Assembly (NCBI GenBank): GCA_947304405.1
Contig: CAMZBB010000010.1
Coordinates: forward strand, 1 to 45,349
DNA: 45,349 bases
Source of the DNA: an uncultured Clostridia bacterium
Lineage (GTDB): Bacteria > Bacillota > Clostridia > Saccharofermentanales > Saccharofermentanaceae
Direction of reading: 5' to 3'
A program made the translations under genes and the position numbers. How positions within the stretch are numbered: position 1 is the first letter of the stretch; each line of letters starts with the position of its first letter. The notes beneath the pieces were generated by a model that saw nothing but the letters and a program-made list of their open reading frames with translations, made no database searches and was not told the DNA's origin. Below are positions 1 to 45,349 of the stretch, in pieces.

Positions 1-813
1 AAGGACATGAAGGCTACTTTCACAAAAGAGAACGGCTATGATGCTCAGTTCGCTTACAGCCTTAAGAACGACGAGCAGATCGCTGCAGCTAAGAAGTTCA
101 TCACTGACGAAGTTGATTATCTCCTTATCTCCGCTGCTGACACTTCCGGTTGGGATTCCGTTCTCCAGGACGCTAAGACTGCCGGCATCAAGGTCATCCT
201 TTTCGACCGTACGATCGATGCAAGCCCTGATCTCTATGAAGCATCCATCGTTTCAGACATGAGAAAAGAAGGCGACACAGCTATGGCATGGCTCGAGAGC
301 CAGAACCTCTCTGAGTACAAGATCATCCACATCCAGGGCGTTATGGGCTCAGCAGCTCAGAAGGGCCGTTCCGGAGCTCTTGATGACAAGGCTAAGGAGA
401 AGGGCTGGAAGATCGTTACACAGCAGACAGCTGAGTGGAACGCAGAGAAGGCACAGCAGATCGTTCAGTCCGTAATCGACAAGGGCGACAAGTTCAACGT
501 TATCTATGCTGAGAACGACGATATGGCTAAGGGCGCTGTTGCAGCTCTCGACAAGGCTAACATCTCTCACGGCGTAGGCGGCGACGTCATCGTTATGGGT
601 TATGACTGCAACGCTTGGGCACTCAAGGAACTGCTCGCTAAGAAGTGGAACTATGATGGCCAGTGCAATCCTTTCCAGGCTTCCTACATCGACAAGATCA
701 TCAAGGACTTCGCAGCAGGCAAGGCTCCTGAGCAGAAGACGATCATCATGGACGAGAAGGGCTTCGATGCAACAACAATCACACAGGAAGACGTTGATAA
801 GTACGGAATCTGA
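1..813 (+). CDS. Sugar ABC transporter substrate-binding protein (5'-truncated)
   Basis: This is the C-terminal 270 residues of a periplasmic-binding-protein type 1 sugar receptor. The frame is open from base 1, so the true start, signal peptide and lipobox lie outside the window and the first ATG at base 7 is internal. Ribose/galactofuranose-receptor-like features are visible: ILFDRTID, IIHIQGVMGSAAQKGRSGAL and VIVMGYDCNAWA. It would capture a monosaccharide outside the membrane and deliver it to the two permeases encoded downstream. A terminator-like hairpin separates it from the ATPase gene, which fits the common pattern of more receptor than transporter. Preferred codons dominate, suggesting high expression. 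The ligand is inferred from the downstream kinase and epimerase to be L-arabinose or a similar pentose. Confidence 0.9.
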   Translation, partial: KDMKATFTKENGYDAQFAYSLKNDEQIAAAKKFITDEVDYLLISAADTSGWDSVLQDAKTAGIKVILFDRTIDASPDLYEASIVSDMRKEGDTAMAWLESQNLSEYKIIHIQGVMGSAAQKGRSGALDDKAKEKGWKIVTQQTAEWNAEKAQQIVQSVIDKGDKFNVIYAENDDMAKGAVAALDKANISHGVGGDVIVMGYDCNAWALKELLAKKWNYDGQCNPFQASYIDKIIKDFAAGKAPEQKTIIMDEKGFDATTITQEDVDKYGI

Positions 814-849
814 TAGTTCTTGTATAGCAACGACTGATATGTAAAGACC

Positions 850-888
850 GGCACGCGGTACGGAAGATTCCGCACCGCGTGCCTTTTT
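850..888 (+). terminator. Intrinsic terminator/attenuator after the receptor gene
   Basis: Two 15-nt arms (850-864 and 869-883) pair except for one A-C mismatch, around a 4-nt loop, and are followed by five T. It lies between the receptor and ATPase genes, so partial read-through probably sets the expression ratio within the operon. Confidence 0.85.
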
Positions 889-911
889 AATGTAACCAGA
901 GGAGTGGAATT

Positions 912-2450
912 ATGGAGAATGGTGAATTGTTACAGATGCGCGGTATCTGTAAGTATTTCCCGGGAGTATATGCTCTTCAGAATGTGGATTTCACTTTGAG
1001 AAGCGGCGAGATTCATGCCCTTATGGGAGAGAACGGCGCAGGAAAATCCACTTTGATAAAGGTACTGACCGGCGTTTATGTCAAAGACGGCGGAAAGATT
1101 TTAATTAGAAAAAACTCTTCGGATAATGCAGAAGCAGTATTTGAAGAAACACATATTAGATCACCTCAGGATGCCCAGAATTCAGGAATCAGCACGGTCT
1201 ATCAGGAGATAGCGCTTTGCCCGAACCTGTCGGTAGCCGAGAACATGTTCATTGGCAGAAGCGGTGCTTTTACCAACTGGAAGGACATGAACAAGAAGAC
1301 GGGCGAGCTCTTAAAGCAGCTCGACATCCCCGCAACACCCAAAATGCAGCTCGGTTCCTGCTCGATCGCAGTGCAGCAGATGGTCGCGATAGCACGTGCA
1401 GTCGATATGAAATGCCGTGTTCTGATCCTTGACGAACCTACTTCTTCTCTCGATGAGCAGGAAGTCGAAAAGCTGTTCAAGCTCATGAGGGATCTTAAGA
1501 AAAAGGGCGTAGGAATCATTTTCGTTACGCACTTCCTCGACCAGGTCTATGAGGTCTGCGACAGGATCACGGTATTGAGAGACGGCTGCCTCGTTGGCGA
1601 ATACATCATAGAGGATCTGCCCAGGGTCAAGCTTGTTTCCAAGATGCTCGGCAAGGACTTGGACGACATGTCCGACATCAAGAGTGAGAGTGACGTCAAG
1701 CCCGTAGATACCGGCAAGACACCTGTACTTGAAGCTCACGGTCTCGTCAGCAATGCAGGCATCAAGCCTTTCGATTTCAACATCCACGGCGGTGAGGTCA
1801 ACGGCTTTACCGGCCTTCTCGGTTCCGGCCGAAGCGAGTGCGTTAGAGCGATCTTCGGTGCTGACAAGGTCATCGGAGGAACGGTAAAGGTACACGGCAA
1901 AAACGTTAAGATCAAAAAGCCGATCGACGCGATGAAGAACGGTATCGGCTATCTGCCTGAAGACAGAAAGCTTGACGGCATCGTTGCCGACCTGTCCGTC
2001 AAGGACAACATCATCCTTGCGCTTCAGGTAATGAAAGGCTTCTTCAAGCCTTTCTCGAGGAGCAAGGCTGAGGCGATGGCTCAGGAATACATTAAGCTTC
2101 TTGATATCAAGACAGCATCTTCTGAGACTCCGATCGGACAGCTCTCGGGCGGAAACCAGCAGAAGTGCATTCTGGCCCGCTGGCTCCTTACGAATCCCGA
2201 TTATCTGATCCTGGACGAGCCTACAAGAGGTATCGACATCGGAACAAAGATAGAGATCCAGAAACTTGCATTGAAGCTCGCTTCTGAAGGAAAGAGCGTT
2301 ACGTTCATTTCTTCCGAGATCGACGAGATGCTCAGGACCTGCTCGCGCCTCATTGTCATGAGGGACCGTAAAGTGGTCGGTGAACTGACCGGAGACGACC
2401 TCACGCGCAACAAGGTAATGTCAACCATAGCCGGAGGTGAAGAGAAATGA
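912..2450 (+). CDS. Sugar ABC transporter ATP-binding protein, two ABC domains (RbsA/YtfR type)
   Basis: A 512-residue tandem ATPase that energises monosaccharide import at the cytoplasmic face. The first ABC domain has a canonical Walker A (GENGAGKST, residues 39-47) and Walker B (VLILDEPTSSLD). The second has the degenerate P-loop typical of this family (GLLGSGRSE), a good signature (LSGGNQQK) and YLILDEPTRGID. The length matches the RbsA/MglA/YtfR family. The start ATG follows a GAGGAG ribosome binding site. The stop overlaps the next start by 4 bp (ATGA), so translation of the permease is coupled. The presence of two different permease genes downstream resembles the YtfQRT-YjfF galactofuranose transporter layout more than the ribose one. 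Confidence 0.93.
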   Translation: MENGELLQMRGICKYFPGVYALQNVDFTLRSGEIHALMGENGAGKSTLIKVLTGVYVKDGGKILIRKNSSDNAEAVFEETHIRSPQDAQNSGISTVYQEIALCPNLSVAENMFIGRSGAFTNWKDMNKKTGELLKQLDIPATPKMQLGSCSIAVQQMVAIARAVDMKCRVLILDEPTSSLDEQEVEKLFKLMRDLKKKGVGIIFVTHFLDQVYEVCDRITVLRDGCLVGEYIIEDLPRVKLVSKMLGKDLDDMSDIKSESDVKPVDTGKTPVLEAHGLVSNAGIKPFDFNIHGGEVNGFTGLLGSGRSECVRAIFGADKVIGGTVKVHGKNVKIKKPIDAMKNGIGYLPEDRKLDGIVADLSVKDNIILALQVMKGFFKPFSRSKAEAMAQEYIKLLDIKTASSETPIGQLSGGNQQKCILARWLLTNPDYLILDEPTRGIDIGTKIEIQKLALKLASEGKSVTFISSEIDEMLRTCSRLIVMRDRKVVGELTGDDLTRNKVMSTIAGGEEK

Positions 2451-3541
2451 CACCATCCAAATCATCAAATAAGAGCCTCGGTGCCCAGCTCATAGGCCTG
2501 ACACGCAAACAGCTGTTCATACCTATAGCTGCACTCCTTTGCCTTATCATTTTCAATCTCATAGCCGATCCTTCGTTCTTCAACATTAAGGTCGGTCTCA
2601 ACAGTGCAGGACAGCCGGTCCTCTCGGGTTATCTCATCACGATCCTTGACTACGGCAGTGAGCTGGCTATCCTTGCGATCGGAATGACGCTCGTCACATC
2701 AGCTTCCGGCGGACAGGACATCTCGGTCGGTGCCGCAATCGCAATTGCCGGTTCAGTCATCCTCAAGGTGCTCTGCGGAAACGAATCAAGACCTGAGCAC
2801 ATGAAGGCTCCTATCATCGTAGCTTTCCTCGTGGCCTGTGTCGTGGCAATGATCTTCGGCGCATTCAACGGAGCGCTCGTAGCGTTCTTCAAGATACAGC
2901 CGATGGTCGCTACGCTGATACTCTTCACGGCCGGCCGTTCTATCGCCGCATGGATCAACAACAACGAGCTTCCTATCATCTCCGATGAGAGTTTCTCATA
3001 TTTCGGAACGTTCATTCCGGGATGCCCGATCCCCACTCCGGTGTTCATCGCAGCGGCGTGCATGGTGGTCATCTTCCTGGTACTCAAGTTCACGAACCTC
3101 GGACTTTATTCACAGTCTGTAGGTATCAATCCGCACTCATCAAGACTTAACGGTATCAATCCTGCAATAGTCAAGCTCATCACATACGTGATCCTCGGCC
3201 TGTGCGTTGCAGTCGTCGGCCTCATCAAGGTCAGCCGTATCTCAACGATCAACTACTCTGTCGTTGCAAAAGACATCGAAATGGACGCGATCCTCGCAGT
3301 TGCACTGGGAGGCAACTCCTTGGGCGGCGGTAAGTTCAGCATGCCGGCATCGATCATGGGTGCTTACATCATCCAGTTCCTGACGACAACGCTCTACAAG
3401 TTCAACGTCAATTCTTCGGCGCTGCCTGCATACAAGGCTGTCGTAGTCATCGTTCTCGTTGTCCTTTCCGCTCCTGTTGTAAGAGAGAGGATCAACAGAC
3501 TTAAGAAGTCATCTTCAAAGACCGCAAAGGAGGTAGCTTGA
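2447..3541 (+). CDS. Sugar ABC transporter permease 1 (YtfT/RbsC type)
   Basis: A 364-residue polytopic membrane protein of the branched-chain/ribose permease family. Long hydrophobic segments run from about residue 24 to the C-terminus. The family-type motif GMTLVTSASGGQDISVGA lies near residues 80-97, and a glycine-rich LGGNSLGGGKF loop lies in the second half. It forms the translocation channel together with the second permease. It starts by ATGA overlap with the ATPase and ends 1 nt before the next gene. Two distinct permeases imply a heterodimer, as in YtfT/YjfF. Confidence 0.9.
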   Translation: MTPSKSSNKSLGAQLIGLTRKQLFIPIAALLCLIIFNLIADPSFFNIKVGLNSAGQPVLSGYLITILDYGSELAILAIGMTLVTSASGGQDISVGAAIAIAGSVILKVLCGNESRPEHMKAPIIVAFLVACVVAMIFGAFNGALVAFFKIQPMVATLILFTAGRSIAAWINNNELPIISDESFSYFGTFIPGCPIPTPVFIAAACMVVIFLVLKFTNLGLYSQSVGINPHSSRLNGINPAIVKLITYVILGLCVAVVGLIKVSRISTINYSVVAKDIEMDAILAVALGGNSLGGGKFSMPASIMGAYIIQFLTTTLYKFNVNSSALPAYKAVVVIVLVVLSAPVVRERINRLKKSSSKTAKEVA

Positions 3542-3542
3542 T

Positions 3543-4589
3543 ATGAAGAATCAATTATCCTCCAAGAGAGGTCTGAGGGGAATGTCAGATACAAATCTGC
3601 TCCTCCTCATCACGATCGTAGTATTCGTCCTGATGTATGTTCTGGCAATAATCTTCCTCGGTTCAGGATTCCTTAAGCCCCAGAACTTCCTCAACATCCT
3701 TAACGAAAACGCAAGCCTTATAATCCTTTCCTGCGGCATGAGCCTTGTCATGATAACCGGAGGCATCGACATCTCCGTTGGTCAGCTGACATCACTCGTC
3801 TGCATGAGCGCCGCTGTTTACCTCGACATGCCGAACAAACCGGGTAACGTAGCTACCTCGCTTTGCATCGCACTGGGTATCGGTCTGGCTTTCGGTCTGG
3901 TACAGGGCTTCCTCGTTGCATACCTTGAGATCCAGCCGTTCATAGTCTCTCTTGCAGGTCTCTTCTTTGCAAAGGGCATGACGACCATCGTAAACGCAAC
4001 ACAGTTCAATGTTGAGAACAAAGAATTTGTCGCACTGAAAAACACAAGAATATATATTCCTTTCCTTGGTTCATACAACAAGAAGGGTACATTTATTCCT
4101 GCTTATATCGAGATTGGCGTTATCGTTGCCATTATCGTAGTTGTCCTCTTGTTCCTCCTTCTCAGGTGGACCAGGCTCGGAAGAAACTTCTATGCAGTCG
4201 GCGGCAACAACCAGAGCGCAAGATTATTGGGTATCAACGTCAAGCGCACCAAGTTCATGGCACACCTTCTCTGCAGCATCCTTGCGGCGATCGGCGGTTA
4301 TGTGTATTTTATGCATGTAGGCTCCGGTTCTCCTTCACATGCAGATGGCGCTGAAATGAACGCTATAGCATCCTCCATCATCGGCGGAACGATGCTCACC
4401 GGCGGCGTTGGCAACATCATCGGTACATTCTTCGGAGTGCTGAGCCTCAGCACCATCAAGAACATAGTCTCATCATTAGGACTTGATGAAGCATGGTGGA
4501 CGAATATCACCGTCGCATTCATGCTCTGCCTGTTCCTGTTGATCCAGAGCCTTGTTCTCCGCCGTAAGGCTGGTGCAGGCAAAAAATAA
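3543..4589 (+). CDS. Sugar ABC transporter permease 2 (YjfF type)
   Basis: A 348-residue integral membrane permease, homologous in layout to the preceding gene. It carries GMSLVMITGGIDISVGQ (the family signature) near residue 60, a second glycine-rich loop (IIGGTMLTGGVGN) near residue 280, and about eight to ten hydrophobic spans. AGGAGGT lies at the end of the preceding gene, a few bases before this ATG. It is expected to pair with permease 1. Ligand specificity cannot be read from the sequence. Confidence 0.9.
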   Translation: MKNQLSSKRGLRGMSDTNLLLLITIVVFVLMYVLAIIFLGSGFLKPQNFLNILNENASLIILSCGMSLVMITGGIDISVGQLTSLVCMSAAVYLDMPNKPGNVATSLCIALGIGLAFGLVQGFLVAYLEIQPFIVSLAGLFFAKGMTTIVNATQFNVENKEFVALKNTRIYIPFLGSYNKKGTFIPAYIEIGVIVAIIVVVLLFLLLRWTRLGRNFYAVGGNNQSARLLGINVKRTKFMAHLLCSILAAIGGYVYFMHVGSGSPSHADGAEMNAIASSIIGGTMLTGGVGNIIGTFFGVLSLSTIKNIVSSLGLDEAWWTNITVAFMLCLFLLIQSLVLRRKAGAGKK

Positions 4590-4606
4590 GGCACGGAGGG
4601 TGAAAG

Positions 4607-6127
4607 ATGAGTAATTTCCTAGGCATTGAATTCGGTTCCACACGCATCAAAGCAGTTGTAATTGATGGCAACTTTGCTCCGCGTTCTTCAGGCGACTACG
4701 TATGGAAGAGCGATTTTAAGGACGGCGTTTGGACTTACAGTCTTGAAGAGGCCTTTACAGGCCTGAGGAAGGCTCTGTCAGAGACGGATACGGCCGACGT
4801 TGCGGGTATGGGTTTATCTGCAATGATGCACGGGTATCTGGCATTTGATACGGAATGGAATCTCCTTGTGCCATTCCGTACATGGCAGAATACGATGACG
4901 GCCCAGGCCGCATCTGATCTGACAGGCCTCCTTGACTTCAACATCCCTCAGAGATGGAGTATTGCTCACCTTTATCAGGCGATATTGAACAATGAGGAAC
5001 ACATATCCCGTATCGCGCACATCACGACTCTTGCGGGTTATGTTCACTATAAGCTTACAGGCGTTAACGCTCTCGGAATAGGAGATGCTTCCGGCATGTT
5101 CCCGATCGACAGCAATACGCTCGATTACGATGAGACCATGATCGCCAAGTTCGATAATCTCATCGCAGATAAGAACCTCGGCTGGAAGATCAGGGACATC
5201 TTGCCCAAGGTATTGGTCGCAGGCGAAGATGCAGGTTCTCTGACAGAAGAGGGCGCAGCTTTGCTCGGCAATGTTCTTCCTGCAGGAATCCCGTTTGCTC
5301 CCGCTGAAGGAGATGCAGGCACCGGCATGACCGCCACCAACGCAGTCTCCGCAAAGACCGGCAACGTCTCAGCAGGCACGAGCATTTTCGCAATGGTCGT
5401 TTTGGACAAGCCTTTGAGCAAGGTTTATGAAGAGATCGACATGGTTACCACGCCCAGCGGCAAGCCGGTTGCCATGGTTCACTGCAACAACTGCACGAAC
5501 GACATGAATGCATGGGTAAGCGTATTAAGGCAGACCATCGAGCTTTTCGGCGGTGAAGTGGATACCGGAGATCTTTATACGAAGCTTTATCAGAAATCAA
5601 TGGAAGGCGCAGCTGACTGCGGCGGCATCTGCACCGTCAACTACATGGCAGGTGAAGGCGTTACTCATTTGGACAGCGGCAGGCCTTTTGTCATCAGGAC
5701 TCCCGACAGCGATTTCTCACTTGCCAATTTCCTGAGATCACAGCTTTATTCGACAATGGCAACACTCAAGATCGGCATGGACATTCTCGGTAAAGAAGGC
5801 GTTGAGATCGTCTCCCTGACGGGCCACGGCGGTCTGTTCAAGACCCCTGTAGTCGGCCAGCGCTATCTTGCTGCTGCCTGCAAGGCTCCCGTTACCGTAA
5901 TGGAAACTGCGGGCGAAGGCGGACCTTACGGAATGGCTCTTCTTGCCGCTTACAGGATCCTTAAGAGCGGAGAGACTCTTGAAGCTTTCCTTGCCGAAAA
6001 GATCTTTGCGAGCGCCAGAAGCTCCACGATCGCACCTGATGCAGGTGATGTCGAAGGCTTTGACAAGTACATTGAGAAGTTTTCCGCAGCGCTCGACGCT
6101 GAGCGCGTTGCTGCGGTAAAATTCTGA
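4607..6127 (+). CDS. FGGY-family carbohydrate kinase, probable L-ribulokinase role
   Basis: A 506-residue FGGY sugar kinase. The N-terminal phosphate-binding motif GIEFGSTRIKAVVID is clear (residues 5-19), as are the IPQRWSIAHLYQ region and the C-terminal ATP-side GETAGEGGPYG-like stretch (METAGEGGPYGMALLAAY). The start ATG follows GGAGGG. It lies 27 bp upstream of an AraD-type epimerase and after the sugar importer, so phosphorylation of L-ribulose (giving L-ribulose-5-phosphate) is the likely step. Sequence family alone would also allow L-xylulose or another ketose. An isomerase (AraA) is not in the window. Confidence 0.82.
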   Translation: MSNFLGIEFGSTRIKAVVIDGNFAPRSSGDYVWKSDFKDGVWTYSLEEAFTGLRKALSETDTADVAGMGLSAMMHGYLAFDTEWNLLVPFRTWQNTMTAQAASDLTGLLDFNIPQRWSIAHLYQAILNNEEHISRIAHITTLAGYVHYKLTGVNALGIGDASGMFPIDSNTLDYDETMIAKFDNLIADKNLGWKIRDILPKVLVAGEDAGSLTEEGAALLGNVLPAGIPFAPAEGDAGTGMTATNAVSAKTGNVSAGTSIFAMVVLDKPLSKVYEEIDMVTTPSGKPVAMVHCNNCTNDMNAWVSVLRQTIELFGGEVDTGDLYTKLYQKSMEGAADCGGICTVNYMAGEGVTHLDSGRPFVIRTPDSDFSLANFLRSQLYSTMATLKIGMDILGKEGVEIVSLTGHGGLFKTPVVGQRYLAAACKAPVTVMETAGEGGPYGMALLAAYRILKSGETLEAFLAEKIFASARSSTIAPDAGDVEGFDKYIEKFSAALDAERVAAVKF

Positions 6128-6154
6128 TATCACGATATCAAGGAGCCGCAAGCA

Positions 6155-6850
6155 ATGTTAGAAGCACTTAAAGAAAAAGTTCTTAAGGCCAATCTCCTGC
6201 TCCCGAAACACGATCTCGTCACCTTCACATGGGGCAACGTATCCGAGATCGACAGAGAGTCGGGCCTTATCGTCATCAAGCCGAGCGGCGTCGATTACGA
6301 CGGCATGAAGGCTGACGACATGGTCGTTTTGGATCTGGACGGCAAAGTCGTTGAAGGCCACTACAAGCCTTCCAGCGATACTCCCACCCACATTGCTCTT
6401 TACAAGGCATTTGAGGGCATCGGAGGCGTTGTCCACACCCATTCGAGATGGGCAACCAGTTTTGCGCAGGCAGGTGTCGGCATTACCGCATACGGCACGA
6501 CACAGGGTGACACATTCTACGGCGAGATCCCCTGCACCCGCAAGATGACTCCCGAAGAGATCGGCGGAGAGTATGAGCTCGAGACCGGAAACGTCATCAT
6601 CGAGACTTTCAGGCAGAGAGGCATCGATCCCGTACAGGTCCCTGCGGTCCTCGTTAACAGCCACGGACCTTTCACCTGGGGCAAGGACGCAAACGATGCG
6701 GTACACAATTCCGTAGTCCTTGAGGAATGTGCATTTATGGCCTTCCACGCCAAGATGATAAATCCCTCGCTCGGCGCCATGCAGCAGGAACTGTTAGACA
6801 AGCATTACCTGAGAAAGCACGGCAAGAACGCCTACTACGGTCAGGGTTAA
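6155..6850 (+). CDS. araD: L-ribulose-5-phosphate 4-epimerase (class II aldolase family)
   Basis: A 231-residue AraD/FucA-type zinc enzyme, matching the usual length of AraD. It converts L-ribulose-5-phosphate to D-xylulose-5-phosphate, feeding the pentose phosphate pathway. Visible features are TWGNVSEID near the N-terminus, the KPSG phosphate-binding motif, SSDTPTH, the zinc-binding VHTHS around residues 93-97 and the later [10 protein letters not shown]. It is the last gene of the transport operon and is followed by a strong terminator. UlaF/SgbE paralogues with the same reaction cannot be excluded, but the kinase partner favours a pentose route. Confidence 0.9.
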
Positions 6851-6883
6851 GCAGAGAAATTTCTTCATAATACTTCCAAAATA

Positions 6884-6930
6884 AATCGTCCCATCCTTCG
6901 CTGTAATTTCGGATGGGACGATTGTTTTGT
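6884..6930 (+). terminator. Intrinsic terminator after araD
   Basis: A perfect 13-bp stem (6884-6896 with 6911-6923) encloses a 14-nt loop and is followed by GTTTTG. It ends the sugar operon. Confidence 0.85.
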
Positions 6931-6954
6931 GATGGTTTTTCAAAATGGCGTCGA

Positions 6955-7066
6955 TACCTATAGGAAATGGATAAATTAGTTTTTTATAGGTACTGTTAGT
7001 GTTTGGGTAGCCGTTTTGCAAGGAATAATACCTATAGAAAACGGACTTTTTCAATTTTTATAGGTA
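6955..7066. repeat. Twin 38-bp units, each with TACCTATA / TATAGGTA ends
   Basis: Two 38-bp units (6955-6992 and 7029-7066) are in direct orientation, 74 bp apart start to start. Each begins TACCTATAG and ends TTTTTATAGGTA, so each can fold as a hairpin. The two copies agree at 29 of 38 positions by my alignment, with the outer parts best conserved. They lie between convergent araD and scfB. They could be bidirectional transcript ends or members of a dispersed small repeat family. Confidence 0.65.
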
Positions 7067-7098
7067 TTTTCATGGAGTTCCACGAATCGGAAGCTTTA

Positions 7099-8475
7099 TT
7101 ATTCCCCCGGCTGCTCGATTCCGGAAGTCAGGAGCTTTACCGCAATCGCGCACTCGATCCTCTTTTTGAAAAGCTTGCAGCCGTATTCGTAAACTCCCTG
7201 AATGTCGCCCGTTGCGTGGTAAGAGTTTGCCGCGCAGCCGCCGGAGCAGTAGAGCTTAGCCCAGCAATCCCTGCATTCGGGCCTGCTGTAGGCATTGCAG
7301 GATGCAAACTTGTCTCTTGTCTCAACAGCAGTTACGCCGGTGTAGATGTCGCCCATCTTGTAATTGGGATCGCCGACAAACTGGTGGCAAGGGTAGAGGT
7401 CGCCCCAGGGAGTGACTGCCAGATACTCGGTTCCGGAACCGCACCCCGCGACACGTTTGTAGATGCAGGGACCGCAGGTGAGGTCTAACATGTAGTGATA
7501 GAAAGTGAAAGGCTTGCCTTCGTTATATCTTTTGACCATGAGGCGTGCGAGGTCTTCGTACTGTTCGAAAAGAACGGGAAGGTCATCATCGGTCAGAGCA
7601 GATGGACTCGACGGATCTGTGACGACCGGTTCCATCGAAAGCTCGGTAAAGCCAAGGTCTAACATATGCTTGATGTCGTTTAAGAAATCGGTGTTATGGT
7701 GCGTGAATGTGCCGCGCATGTAGTAACTCTTTGAACCGCGCTCCGAGACGAATTTCTGAAAGTTCGGGACGATCCTGTCATACGAGCCGTTGCCTGCCAT
7801 ATCGACCCTGAACCTGTCATTGACTTCTTTACGGCCGTCAAGGGACAGTACGACGTTATGCATTTCCCTGTTGCAGAATTCCGTAACCTCATCGTTAAGG
7901 AGTACTCCGTTTGTGGTGAGCGTGAAACGGATATTCTTGTTATGTATCTTCTCCTGCTCGCGGCCGTATTCGACAAGTGCCTTGCAGACGTCCCAGTTCA
8001 TGAGCGGCTCGCCGCCGAAAAAGTCGATGTCGAGGTTCTTGTGGAAGCCTGAATTCTCAATAAGGAAATCGATAGCTTTTTTGCCGGTCTCCAGGCTCAT
8101 CAGGGCGCGCTCGCCGTGATATTTGCCCTGACTTGCGAAGCAGTAGGAACAGTTGAGGTTGCAGGTGTGCGCGACATGCAGGCAGAGGGCCTTTATGGAA
8201 AATCTCTTTTTCCTGAAATCATGCGCAAGGTTCTCGTATTTGTCGGGAACATAGAGTTTGCCTTCGTCTTTTAGCTTATTAATGTCGGCGAGGCATTCTT
8301 CTGCATCTTCGCGGGTGATCTTGTGCACATCCATGGCTTTGGCCATGACAGTCTCGGCATCTTCGGTCTCGTACCAGCGGATCATGTCAAAAGCGACAGG
8401 GTCCGTCATATGGATAGAGCCCGAAAACACGTCGAGCACGATGTTGAGTCCTTCAAACTGATAGCAGTGGATCAT
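7099..8475 (-). CDS. scfB: Radical SAM maturase of the SCIFF peptide (thioether-forming, SPASM type)
   Basis: A 458-residue radical SAM/SPASM protein. The radical SAM cluster motif CNLNCSYC lies at residues 105-112. The C-terminal part holds many cysteines in SPASM-like arrangement (TCGPCIY, GCGSG, YPCHQF, ECRDCWAKLYCSGGC, GCKLF), predicted to bind two further Fe-S clusters. About 95 N-terminal residues form the peptide-recognition region typical of such maturases. It lies immediately downstream of the six-cysteine precursor, which identifies it as the SCIFF maturase; characterised homologues link cysteine sulfur to an acceptor residue alpha-carbon. No dedicated exporter or protease gene is adjacent. 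Confidence 0.92.
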   Translation of the reverse strand: MIHCYQFEGLNIVLDVFSGSIHMTDPVAFDMIRWYETEDAETVMAKAMDVHKITREDAEECLADINKLKDEGKLYVPDKYENLAHDFRKKRFSIKALCLHVAHTCNLNCSYCFASQGKYHGERALMSLETGKKAIDFLIENSGFHKNLDIDFFGGEPLMNWDVCKALVEYGREQEKIHNKNIRFTLTTNGVLLNDEVTEFCNREMHNVVLSLDGRKEVNDRFRVDMAGNGSYDRIVPNFQKFVSERGSKSYYMRGTFTHHNTDFLNDIKHMLDLGFTELSMEPVVTDPSSPSALTDDDLPVLFEQYEDLARLMVKRYNEGKPFTFYHYMLDLTCGPCIYKRVAGCGSGTEYLAVTPWGDLYPCHQFVGDPNYKMGDIYTGVTAVETRDKFASCNAYSRPECRDCWAKLYCSGGCAANSYHATGDIQGVYEYGCKLFKKRIECAIAVKLLTSGIEQPGE

Positions 8476-8502
8476 AAAAGCAGATCTCCCGTGTAATTAC
8501 AT

Positions 8503-8533
8503 AAAAAAAGGTCTCATCCTAGAATGAGACCTT
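8503..8533 (-). terminator. Intrinsic terminator/attenuator between scfA and scfB
   Basis: A perfect 10-bp stem (8508-8517 with 8524-8533) and a 6-nt loop are followed, on the minus strand, by a run of T. It lies downstream of the peptide gene and upstream of the maturase, so most transcripts should stop after scfA and a minority read into scfB. Confidence 0.85.
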
Positions 8534-8553
8534 AATCTCAAAATCTCCGCAGA

Positions 8554-8700
8554 TTACTCAGAAATCTTCTCGCAAGCCTGATTAGCTACGCCGCAGCTTG
8601 TCTTGCAAGCTGACTGGCAAGAAGTCTGGCACTCGCCGCATCCGCCTTCCTTGGCTGACTTGTCAAGGTCACGGGTCTCGATGGTAACGATTCTCGTCAT
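8554..8700 (-). CDS. scfA: SCIFF six-cysteine ribosomal peptide precursor
   Basis: A 48-residue ORF whose C-terminal half is CGECQTSCQSACKTSC followed by ANQAC, giving exactly six cysteines (positions 21, 24, 28, 32, 36, 43). The N-terminal leader starts MTRIVTIETRDLDKSA. This is the SCIFF (six cysteines in forty-five residues) signature widespread in Clostridia. The ATG is preceded by AGGGGG. It has its own strong promoter and is followed by an attenuating hairpin and then the maturase. Its biological role is not established for the family. Confidence 0.95.
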   Translation of the reverse strand: MTRIVTIETRDLDKSAKEGGCGECQTSCQSACKTSCGVANQACEKISE

Positions 8701-8732
8701 GATCACGCGTCCCCCTTATTTATAATGAGCAA

Positions 8733-8761
8733 ATTATACTTTGCAAGGCCGATACAGTCAA
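8733..8761 (-). promoter_or_regulatory. Sigma-A promoter of scfA
   Basis: On the minus strand TTGACT (8756-8761) and TATAAT (8733-8738) are separated by 17 bp. The -35 element overlaps the stop codon of the upstream decarboxylase gene. Confidence 0.8.
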
Positions 8762-10146
8762 GGCAGGACCTTGATCTTACCGTCAAATAAGCGCCTTCCG
8801 TTCATATAGAGCGTGCTGCCCGCGTTCCTGGCAAACTTGATGGTCTGATCGGTGATCATTTCGCCCGGAATCAGGAGCGGTACTCCGGGCGGATATGCGA
8901 AAAGGAATTCGCCCGCTGTCATGCCGCAGCTTTCTTCGAGCGGAGCTTCGTCTGCCGTCATCCCGCGGAGGCAGGCATCACGGACGCTTGTGAGGAATCG
9001 GGGCTGAGGACGTCCGGAAAAGCTTTTCGATGAGACATCTTCTTCGCTGTCCTGGAGTTCATCCAGCCTGATGACGGCATCGCAGAAGCGTTTGATCGAA
9101 TCTTCCGTATCTCCGATTCCCGTCATGGCGATCAGGTGCGTTGAAAAAGCTGCTTCGCACTCAACGTTATAGTCACATCTCAAGTTGTTGGCGAGTTTTA
9201 AGCCGTCGCCCAAGATGACCAGCTTGGAGCGTTCCCTGCAGGGAGCTTGCCAAAACCTGTAGTTTTTCAGGGCAGACAGGTTCTCTTCGGCGTATATTAT
9301 GCCGTTCTCCCACGGCCTCATAATGTCCTCGTTTTTGTTAAGCGATGCTATACAGCGCGAGATCCCGCCAAGGAGCACATAAGACGGACTCGTCGTCTCG
9401 AAAATATCGATAAAGTTCATTATCACGCCTTCGGGAACCGGACAGTCCTTATCCGTAAGCATTACTGCCGTCTGAGTAGGCGCATTCAATGTCTTGTGAA
9501 GGCTCTTGATAACGATGTCGCCGGCGGCGTCAGGACCGAAGAAGCCGTCATCTATTCCGAGATGCGCTCCGTGCGCGCAATCGGTGATCAGGCAGGCATC
9601 GTAGCGTTTGGTGATCTTGTATATCTGCTCGGTATCGGATATTACGCCTTCATAGGTCGGCGAAGTGATGATCACGGTCTTGATCTTGGGATTGCGGACG
9701 AGAATATTCTCGATCTCGGCCGGCGTGACAGGGCCGGAGAAAGGGAACTGCGGGTCAAATGCAGGCATCAGGGGCACGACATTGCTCCCGGCGATCGCTA
9801 AGGCGTTCCAGACTGACAGGTGACAGTTCATGGCCACCAGGACTTCGGAACCGGGATTACAGATGGCGGAGGCGCATACCGCCGCAAGGATCATGGAAGT
9901 GGCGCCGCCGACAGAGCAGTACGCGTGCTCTTTATGCCAAAGTGCCGCGGCAGCATCTTCCAGGTCTTTGAGAAGCCCGGAAGGGGAGTGAAGATTGTCA
10001 AAACCGCTGATCTCTGTGATGTCGCGGCTGAATATGTCTGAAATGACATCAGTGTTCCGTTTGTGTCCGGGCATGTGCATCGGAAGCGGCTTGGTACCCA
10101 GATACATCTTGAGGGCGGCCCCCAGGCGGTCGTTGTCGTATTTCAT
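8758..10146 (-). CDS. Orn/Lys/Arg decarboxylase family PLP enzyme (YaaO-like)
   Basis: A 462-residue PLP-dependent fold type I decarboxylase. It has the N-terminal HMPGHKR motif, DNLHSPSG, the cofactor-side DCAHGAHLG and the Schiff-base lysine in SLHKTLNAPTQTA. The C-terminal region carries the family-type AYPPGVPLLIPGE motif. It lacks the N-terminal wing domain of the large inducible decarboxylases, so it is the shorter Bacillus SpeA/YaaO class. The substrate (lysine, arginine or ornithine) cannot be assigned. A yaaO-like gene near the dnaX-recR neighbourhood is also known in Bacillus subtilis, so this is probably conserved synteny. Confidence 0.9.
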   Translation of the reverse strand: MKYDNDRLGAALKMYLGTKPLPMHMPGHKRNTDVISDIFSRDITEISGFDNLHSPSGLLKDLEDAAAALWHKEHAYCSVGGATSMILAAVCASAICNPGSEVLVAMNCHLSVWNALAIAGSNVVPLMPAFDPQFPFSGPVTPAEIENILVRNPKIKTVIITSPTYEGVISDTEQIYKITKRYDACLITDCAHGAHLGIDDGFFGPDAAGDIVIKSLHKTLNAPTQTAVMLTDKDCPVPEGVIMNFIDIFETTSPSYVLLGGISRCIASLNKNEDIMRPWENGIIYAEENLSALKNYRFWQAPCRERSKLVILGDGLKLANNLRCDYNVECEAAFSTHLIAMTGIGDTEDSIKRFCDAVIRLDELQDSEEDVSSKSFSGRPQPRFLTSVRDACLRGMTADEAPLEESCGMTAGEFLFAYPPGVPLLIPGEMITDQTIKFARNAGSTLYMNGRRLFDGKIKVLP

Positions 10147-10163
10147 TCGAAATCCCCTTACCT

Positions 10164-10202
10164 AAAAAGAACCCTGCCTCTTAATTGAGGTAAGAGGCAG
10201 GG
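10164..10202 (-). terminator. Intrinsic terminator after the zinc-ribbon gene
   Basis: A perfect 12-bp stem (10172-10183 with 10191-10202) is followed on the minus strand by TTCTTTTT. It ends the zinc-ribbon/HD-like transcript before the decarboxylase gene. Confidence 0.85.
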
Positions 10203-10229
10203 AAAAGAAATGGAGTAAATATGAAATAA

Positions 10230-11069
10230 TCAGCTGGGATTGATGACGGTGAAGCTGTAGCCGGAAACCGTATCGTTGTTCTCGTAGATCGTCTTCTGCA
10301 TCTGAAGAGCGGTGGAGAGAAGGAGAGTATAAGGGCTGAGCTTGCCATCGAGGAGCTCTACGTCGGAAGCATAGCTGATAGCCTGAGCCTCGTCATCAGA
10401 GAGCAGCATGTACTGCGAAACGAGGAAGAGGGATCTTACACCGACGTTCATGTGTACGAGTTTGTTGTTGATCGACCAAGAAGGGCCGGAGCTGGAAGAT
10501 GAAGAGGAAAGTCTGCTGGAGAAAGAAAGACCCAGAGCAGATGTGCTTCCCAATGAGCTGGACTCTTCCTGGATGAAGAGAGGCTTGCCTTCGATACCAA
10601 CCTTACCAACTTCGTGGAAGAGGGCGATGATGATCGCAGACTCTTCGTCGAGCTGAGGCATGATCGTGTCCTTAATTCTGAGGAGCTGCTTAGCAACAGC
10701 AACGCTCCTGATGAGGAGACCCTTCTCGCATGCGAGGGGACCCTTGATCTCTGCAGGTGATGTGAGCCATGATGTACGGTTCTCGAGGAAATCGATGAAA
10801 TGATCGAACTCGGTCTTTCTCTTAACGATAGCTGCCTTGAGCTGTGAATAGAGAGTATCAACGTTATCCTTGTTAACATCTACCATCGGCATAATGCCTG
10901 CAACCTTATCAGACTTGCCGGTAGCTGCAGCCGAAACAGCTGCTGCCTGAGGGGTAACCGTGGTCTCGGTATCGCCGCCGCTCTCAGCAGATGTGAAAGT
11001 GTACTTACACTTAGGGCATCTGATAGCCTGGTTGGCAATTACCATTCCGCAATCCGGACATTTTTTCAT
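10230..11069 (-). CDS. Zinc-ribbon protein with a degenerate HD-like domain
   Basis: A 279-residue protein. Residues 4-21 hold a two-CxxC zinc ribbon (CPDC, CPKC), then an Ala/Thr-rich linker. Residues about 70-260 resemble the small HD-hydrolase fold: FLENRTSWLTSPAEIKGPLACEKGLL and ALFHEVGKVG look like the usual FLE..FF.APAS..HGA..GGLLEHS and ALLHDxxKV. The expected metal ligands are altered: no HGA histidine, R121 where HS is expected, E153 instead of the HD aspartate, and SYASD where a late RYH histidine is usual. A Ser-rich insert lies at 168-197. It is probably a binding or scaffold protein. The HD relationship is my reading of motifs, not a search result. It has its own promoter and terminator. 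Confidence 0.7.
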   Translation of the reverse strand: MKKCPDCGMVIANQAIRCPKCKYTFTSAESGGDTETTVTPQAAAVSAAATGKSDKVAGIMPMVDVNKDNVDTLYSQLKAAIVKRKTEFDHFIDFLENRTSWLTSPAEIKGPLACEKGLLIRSVAVAKQLLRIKDTIMPQLDEESAIIIALFHEVGKVGIEGKPLFIQEESSSLGSTSALGLSFSSRLSSSSSSSGPSWSINNKLVHMNVGVRSLFLVSQYMLLSDDEAQAISYASDVELLDGKLSPYTLLLSTALQMQKTIYENNDTVSGYSFTVINPS

Positions 11070-11134
11070 ACTTAGATCCTCCCTATGGTACGGCTCACTG
11101 TCGAAAACAGCCTGCCGCCGATTAACTATATGTC

Positions 11135-11163
11135 ATTTTATAATTTATTTTTTGCATTATCAA
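11135..11163 (-). promoter_or_regulatory. Sigma-A promoter of the zinc-ribbon gene
   Basis: On the minus strand TTGATA (11158-11163) and TAAAAT (11135-11140) have 17-bp spacing. The start codon at 11069 follows GGGAGG, leaving a leader of roughly 60 nt. Confidence 0.6.
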
Positions 11164-11304
11164 TAAGACGAAGTCCTATTTACAAAAGATTTATAGTTAA
11201 AAGTACAAAAATTGCACATATTTCAATAAAAAGCGCAAAAAATCTTGTAAATATCGTCATTTTTTATAGACGGAAAACGGGCCGAAGAAAATCCGTAAAA
11301 GAAA
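11164..11304. other. AT-rich intergenic stretch without a clear gene
   Basis: This lies between the divergent zinc-ribbon gene and the small plus-strand gene. It is strongly AT-rich with several A-tracts. I see no convincing ORF and no well-spaced plus-strand promoter. Confidence 0.5.
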
Positions 11305-11334
11305 AAGACACTGACGAGGGGATGTCAGTGTCTT
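11305..11334. terminator. Perfect 11-bp hairpin just before the ribosome binding site of the small gene
   Basis: Arms 11305-11315 and 11324-11334 pair perfectly around an 8-nt loop. On the minus strand the hairpin is followed by TTTTTCTTTT, so it can terminate leftward transcripts. On the plus strand it abuts the AAGGAGGG ribosome binding site and has no T tail. Confidence 0.5.
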
Positions 11335-11346
11335 AAGGAGGGTGTT

Positions 11347-11723
11347 ATGAAGTAAGGAACAATTACTTTGAACAACTGTATGATACCACGAGGGCAGTTT
11401 ACTTTAAGTTTCAAAAAAGGCAAAATAGTGGCAAACATAAATCGAAAATGAGGCAGGCAATGAAACTCGAAGGAAGGCTGTTTATAGCTAACAGAATGAC
11501 CGAGATCAAGGAGGTCGAGACCCCTGATAATACAGGCGAAGCGTACTCCGTCATGTTGGAGCGGGCATTAGTCGAGCTGTGCCGCCAGATGGATATCCCG
11601 GTCCCTTTGTGGATGAAAAAGAACACGCACGAATTCGCAGCTTTCCGCCAGACCATTTTCTTCAAGGAACAGTATACAGAGAAGGTCAGATTTGACCGTT
11701 TCCAGATCAAAGCAATCGACTGA
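11347..11723 (+). pseudogene. Small uncharacterised protein with an apparent frameshift at its start
   Basis: The clear coding part is 11448-11723, ending FRQTIFFKEQY..RFDRFQIKAID. The ATG at 11448 has no ribosome binding site. The same frame stays open upstream to 11337 and reads protein-like (NNYFEQLYDTTRAVYFKFQK, then SGKHKSKMRQAMKLEG), but holds no ATG, GTG or TTG. A strong AAGGAGGG (11335-11342) and ATG (11347) lie just upstream in the other frame and read only ATG AAG TAA. One missing base after the second codon would join them into a protein of about 125 residues. This may be a real mutation, an assembly error or a -1 frameshift. The family is not recognised. Confidence 0.6.
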
Positions 11724-11834
11724 TAATGGGAATTAAATACAAAAACCAAAGCCGCCGACAGGTAATTCACAGCTTCCTGCCGTACGGCCTTGGCCATCCC
11801 AACGCATCTATATCCAAGTCCGGAGGACTATGGG

Positions 11835-12149
11835 TTACTTATTTTTATCAGTGGTAACTCTGAAGATGATCTCGTTTGGATACACCATATCGAGCTGGGC
11901 ACGGGCAATACTCTCAACATAGGTATTGTCCCTGCCGACTTCTTCCTGGGCTCTGATCTGCCTTAACTGGTCAGACAGTGCTGCCGACTGGGATTTGAGA
12001 GACATGTTCTCAGCCTGGAGACGTGCTTTTTGCTTGATGATGTTGGAGAAACGCGTGATGCAGAGAATCGCAATGACAACGAAGCAGATGCAGAGCATCG
12101 CCGTCATGAAAGAAATTCCGCCTGTCTTTTTGCGCCTGACTTTGATCAC
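11835..12149 (-). CDS. divIC: DivIC/FtsB-like septum formation initiator
   Basis: A 104-residue bitopic protein. It has a basic cytoplasmic N-terminus, one membrane span at about residues 15-33, then a coiled coil (IIKQKARLQAENMSLKSQ, followed by SDQLRQIRAQEE). It ends with the family-type YVESIARAQLDMVYPNEIIF. This is the FtsL/DivIC/FtsB class that acts in the divisome at midcell. The start is GTG after GGGAG. It lies near an S4-domain gene, as divIC lies near yabO (rqcP) in Bacillus, although the intervening yabP-yabQ genes are absent. Confidence 0.85.
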   Translation of the reverse strand: MIKVRRKKTGGISFMTAMLCICFVVIAILCITRFSNIIKQKARLQAENMSLKSQSAALSDQLRQIRAQEEVGRDNTYVESIARAQLDMVYPNEIIFRVTTDKNK

Positions 12150-12191
12150 AGGTTATCTCCCTTTTTATGCGGTTATTCAGAGTACCGACCA

Positions 12192-12220
12192 ATGATAATA
12201 TGTCATATCGCGGCACTCAA
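12192..12220 (-). promoter_or_regulatory. Putative promoter of divIC
   Basis: On the minus strand TTGAGT (12215-12220) and TATCAT (12192-12197) have 17-bp spacing. Both boxes deviate from consensus at one or two positions. Confidence 0.5.
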
Positions 12221-12273
12221 AACAACGAAAAGGGTGAAAACTTAAACGAGTTGTAATATTGGATGTTAAACGG

Positions 12274-12540
12274 TCATTCAGTCGTCTCGCCGGCGGTATC
12301 CTCAATGAGTTCGTACATGGATGAGGCCTCGTCGCGTCTGGGCGATTCGGGCAGTGCCATAACCTTGAAACTGACGGCTCCGCCTCCGAAAAGAACAGTT
12401 ACCACATCGCCGATCTTGAGCTTTGTCCCGGCTTTGGCGGGACGGTTATTTACGCTGACACGGCCCGCCTGGCACACGTCGTTTGCGACAGTGCGCCTCT
12501 TGATGACCCTGGACAGCTTGAGAAATTTGTCGAGTCTCAT
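12274..12540 (-). CDS. S4-domain RNA-binding protein (RqcP/YabO/Hsp15-like)
   Basis: An 88-residue protein that is almost entirely an S4 domain: MRLDKFLKLSRVIKRRTVAND, then AGRVSVNNRPAKAGTKLKIGD. The ATG at 12540 is chosen because the S4 fold begins there; a longer in-frame extension to 12588 would overlap recR. Family members bind stalled 50S subunits (RqcP in ribosome-associated quality control; Hsp15 in Proteobacteria). It has a short charged C-terminal tail. It directly follows recR with a 1-bp gap, so it should be co-transcribed with dnaX-ybaB-recR. Proximity to divIC supports the YabO assignment. Confidence 0.82.
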   Translation of the reverse strand: MRLDKFLKLSRVIKRRTVANDVCQAGRVSVNNRPAKAGTKLKIGDVVTVLFGGGAVSFKVMALPESPRRDEASSMYELIEDTAGETTE

Positions 12541-12541
12541 A

Positions 12542-13162
12542 TCAGTCTTTCTTTCCGCCTGCGAGCGTGATCCTTCCGCGCAGCGCATTCATGAGGGTCA
12601 GGTCATCGGCATATTCGATGTCAGAACCCATGGGGAGACCTGAAGCGAGCCTTGTTACGGTGATCCCTGACGGCTCTAAGATCCTTGAAAGATAAAGAGC
12701 CGTAGCATTGCCCTCAGCCGTCTGGTTAGTCGCGATTATGACCTCTGTTATCTCGCTGTGCTCAGCAAGGCGTTTCAGAAGATCAGAGATGGTGGTATCA
12801 GAGATACTCTTGTTCTTCATGGGATCGAAAACCCCGTGAAGAACATGATAAAGACCGTTATATTCCCTCGCCCTCTCAAAAGTGGACACATCTCTGGGCG
12901 TCTCTACGACAAGAACGGTAGTCTTGTCACGCTGGGCGTCCGAACAGATGGGACAAGGATCCCTGTCCGTGAAGTTCTGACAGACGGAACAACGCTTCGT
13001 GCTTGTCCTGGCAGTGGTTATCGCCTCGGTCAGCGAAGCTGCTTCCGCATCATCCATGGAGAGGATGTGAAAAGCAATGTTCTGAGCCGATTTGCCTCCG
13101 ATGCCGGGGAGCTTGGACAGGCTTGATATAAGGTTCTGTATTGAAGGCGAGTATCTTGCCAC
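12542..13162 (-). CDS. recR: Recombination mediator protein RecR
   Basis: A 206-residue RecR of usual length. It begins with the helix-hairpin-helix region (LSKLPGIGGKSAQNIAFHIL), followed by a C4 zinc finger (C58, C61, C70, C73) and a Toprim domain (VLVVETPRDVSTFERA). The C-terminal SGLPMGSDIEYADDLTLMNA is also a family signature. With RecF/RecO it loads RecA on gapped DNA. It lies 13 bp downstream of ybaB and 1 bp upstream of the S4 gene, part of the classical dnaX-ybaB-recR operon. Confidence 0.96.
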   Translation of the reverse strand: MARYSPSIQNLISSLSKLPGIGGKSAQNIAFHILSMDDAEAASLTEAITTARTSTKRCSVCQNFTDRDPCPICSDAQRDKTTVLVVETPRDVSTFERAREYNGLYHVLHGVFDPMKNKSISDTTISDLLKRLAEHSEITEVIIATNQTAEGNATALYLSRILEPSGITVTRLASGLPMGSDIEYADDLTLMNALRGRITLAGGKKD

Positions 13163-13175
13163 GATGATTACCCTG

Positions 13176-13514
13176 TCAGAAAGGCATCTTGAGACCGCCG
13201 GTGATAGCGGAGATCTTCTCCTGGTTGGTCTTGTCGATCTGTTCTAACGCCTGGTTTGCGGCAGCGATGATAAGGTCTTCGAGACCCTCGATGTCATCGG
13301 GATCTACAACTTCCTTTGCGATCTCGACCTTCTCGAGCAGGTGCTTGCCGGTAACGGTAACCTTAACGAGTTCGCCGCCTGCAGTTCCGGTGAAACGCAT
13401 TTCCTGGATCTCTGCCTGTGTCATCTCGATCTGTCTCTGCATTTTCTGAGCCTGGGCAAGCATGTTGTTCATGTTGCCTCCCATTCCCATTCCGCGGAAT
13501 CCGCCCTTTGCCAT
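13176..13514 (-). CDS. YbaB/EbfC family nucleoid-associated protein
   Basis: A 112-residue protein. It has a Gly/Met-rich N-terminus (MAKGGFRGMGMGGNMNNML), a long helix (AQKMQRQIEMTQAEIQEMRF) and the family-type GTAGGELVKVTVTGKHLLEKV. The ATG at 13514 is preceded by AGGAGG, so the in-frame extension further upstream, which would overlap dnaX, is rejected. Homologues form DNA-binding dimers. Position between dnaX and recR is conserved in many bacteria. Confidence 0.95.
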   Translation of the reverse strand: MAKGGFRGMGMGGNMNNMLAQAQKMQRQIEMTQAEIQEMRFTGTAGGELVKVTVTGKHLLEKVEIAKEVVDPDDIEGLEDLIIAAANQALEQIDKTNQEKISAITGGLKMPF

Positions 13515-13540
13515 GTTAATGTCCTCCTGATAAAAGTTTA

Positions 13541-15679
13541 TTAATCTCCGAAATGTATGTCGGTATTGATGCCCTTGCTCTCTGCAAGGTTTTTGAATTC
13601 TTCCATTCTCAGTTCGCTTTCTTTCTCGGCCGCCTTCTTGGTGACGTTTGCATACTGCGTCTGTGTGCACAGATACAGATGGGCTGCTCCGAATTCTTCC
13701 TTAATGTTTGCCGATACGGATTTGAAAGCAGCTACGCCCTTAAGGTTGCTCATCAGACGCGAATCCGAATTCTCGAAAACGATATAGACCGAGTCATCCG
13801 TCCTCTTGAGAGATGTCTTCTCAAGGATGGATGCGATATTTGCGTTGTCCGGAGCGATATTCGTGACCATTGATTTCCACTTGACCGCTATGTCAGCGTC
13901 ACCGGGCGTGAACGAAGGCTGACGGACCTGCTGGTCATGCGGACGGCCGTCAACGATGATACCGCTTTGCGCGACCTGTTCGACCAGCTGGGATGTGTGG
14001 ACAGGAGATGAAGGCTTCTCTTTCAGCTTTGTTTCTTCTCTGGCCTTTTTAGCAAGATCATCGAGGAAAGAATCGGAAAGATCGCTGAAAACGCTTGCCA
14101 GCACTGCTTTTCCGGCCTTTTCCTTATCGGTTTCCTTCTTGGGTTCTTCCTTTTTGGGCTCTTCTTTCTTCTCCGGAACATCGAGTCCCATAAAGGAAGA
14201 AAAAGAAGTAATGGGGAGTTCATCTGCCTTCCCGGTCTTCTTGTCCTCCTCAGGCTTTTTATCTTCAGCGGGTTTCTTCTCTTCGGCGGGCTCGTCTTCC
14301 GACTTGCCGGTCACTCTCGAGAAATATGAAGCTCCGGAGAAAGGAGAGTGCTTCTTGGGTTCCTCGTCCTTCTTTTCCGGTTCGGTCTTCTTTAAGGGTT
14401 CCGTAATCACGAAAACGGATTCCTCTTTCTTGGAGGCTTCTTCCTTCTTCTCCTTCAATTCAGGCTTTTCGGGCTCGGAGGGAGCGGGAACGGAAGGCTT
14501 CGCCTCGGAGGGCTTGTCCTTAGCCTCTTTGGAATCCTTGAGGCTGTCGGGCATTTTGATCGGCGTGACAGGAAGCGTGGACTTTCTTCCGCAGAGCCTC
14601 ATGAGCATTATCTCGAAGCTCGTGGGGATGTCGGGAGAACGCCTGAGTTCAGGATATTCCTTCGAAAGGAAACTGATGTAACCTGCGAGCGTGTCAGCAC
14701 TGACCTTTGATGCCGTCTGGTACATGTCCTTGATGGTCTCAGACGGATAGGGAAGGTAGATGAGGGGATCCGCATGCACTCTTATGATGAGCAGGTCCCT
14801 GAAATATGCGGCGAGATCAAGCGTGAAAACGGTCTGGTTCTTTCCTGAATCCCTCAGGGCGGAGCAGAGCTCGACCAATTCGTTGAACCTGCCGTCGATC
14901 AGGCAGTTGGCCATCTTGAAAAGGAACGTGCTGTCCACGGTTCCCGTTATCTGTTCTACCTGTGCCGTCGTGATCAAAGATTCCTTGCCGGAAGACACAT
15001 AGGAGATCTGGTCAAGGAGCGACAGAGCATCACGGAGGGCTCCGTCGGAACGAGAAGCGATGAGCTTGAGCGCATCATCCTCGATCTTGATGCCGACCTT
15101 GTCGGAGACGTCCCTTAAACGCTTTACGATGTCGCCTGCGGGTATGCGTCTGAACTCATAGCGCTGGCATCTGGAAATGATCGTTGCAGGGATCTTCTCG
15201 ACTTCCGTTGTGGCAAAAAGGAAGATGACGTGTGCCGGAGGTTCTTCTATCGTCTTGAGGAGTGCATTGAATGCGCCCTTTGACAGCATATGGACCTCAT
15301 CGATGATATAGACCTTGAACTTGGTCCTTGTCGGTGTGAAATTGACTTCGCGGAGTATCGGCCTGATGTCGTCGACACCGTTGTTGGAAGCGGCATCCAT
15401 CTCAACGACGTCAAGGATGGAACCGTCCAGGATGCCCTTGCAAGTCGGACACTCGTTGCAGGGATTGCCGTTAACGGGATGCTCGCAGTTGACCGCCCTC
15501 GAAAAGATCTTGGCGATCGTGGTCTTGCCCGTGCCGTGCTGTCCGCAGAAAAGATAAGCATGCGCGAATCTTCCGGAGATCACCGCCTGGCGCAATGCAC
15601 CGACGGAAGCTTTCTGTCCGATGACATCATCAAAGGTGAGCGGTCTGAATTGCCTGTAAAGCACGACATGTTCTTCCAT
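13541..15679 (-). CDS. dnaX: DNA polymerase III subunit gamma/tau
   Basis: A clamp-loader ATPase of about 712 residues. The N-terminal AAA+ part has Walker A GQHGTGKTT (46-54), the four-cysteine zinc module (C65, C74, C77, C80), VYIIDEVHMLS and an SRC sensor (ATIISRCQRYEF). A long Lys/Glu/Pro-rich linker (about 385-580) leads to a C-terminal tau-like domain. I chose the ATG at 15679 because MEEHVVLYRQFRP is the family start; a GTG at 15709 is in frame. No obvious slippery A-AAA-AAG heptamer is seen, so tau is probably the main product. The SRP RNA gene ends about 40 bp upstream. Confidence 0.95.
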   Translation of the reverse strand: MEEHVVLYRQFRPLTFDDVIGQKASVGALRQAVISGRFAHAYLFCGQHGTGKTTIAKIFSRAVNCEHPVNGNPCNECPTCKGILDGSILDVVEMDAASNNGVDDIRPILREVNFTPTRTKFKVYIIDEVHMLSKGAFNALLKTIEEPPAHVIFLFATTEVEKIPATIISRCQRYEFRRIPAGDIVKRLRDVSDKVGIKIEDDALKLIASRSDGALRDALSLLDQISYVSSGKESLITTAQVEQITGTVDSTFLFKMANCLIDGRFNELVELCSALRDSGKNQTVFTLDLAAYFRDLLIIRVHADPLIYLPYPSETIKDMYQTASKVSADTLAGYISFLSKEYPELRRSPDIPTSFEIMLMRLCGRKSTLPVTPIKMPDSLKDSKEAKDKPSEAKPSVPAPSEPEKPELKEKKEEASKKEESVFVITEPLKKTEPEKKDEEPKKHSPFSGASYFSRVTGKSEDEPAEEKKPAEDKKPEEDKKTGKADELPITSFSSFMGLDVPEKKEEPKKEEPKKETDKEKAGKAVLASVFSDLSDSFLDDLAKKAREETKLKEKPSSPVHTSQLVEQVAQSGIIVDGRPHDQQVRQPSFTPGDADIAVKWKSMVTNIAPDNANIASILEKTSLKRTDDSVYIVFENSDSRLMSNLKGVAAFKSVSANIKEEFGAAHLYLCTQTQYANVTKKAAEKESELRMEEFKNLAESKGINTDIHFGD

Positions 15680-15717
15680 AAGCCTTTGTCCCTCGCGCGT
15701 ATTGAACACAAAATAAA

Positions 15718-15864
15718 GTTCGTCCCGCCCGAACTGCCGCCGACAAGGCTTCCCCGCGGCGCACGCATGAAATCCGCTTACTGCTGCTTCCTTCCGGACC
15801 TGACAGGGTTCACGGTTCAGCGTCGCACGGGACCCTGACCGGCAGCAGACCGGACGGGACGAAC
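15718..15864 (-). ncRNA. ffs: Signal recognition particle RNA (4.5S/small SRP type)
   Basis: The minus strand carries the invariant SRP core: GTCAGGTCCGGAAGGAAGCA at about 15791-15810. 5' and 3' flanks pair over a long terminal stem (GTTCGTCCCG at the 5' end with CGGGACGAAC at the 3' end, continuing through CTGCTGCC and GGCGGCAG). It is a hairpin RNA of the small bacterial type without an obvious Alu domain. The 5' end is placed 7 nt after the -10 element. SRP RNA directly upstream of dnaX is the arrangement seen in Bacillus. The exact ends are inferred from the pairing. Confidence 0.92.
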
Positions 15865-15870
15865 AGATGA

Positions 15871-15879
15871 ATTATAACA
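15871..15879 (-). promoter_or_regulatory. Extended -10 promoter of the SRP RNA
   Basis: The minus strand reads TGTTATAAT (TATAAT at 15871-15876 with TG one base upstream), an extended -10. No good -35 box is seen at 16-18 bp. The predicted start is at about 15864, where the terminal stem of the RNA begins. Confidence 0.65.
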
Positions 15880-15934
15880 TAAAAACTTTGCACACCCTAT
15901 AAATAAGGAAAGAGTTAAGAGGACAATCATTCCG

Positions 15935-17176
15935 TCACATGTAGCAGCTTCTGACGAAATCGGCGACATAGCCTCCGATCTGCTGCATGACGACCGTTGC
16001 ATTCTCCTCGTATCCGTTTTCGACATATACCACGACGGCAATGGGTTCTTCACAGTCGATGATTGCGCACTCCATGAAGGTTCCCATGCTTGTGTTGCGG
16101 CCCATCAGATGAAGTATCGGCGTATCCTGCGCGAACGAACCTTTGAGAGGGGAGGGCTGTTCGTTGTAATACATGTCGTTGATAAGTCTCTGGTATGTGT
16201 CAGGCGCGTTAATATAGCCTTTGTAAAGATACCTGAGATATTCCGCCATGTCGTAGCAGGATGTCCTGCCGGCGGCCCTGTAACGTCTGCTCCTGTAGTC
16301 GGAATACAAGACCTTGCTGTTGTAGCTGATGTATGAACTGATCTTGTCGATCTCGGGGACGACATTATCCATTCCGCCCATAGAGTCGATGACGAAATTA
16401 AGCGCGATGCTGTCGTTCTTGCTTACGGCGTAATTCAGCGCGTTGCGGTGGAAAAACTGTTTGCCGTATCTGAAGGTATGTCCTATGTAAGATGCCGAAA
16501 AAGCGCCTTTTGAGTCTCTGTTGTAAGTCGACACGCCGGCGAGATCCTGTTTGCCGGCGGCATACTGTTCGTACCAGACAAGTTCAATCGGGATTGCATA
16601 AGCTCCTGAGGGCAGAGCGGCTTCAAGATTCCTGTAGCCTATGCTGTCTCCGTTCTTGAGCGATACGAATTCAAAGCAGATACGCATGTAGGTGTTCTCT
16701 TCGTCGACAGCCTTGACCTTCTCCCTGAGGTGCTCGAGGAGAACTGCCCTCTTCTGATAGGTAGCGGTCTGATGCCATGTGGCTTTCTTGAACGTATAGC
16801 TCGGATTCTCGAGTATCGGATCGGGGGAGTTGTTCTGGACTTTTGTGGAAGAAGCCTCCGTCGTGGTCTCCGAAGTCGGGGCAAAGGAAGGCGCCAGCAT
16901 GGTTGTCGTCTCGACCGTGGTTGACTCCGTCGTGGATTCGGTTGTCGTATGGACGGGACGCCTGTATTCCGAGTAGGTGGTGGTCTCTCTTTTCGCTGCG
17001 CCGACGAGATCCGGGAACATCTCCGCATAGACCTGCCCGTCATAGGCGACTTTGCGGAAGAACATGATGATCAGAGTGACACCGAGAGTGATGAGCACGA
17101 TGGACAGCGTCCGCTTGCGGCGTGACGACTGGATCTTAGGCGCTTTCTGCAGAAATGTCGGATTTGGTCTTTTCAC
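15935..17176 (-). CDS. Membrane-anchored beta-lactamase-fold protein lacking catalytic residues
   Basis: A 413-residue protein with a basic N-terminus, one membrane span (about 23-40), a Thr/Ser/Glu-rich extracellular linker (about 64-112) and a serine beta-lactamase-like domain (about 165-410). By motif alignment the SxxK site falls on GAYA (191-194), so both nucleophile and lysine are missing. An SxN triad remains (S252-K-N), and the KTG strand reads LMGR. It may be a non-enzymatic cell-wall or penicilloyl-binding module. The GTG start follows GGGAG. It has its own promoter, divergent from veg. The fold assignment is my inference from conserved hydrophobic patterns such as IPIELVWYEQYAAGK and ALNFVIDSMGG. 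Confidence 0.7.
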   Translation of the reverse strand: MKRPNPTFLQKAPKIQSSRRKRTLSIVLITLGVTLIIMFFRKVAYDGQVYAEMFPDLVGAAKRETTTYSEYRRPVHTTTESTTESTTVETTTMLAPSFAPTSETTTEASSTKVQNNSPDPILENPSYTFKKATWHQTATYQKRAVLLEHLREKVKAVDEENTYMRICFEFVSLKNGDSIGYRNLEAALPSGAYAIPIELVWYEQYAAGKQDLAGVSTYNRDSKGAFSASYIGHTFRYGKQFFHRNALNYAVSKNDSIALNFVIDSMGGMDNVVPEIDKISSYISYNSKVLYSDYRSRRYRAAGRTSCYDMAEYLRYLYKGYINAPDTYQRLINDMYYNEQPSPLKGSFAQDTPILHLMGRNTSMGTFMECAIIDCEEPIAVVVYVENGYEENATVVMQQIGGYVADFVRSCYM

Positions 17177-17213
17177 TTGGGGTCTCCCGGGTGCTCCTCT
17201 TAATTACCAAACG

Positions 17214-17242
17214 ATTGTAAATAAAATATAAGGGCATTTCAA
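17214..17242 (-). promoter_or_regulatory. Sigma-A promoter of the beta-lactamase-fold gene
   Basis: On the minus strand TTGAAA (17237-17242) and TACAAT (17214-17219) are spaced by 17 bp. Confidence 0.7.
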
Positions 17243-17345
17243 CGGCGAAGCCGTGTGAATGCCGCGCGAAAACGAATAATCGGAGGGGTAAACACTATAT
17301 TTTGTTGAAAATACACATTGACGTACTAAATGTTGTGTTTTTTTA

Positions 17346-17374
17346 TTGACAAAAAATCAAGCAGAGGTTAGAAT
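17346..17374 (+). promoter_or_regulatory. Strong sigma-A promoter of veg
   Basis: A perfect TTGACA (17346-17351), 17-bp spacer and TAGAAT (17369-17374). The expected transcript start near 17381 gives a leader of about 75 nt. The veg promoter is also very strong in Bacillus subtilis. Confidence 0.85.
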
Positions 17375-17454
17375 TGTCCTGTGTTTCATAATCATTCAGT
17401 TTTTATAAACTTATCTGATTATTCTGACATAGTCTCCAAGCGGAGGGCAAATTA

Positions 17455-17721
17455 ATGATTATCAGTTCAGATCTCGAGAAGTGCAGAAGCAAGTTCCAGG
17501 ATCTCATCGGCAAGAGGATCGTCTGCAAGACAAACGGCGGACGCAAGAGGATAATCACGTACATTGGCACCGTTGAGCACTGCTATCCTAATGTTTTCAC
17601 GCTTCTTTGCGAGAACGAGTCCGGCAAGCAGTCGATAGTATCATTCAGCTATATCGATGTCCTCACGAGAACGGTACGCGTTGGTATCATGCCCGAGAAG
17701 TCGCAGGAAGTTGCCGTCTGA
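17455..17721 (+). CDS. veg: Veg family protein
   Basis: An 88-residue small protein with the Veg signature: LIGKRIVCKTNGGRKRI, followed by GTVEHCYPNVF and SFSYIDVLTRTV. In Bacillus subtilis Veg stimulates biofilm gene expression by a mechanism not fully resolved. The ATG follows GGAGGG. It lies upstream of ispE as in Bacillus, but with its own terminator. Confidence 0.93.
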   Translation: MIISSDLEKCRSKFQDLIGKRIVCKTNGGRKRIITYIGTVEHCYPNVFTLLCENESGKQSIVSFSYIDVLTRTVRVGIMPEKSQEVAV

Positions 17722-17746
17722 GGTACCTGACAACAAAAACAAAAAG

Positions 17747-17773
17747 AAGGACTGTCCGGCGGCAGTCCTTTTT
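17747..17773 (+). terminator. Intrinsic terminator after veg
   Basis: An 8-bp stem (17747-17754 with 17763-17770) with an 8-nt loop is followed by TTT. It separates veg from ispE; a TATAAT at 17812-17817 could be the -10 of an ispE promoter, but I see no good -35. Confidence 0.7.
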
Positions 17774-17850
17774 AATTCCGATTGTTTTAAGGCCATTTGG
17801 CTGCAGGGAGCGTATAATATACTTGAAAACTATTGATCTGGAGACGGAAC

Positions 17851-18777
17851 ATGTCGACCGAGACTTATGAGATAACCGCAAATGCTAAGTTAAACCTCTT
17901 CCTGAGGGTCAACGGAACATTGCCGAACGGCTATCACAGGCTGTATACGGTGATGCAGGAGATCACATGTTCAGACCGTCTCAACGTCACTCTGGATGAC
18001 TCGCGCAAAGGATTTAAGATCGACTGCATAGGAAGAAGCGATATCGATCCGAAAAAGAATCTGTGCAGGAAAGCCTGCGACCGTTTCTATTCCAACATGA
18101 AAAAGATCAGGTCGGACTTCGTTGCGCCTTATACCAGGATCGAGCTCATAAAGAACATTCCGTCCGAGTCCGGCATGGGAGGCGGAAGTTCGGATGCGGC
18201 AGCCATTCTCCTGGTCCTCCAGGAGCATTTCGGTAATCCTTTTGAAGAGGAACAGCTTCTCCGCATCGCGGTCAACGTAGGCGCTGATGTCCCGTTTTTC
18301 CTGTACGGCGGGACGGCTCTGTGTGAGCGTGTCGGAGAGGATGTCACTCCGATCGGAAGTCTTGCGGGATTGGGTGTCCTGATCGCCAAGCCGGATGCCG
18401 GAGTGTCCACGCCCGAATGTTTTGCGCTGATGGATAAGGAACCGGCAAGACCGTTTGACGGCAAGGCTTATTCCGATTACATAGAAAGCCTGAAAGAGCC
18501 TTCGAAAAACTCATCGGAGACACTTGCCAAGATACTTGCCGGCAAAGACCTTCTTATTAATGATCTTGAACTGCCTGCCGAAAAACTCATCCCGGAGATC
18601 GGGCATATAAGGGAAGCTCTTATGAAGACCGGTGCGTCTTATTGCAGGATGACCGGATCCGGAAGTGCTGTTTTCGCGCTTTTCGAGAGCCTTGAAGACG
18701 CGGCTCAGGCGAAAGAACGGGCAAAAAAGGATGACGTTCTTTCAAAATGCGACCTGATCCTTGCGGAAACTGTCTGA
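17851..18777 (+). CDS. ispE: 4-diphosphocytidyl-2-C-methyl-D-erythritol kinase
   Basis: A 308-residue GHMP kinase of the non-mevalonate isoprenoid pathway, phosphorylating the 2-hydroxyl of CDP-methylerythritol. It begins ITANAKLNLFLRV with GYHRLYTVMQ. The ATP-binding motif is PSESGMGGGSSDAAAIL, and the C-terminal motif is MTGSGSAVFALF. The ATG at 17851 (GGAGACGG upstream) is preferred over 17833. Its stop lies 1 bp before the stop of the convergent GNAT gene. Confidence 0.95.
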   Translation: MSTETYEITANAKLNLFLRVNGTLPNGYHRLYTVMQEITCSDRLNVTLDDSRKGFKIDCIGRSDIDPKKNLCRKACDRFYSNMKKIRSDFVAPYTRIELIKNIPSESGMGGGSSDAAAILLVLQEHFGNPFEEEQLLRIAVNVGADVPFFLYGGTALCERVGEDVTPIGSLAGLGVLIAKPDAGVSTPECFALMDKEPARPFDGKAYSDYIESLKEPSKNSSETLAKILAGKDLLINDLELPAEKLIPEIGHIREALMKTGASYCRMTGSGSAVFALFESLEDAAQAKERAKKDDVLSKCDLILAETV

Positions 18778-18778
18778 A

Positions 18779-19309
18779 TCAAAGGCGTTTGGCAAAAAGC
18801 CCTCTTGGATAACCTCTGGAATTCTCGCTGTCTATCAGTTCAAAGCCACGCGCTCCATAGAATGCGGTCATCTTCTTGTTCACCGCTGCGCAGTGCAGAA
18901 GCATTACGTCGCAGCCGTTTTGTCTCGAATAATCTTCTATTGCCGACATCAGACCTATCCCGAGGCCTTCGCGCCTTAATCCCTGTATGACTGCAAAGCG
19001 CGATATATATGATGCTTTAGCATAACCTTTAAGTACCTGTTCGGTCTTCTCGGAGAAAGAGTAACGCAATGGAGTGTCCGTAATTCCTGCCGTGATGGTA
19101 CCGACCGCCGTATCGCCGTCAAAGACTGCGATGCAGTGATTGTTCCTGATCCTGTCTTCAACGGATTCTATCGACTCGGTCATTGCCTCGAGCATTCCGG
19201 CTTTGATCTTTGATTCCGCGCAGTATGTCAGCATGGCAGCACGAAGCAGCCGCTGTATCGCAGCTGCATCATTGCCCGTTGCGGTCCTTGTAACAAGATC
19301 GCCGTTCAT
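18779..19309 (-). CDS. GNAT family N-acetyltransferase, last gene of the arginine operon
   Basis: A GNAT-fold protein of about 176 residues. The acetyl-CoA pyrophosphate loop region is visible (VIQGLRREGLGIGLMSAIEDY; the usual Q/RxxGxG/A reads RREGLG), with C-terminal AAVNKKMTAFYGARGFE. I place the start at ATG 19309, where the fold begins; a TTG at 19333 overlaps the argF stop (TTGA) and would give 184 residues. It is contiguous with argC-argB-argD-argF, and no argJ or argA is present in the operon. It might supply N-acetylglutamate, but a small-molecule or protein substrate outside arginine synthesis is equally possible on sequence alone. Confidence 0.8.
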   Translation of the reverse strand: MNGDLVTRTATGNDAAAIQRLLRAAMLTYCAESKIKAGMLEAMTESIESVEDRIRNNHCIAVFDGDTAVGTITAGITDTPLRYSFSEKTEQVLKGYAKASYISRFAVIQGLRREGLGIGLMSAIEDYSRQNGCDVMLLHCAAVNKKMTAFYGARGFELIDSENSRGYPRGLFAKRL

Positions 19310-19329
19310 TCCGGATATTGCGTTCTGCC

Positions 19330-20253
19330 TCAATTGAGATAGCAGTTGACGAGGATCGCCTTGTGGGCGTGAAGCCTGTTCTCAGCCTCGTCGAAGACCA
19401 CGCTCTGAGGTCCGTCGATGACGTCTTCGGTGACTTCATATCCGCGGTATGCGGGCAGACAGTGAAGGAAGATCGCATCCTTATGGGCAACTCCCATGAG
19501 CTTGGAATTGACCTGATAATCCTTGAAGATCTCAACTCTCTTGGCCTTTTCGGCTTCCTGTCCCATTGAGGTCCAGGTGTCTGTGTAGATGACGTCGGCA
19601 TCAGCTGCAGCTTCGAAAGGATCCGTGGTCATGAGGATCTTCGAGCCTGTGATCTTTGCGTCTTCTTCGGCCTGCTTAACGTATTTATCGGGACATGTGT
19701 AATCAGCGGGTGAACCGATGGCCACGTCCATTCCTGCCTTGGCACAAGCCTGGAGGAGGGAATTGGCAACGTTGTTGCCGTCGCCGACATATGCGAGTTT
19801 GAGGCCCTTGAGAGCTCCCTTATGTTCCTTTATGGTGAGGAGGTCAGCGAGCATCTGTGTGGGGTGCTGATCGTCAGTAAGTCCGTTGATGACAGGGATC
19901 GTTCCGAACTTTGCAAGATCTACAACATCCTGATGCTTAAATGTCCTTATCATGATCCCGTCGAGCATTCCGGAAAGAACGTGAGCGGTATCGTAGATCG
20001 TCTCACCTCTGCCGATCTGGATGTCGTTGTTGGAAAGGAACAGTGCCATGCCGCCCAGCTGGTACATACCGACCTCAAAAGAGACCCTTGTTCTTGTGGA
20101 TGACTTGGTAAAGATCATGCCGAGCGTCTTGCCGTCGAGATAGTGATGCTTGATGCCCTTCTTGGTCTTGTCCTTCATGTCGGCTGCGATGTTCAGAAGG
20201 TAATCAAGCTCTTCGATACCTACGTCTTCGTGAAAATCTATGTAATGCTTCAT
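19330..20253 (-). CDS. argF: Ornithine carbamoyltransferase
   Basis: A 307-residue OTCase converting ornithine and carbamoyl phosphate to citrulline. The carbamoyl-phosphate loop (SSTRTRVSFE), HPTQMLADLLT and the HCLPAYRG motif are intact. The ATG at 20253 has AAGGAG upstream; an in-frame TTG two codons earlier is ignored. The catabolic ArcB has the same reaction, but the argCBD context makes the biosynthetic role most likely. Fourth gene of the arg operon. Confidence 0.95.
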   Translation of the reverse strand: MKHYIDFHEDVGIEELDYLLNIAADMKDKTKKGIKHHYLDGKTLGMIFTKSSTRTRVSFEVGMYQLGGMALFLSNNDIQIGRGETIYDTAHVLSGMLDGIMIRTFKHQDVVDLAKFGTIPVINGLTDDQHPTQMLADLLTIKEHKGALKGLKLAYVGDGNNVANSLLQACAKAGMDVAIGSPADYTCPDKYVKQAEEDAKITGSKILMTTDPFEAAADADVIYTDTWTSMGQEAEKAKRVEIFKDYQVNSKLMGVAHKDAIFLHCLPAYRGYEVTEDVIDGPQSVVFDEAENRLHAHKAILVNCYLN

Positions 20254-20276
20254 GTTCAAATTCTCCTTGTCAGTGA

Positions 20277-21623
20277 TCAGAAATCGTCCTCGTCGTCAGG
20301 GGCGGGAAGCGCGGGCTTGGTATCATCGGGCTTTTGTTCCGAGAGGGAAGAGACAGCGGGTGCTTCTTTGCGACCGATATTCTTGATGGCATTCAGTATC
20401 GGATTCGGTTTTGCGCCCATCCTTGTGGAAAGGAGCGAGCCTAAAGCCTTTACGAACTGTGTCGCCTGGATCTTAGTGATTATGAGCGGAGGGGCGATCC
20501 TGATAACGGATCTTCCGATCGAGCTTACCAGGAAACCGTTCCTGAAAAGTTCTTCCCTAAGGCCTGATGCGATAATGGAATCGTCAAACTCAATGCCGAT
20601 CAGAAGTCCCATTCCCCTGATGCTCTTGATGCAGCTGTACTTGTTCTTAAGTTTGTTAAGCTTCTCGAAAAGCACTACGCTCACCTGATTTACGTTGTCC
20701 AAAAGGTTGGTCTCGCCGAAGTACTCCATGACTGCGATGCCGGCTGCGCATGCCAGCGGATTGCCGCCGAATGTGGAACCGTGATCGCCCGGCTTGAAGC
20801 CCTTGGAAGCCTCGTCAGTGCAGAGCATCGCACCGATGGGAACGCCTCCGCCCAGGCCCTTTGCAAGAGTCATGATGTCGGGCGTTACGCCGTATTGCTG
20901 ATAACAGAACATCTTTCCGGTACGTCCGATACCTGTCTGCACCTCATCGAAAATGAGGAGGATGTCCTTCTCGGTGCAGATCTTCCTGATCTCTTTGATG
21001 TACTCGACGTCAGCGGGATTGACTCCGCTCTCGCCCTGTATCAGTTCGAGCATGATCGCCGCAGTCTTGGGCGTGATAGCAAGCTTGAGCGCATCGATGT
21101 CATTGAAAGGCACATACTTGAATCCGGGAACGATAGGCTCGAAGGGCTTGGAGAACTTTTCCTGGCCGGTTGCCGACATAGCTCCGTAAGTCCTTCCGTG
21201 GAAGCTCTTTTCCGCGGTGATGATCTCGAACTTGTCCTGCTCCTTGTAATGGAAGTATCCTCTTGCAAGTTTGATGGCAGCCTCGTTTGCCTCGGTGCCG
21301 GAATTGCAGAAGAATGCCTTGTCGGCAAAACTTGCGCGGCAGAGCCTGTAGGCGAGTTCGGACCTCTGGGGAATGTAGTAGTAGTTACAGCAGTGGATGA
21401 GATCCTTTGCCTGCTTTGAGATGGCGGATGTGAGCTTGGGGTTGCCGTGACCAAGCGAATTGACGGCGATGCCGCCGATCATGTCCAGGTATTTGGTTCC
21501 CTGCGTATCATAAAGATAACTGCCCTTTCCTTTTACAAATGCGACAGGGAGGGGCAAAAATACCTGAAGACAATAGTTTTTATCAAAATCGCTTATAAGG
21601 GCAAGATCATTTTCTATACTCAT
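20277..21623 (-). CDS. argD: Acetylornithine aminotransferase with a C-terminal extension
   Basis: A 448-residue class III PLP aminotransferase. It has the N-terminal [35 protein letters not shown], the [12 protein letters not shown] motif and the PLP lysine in [16 protein letters not shown]. About 45 extra C-terminal residues, ending in PAPDDEDDF, go beyond the usual 390-400 residues. It transfers an amino group to N-acetylglutamate semialdehyde. Its start overlaps the end of argB by 17 bp. Confidence 0.94.
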
Positions 21624-22551
21624 AATTTTCTTGTTTCTCCTTGATTATCATTGTGCCGATGCCGTTCTTGGTAAATGTTTCGAGGATAATGGAATGCGGT
21701 ATCCTACCGTCTATTATGTGTGCACGGCCGACGCCTCGCAATACCGTCCCGAGGCATCCTTCGATCTTCGGGATCATGCCTCCGCTGATAATGCCCTTTT
21801 CGATGCAGTCTTTGACATCCTGCTCGTCCAGGACGGGGATTATGTGTTCTTTGCCTTCGGCGGTAGTCTCAAGAACGCCGCCGACGTCTGTCAGAATGAT
21901 GAGCTTGGAAGCGCCCAGCGCGACCGCGATCTCGGATGCAACGGTGTCTGCGTTGATGTTGTAGCTCTCACCGTTCTTGCCGACGCCGATAGGTGCGATG
22001 ACGGGAATGTACTCGTCATTCGCGAGCATGGAGATGACCTTCGTGTTGATCTTCGTGATCTTTCCTACGTATCCGATGTCGACGGGGTTTCCGTCGGAAT
22101 CTTCAGTCATCTTCTCGGCTTCGATGAGATTGCCGTCGATGCCGCTGATGCCTACAGCTTTTGCGCCTTTGCCGCAGAGGACTGAAACGATCTCTTTGTT
22201 TGTCTTGCCGATCAGGACCATCTGGGCATATCCCATCGTCTCGTCATCGGTGTATCTGAGACCGTTTACGAAATGGGATTCCTTGCCGACTTTCTTGAGC
22301 ATGTTGCTGATGTCGGGGCCGCCTCCGTGAACGATTATCGGGTTGATGCCGATGAGCTTGAGCAGGGTGATGTCATCCATGACAGACTGCTTGAGCTCTT
22401 CGTTTATCATCGCGTTTCCGCCATACTTGATGACGAAAGTCTGGCCGCGCATTTTCTTTATGTAAGGAAGCGCCTCGATCAGTATCGAAGCCCTGTCTAC
22501 GTTGTTCTGCATGTCGCCCGTGATAACGGGTGTCTCATTCTTTCCGGCCAT
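21607..22551 (-). CDS. argB: Acetylglutamate kinase
   Basis: A 314-residue amino-acid kinase fold enzyme phosphorylating N-acetylglutamate. Motifs are [21 protein letters not shown], the acetylglutamate-binding [24 protein letters not shown] region (split here: [12 protein letters not shown] and [10 protein letters not shown]) and [10 protein letters not shown]. An N-terminal helix with the arginine-sensing type sequence ([20 protein letters not shown]) suggests the hexameric, feedback-inhibited form. It follows argC after 1 bp and overlaps argD. Confidence 0.95.
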
Positions 22552-22552
22552 G

Positions 22553-23626
22553 TCATACCCCCCTGATTATCGTCTTGAGTCCCGTCTCTTCCGGCAGACC
22601 GAACATGACGTTCGCCGCCTGAACTGCCTGAAGCGCAGCGCCCTTGCCCAGGTTGTCCTGAGCGGAGAAAAGCTTGATCATTCCGGTATCTTCGTCGTAT
22701 ACGCCGTTAACATCGATGTAGTTTGAGTAAGAAACGGCTTTTACATCGGGAAGAACGCCGGCGGGAAGGACTCTTACGAAGGTCTCGTCCTTATAAAAAT
22801 CATTATATATTTCATTGATCTTCGCCGATGTTACATCTTCGAGGCTCTTTGAGGGCTTGACGTAGATGGTGGCGAGCATTCCCCTCTTGAACGGTGCAAG
22901 GTGAGGAGTGAAAGTAACTTTCAAAGCTCCCGATCCTTTGCCTGCAAGGAATGAGCACTGCTCGGCGATCTCCGAAGTGTGCCTGTGGCCGACTGCGCCG
23001 TAAGGCTTGAAAGCTTCATCCAGCTCGCAGTAAGCATAAGCGAGGTCAGCTTTCCTTCCCGCGCCGCTGACACCGGATACGGCGTCTATGATGATCGAAT
23101 CTTCATCTATAAGATGTCCCTTGAGGAAAGGTGCAAGCGCGATCAGCGAGCATGTTGGATAGCACCCCGGATTTGCGGTGAGATTCGTGGTCTTAAGCTG
23201 ATCCCTGTAGAACTCGGGAAGACCGTAAACGGCACTTGCCAGGAGTTCCGGATGCGGGTGCTCGAGCTTGTAGGATTTCTCATAAGTCGCGAGATCCTTG
23301 TACCTGAAATCTCCGCTGTGATCAATGACTTTGCAGCCGTTTTCGAGAAGGACGGGAACGGTCTTGGACGATACTCCGTGGGGAAGGGCAGTGATAACGA
23401 GATCGCTGTCTTTTGCAACCTCCTCGGGAGCTAGATCTTCTATGGTAATGTCGCAAACGCTCCTGAACTCAGGATAGACATCCGAGAATTTCTGTCCGGC
23501 GAAGCTCCTGCCGATGAGGTGAGCAAGCTCAAAGACCGGATGTGACGCAAAACCCCTTACGAGTTCTGCTCCTACATAGCCCGTAGAACCGATTATGCTG
23601 ACTTTTATCTTATTTGACGAATCCAT
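22553..23626 (-). CDS. argC: N-acetyl-gamma-glutamyl-phosphate reductase
   Basis: About 357 residues. The N-terminal NADP-binding motif is [18 protein letters not shown], and the catalytic cysteine motif is [10 protein letters not shown]. The C-terminal half has [13 protein letters not shown] and the usual [18 protein letters not shown]. The ATG at 23626 (MDSSNK) is chosen since AGGATGGA lies at proper distance; upstream in-frame starts at 23638 and 23680 are less likely, the latter lying upstream of the promoter's start point. First gene of the operon. Confidence 0.95.
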
Positions 23627-23651
23627 ATTTTTGTCCATCCTGAATGTTTGA

Positions 23652-23687
23652 TTTATGCAATATAATGCATAAAAATTCAAAAGTCAA
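23652..23687 (-). promoter_or_regulatory. arg operon promoter overlapped by an ArgR-like palindrome
   Basis: On the minus strand TTGACT (23682-23687), 17-bp spacer and TATATT (23659-23664). An inverted repeat with 8-bp arms TTTATGCA / TGCATAAA (23652-23659 and 23666-23673) covers the -10. The neighbouring minus-strand stretch TGAATTTTTATGCA resembles an ARG box. Arginine-dependent repression by ArgR is therefore likely. Confidence 0.75.
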
Positions 23688-24045
23688 TACTTACCCGGCC
23701 ACATGGCGGATTGGCGTCCTGACATATATATAATGTTGAATATAAAAGGCTTGTAATCTGAATGTAAACGTATAAGGAAGGGAGAGCGTGATCCTCTTAA
23801 CAATTCGCACAAAAGCCGAAAGGGCTTAGAACGGGCATATTTCCGCAAATTGTGAACGAATTTTGGATAAAGCACACAAAACTGTCAACTCTATTTGAAC
23901 AAATTAGCCGAAACGGGAAGAAATGAAAACAAAAGAGACAAAAATTTTTTGGGAAATGTGCCATATAGTATTGAAAATAGTGCTTTGTTACTATTTCCGT
24001 ATGATAAAGACCGCCTAAGCAGGCAGGCATTTTGGAGGTATAGTT
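23688..24045. other. Intergenic region upstream of the sugar ATPase gene
   Basis: About 360 bp with no convincing gene. It contains an inverted repeat AAATAGT / ACTATTT (23975-23981 and 23990-23996, 8-bp gap) that could be an operator. GGAGG lies at 24032-24036, upstream of the ATG at 24046. I could not place a confident promoter with standard spacing. Confidence 0.5.
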
Positions 24046-25161
24046 ATGGCAAGTTTATCTTTCCAGCATGTTTACAAGAAATACGACGGCGGCGTCGTCG
24101 CAGTTTCTGATTTCAACCTTGACGTAGCCGATAAGGAATTCGTCATCCTCGTTGGCCCTTCAGGCTGCGGTAAGTCTACGACACTCCGTATGCTTGCTGG
24201 TCTCGAAGATATTTCCGAAGGTGAGATCTACATCGATGACCGTTGCGTCAACGACGTTCTTCCTAAGGACAGAGACATCGCGATGGTTTTCCAGAACTAC
24301 GCTTTGTATCCTCACATGTCAGTTCGTGACAACATGGCATTCGCTCTTAAGCTCAGAAAGATGCCTAAGGACGAGATCAACCGCCGTGTTCAGGAAGCAG
24401 CTAAGATCCTCGAGATCGAGCACCTCTTAGACAGAAAGCCTAAGGCTCTCTCCGGTGGTCAGCGTCAGAGAGTTGCTCTCGGCCGTGCTATCGTTCGTGA
24501 CCCTAAGGTCTTCCTCATGGACGAGCCTCTCTCAAACCTCGACGCTAAGCTCCGTGTACAGATGCGTGTCGAGATCACAAAGCTCCACCACAGACTTAAG
24601 ACAACATTCGTTTACGTTACACACGACCAGACAGAGGCTATGACCATGGGTACCAGAATCGTAGTCATGAAGGATGGTTTCATCCAGCAGGTTGACTCTC
24701 CTACGGAGCTCTATGACAACCCGGTTAACACATTCGTTGCAGGATTCATCGGAATGCCTCCTATGAACTTCATCAATGCTGTTATCAACGTTGAGGGTTC
24801 TGACGTATTCATCTCCTTCGAGAACGTTACCATCAAGCTTCCTGAGAGATATGCAGTTGAAGAAGTTATGGAGCGTGACGGACAGGAAGTTATCTTCGGT
24901 GTCAGACCTGAGGCTCTCACAGACGATATTACATACGTTACAGATCACCCTGAGTCAGCTTTCACAGCAGACGTCGACGTCGTCGAAATGCTCGGTGCTG
25001 AGACATACCTCTACGTTACAGTTAACGGCTCACTGCCTCTTACCTGCCGCGTTGACCCTACAACATCTCAGTCCGCAGTTGGTCAGGTTGTTGACCTCGC
25101 AGTCGATGCTAACCGTATCCACATCTTCGATAAGGATACAGAGCAGAGCATCATCTCGTAA
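24046..25161 (+). CDS. Sugar ABC transporter ATPase, MsmK/UgpC/MalK type
   Basis: A 371-residue ABC ATPase of carbohydrate CUT1 importers. Walker A GPSGCGKST (residues about 37-45), the signature LSGGQRQRVALGRAIVRDP, Walker B VFLMDEPLSNLD and a C-terminal regulatory domain (TOBE/OB type, about 240-371) are visible. No permease or receptor gene is adjacent, so it is probably a shared ATPase serving several sugar importers, as MsmK does in streptococci. Codon choice is strongly biased to a few codons, pointing to high expression. It is followed by its own terminator. Confidence 0.93.
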   Translation: MASLSFQHVYKKYDGGVVAVSDFNLDVADKEFVILVGPSGCGKSTTLRMLAGLEDISEGEIYIDDRCVNDVLPKDRDIAMVFQNYALYPHMSVRDNMAFALKLRKMPKDEINRRVQEAAKILEIEHLLDRKPKALSGGQRQRVALGRAIVRDPKVFLMDEPLSNLDAKLRVQMRVEITKLHHRLKTTFVYVTHDQTEAMTMGTRIVVMKDGFIQQVDSPTELYDNPVNTFVAGFIGMPPMNFINAVINVEGSDVFISFENVTIKLPERYAVEEVMERDGQEVIFGVRPEALTDDITYVTDHPESAFTADVDVVEMLGAETYLYVTVNGSLPLTCRVDPTTSQSAVGQVVDLAVDANRIHIFDKDTEQSIIS

Positions 25162-25185
25162 TCTCGGTTACGGCAAAAGAATGAT

Positions 25186-25214
25186 CACGGGCGCCTCATC
25201 GGGGCGCCCGTTTT
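25186..25214 (+). terminator. Intrinsic terminator after the sugar ATPase gene
   Basis: A GC-rich 8-bp stem (25188-25195 with 25203-25210) is followed by TTTT. Confidence 0.85.
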
Positions 25215-25228
25215 ATATGCTTGCACCT

Positions 25229-25256
25229 TTGTAAGAAAAATAATATTATTTAGAAT
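25229..25256 (+). promoter_or_regulatory. Putative promoter of the CdaR-like regulator
   Basis: TTGTAA (25229-25234), 16-bp spacer and TAGAAT (25251-25256) lie about 50 bp upstream of the start codon. Confidence 0.5.
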
Positions 25257-25302
25257 GGTTTTTAATAGGCTATTCTGCGAAGATTTCGGCTGAGGTGGAA
25301 AA

Positions 25303-26409
25303 ATGGAAGAGATCAAGAAGTGCATGCGGCAGGTTAAGACGATTATTCCTTCTGGTTGCGGTGTCATGGACACTACCGGAAAGATCCTTGCGGCAACCGA
25401 CGAGGCGAATGAAGATCAGACTGATCCTTCGTTCCGCGCCGTAATGTCGTCTGACAATCTGTTTGCTTCTACTGCAGACCGTACGTATCTTAAAGTCTTT
25501 ATCGGCGAGCAGCTCAAATACATCATCTACATCGAGAATACGGATCAGGATGCGAAGATAAACCTTCAGCTTATTGCCGAATGGCTCAAGACCCTGGTCA
25601 AAGAGAAGGGAACTGACGCCGAGAAGGCGATCTTCATCCGTAACGTATTGCTCGATAATGAGATCCGTAACGAGATCCCCATGATCGCGAGAAGCTACAA
25701 GATCGACTGCAAGGATCCGAGGCTCGTACTGGTAGTACGTACGACTTCCGACCAGAGCGCAGAGGCTTTCGAGATCCTGCAGAACCTTTACAGCGATTCT
25801 GAGATCGCCACTGTCATATCCATGGATGACACCACCGCCATCGTCATAGTTGATGCTTCCGAAGCATTAAGGGATGAAGAGGGTGCAGATACGTTTATTG
25901 ACGAGACGGGTGCTTCCATCCTCGCCGGCCTCAATTCCGAAGGCTGCAACGCCAAGGTTGCCGTGGGCTCAGTAGTCGGTTCATTCATGGACATCAGCAA
26001 GTCTTATTCCGATGCCATGACTGCCCTCAAAGTCAGCAAGATCTTTGACGGTGACGCGGACATTTCCAGATATGACAAGCTCGGCTTAGGCCGTCTGATC
26101 TATCAGCTCCCCAAGCCCTTGTGCGAGATGTTCATCAGGGAGGTTTTCCCGAATGACGCTTTCAGGTCGCTCGATGAAGAGACCAGAACGACGATCGATA
26201 CGTTTTTCGCGAATGACCTCAACGGCAGCGAGACGTCAAGAGAGCTTTTCGTACACAGGAACACTCTCGTGTACAGACTTGAGAAAGTTAAGACAAAGAC
26301 AGGCCTCGACTTGAGAAAATTCGATGACGCGGTCCTGTTCAAAATGGCCACGATGGTCAGGACATACGTTGATTATCTCAACGATACCAACGACAACAAG
26401 ATAAGGTAA
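25303..26409 (+). CDS. CdaR/PucR-type transcriptional regulator
   Basis: A 368-residue protein. The C-terminal 60 residues hold the PucR helix-turn-helix: FFANDLNGSETSRELFVHRN, then TLVYRLEKVKTKTGLDLRKF. The N-terminal part is a putative sensory (sugar-diacid-recognition-like) domain, and the middle (about 130-270) looks like the GGDEF-like domain found in CdaR proteins. The inducer is unknown. It sits between the orphan sugar ATPase and ftsE, with 11 bp to ftsE; regulation of sugar use is a reasonable but unproved guess. Confidence 0.82.
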   Translation: MEEIKKCMRQVKTIIPSGCGVMDTTGKILAATDEANEDQTDPSFRAVMSSDNLFASTADRTYLKVFIGEQLKYIIYIENTDQDAKINLQLIAEWLKTLVKEKGTDAEKAIFIRNVLLDNEIRNEIPMIARSYKIDCKDPRLVLVVRTTSDQSAEAFEILQNLYSDSEIATVISMDDTTAIVIVDASEALRDEEGADTFIDETGASILAGLNSEGCNAKVAVGSVVGSFMDISKSYSDAMTALKVSKIFDGDADISRYDKLGLGRLIYQLPKPLCEMFIREVFPNDAFRSLDEETRTTIDTFFANDLNGSETSRELFVHRNTLVYRLEKVKTKTGLDLRKFDDAVLFKMATMVRTYVDYLNDTNDNKIR

Positions 26410-26420
26410 AACATTAGCAA

Positions 26421-27695
26421 GTGATTGATTTTATAAACGTAGAGAAGACCTACAAATCAGGGGTCGATGCTCTCAGGGGCGTAAGTTTCACGATAGATGA
26501 CGGCGAGTTCGTCTTCATAATCGGCAAATCCGGTTCAGGCAAATCGACTCTTCTCAAGTGCATAACCTGTGAAGAGAAGCCCACGTCCGGCAAGGTCACC
26601 ATAGATAATTTCGACATATCGCATATGCCGCGTGCGCTCATACCCGTACTCCGCCGCAAGATCGGAATGATCTATCAGGATTTCAGGCTTATCGACAGCA
26701 AGACCGTTGCGGAGAACGTTGCTTTTGCAGGCGAGATCATCGGAGTTCCCAAGAAAAGCCTTGATAACACCGTAATGTTCTGCCTTTCCGTTGTCGGATT
26801 GAGGGAAAAGGCAAATGCTTATCCTCAGGAACTGTCCGGCGGCGAGCAGCAGCGTGTCGCCATTGCAAGGGCATTGGTCAACAACCCCAGCCTTATAGTC
26901 GCAGACGAGCCTACCGGCAACCTTGACCCCGAGACGAGCGAAGCGATAATGGCGATGCTCCTTGATATCAACAGGAACGGAACGAGGGGCAACAAGACGA
27001 CCGTTATCATCTGCACCCACGATCAGACAATGGTCGACAGGATGAAGAAGCGCGTTATCGAGATCGAAGGCGGCAAGATAGTCAGAGACGAGAGCGAGAG
27101 CGGATACAGGGAATCTTCCGGTTCCGACTCGAAAAACCAGGCAAACCAGGCTTCGCGAACGTCTCTTTATTCCGGCGCGAGCGATCTTGTCGCGTTCGGC
27201 GATGACGGGGATGCCGCCTACGGCGACAATTTTGATGATCCCGATTTCAACCCCGACCAGACAAGAGTATCGCCTCCGCTTATGTTCAACGATGACCTGA
27301 CAAAGCATGAGAAGCTCTTTGACTCTGCTCCTGCTGCTCCGCTTCCGGCTGAGACGGATCCGGAAGATCTGCCCGTTGAGGTAATAACCGATACGCTTGA
27401 AGAAAAAACTGAGACTGAAAAGGAACCCGAAGCATCCGCAGAGGGCCCCGAGATAATTGAGATCAACATCTCTCCCGAGACGCTTACGGCTGCGGAAAGC
27501 AGCAAGATCACTTTTGGTGAGGATATCGAAGAGGCCAAACCGGCAGCCGCTCCTGCTCCAACCGTAAAGGAAGAGGAAAAGCAGTCCAAGCCGGAGAAGA
27601 GCAAATCGAAAGCCGAAAAGAAGAAAAAGAATAAAAAGAACGGTTCGGATTCGGGCAATGACATTGACATTTTCCCGGAGGATGGTGACTTATGA
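26421..27695 (+). CDS. ftsE: Cell division ATP-binding protein FtsE with a long charged C-terminal tail
   Basis: A 424-residue protein. Residues 1 to about 222 form a complete FtsE ABC domain: [15 protein letters not shown], the [11 protein letters not shown]-loop region, [19 protein letters not shown] and [12 protein letters not shown]. FtsE proteins usually end here. The remaining 200 residues are low complexity, mainly acidic with Ser/Pro/Ala, and finish in a Lys-rich stretch ([13 protein letters not shown]) and an acidic end ([11 protein letters not shown]). The start is GTG with a weak ribosome binding site. The stop overlaps ftsX by 4 bp (ATGA). FtsEX transmits an ATP-driven signal across the membrane to a murein hydrolase. 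Confidence 0.92.
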
Positions 27696-28588
27696 GCGGA
27701 AGAGCTTTTCTGAATTCACTTCGTGAAGGTATCCGCGGAATCGTAAGACACCCGCTGGTGACCATCGCATCCATAACGACGATCACGCTGATGCTCATCA
27801 TCATGAGCGTGTTCCTCATATTCTCGGTCAACGCCAGAGGCATCATGGCAAAGCTCAGCCAGAAGCCGCCCATCGAAGTATATATGAAGCTTCAGTGCAC
27901 CGAAGAAGAACTTAACACTGCTGCGATGAAGTTCAAGAACAACCCGATGATCATCGAGTACACAGTATCGACGCCTGAGCAGAACTACAATTATTTCAAG
28001 TCAAATCTCGGCGATTCCGCTTCGATCCTTGATGATTTCGATTACAACATGTATCTTCCTTTTACATTCTCTCTGAGGCTCACCGATCCTTCGCTTGCCG
28101 ATACGGTGTGCAGTGAAGTCGAGACATATGACGGAGTGTCAAAGGTCCAGCAGGAAAGCCGCGTCATGCAGTTCCTGACGAAGTCCAGCAAGGTAGTTAA
28201 CATAGCGACTATAGCGTCATTTGCAGTACTGCTCTTGATCTCGCTGTTCATCATTTCGAACATGGTAAGGATCTCGGTATACTCCAGGGCGAGCGAGATA
28301 GAGATCATGAAGTTTGTCGGCGCTACAAATAACTACATCAGGCTTCCTTACATCATTGAAGGCGCGATCGTCGGCATTATCAGCGCTATAGTTTCATGGG
28401 GACTTACCATGTTCATCTACCACCAGATCTACCTCGCGGCAATGAAGACCATCGATACGTCCAGTTTTTATGCACTGGTTCCCACGGGAGCTTTGATGTG
28501 GCACGAGCTTTTGATGCTGGCGGTCCTCGGAACTTTGATCGGAGCGCTGGGAAGCGGCATCTCCGTCCGCAAGTACGTAAAGGTATAA
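27692..28588 (+). CDS. ftsX: Cell division membrane protein FtsX
   Basis: A 298-residue FtsX: one N-terminal membrane span (about 26-46), an extracellular loop (about 50-170) and three C-terminal spans. Family features are SLREGIRGIVRHPLVTIASI near the start and SEIEIMKFVGATNNYIRLPYI before the last spans. It is translationally coupled to ftsE and is followed, 9 bp later, by a secreted M23 hydrolase with a coiled coil, the expected target of its extracellular loop. Confidence 0.94.
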   Translation: MSGRAFLNSLREGIRGIVRHPLVTIASITTITLMLIIMSVFLIFSVNARGIMAKLSQKPPIEVYMKLQCTEEELNTAAMKFKNNPMIIEYTVSTPEQNYNYFKSNLGDSASILDDFDYNMYLPFTFSLRLTDPSLADTVCSEVETYDGVSKVQQESRVMQFLTKSSKVVNIATIASFAVLLLISLFIISNMVRISVYSRASEIEIMKFVGATNNYIRLPYIIEGAIVGIISAIVSWGLTMFIYHQIYLAAMKTIDTSSFYALVPTGALMWHELLMLAVLGTLIGALGSGISVRKYVKV

Positions 28589-28597
28589 GAGGTATAT

Positions 28598-29881
28598 ATG
28601 CGTTATAAAGAAGAACTTGAAGCGATCGCCGAGCGCGAGGCATACCTCAGAAGGAAATATCTGAAGCCTGCCTGTGCGATATTGTGCCTGCTCCTCGTGA
28701 TAATCTTCGGGACTACCGCAAGGATGGCTGTTACGTCAGCAGCTGCTCCCGAGATGGCAGTCACAAAAGTCGACGGCGTTACCAAAAAGGATATCGAGGA
28801 CGCGAAAAAGAAGCGTAACGAGACGCAGAAAAAGGCAAAGTCCGCCGCTTCCAAAGTCTACGAACTCAAGAACAAGAAAAAGCAGGTCAATTATGAGCTC
28901 ATAGCGCTCAACGACGCTAATGACGAACAGCGTGCCCAGTATGCGGAGATCGCAGTATCGCTCCAGGCGGCGCTCGAGGCAAGAGTTAAGGCATTAGACG
29001 ACTACATCACGGCCGGAGAGAACCTCGAGAAGTCCGAAAAGGCATTCCAGGAAAGAGTTTCCGCGATGTTCGAATTCCAGAACAAGTCGATGTTCGAGGT
29101 CCTTCTTGAATCAGAGAGCCTTGCGGGTTTCTTTACCAACATGGAGATAATGACCCTGATCGCAGATGCCGATGCCCAGGCTGTTGACATGATGAAGGTC
29201 GCGGTAGATGACGCCAAGCTCCAGAGAGAACTTGCGCTCAAAGAAGCCGATGACATGCAGGAAATTGCCATCCAGAAGCAGAAAGAGTTAGACGAACTGG
29301 CAGCACTTATCGGCAAGACCGAAAAGAAACTCCAGAACGTCAAGACACAGCTTTCTTCATGGGAAAAGCAGGAAAATAAGCTCCAGAAGGAAGCTGAATC
29401 TTTAAACGACAAGATCAAGAAGCTTCAGAAGCAGTACGCAAAACAGAATATGTATAACGGCCCGACGAACGGCAAGTTCAGATGGCCGACGAACGGCCGC
29501 ACGATCACCTCCGAGTTCGGGTGGCGTATCCACCCGGTCTATCAGACAAAGAAGTTCCACTCCGGTGTCGATATAGCAGGCGGTTACGGCGCGCCCATAA
29601 TGGCTGCCGGCAGCGGAGTCGTCATTCTCGTTTCGAAGCCGGTACAGGGACAGAACACGGGCGGTTCGGGTTACGGCAACTACTGCATCATCGACCACGG
29701 CGGCGGATACACAACGCTTTACGGTCACGCAAGAAGTATCTATGTCCGTTCCGGACAGAAGGTCAAGGCCGGTCAAAAGATCGGTGAAGTCGGAAGCACG
29801 GGAACTTCAACGGGTTCGCATCTGCACTTCGAAGTCCGCAAGAGCGGTTCACCCGTGAACCCGCTCAGATACCTGCCCTGA
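28598..29881 (+). CDS. M23 peptidoglycan hydrolase with coiled coil (EnvC/PcsB-like FtsEX partner)
   Basis: A 427-residue exported protein. A charged N-terminus precedes a hydrophobic span (about 25-45) acting as signal peptide or anchor. Two long coiled-coil stretches (about 60-150 and 190-280) are rich in Lys, Glu, Gln and Ala. The C-terminal LytM/M23 domain has the zinc motifs FHSGVDIAG, HGGGYTTLYGH and HLHFE, so it looks catalytically complete. Adjacency to ftsEX implies that FtsEX activates it at the septum, as with EnvC or PcsB. Confidence 0.93.
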   Translation: MRYKEELEAIAEREAYLRRKYLKPACAILCLLLVIIFGTTARMAVTSAAAPEMAVTKVDGVTKKDIEDAKKKRNETQKKAKSAASKVYELKNKKKQVNYELIALNDANDEQRAQYAEIAVSLQAALEARVKALDDYITAGENLEKSEKAFQERVSAMFEFQNKSMFEVLLESESLAGFFTNMEIMTLIADADAQAVDMMKVAVDDAKLQRELALKEADDMQEIAIQKQKELDELAALIGKTEKKLQNVKTQLSSWEKQENKLQKEAESLNDKIKKLQKQYAKQNMYNGPTNGKFRWPTNGRTITSEFGWRIHPVYQTKKFHSGVDIAGGYGAPIMAAGSGVVILVSKPVQGQNTGGSGYGNYCIIDHGGGYTTLYGHARSIYVRSGQKVKAGQKIGEVGSTGTSTGSHLHFEVRKSGSPVNPLRYLP

Positions 29882-29897
29882 TCAGGTCTGAAGATCC

Positions 29898-30653
29898 ATG
29901 GACAATTTCTATGACGCGCTCTCCATGTACTATGACACCATGCAGTCTGACATGGATCCCAAAGCATGGGCTGATTTCATTTCGATGCTCATAACCAGAC
30001 ATTCCCCATTCAAAACGGAAAGCATAACGGATCTCGGATGCGGCACGGGCAGCGTAACTGTTGAACTCGCATCAATGGGTTATAAAATGACCGGGATCGA
30101 CTCGGCAGAGGAGATGCTCATCCAGGCTTCCTCAAAAGAAGGAGCGGATAAAGTGTTGTGGTCTGTCCAGGATATCACTGATTTTGACATCGGAGGCAAG
30201 ACCGACTGCTTCATCTCCACTCTTGATACGGTTGACCACATTACTGACGGAAAAGCACTCGAAAAGCTTTTCGCCGCGGTCGGGTCGTGTCTTGAGGACG
30301 GAGGCTTGTTTATCTTCGATGCGATCACAGAGCATCACCTCGAAGATACTCTCGCAGATAACGTTTTCTACGAGGACTACGATGATTTCACGTTGCTGTG
30401 GTTAAACTCATACGATCCTGAGACGAAGATAAATACCGCGGAACTTACGCTTTTCTCGCTCTCGGAAAACGGCCTTTATGAGAGATTTGACGGTGACCTC
30501 GTTGAGAAGTATTATCCTGCGGAGTTCTTTAATGACACTGCGGAAAAAGCGGGACTTACGCTCCTCGGCGTTTATGGCGAGCTCAAAGACTGTAAGCCCG
30601 GTGAAGACGAGGAACGCATATTCTATGTGTACGGAAAGAAGGGGAATTCATGA
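29898..30653 (+). CDS. Class I SAM-dependent methyltransferase
   Basis: A 251-residue methyltransferase. SAM-binding motif I reads ITDLGCGTGSVTVELA (about residues 43-58), with the acidic residue of motif II in MTGIDSAEEML and a motif III-like DCFISTLDTVDHI. The substrate is unknown; such YcgJ/UbiE-like proteins cannot be assigned by sequence alone. It follows the M23 gene by 16 bp, and its stop overlaps hslO (ATGA), so it belongs to the same transcript. Confidence 0.88.
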   Translation: MDNFYDALSMYYDTMQSDMDPKAWADFISMLITRHSPFKTESITDLGCGTGSVTVELASMGYKMTGIDSAEEMLIQASSKEGADKVLWSVQDITDFDIGGKTDCFISTLDTVDHITDGKALEKLFAAVGSCLEDGGLFIFDAITEHHLEDTLADNVFYEDYDDFTLLWLNSYDPETKINTAELTLFSLSENGLYERFDGDLVEKYYPAEFFNDTAEKAGLTLLGVYGELKDCKPGEDEERIFYVYGKKGNS

Positions 30654-31567
30654 CGGACAATCCTTATTTTGTTAAAGGCATGCCGGAAGATGTTTCCATG
30701 GATCACATCGTCAGGGGAGAAGCCCTCGGCGGTCTGGTCAAGTGCTCTGCGATAAGGACGACCGCCGCCTGCGAAAAGGCAAGAGTTCTCCATGATACGT
30801 CAGCGTCGGCAACTGCCGCGCTGGGACGTTTCATTACGGGTTCGCTCCTCATTTCCGAATCGATGAAGAGACCGACTGACACCCAGACGACGATCATCAG
30901 AGGTGATGGTCCGTTAGGAGGCATGACCTGTGTAACCGATTACGGCTTCAAGTGCCGTGCATATCCTGTGGAGAACAACGTACCGACCGAGTATCACAAG
31001 CCCGGCAAGATCAATGTCGGAGCAGCTGTCGGCAGGGGAACGCTCACTGTCGTCAGAGATCTTGGCCTGAAGGATCCTTATGTGGGTTCTGTTGAGCTTA
31101 TCAGCGGAGAGATAGCCGAGGATTTTGCATGCTATCTTCTCAAGTCCGAGCAGGTTCCGTCGATCGTAGCGCTCGGCGTTCTGCTTGAAGGAGGCAGGGT
31201 CGTTCATGCAGGCGGATTCATGGCCCAGCTCCTGCCGGGTGCCGGAGAAGATGAGATCTCCTATCTTGAGAATAGGGCAGCGGGTTTTCCCGAGGTGTCA
31301 TTCCTGCTGTCGGAGGGATTTACTCCCGCGCAGATCATGGATCTGTTCATGGGCGATCCCGATCTTAAATATCTGGATGCGGCTCCCGTGTCGTTCGAGT
31401 GCACCTGCAGCAGGGAACGCATGAGCGCGGGACTGGCCGCACTGTCCAAAACAGACCTCGAAGATCTTATCAGGGACGGCAAACCGGTGGAGACCTGCTG
31501 CCGTTTCTGCAACAAAAAATACGTTTTCGGGACCGAAGAACTGGCTGATTTTCTTAAAAATCGGTAA
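30650..31567 (+). CDS. hslO: Redox-regulated chaperone Hsp33
   Basis: A 305-residue Hsp33. The N-terminal domain has the typical RGEALGGLVKCSAIRTTAA region and GSLLISESMK. The C-terminal redox switch has CTC and CCRFC: a CxC plus CxxC zinc centre, with an extra cysteine next to the second pair. Oxidation releases zinc and activates the holdase in the cytoplasm. It is the last gene of the ftsEX transcript. Confidence 0.95.
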   Translation: MTDNPYFVKGMPEDVSMDHIVRGEALGGLVKCSAIRTTAACEKARVLHDTSASATAALGRFITGSLLISESMKRPTDTQTTIIRGDGPLGGMTCVTDYGFKCRAYPVENNVPTEYHKPGKINVGAAVGRGTLTVVRDLGLKDPYVGSVELISGEIAEDFACYLLKSEQVPSIVALGVLLEGGRVVHAGGFMAQLLPGAGEDEISYLENRAAGFPEVSFLLSEGFTPAQIMDLFMGDPDLKYLDAAPVSFECTCSRERMSAGLAALSKTDLEDLIRDGKPVETCCRFCNKKYVFGTEELADFLKNR

Positions 31568-31614
31568 AAAGCCGCTTTTCGATCACAAAATTTTACAAAA
31601 TCACAAAAAAACTC

Positions 31615-31643
31615 TTGAAAATATGGAATACGCGGAGTAGAAT
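31615..31643 (+). promoter_or_regulatory. Promoter of the S10-spc ribosomal protein operon
   Basis: TTGAAA (31615-31620), 17-bp spacer, TAGAAT (31638-31643). The predicted start near 31650 gives a leader of about 300 nt before rpsJ. Confidence 0.78.
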
Positions 31644-31649
31644 ACTTTT

Positions 31650-31940
31650 CGCTGCGCTCTATGGGCGACCATGGCTGCGCGCAAAAAGGCTTTGATAACG
31701 GAGATTGCCGCGAACGGCGCCACGGCTGCGCGGACGGATCGCGGGTAACTTCGAAGGAGCCGATGGCAGAGCAAAGATCATCTGCCGGTCTCATGCCTTG
31801 AAGGCAGGACGAAAAGGGTATTGCAGACACTTGCCCAGAGTCCCAAAGTGCTGTCGTTCGACGGTAACTGGTTAACTGGGTTTTTGAATGGAGTACGAGG
31901 AAACGCCCGACAAGGTTGAGAAAAGAAATACAGCTTTTAT
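31650..31940 (+). promoter_or_regulatory. Structured 5' leader of the S10 operon
   Basis: About 290 nt, clearly richer in GC than the flanking promoter and without a credible ORF. Pairings I can see include CCGCG/CGCGG around 31710, GGCAGA with TCTGCC around 31760-31790, TGCCT/AGGCA around 31795-31807 and CACTT/AAGTG around 31830-31852. The string GGCTGCGCG occurs twice (around 31675 and 31725). A long leader here suggests autoregulation by a ribosomal protein, as L4 does in E. coli, but no known class was recognised. Confidence 0.55.
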
Positions 31941-31956
31941 AAGGAGGCCAAACACA

Positions 31957-32274
31957 ATGGCAACAAAGAAGATCATGATCAGAATCAGACTCAAGGCTTA
32001 CGACCATAAGATCCTTGACGACAGCGCAAAGCTCATCGTTGACGTACTCTCACGCGACAATGCAAGCTTCGCAGGCCCGATCCCGCTCCCTACAGAGAAG
32101 GAGATCGTTACGATTCTGCGTTCACCCCACGTAAACAAGGATTCCCGTGAGCAGTTCGAGCAGAGAACACACAAGAGGATCATCGATGTTTACACACCGT
32201 CTTCCCAGGTCATGGAAGATTTAGGAAAGCTTGACATGCCCGCAGGCGTCTCTATTGAGATCAAACAGAAATAA
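31957..32274 (+). CDS. rpsJ: 30S ribosomal protein S10 (uS10)
   Basis: 105 residues with [14 protein letters not shown], the [23 protein letters not shown] stretch and RIIDVYTPS. The ATG at 31957 follows AAGGAGG by 9 bp; a longer in-frame extension to 31888 is rejected. First gene of the cluster. It also acts as the NusE antitermination factor. Confidence 0.97.
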
Positions 32275-32397
32275 GACTAAGCGGGTCTGAATACCGGAAC
32301 GCATCGTAATGCCAAGCTGTGCGTCCCGGGGTCATGTTCGCCAAGAAGGATTCAAGGTCCGGCGAACCAATAACCTGAAGAGGAGGAAAAGAAATTT
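32275..32397 (+). promoter_or_regulatory. Structured intergenic RNA between rpsJ and rplC
   Basis: 123 nt, long for this operon, where most gaps are under 25 bp. Stem 1 pairs CCGG and ACGCA (32294-32303) with TGCGT and CCGG (32320-32329), with one mismatch. Stem 2 pairs GTTCGCC (32336-32342) with GGCGAAC (32361-32367), enclosing a short GGA/TCC helix. The rplC ribosome binding site (AGGAGG) follows. Not a terminator, as there is no T run. Candidate ribosomal-protein binding site or processing site. Confidence 0.6.
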
Positions 32398-33030
32398 ATG
32401 ACGAAATTCATTATTGGCAGAAAGTCAGGAATGACGCAGCTGTTCGACGAGAACGGTAACGTAATCCCCGCAACCGTTATCGAGTGCGAGCCTATGTACG
32501 TGCTCCAGAACAAGACGGTTGAGACTGACGGTTACACAGCATGCAAGGTAGGTACCGGTTCGGTACGCGCCAAGCTTGTCAACAAGCCGGATGCAGGACA
32601 GTTCAAGAAGGCTGACGTGGAGGTCAAGAGGATCATCCGCGAGTTCACACCTGATCAGGAGTACAGCCTCGGCCAGGAGATCAAGGTCTCTGACATGTTC
32701 GCTGTTGGCGACAAGGTCGACGTAAGCGGTACATCCAAGGGTAAGGGCTTCCAGGGCAACATCAAGAGACATGGACAGAAGGGTGGTCCTTCAGGCCACG
32801 GTTCCATGTATCACAGAAGAGTCGGTTCCATGGGCGCTACATCTACACCGGGCCGCGTTGTTCCCGGAAAGAAGATGCCTGGACATATGGGCGCAGTTAA
32901 CTGCACAGTCCAGAACCTTAGTGTCGTAATGGTAGACGGTGAGAGGGGAATCCTCGTAATCAGAGGCGCAATCCCCGGACCCAAGGGCGGAATCGTTACG
33001 GTTAAGAATACCGTAAAGGCCGCTGAATAA
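32398..33030 (+). CDS. rplC: 50S ribosomal protein L3 (uL3)
   Basis: 210 residues, usual length. It begins MTKFIIGRKSGMTQLFDE and contains the conserved GTSKGKGFQGNIKRH and GSMGATSTPGRVVPGKKMPGHM loops that reach the peptidyl transferase region. Confidence 0.97.
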   Translation: MTKFIIGRKSGMTQLFDENGNVIPATVIECEPMYVLQNKTVETDGYTACKVGTGSVRAKLVNKPDAGQFKKADVEVKRIIREFTPDQEYSLGQEIKVSDMFAVGDKVDVSGTSKGKGFQGNIKRHGQKGGPSGHGSMYHRRVGSMGATSTPGRVVPGKKMPGHMGAVNCTVQNLSVVMVDGERGILVIRGAIPGPKGGIVTVKNTVKAAE

Positions 33031-33047
33031 GACGGAGGAACATAATA

Positions 33048-33671
33048 ATGGCTAAAGTAGATATTAAAGATCTTAGCGGTGCCGTTAAGGGTTCCATCGA
33101 GCTCTCCGATGAGATTTTCGGAATCGAGCCCAACAGTGATGCAATGTCACTCGTTGTCAGGAACCAGCTCGCTAATCGCCGCCAGGGCACACAGAAGACA
33201 AAGACAAGAAGTGAGACTTCCGGAGGCGGAAAGCGTCCTTACAGACAGAAGGGCACAGGCCGCGCACGTCACGGTTCAACACGTTCCGCTCAGTATGTAG
33301 GCGGCGGCACGATCTTCGGACCCACACCCAGAACTTTCTCTTACACAGTTCCCAAGAAGGTCAGAAGACTTGCTCTCAAGTCTGCACTTTCTTCCAAGGT
33401 TGCTGATTCCAAGCTCATTGTTCTTGAGGATCTTAACCTTGACTCCATCAAGACAAGCGTAGTTGCTAAAGCTCTCACAGCTATCGGTGCAGGTGAGTCT
33501 TCACTCATCGTTCTCGATGGCGAGAACAAGAACGCTGTTCTTTCCGCAAGGAACATCAAAGACGTCAAGACAGCTTACGTTAACACGATCAACGTCTTCG
33601 ACATCCTCAAGTATGACAGCTTCGTAGCTACCAAGGCAGCAGTTGAAAAGATTGAGGAGGTGTACAAATGA
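33048..33671 (+). CDS. rplD: 50S ribosomal protein L4 (uL4)
   Basis: 207 residues with the extended loop RRQGTQKTKTRSETSGGGKR and KGTGRARHGSTRSAQYVGGG that lines the exit tunnel. L4 is the S10-operon regulator in gamma-proteobacteria; whether it binds either structured RNA in this operon is unknown. Its stop overlaps rplW by 4 bp. Confidence 0.97.
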   Translation: MAKVDIKDLSGAVKGSIELSDEIFGIEPNSDAMSLVVRNQLANRRQGTQKTKTRSETSGGGKRPYRQKGTGRARHGSTRSAQYVGGGTIFGPTPRTFSYTVPKKVRRLALKSALSSKVADSKLIVLEDLNLDSIKTSVVAKALTAIGAGESSLIVLDGENKNAVLSARNIKDVKTAYVNTINVFDILKYDSFVATKAAVEKIEEVYK

Positions 33672-34021
33672 ACACACCCTATGATGTAATTCTCAAGCCT
33701 GTCATCACAGAGAAGACCATGACAATTGCCGCAGAGGGCAAGTACACGTTCATCGTTGCTCCCGATGCAGACAAGACAGAGATCGGAAAAGCTGTTGAGA
33801 AGCTTTTCGATGTAAAGGTTATCGGTGTTAACGTCGCCAACTATGACGGCAAGACAAAGAGACTTCGTAACAAGCCCGGCAAGACAGCTTCCTTCAAGAA
33901 GGCTGTTGTGACCATCGATACAGAGGGTGCTGAGGCTTCTTACACCGGCAAGGGCGGCAAGGCTGTCAAGTCCGGCAAGAAGTACAAGACGTCCATCGAA
34001 GAATTCGGATTCGGTCAGTGA
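33668..34021 (+). CDS. rplW: 50S ribosomal protein L23 (uL23)
   Basis: 117 residues, with VILKPVITEKTM at the N-terminus and VEKLFDVKVIGVNV. It forms the SRP and trigger-factor docking site at the tunnel exit. Slightly longer than the usual 95-100 residues, with a Gly/Lys-rich C-terminus. Coupled to rplD. Confidence 0.96.
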   Translation: MNTPYDVILKPVITEKTMTIAAEGKYTFIVAPDADKTEIGKAVEKLFDVKVIGVNVANYDGKTKRLRNKPGKTASFKKAVVTIDTEGAEASYTGKGGKAVKSGKKYKTSIEEFGFGQ

Positions 34022-34037
34022 TAAGGAGTGAATAAAA

Positions 34038-34868
34038 ATGGCAGTAAAATCATTTAATCCTACTTCTCCTGCAGTTAGAGGGATGACCGTAGCAGACTAT
34101 TCCGTCATCACCAAGAAAACTCCTGAGAAGAGCCTTCTTACAAAGAAAAAGAAGACAGGCGGCCGCAACTCTTATGGCCGTATCACCGTCCGTCACATCG
34201 GCGGCGGCAACCGCACAAAGCTTAGAAACATTGACTGGAAGCGCGACAGAGTCGGTATCAACGCTGAAGTCAAGGCTATCGAATATGATCCGAACAGGAC
34301 TGCATATCTCGCCCTCATCCAGTATGTTGACGGCGTTAAGTCCTACATCCTCGCACCCGAGGGCCTTACAGTAGGCAGCGTTGTCTGCAGCGGCCCCGAG
34401 GCAGACATCCTCACAGGTAACGTTCTTCCTATCTCGAACATTCCTGTAGGTACAGTCATCTGCTGCGTAGAGATGAATCCCGGCAAGGGCGCACAGCTCG
34501 TAAGAACTGCAGGTTCTTCAGCTCAGCTCATGGCTAAGGAGAACGGATTCGCTCAGATCAGACTTCCTTCCGGTGAGGTTCGTATGATCCCTGAAGTCTG
34601 CCGCGCAATGATCGGTGCTATCGGAAACGCTGAGCACGAGAACATCAAGCTCGGTAAAGCCGGTAAGACAAGACACGCAGGCGTCAGACCTTCTGTAAGA
34701 GGTGTCGTCATGAACCCTAACGACCACCCTCACGGCGGTGGTGAAGGTAAGTCACCTATCGGTCTTCCCGGCCCTGTTACACCTTGGGGTGTTCCTACTC
34801 TCGGTAAGAAGACCAGAAACAAGAAGAAGCAGTCCAACAAGTACATTGTTAAGGCTAGAAAGGCTTAA
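34038..34868 (+). CDS. rplB: 50S ribosomal protein L2 (uL2)
   Basis: 276 residues, usual length. It has [17 protein letters not shown], the [18 protein letters not shown] motif essential at the peptidyl transferase centre, and a basic [15 protein letters not shown] tail. Confidence 0.98.
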
Positions 34869-34883
34869 GGAGGCATAGTTCAA

Positions 34884-35159
34884 ATGAGTAGATCTACTAA
34901 AAAGGGCTATTACGTTCAGGAAGCTCTCATGAAGAAGGTTAAGGCGCAGAACGATGCCAACGAGAAGCAGACCATCCAGACATGGTCCAGGTCTTCAACA
35001 ATTTTCCCTGAATTCGTTGGTCACACGATTGCTGTCTATGACGGACACAAGTTCATTCCTGTATACGTTACAGAGGACATGGTCGGTCATAAGCTCGGCG
35101 AATTTGCTCCTACGCGCAAGTTCGGCGGTCACACCAGCAATGAGAAGACAGCTGGTTAA
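34884..35159 (+). CDS. rpsS: 30S ribosomal protein S19 (uS19)
   Basis: 91 residues, with [39 protein letters not shown] and [14 protein letters not shown], all canonical. Confidence 0.98.
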
Positions 35160-35173
35160 GGAGGATTAAGTCT

Positions 35174-35650
35174 GTGGAAAAGATTATTTTAAGCAGAGAA
35201 AACATCGAGAAGAACCGCGATAAGATACTCGAAGCCTACAGCGCTCCTTCAAGACGCAACAACAGGCTTCCCGTCCCTACAAAGAAGCAGAGAAAGCTTC
35301 TCGGCATGGGCAGAGATCAGGGCCTTGCAACGGCTAAGTACATCAGGATCGCTCCCCGTAAGGTCAGAGTTGTTACCGACCTCATCAAGGGCAAGTCGAT
35401 CGATGACGCTTACGCGATTCTCACTTACACACCCAAGATCGCTTCACCTGCAATCGCAAAGGTTCTTAAGTCCGCTGAGTCGAACGCTGTCAACAACTTC
35501 CAGCTCGACAGAAGCAAGCTTTATGTTGCCGATGCAATCGCTAATCCGGGCCCGGTGCTCAAGAGATACATTCCTCGCGCAAGAGGTTCGGCAAGTTCGA
35601 TCAAGAAGAGAACCAGTCACATCACTATCGTTCTCAAGGAAAGGGTATAA
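35174..35650 (+). CDS. rplV: 50S ribosomal protein L22 (uL22) with an N-terminal extension
   Basis: 158 residues; typical L22 is about 110. The core starts near residue 50 ([21 protein letters not shown]) and ends with the tunnel beta-hairpin and [13 protein letters not shown]. The first 48 residues are extra, basic and partly helical ([20 protein letters not shown]). The GTG start at 35174 has AAGGAGG upstream, whereas the internal methionine near residue 45 lacks a ribosome binding site, so the extension appears genuine. Confidence 0.95.
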
Positions 35651-35661
35651 GGAGGTTACGC

Positions 35662-36411
35662 ATGGGTCAGAAAGTTAACCCTAATGGATTAAGAATCGGC
35701 GTTATCGACGACTGGAGCTCACACTGGTATTCCGAGAAGCAGCAGTTCGCTGACTGCCTTATCGAGGACCAGAAGATCCGCGAGTTCGTCATGAAGGCTA
35801 TAGATCCTATCGCAAGAAAGAATTCCAAGAAGCCTGTTGACGAGGCAAGAAGCAATGTTGCTTTTGTCAGCAAGGTAATCGTTGACCGTAAGGGCGCTGA
35901 CAGGATCAATGTCACGATCAAGACAGCACGTCCTTCACTCGTTGGCGGTGACAAGGGTTCCGGCAGAGTCGAGCTCAAGGAAGCTCTTGAAAAAGAGTTC
36001 AACAAGGGCCTTGCCAAGGATCAGAAGAGAGTCTTCACTGTTGACGTTGAAGTTATCAAGACAAATGACACCGATGCACTTCTCGTTGCACAGAGCATCG
36101 CTAACCAGCTTGAGAATCGTGCAAGTTTCAGAAGAGCAATGAAGAGAGCAATGCAGCTTGCTATGAAGCAGCCTGATGTTCTCGGAATCAAGACAAAGTG
36201 CTCCGGCCGTTTGGGCGGTGCCGAGATCGCAAGATCCGAGACATATCACGAGGGAACGATCCCGCTTCAGACTCTTCGTGCTGATATCGACTATGGTTTT
36301 GCAGAGGCTGATACACAGTACGGCAGAATCGGTGTCAAGGTATGGATTTACAAGGGTGAGAAGTTCACACGCAAGTCAAATCCCAGCAACGGCGAAGGAG
36401 GAAAAGCGTAA
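35662..36411 (+). CDS. rpsC: 30S ribosomal protein S3 (uS3)
   Basis: 249 residues. [18 protein letters not shown] start, KH domain ([20 protein letters not shown] region) and the C-terminal [19 protein letters not shown] motif, which contributes to mRNA helicase activity at the entry site. Confidence 0.97.
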
Positions 36412-36843
36412 ATGTTACTTCCTAAGAGAACAAAATACAGAAAGCAGCAGAGAGGCCGCATGAAGGGTAAGGCTTCCCGTGGCAACTTCGTAGCTTACGG
36501 TGATTTCGGCCTTCAGGCTACAGAGCCTTGCTGGATCAAGTCAAATCAGATAGAGGCTGCCCGTGTCGCCATCAACAGATACATCAAGAGAGGCGGTAAG
36601 GTCTGGATCAAGATCTTCCCCGACAAGCCGGTATCCAAGAAGCCTGCACAGGTCCGAATGGGTTCAGGTAAGGCAGCAAACGAGTACTGGTGCGCAGTAG
36701 TTAAGCCGGGCAGAGTTCTTTTCGAGATCGCCGGTGTTACTGAGGAGCAGGCAAGAGAAGCTATGAGGCTTGCAGGCAATAAGCTTCCCTGCGGAACAAA
36801 GTTCATAGCAAAAGAGAAGGAGGTAAGCGCAAATGAAGGTTGA
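36412..36843 (+). CDS. rplP: 50S ribosomal protein L16 (uL16)
   Basis: 143 residues. [20 protein letters not shown] start, with [20 protein letters not shown] and [10 protein letters not shown] near the A-site finger. It begins immediately after the rpsC stop and overlaps rpmC by 11 bp. Confidence 0.97.
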
Positions 36844-37033
36844 GGAAATTCGCAAGATGTCTTCCGAAGAGCTTAACAAAGAGCTTGCTTCCCTTAAGGA
36901 AGAGCTTTTCAAGCTCAGATTCCAGCACGCTACAAACCAGCTGGAGAATCCCGCTCAGATCGCATCTGTAAAGCGTGATATCGCAAGAGTCATGACAATC
37001 AAGCGCGAGTTGGAACTCGCTGCTAAGAAGTAA
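36833..37033 (+). CDS. rpmC: 50S ribosomal protein L29 (uL29)
   Basis: 66 residues, with the two-helix pattern [20 protein letters not shown] and [15 protein letters not shown]. Its start lies inside the end of rplP. Confidence 0.96.
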
Positions 37034-37049
37034 GGGGGAACGTCTTAAG

Positions 37050-37307
37050 ATGGCTGAAAGAAACTTAAGAAAGACCAGAGTCGGTATCGTTACTTCCGAC
37101 AAGATGGACAAGACGATCACAGTTTCCGTCGTAGAGCACGTTAAGCACCCTCTGTACGGAAAGATCATGAAGAGAACCTACAAACTCAAGGCTCACGATG
37201 AGAACAACGAAGCTCATGAGGGCGACAAGGTTCAGGTTATGGAAACCCGTCCTATCTCCAAGGACAAGCGTTGGAGACTGGTCGAGGTTATCGAGAAGGC
37301 TAAGTAA
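37050..37307 (+). CDS. rpsQ: 30S ribosomal protein S17 (uS17)
   Basis: 85 residues of OB-fold, with [38 protein letters not shown] and [16 protein letters not shown]. Confidence 0.97.
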
Positions 37308-37331
37308 AGCAGACTAAGGAGGATATATCAA

Positions 37332-37700
37332 ATGATTCAGGTTGAATCCAGACTGAGATCTGCCGACAATACAGGAGCTCGTGAACTCGCTTGCATCAAG
37401 GTTTTGGGCGGTTCATGGCGTAAGTACGCCAACATCGGCGACGTTATCGTATGCTCCGTTAAGAGCGCTGCTCCGGGCGGCATGGTCAAGAAAGGCGACG
37501 TCGTTAAGGCTGTCGTTGTACGTTCCAAGCACGGCGTAAGACGCGCTGACGGATCTTATATCAAGTTCGACGAGAACGCGGCTGTCATCATCAAAGAAGA
37601 CAAGAATCCCCGCGGAACCCGTATTTTTGGACCCATAGCGAGAGAGCTCAGAGATAAGGATTACATGAAGATCCTCTCCCTCGCTCCGGAAGTTCTGTAA
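37332..37700 (+). CDS. rplN: 50S ribosomal protein L14 (uL14)
   Basis: 122 residues, invariant length, with [19 protein letters not shown] and [20 protein letters not shown]. Confidence 0.98.
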
Positions 37701-37714
37701 GGAGGGCTGGCTAA

Positions 37715-38065
37715 ATGGCAAACATTGTTCACGTAAAGAAGGGCGACCAGGTAGTAGTCATCTCCGGCAAGGATAAGGGCGCAGAGGGCAAAGTTATCTC
37801 GGTCGACAACAAGAAGGGCAGAGTATTCGTTGAGGGTGTCAATATGGTCAAGAAGCACCAGAAGGCAAGAACTCAGAACGCTCCTGCGGGAATCATTGAG
37901 CGTGAAGGATCAATCGATGCTTCAAACGTTATGCTCAAGGATCCCAAGACCGGCAAACCTACCAGAGTCGGATACAGGATCAACGAGGACGGCTCCAAGT
38001 CCAGAATCGCAAAGAGATCCGGCGAGGTTATCGACACGGTTTCCAAGGCCAAGAAGGGAGAGTAA
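37715..38065 (+). CDS. rplX: 50S ribosomal protein L24 (uL24)
   Basis: 116 residues with a KOW motif ([19 protein letters not shown]) and the [13 protein letters not shown] segment. An assembly initiator protein of the large subunit. Confidence 0.97.
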
Positions 38066-38071
38066 TTTCAG

Positions 38072-38611
38072 ATGTCCAGATTAAAAGAAAAATACACATC
38101 AGAAGTGGTTCCTGCTCTTCAGGAGAAGTTTAAGTACAGCTCCTCAATGCAGATCCCGAAGGTTGACAAGATCGTGCTCAACATGGGTGTCGGCGAAGTA
38201 AAGGACAACCCTAAGGCACTCGAAGCAGCTATGCGCGACATGGGACTCATCGCCGGCCAGAAGCCTATCGCTACTACCGCTACAAAGTCCATTGCTGCAT
38301 TCAAGCTCAGAGAAGGCATGAAGATCGGATGCAAGGTTACGCTCAGAGGAGAGAATATGTATTACTTCCTCGACAAGCTCATCAGCCTTGCTCTTCCCCG
38401 AGTTCGTGACTTCCGTGGAATCAATCCCAATTCCTTCGACGGACACGGTAACTACGCAATGGGTATCAAGGAGCAGCTCATGTTCCCTGAGATCGATTAC
38501 GACAAGATCGACAAGATCCGCGGAATGGATATCATCATCGTTACTACAGCCGGGACAGACGAAGAGGCATTCGAGCTCCTTAAGCTTATGGGCATGCCTT
38601 TCCGCAAATAA
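38072..38611 (+). CDS. rplE: 50S ribosomal protein L5 (uL5)
   Basis: 179 residues, with [34 protein letters not shown] and the C-terminal [20 protein letters not shown]. It contacts 5S rRNA. Confidence 0.98.
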
Positions 38612-38629
38612 TTGGAGGAGAAATAAAAC

Positions 38630-38815
38630 ATGGCAAAGAAGTCAATGATTCTTAAGTCCCAGAGAGCACCTAAGTTCTCAACTCAGCAGCACAACCGCTG
38701 CAAGCTCTGCGGAAGGCCTCATGCTTATATCCGCAAGTACGGGATTTGCCGTCTCTGCTTCCGTGACCTCGCATACAAGGGCGAGATCCCGGGTGTTAAA
38801 AAAGCAAGCTGGTAA
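38630..38815 (+). CDS. rpsN: 30S ribosomal protein S14, zinc-binding type (uS14)
   Basis: 61 residues with CKLC and CRLC, the zinc-containing S14 form, ending [13 protein letters not shown]. This short C4 form is typical of Gram-positive bacteria. Confidence 0.97.
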
Positions 38816-38869
38816 TGACGGTCTCTTTCATAAGAATTGCAACTGTCCATATAAACAGGAGGAAGAAAA

Positions 38870-39265
38870 ATGCAGATTACAGACGCAATCGCTGATATGC
38901 TTACGAGAATTCGTAACGCAGGCACTGCCGGCCACGCTACTGTAGATATTCCGCAGTCGAATCTCAAGAAGTCGATCGCAAAGATCCTTTTGGATGAAGG
39001 TTATATCGAGAGCTACGAGCTGGTAGAGGGCAACACCCAGGGAATCATCAGAGTTACTCTGAAGTATTCCGGCAGGAAGCACGTAATTTCCGGCATCAAG
39101 AGAATTTCCAAGCCGGGTCTCCGTACTTATGCCGACAAGACCAGCCTGCCTCGCGTTCTCAATGGTCTCGGTATCGCGATCATCTCTACATCCAAGGGCG
39201 TTATGACCGACAAGGAAGCTAGAAAGCTCGGTGTCGGCGGCGAAGTCCTTGCTTACGTTTGGTAA
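38870..39265 (+). CDS. rpsH: 30S ribosomal protein S8 (uS8)
   Basis: 131 residues, with [20 protein letters not shown] and the C-terminal [20 protein letters not shown] and [10 protein letters not shown]8 is the spc-operon autoregulator in E. coli. A structured gap follows this gene. Confidence 0.98.
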
Positions 39266-39355
39266 CACTTAGGCACTATACAACTCTGAAAAGCACTGAT
39301 TGCGGCGACATACCGCAGTCAGGGGCACAATCTTAAGAGCAGGAGGAAAACATAT
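39266..39355 (+). promoter_or_regulatory. Intergenic hairpin between rpsH and rplF
   Basis: A 90-nt gap containing a 10-bp stem (39296-39305 with 39313-39322, one G-U pair) and a 7-nt loop CGACATA. There is no T tract, so it is not an intrinsic terminator. AGGAGG for rplF lies downstream. A ribosomal-protein binding site or processing hairpin is possible. Confidence 0.55.
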
Positions 39356-39895
39356 ATGTCAAGAATTGGTAGAATGCCGATCACGATTCCTGCAGGCGTC
39401 GATGTTAAGATCGACGGGCAGCATGTATCGGTAAAGAAGGATAAGACTGAGATGTCTCTTGATGTACATCCCAGCATTACCGTAAAGATGGAAGGTTCCG
39501 AGATCCTCGTTGAGCGTCACTCTGACGACAAGGATCACAGAGCACTTCACGGTCTTACAAGGGCACTCATCCACAACATGGTGGTTGGTGTTACCGATGG
39601 TTTCACAAAGACCCTCGAGATCAACGGCGTTGGTTACAGAGCTCAGAAGCAGGGTAACAAGGTTGTTTTCAACCTCGGTTATTCTCATCCCATCGAGATG
39701 GAAGAACCTGCCGGAATCACGATCGACGTCAAAGACAACCAGATCTTCGTCAAGGGTGCAGACAAGCAGCTCGTCGGTGAGACAGCAGCTAAGATCCGCA
39801 GCCTCAGAGTTCCTGATGTTTATAAGGGCAAGGGTATCAAGTATGCCGGCGAGCACCTTATCATCAAGGAAGGCAAGACTGGTGCTAAGAAGTAA
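39356..39895 (+). CDS. rplF: 50S ribosomal protein L6 (uL6)
   Basis: 179 residues, with [38 protein letters not shown] and the C-terminal [16 protein letters not shown] motif. Confidence 0.98.
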
Positions 39896-39915
39896 GGAAA
39901 AGGGGGTATAAAAGC

Positions 39916-40284
39916 ATGATTGGAAGAATTGACAAGAATAAAATCCGTAAAAGAAAGCATGTCCGTGTCAGGAAGAAGATCTCCGGCACAGGTGAATGCC
40001 CCAGGCTTTGCGTTTACAGAAGCAACGCCCATATTTACGCCCAGATAATCGACGATGAGGCACAGACCACTCTCGCAAGCGCTTCTACGCTTGACAAGGA
40101 GATCAAGGGCTCTGTTTCTGTCGGAAGCAACATCGAGGCAGCTAAAGCGGTTGGCAAGCTCATCGCTGAGCGTGCTCAGGCTAAGGACATCAAGGTTGTT
40201 GTCTTTGACCGCAGCGGTTACCTTTATCACGGAAGAGTCCAGGCACTGGCAGAGGCGGCAAGAGAAGCCGGTCTCGAATTCTAA
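39916..40284 (+). CDS. rplR: 50S ribosomal protein L18 (uL18)
   Basis: 122 residues, with [35 protein letters not shown] and [21 protein letters not shown] 5S rRNA-binding protein. Confidence 0.97.
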
Positions 40285-40303
40285 TCGGGAGGATCAATAA
40301 AGA

Positions 40304-40822
40304 ATGGCTTACGATTCCAAGAACATTTCCAGAGAGGAAAAGAAACCGGAGTTCGAAGAGAGAGTTATACATATCGGCCGTGTCTCAAAGACAGTTAAGG
40401 GCGGTAAGAATATGCGCTTCGCAGCTCTTGTTGTCATCGGTGACAGGAACGGCAGAGTAGGTAAGGGCATCGGCAAATCTACCGAAGTCCCGGATGCAAT
40501 CAGGAAGGGCATCGAGGAAGCAAAGAAGAACATTATCAATGTTTCCCTCGTTAACGGCACCATCCCTCACGAGACGATCGGTGAATACGCTGCAGCTCAT
40601 ATCGTAATGAAGCCTGCTGCAGGCGGTACCGGTATCATCGCAGGCGGCCCCGTACGTTCAGTATGCGAGCTCGCAGGCGTTACAGACATCCGTACAAAGT
40701 CTATCGGCTCCAACAACCCGAATAACATGGTTAACGCAACGCTTGCCGGTCTTCAGGGACTCAAGTCCATTGAGGAAGTTGCAAAGCTCCGTGGCAAGAC
40801 CATTGACGAGATCAAGAAGTAA
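40304..40822 (+). CDS. rpsE: 30S ribosomal protein S5 (uS5)
   Basis: 172 residues: double-stranded RNA-binding fold with [19 protein letters not shown] and [20 protein letters not shown], and [18 protein letters not shown]. Confidence 0.98.
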
Positions 40823-40837
40823 GGAGGTCCCGAAACA

Positions 40838-41017
40838 ATGGCTAATTTAAAGATCACGCTCACAAAGAGCATCAACAAGGCAAGAGCTAACGAGAAGGCT
40901 ACTGTAAGAGCTCTCGGTCTCAGAAAGATCGGTCAGACAGTTGAGAAGGCCGACAACGAGGCTACGCGCGGTATGGTCAAGGCCGTTACCAACTACGTAG
41001 TTTGCGAAGAAGCTTAA
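40838..41017 (+). CDS. rpmD: 50S ribosomal protein L30 (uL30)
   Basis: A 59-residue ORF between rpsE and rplO, ATG after AAGGAGG, stop TAA at 41015-41017. It has LKITLTKSINKARANEKATV and ALGLRKIGQTVEKADNEATR, the L30 signature. Confidence 0.96.
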   Translation: MANLKITLTKSINKARANEKATVRALGLRKIGQTVEKADNEATRGMVKAVTNYVVCEEA

Positions 41018-41031
41018 TGGAGGTTTAAGTA

Positions 41032-41475
41032 ATGAAACTCAATGAAATGACTTCCGCCGGCAACCAGGTCGCTTACCGTAAGGGTAGAGGCCCGGGATCA
41101 GGCAACGGCAAGACAGGCGGCCGTGGACACAAGGGTCAGAATGCCCGTTCAGGCGGTGGCGTAAGACCCGGATTTGAAGGCGGCCAGATGCCTCTTTACA
41201 GACGTCTCCCTAAGAGGGGCTTCAACAACAAGCGTTTTGCTCCTCAGTACATTACAATCAACGTTTCTGATCTTGAGAAGATCGAAGGCGTAACCGAAGT
41301 AACCGCACAGGTTCTTGACGAGCAGGGCGTAATCTCTGTTCCTAAGAACAATGACGGCATCAAGATTCTCGGACGCGGCGAGCTTACCAAGAAGCTTGAC
41401 GTTAAGGCTGCTAAGTTCACAGCTTCAGCAAAAGAGAAGATTGAAAAGGCCGGAGGCACGGCAACGGAGGTTTAA
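41032..41475 (+). CDS. rplO: 50S ribosomal protein L15 (uL15)
   Basis: 147 residues. Gly-rich N-terminus ([20 protein letters not shown]) and [17 protein letters not shown] are canonical. Confidence 0.97.
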
Positions 41476-41481
41476 TAAAGC

Positions 41482-42828
41482 ATGAACGGTATTTTCGATA
41501 CTGCAGTTAATGCTTTCAGCGTACAATCACTGCGCAAGAGACTGCTTTATACCTTCATGATCCTCGGTCTGTTCATGCTGGGCGGTCTTGTACCTGTTCC
41601 TGCTGTTGACGGTCAGAAGTTTACTTCTATCCTTCAGACCTGGGGACAGCTCGGCAGCATCATGGATATCATCTCCGGCGGCGGACTGTACCACGCATCC
41701 ATCCTCTCGATGGGTGTATCACCGTACATCAACGCATCGATCATCATCCAGCTCCTTACGGTAGTCATCCCTGCTCTCGAAGAGATGCAGAAGGAAGGTG
41801 CAACCGGAAGGAAGAAGATGGATAAGATCACTCGTTATTCCGCTATCGGCCTTGCATTGGTTCAGTCATCACTGTTCTGCTTCTCCACAAGAGATTCACT
41901 CATCGAGATCGTTCCCAATGCAAAGTGGCTTTCAGCAGTTCTCGTAGTTGCTTCTTTTACGGCGGGTGCGGCTCTCGTAGTCTTCCTTGGCGAAAAGATC
42001 AACGATGTCGGTATCGGTAACGGCGTATCACTGATAATCTTCGCAGGTATCGTTACACGTCTTCCGGAAATGGCAAAGACACTTTTCAGCAAGGCTGTTG
42101 AGATCAGCGGATATTTTGATAACGCTATCGTCGGATTCCTGGTAGGAGTCTTGGTCTTTATCCTTGTAACGATCGTGGCTCTCGTGATCATCGTTTTCGT
42201 TATCTATGTTCAGGATGCGGAAAGAAGGATCCCGGTACAGTATTCCAAGAAGGTCATCGGCAGAAACCAGCGCGGAGGCAACAGGGACTACCTGCCTCTC
42301 AAGGTCAATATGTCCGGTGTTATGCCTGTCATCTTTGCTATGTCCATCCTTTCAGTTCCTTCGATCATCGTTACGATGTTCATCAAGGAACCCGGTGATT
42401 TCGGCAAGTGGCTTAGAGATTCCTTTAACGGAAGCGCATGGTATTACGGAGTTTACTTCTTCCTGATCTTCGCGTTCACGTTCTTCTATTCGTCGATCAA
42501 CTTCCATCCGATCGAGATCGCGAACAACATCAACCAGAACGGCGGTACGATCAGCGGTATCAGAGCCGGTAAGCCTACGACCGAGTTCATCAAGAAAGCG
42601 GCATTCAGACTCAACTGGATCGAAGCGGTATTCCTCGTACTCGTATGCATCCTGCCTACGGTAGTCGGTACTCTTACAGGTTTCCAGAATGTTTGGTTTG
42701 CAGGTACGTCAGTACTGATCCTTACCAGCGTTGCTGATGACCTGATCCGTCAGGTCGAGGGTGAACTTGAAGTCAGAAGCCCGAAGGGATTCCTTGAGGA
42801 TCTGACCGTAAAGAAGACCAAAAAGTAA
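41482..42828 (+). CDS. secY: Protein translocase subunit SecY
   Basis: 448 residues with about ten membrane spans. MGVSPYINASIIIQLL (plug and TM2 region), DAERRIPVQYSKKV and the C-terminal LDDLTVKK-like FLEDLTVKKTKK are present. It starts 6 bp after rplO and is the last gene of the cluster: a terminator follows directly, with no adk, map or infA. Confidence 0.97.
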   Translation: MNGIFDTAVNAFSVQSLRKRLLYTFMILGLFMLGGLVPVPAVDGQKFTSILQTWGQLGSIMDIISGGGLYHASILSMGVSPYINASIIIQLLTVVIPALEEMQKEGATGRKKMDKITRYSAIGLALVQSSLFCFSTRDSLIEIVPNAKWLSAVLVVASFTAGAALVVFLGEKINDVGIGNGVSLIIFAGIVTRLPEMAKTLFSKAVEISGYFDNAIVGFLVGVLVFILVTIVALVIIVFVIYVQDAERRIPVQYSKKVIGRNQRGGNRDYLPLKVNMSGVMPVIFAMSILSVPSIIVTMFIKEPGDFGKWLRDSFNGSAWYYGVYFFLIFAFTFFYSSINFHPIEIANNINQNGGTISGIRAGKPTTEFIKKAAFRLNWIEAVFLVLVCILPTVVGTLTGFQNVWFAGTSVLILTSVADDLIRQVEGELEVRSPKGFLEDLTVKKTKK

Positions 42829-42855
42829 AGCAAAAAGCTTATAAACTGTATTTAT

Positions 42856-42888
42856 ATCCCGCGGAGTTTCCGCGGGATTTTTATTTTT
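42856..42888 (+). terminator. Intrinsic terminator after secY
   Basis: A perfect 10-bp GC-rich stem (42856-42865 with 42869-42878), a 3-nt loop and a TTTTATTTTT tail end the S10-spc operon. Confidence 0.9.
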
Positions 42889-42970
42889 CTTTAAACTCCG
42901 TTTCAAGTTAGGTGTGCATAATGGTCTCATAACGGGTTAAAATGTCTAAAACAGGAAGGGGACCGGGGGC

Positions 42971-43645
42971 ATGAGGATACTGCTTGCAGAAGATGAGCGT
43001 TCGATGTCAAACGCCTTGAAAACAATACTTACAAAGAATAATTATTCCGTAGATGCCGTATACGATGGTGAGGAGGCTGCGTCCTATGCACTGGCCGGCG
43101 ACTATGACGTCATTATCATGGATGTCATGATGCCGAAGATGAACGGTATTGATTCCGTCAAAGAGATAAGGAAAAAGGGATGTACGATCCCCGTAATAAT
43201 GTTGACCGCAAAATCGGAGATAGACGACAAGGTAGTGGGTCTTGATGCCGGCGCAAACGATTACCTGACAAAGCCGTTTTCGAGCAGGGAGCTGCTCGCG
43301 CGTCTGAGGGCTTTGACGAGAACCCCTCAGGTGGCCGTTGACAATACTCTTCATGTCGGCAATCTTACGCTTGACCGCGGATCTTTCGAGCTTTACACAC
43401 CGTCAGGAAGATACAGGCTCGCAGGCAAGGAATTCCAGATGATCGAACTGCTGATGGCTACCCCCGGAATGCTTATATCAACCGAAAGGTTCATGGATAA
43501 GATATGGGGGATAGATTCAGAGGCTGATATCAGCGTGGTTTGGACTTACATTTCTTTTCTCAGGAAGAAGCTGGCCGCACTGAATGCGGATGTTCAGATA
43601 AAAGCGACAAGAAATGCGGGATATTCCCTGGAGGCTGTTAAGTGA
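42971..43645 (+). CDS. OmpR-family response regulator
   Basis: 224 residues. The receiver domain has the phosphoacceptor D51 in VIIMDVMMPKMNG, acidic E7/D8, and the conserved KP pair (LTKPFSSRELLAR). The C-terminal winged helix has the usual LAGKEFQMIELLMATPGMLI and ATRNAGYSL. Coupled to the kinase by a 4-bp GTGA overlap. Targets unknown. A possible -10 TTAAAAT precedes the gene, but no clear -35. Confidence 0.93.
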   Translation: MRILLAEDERSMSNALKTILTKNNYSVDAVYDGEEAASYALAGDYDVIIMDVMMPKMNGIDSVKEIRKKGCTIPVIMLTAKSEIDDKVVGLDAGANDYLTKPFSSRELLARLRALTRTPQVAVDNTLHVGNLTLDRGSFELYTPSGRYRLAGKEFQMIELLMATPGMLISTERFMDKIWGIDSEADISVVWTYISFLRKKLAALNADVQIKATRNAGYSLEAVK

Positions 43646-44991
43646 TCAAAAAGCTCCGCCGCAAGTTCGTGCTTGTTTCCATGTTGTCCGTTACGCTGGT
43701 CCTCATCATGCTGATCGGCGTGATCAACATCTTCAACTACAGGATCGTTGTAAGAAATGCTGACGGCATACTTGCAATGCTGACCGATGGTGGCGGAAGG
43801 TTCCCCGGCATGAATAGCCGCTCGGAAACATCTGAGACGAATCCGGACGGCACAAGGAGAAGTGACCGCAGCAGAAGGAACAACAGGCGAAACGACTTTT
43901 TCATGAGAGTCGCCAGATCTCTCAATGGCGAAGACGATGAGAACTCACCTGAAGTCAGGTATGAATCCAGATTCTTCAGCGTCACTCTTTCAAAAGACGG
44001 AAATGTCACGGCGACCCGTACTGACAGGATCTCTGCTGTAGACAGTGAGGATGCGGCAGAAATGGGAAAGAACATCTACAAGTCCGGAAAAGAGAGGGGA
44101 TTTGTCGGTGACTACAGATTCAGAAAGACTGTGTCTCCCACGGACGGTTCAGTCCTGATTATTTTCTACGATTGCGGAAGGAGCTTGAGCAACGTCAGAT
44201 CGTTCCTGTTCATAAGCATCGCGATATCTCTCATATGCCTGCTTCTCGTTTTTATCCTCATAACCATTTTCTCAAAAGCGGTCATAAGGCCCACGGCTGA
44301 AGCATATGAAAAGCAGAAGCAGTTCATAACGGATGCCGGTCACGAGTTAAAGACGCCGCTGGCGATAATCAACGCGGATGCAGATGTTCTTGAAATGGAA
44401 CTCAGTGAAGATGATGAAGGCCAGGGTAACGAATGGCTTGAAGATATCAGAAAGCAGACCGCAAGACTTACCGAACTTACCGGAAGCCTGATCTACCTTG
44501 CAAAAACCGAGGAAGGCACCAAAGATGCGTTTAAGTTCTTGGATTTCCCCGTCTCGGATGTGACGGCACAGGAGGCAGAATCCTTTAAGGCACCTGCACA
44601 GGCGGCCGGAAAGAATCTTGATATTAAGATAGAGGAAGATCTTGTCCTTAACGGAGATCAGAAAGCATACAGACAGCTGGTCGGTATATTCCTTGATAAT
44701 GCGATCAAGTACTCTCCGGAAGGCGGAACCGTTGTCATAGAGCTTAAGAGCAACGGAAGGAACATTGAACTCAGCTGCACAAATGCCACGAAGGACCCGG
44801 TAACAAAAGAGAATCTGAAGCATGTGTTTGACAGGTTCTACCGTGCCGATGCTTCACGCAACTCGGCTACCGGAGGATACGGTATAGGTCTCTCGATAGC
44901 GAAAAGCATAGTTGAGGCGCACAAAGGCAAGATAACCGCAACTTCGGCGGACGGCAGTAAGTTTACCATGACCGCATCCATTCCCTCATGA
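43642..44991 (+). CDS. Sensor histidine kinase without an apparent HAMP domain
   Basis: 449 residues. TM1 (about 10-32), a polar Arg/Ser/Asn-rich extracytoplasmic region (about 35-185), TM2 (about 186-211), then only some 22 residues before the H-box (FITDAGHELKTPL, H234). The N-box DNAIKYSPEGG, the F-box region FDRFYRADASR and the G-box GGYGIGLSIAKSIV are complete. The short link leaves no room for a HAMP domain. GTG start overlapping the regulator stop. Signal unknown. Confidence 0.92.
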   Translation: MIKKLRRKFVLVSMLSVTLVLIMLIGVINIFNYRIVVRNADGILAMLTDGGGRFPGMNSRSETSETNPDGTRRSDRSRRNNRRNDFFMRVARSLNGEDDENSPEVRYESRFFSVTLSKDGNVTATRTDRISAVDSEDAAEMGKNIYKSGKERGFVGDYRFRKTVSPTDGSVLIIFYDCGRSLSNVRSFLFISIAISLICLLLVFILITIFSKAVIRPTAEAYEKQKQFITDAGHELKTPLAIINADADVLEMELSEDDEGQGNEWLEDIRKQTARLTELTGSLIYLAKTEEGTKDAFKFLDFPVSDVTAQEAESFKAPAQAAGKNLDIKIEEDLVLNGDQKAYRQLVGIFLDNAIKYSPEGGTVVIELKSNGRNIELSCTNATKDPVTKENLKHVFDRFYRADASRNSATGGYGIGLSIAKSIVEAHKGKITATSADGSKFTMTASIPS

Positions 44992-44995
44992 TTTC

Positions 44996-45025
44996 TTGAC
45001 ATCGATGTTGAATTCTTTTTATAAT
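44996..45025 (+). promoter_or_regulatory. Sigma-A promoter of the last gene
   Basis: TTGACA (44996-45001), 18-bp spacer and TATAAT (45020-45025), both perfect consensus boxes. Predicted start near 45032. Confidence 0.85.
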
Positions 45026-45059
45026 TCTAACGATAAACTCAATAAGGGAGGATTATTAG

Positions 45060-45349
45060 ATGGATAACGCTATTTGGAAGTGCTCCTGCGGACAGGAGAA
45101 TGACGGAAATTTCTGCATCAATTGCGGTTCGACGAGACCCGCTGCTGCTCCTGCAGCTGCAGCACCTGTTGAGGCAGTTGCCCCCGTTACACCTGCAGCA
45201 GTAGCTCCGGCAGAGCCTGTTGCACCCGCTGTAGCACCTGTAGAACCTGTTGCTCCTGCAGCACCCGTTGAGGCAGTCGCACCTGTTGTTCCTGCTGCTG
45301 TTGCACCTGTTGAACCGGTTGCTCCCGCTGTTGCACCCGCAGCGCCCGT
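45060..45349 (+). CDS. Zinc-ribbon protein with Pro/Ala/Val/Glu repeats (3'-truncated)
   Basis: The reading frame starts at ATG 45060 after AAGGGAGG and runs off the window. Residues 8-22 hold two CxC/CxxC-type pairs (CSCG, CINCG), a small zinc ribbon. It is followed by an imperfect repeat of APVEPVAPA / APVEAVAPV units for at least 70 residues, likely an extended linker. The rest of the protein is unseen. A strong promoter precedes it. Confidence 0.75.
   Translation, partial: MDNAIWKCSCGQENDGNFCINCGSTRPAAAPAAAAPVEAVAPVTPAAVAPAEPVAPAVAPVEPVAPAAPVEAVAPVVPAAVAPVEPVAPAVAPAAP

Follow-up and report, generated by a model that had tools for sequence, protein, structure and literature searches.

The window, as the whole analysed stretch of 45,349 nucleotides is called here, originates from a rumen Clostridia bacterium and contains a ribosomal-protein operon in which rpsJ (encoding S10; 31957..32274, plus strand) is followed by rplC (encoding L3; 32398..33030, plus strand). 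The end of rpsJ at 32274 and the start of rplC at 32398 confirm the 123-nt gap that the initial annotation had pointed out. The accompanying remark that most gaps of this operon are shorter than 25 bp is broadly correct, since the genes are mostly separated by 0–24 nt or overlap, with the exceptions of the rpsN–rpsH (54 nt) and rpsH–rplF (90 nt) gaps. A search for intrinsic terminators, i.e., G+C-rich hairpins followed by a U run, found 0 sites in the region 31560–32420, in agreement with the earlier observation that the gap has no T tract and is not a terminator; no promoter-like site was found in the rpsJ–rplC gap either.

The two stems reported earlier are present in the gap. The first one belongs to a hairpin designated P1 (32294..32329, plus strand; arms 32294–32304 and 32319–32329), where CCGG (32294–32297) pairs with CCGG (32326–32329) and ACGCA (32299–32303) with UGCGU (32320–32324); the terminal loop contains GCCAAG, the GCCAA portion of which is kept within the genus. 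The second stem forms the inner hairpin P2 (32336..32367, plus strand), consisting of the arms GUUCGCC (32336–32342) and GGCGAAC (32361–32367) and a variable cap, and indicated by both folding and covariation. The most conserved parts of the element, overlooked by the initial annotation, are an outer GGU/ACC helix and a CAU/CAAUA internal loop. The 5′ arm of the outer helix, GGU (32330..32332, plus strand), pairs with the 3′ arm, ACC (32373..32375, plus strand), a pairing supported by covariation, as relatives contain the compensatory forms UGU/ACA, GCU/AGC and AGU/ACU. On its 5′ side, the internal loop reads CAU (32333..32335, plus strand) and includes the invariant A 32334, which is able to pair with U 32371 of the 3′ side, CAAUA (32368..32372, plus strand); the two forms of the element described below both keep C 32368 and U 32371 without exception. 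Altogether, the core (32330–32375) reads GGU-CAU-[GUUCGCC...GGCGAAC]-CAAUA-ACC and comprises a 3-bp outer helix, an asymmetric internal loop and an inner stem; P1 is stacked just 5′ of it, and the rplC Shine–Dalgarno (SD) sequence AGGAGG (32381..32386, plus strand), as read from the sequence, lies 5 nt past it, unpaired in the predicted core fold.

The single-sequence fold of the whole gap is modestly better than chance (z −1.64), and the fold of P1 with the core (32293–32376) is better than that of the whole gap (z −3.29); the element can be placed far above chance because relatives show invariant loop bases and repeated compensatory changes. A pseudoknot between GGCUU, located 5′ of P1, and GCC/AAGCC in the P1 loop looked suggestive by eye and was rejected as unsupported by covariation in the genus.

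Loci carrying rplC were gathered at the genus and family levels and from named Clostridia genomes, including Saccharofermentans MAGs. The genus members examined have the same core in the gap, with a variable inner stem; the core is about 45 nt long (32–49 nt among the aligned relatives), and 15 of its columns are invariant among 62 diverse sequences. In this form of the core, designated form A, 94.9% of the pair cells are standard, and the covariation score is 0.201, compared to 0.060 for shuffled alignments and no more than 0.043 when the partners are slid. Parsimony mapping of substitutions on a tree of the S10 and L3 proteins from 131 loci indicated that, among 224 cross-arm column pairs, the five ranked as most significant all belong to the predicted base pairs, an outcome to be read as a ranking and not as an exact test, since the P value assumes branch-independent substitutions. 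These five pairs have undergone 16, 10, 4, 6 and 2 independent compensatory changes; the inner P2 pairs show 4, 16, 10 and 6, and two further predicted pairs have one such change each on the same tree. Conserved secondary structure accompanied by compensatory changes, by which ribosomal-protein leaders are recognised, is a property of the element. The initial annotation had held that free variation of the gap without covariation would speak against a functional structure; this was checked in relatives, and the element withstood the comparison.

For P1, sequences of 64 congeners were aligned with MAFFT without fitting to the structure; column pairs 30–61 and 31–59 have six compensatory changes each, pair 26–65 has three and pair 28–63 has two. 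P1 is shorter or missing in some distant relatives (L079, L080 and L100), where the core persists; it is thus real in the genus and yet accessory, because distant members retain the core alone.

A covariance model of the form A core (R1) matched 135 of 393 Clostridia genomes (130 of the 382 of good quality, representing 69 of 219 genera), with about one copy per genome. The inspected form A loci, 70 in number, comprised the best 30 and 40 picked among weaker matches, and 69 of them sit in the rpsJ–rplC gap directly before rplC; the exception, a near-threshold match in genome G123, is antisense to another gene and was classified as a false positive.

A second form, form B (CUAGGAUGAUUGC...GCAAUCCGCUGUAG), occupies this site before rplC in Lachnospiraceae, Eubacteriaceae, Caloramator and others, and it covaries strongly (score 0.515 vs. 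0.181), on a par with form A. The corresponding covariance model (R2) matched 50 of the 382 good-quality Clostridia genomes, and all 30 loci examined precede rplC. Forms A and B were found together in one genome, G181, while 17 such genomes would be expected by chance; even G181 was dismissed as a carrier of both forms, its form B match being located on a contig other than that of rplC and hence spurious. Seventeen genomes without a model match were judged by eye: seven contain clear form A, two contain form B, two contain intermediates (L275, GGUUACGUUC...GAACCUCUGACC; L278, GGUUAAGUUGA...UCAACCGCUGACC), L279 is an uncertain case, and the remaining five are without the element, their gaps being 11–40 nt long and, in one case, 90 nt. 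If these 17 genomes, a small and non-random sample, are typical, most Clostridia carry the element; it is nevertheless dispensable, because some Clostridia, with short gaps, do without it (L273, L274, L280 and L281), a point against the regulatory model given below.

In a joint alignment of the two forms, which shows the form B outer helix shifted by a single base, an A-U pair, the first G-C pair and a C in the 3′ loop are invariant, and 99.3% of the pair cells are standard. Because of these shared pairs and the shared C, we read forms A and B as one superfamily, with an internal loop that can be written as N-A-H against C-N-N-U-R. As a separate observation, the Lachnospiraceae genome RUG14166 (L113) has two tandem form B hairpins in one 146-nt rpsJ–rplC gap.

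In a phylum-wide draw of 299 genomes, R1 and R2 matched solely members of the class Clostridia, with no match in the roughly 288 genomes from the other classes; no match was found in the plasmid collection. The distance between the helix and the SD sequence is short in both forms (median 4 nt, 10–90% range 1–5, for form A; median 6 nt, range 4–9, for form B), while the rpsJ–rplC gap in relatives can be anywhere between about 45 and 270 nt long; the element is tied to rplC initiation and not to the end of rpsJ. The element consistently adjoins a ribosomal-protein gene in the mRNA orientation (69/70 form A and 30/30 form B loci), which is a further feature used to recognise ribosomal-protein leaders. 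The earlier proposal of a structured, non-terminator element within the operon is supported by its broad conservation, by the compensatory changes and by its constant position beside the ribosome-binding site of rplC.

Judging from the sequence comparisons, the gap probably contains an undescribed binding site for a ribosomal protein in a cis-acting mRNA element that would repress rplC, its probable direct target as the first gene 3′ of the gap, together with the downstream genes; L3 would be the most likely ligand and L4 the next. Under this model, L3 or, with lower likelihood, L4, present in excess over rRNA, would bind the internal loop and deny the 30S subunit access to the rplC start; the output of L3 would fall, L4, L23, L2 and the rest would follow via translational coupling across the short downstream gaps, and S10 would be left under its own leader upstream of rpsJ. 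The SD sequence being unpaired in the predicted fold weighs against the model in so far as blocking would need the bound protein. In E. coli, rplC and rpsJ are translationally coupled (PMC12548453); a gap of the size found here would break simple coupling of this kind and leave room for separate control. Translational control separate from that of S10, with L3, L4 or another product as the ligand, had been suggested by the initial annotation, and it appears to be a plausible and the best-placed explanation. L3, encoded by the nearest gene, and L4, the regulator of the S10 operon in E. coli (PMC10931766), are the leading ligand candidates.

We know of no bacterial mRNA element that responds to L3. 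When a Clostridia 23S rRNA and the E. coli 23S and 16S rRNAs were scanned by sequence and by two-strand patterns, with no curated rRNA structure, the matches were chance-like only, and no convincing rRNA counterpart emerged that would name the ligand, which counts against the model; an H94-like match, AUCCGUUGUGG, was dropped, as the partner strand in the scan disagrees with the known H94 pairing. Ribosomal-protein leaders that do not mimic rRNA exist, however (PMC7247131). A bolder suggestion, offered tentatively, is that one undescribed RNA superfamily, located before rplC in most Clostridia and comprising two main forms linked by intermediates, binds L3 itself and thereby divides the S10 operon into two parts under separate control.

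Perhaps the hairpin could instead be recognised by an endonuclease or a non-ribosomal RNA-binding protein, being a processing or stability site that separates the rpsJ mRNA from the rest and leads to unequal amounts of S10 and L3. The wording of the initial annotation permitted such a function, and the location between two cistrons and the lack of a T tract are compatible with it, but the placement is fixed relative to the rplC SD sequence (median 4 nt) rather than the rpsJ stop, and the internal loop contains invariant bases, as expected of a specific binding site, which makes this explanation unlikely. A ligand-free translation enhancer or standby structure, holding the rplC start open and separating rplC from rpsJ, is slightly less probable still; it would agree with the SD sequence being free just outside the helix and with a gap too long for simple stop–start coupling, but a pure spacer would need neither invariant loop bases nor an A-U pair and a C shared by two otherwise divergent forms. 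A small upstream ORF or leader peptide in the conserved stretch, readable in the window from ATG 32309 to a stop overlapping the rplC start, is highly improbable, as this ATG is replaced by ACG or TTG in close relatives, the gap length shifts out of frame among relatives and many sequences have ACG or AAG in place of the AUG of the core.

Other RNAs were also observed in the window. In the rpsH–rplF gap (39266–39355), there is another structured element that is conserved; it has the form CUCUGAAAAGC-(variable stem)-AAUCUUAAGAG and abuts the rplF SD sequence; it is present in 15 of the 15 family genomes examined (gap 71–133 nt), its exact pattern was matched in three more genomes of the family and order (G059, G139 and G475), and it has no Rfam family match. 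It might act as an L6 or S8 leader. In addition, a bacterial small SRP RNA (RF00169, 71.3 bits) is encoded at 15739–15839 on the minus strand.

The Rfam search of the rpsJ–rplC gap, which had been proposed in the initial annotation, found no family that describes the element; using Rfam 15, no family matched the gap even at an E-value of 10, apart from a chance match of the GlsR26 snoRNA on the opposite strand (20 bits vs. a cut-off of 100). The S10-Clostridia leader (RF03136, gathering score 35.1 bits) likewise has no match in the gap even at an E-value of 10. A divergent, sub-threshold copy of this leader was found upstream of rpsJ (31684–31788, plus strand; 26.8 bits vs. the cut-off of 35.1), and congeners L024 and L052 contain RF03136 above the cut-off. 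RF03136 upstream of rpsJ co-occurs with the element before rplC in 101 of 134 genomes with form A and in 32 of 50 genomes with form B. In the openly accessible leader-discovery literature (main texts, including PMC7247131, PMC11109978, PMC2965389, PMC6429828 and PMC10931766), no leader between rpsJ and rplC was found; the leaders described there are located upstream of rpsJ, apart from an L4 leader that precedes rplC in archaea.

Few ribosomal-protein operons are as well known as the S10 operon, whose control is commonly attributed to one leader located 5′ of rpsJ; the conservation of an additional element ahead of rplC in Clostridia points to a further control site within the operon. The element is a candidate for a new family in RNA databases, currently missed in well over a hundred sampled genomes, and its compact core offers a testable RNA for L3 and L4.

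Several known systems bear comparison with the element. The S10-Clostridia leader RF03136 is also a structured RNA in a ribosomal-protein mRNA of the same operon and bacterial class, but it lies in the 5′ UTR of rpsJ and has another consensus and fold, whereas the element described here is located 3′ of rpsJ, beside the rplC start. The L4 leader of Archaeoglobi, a candidate leader reported by Eckert and Weinberg in 2020 (PMC7247131), shares the position directly before rplC, followed by rplD and rplW; according to its published description, it is archaeal and rplC is listed as the first gene regulated, and no Rfam family describing a leader of this kind matched the gap at E-values up to 10. 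The S8 site at an internal cistron of the E. coli spc operon provides a functional analogy only, involving a different protein, operon and RNA (PMC10931766). In the E. coli S10 leader, controlled by L4, a ribosomal protein of the operon likewise acts on the S10-operon mRNA, but its site belongs to the long 5′ UTR that precedes rpsJ and causes attenuation as well, whereas the element of Clostridia is internal and has no terminator (PMC10931766).
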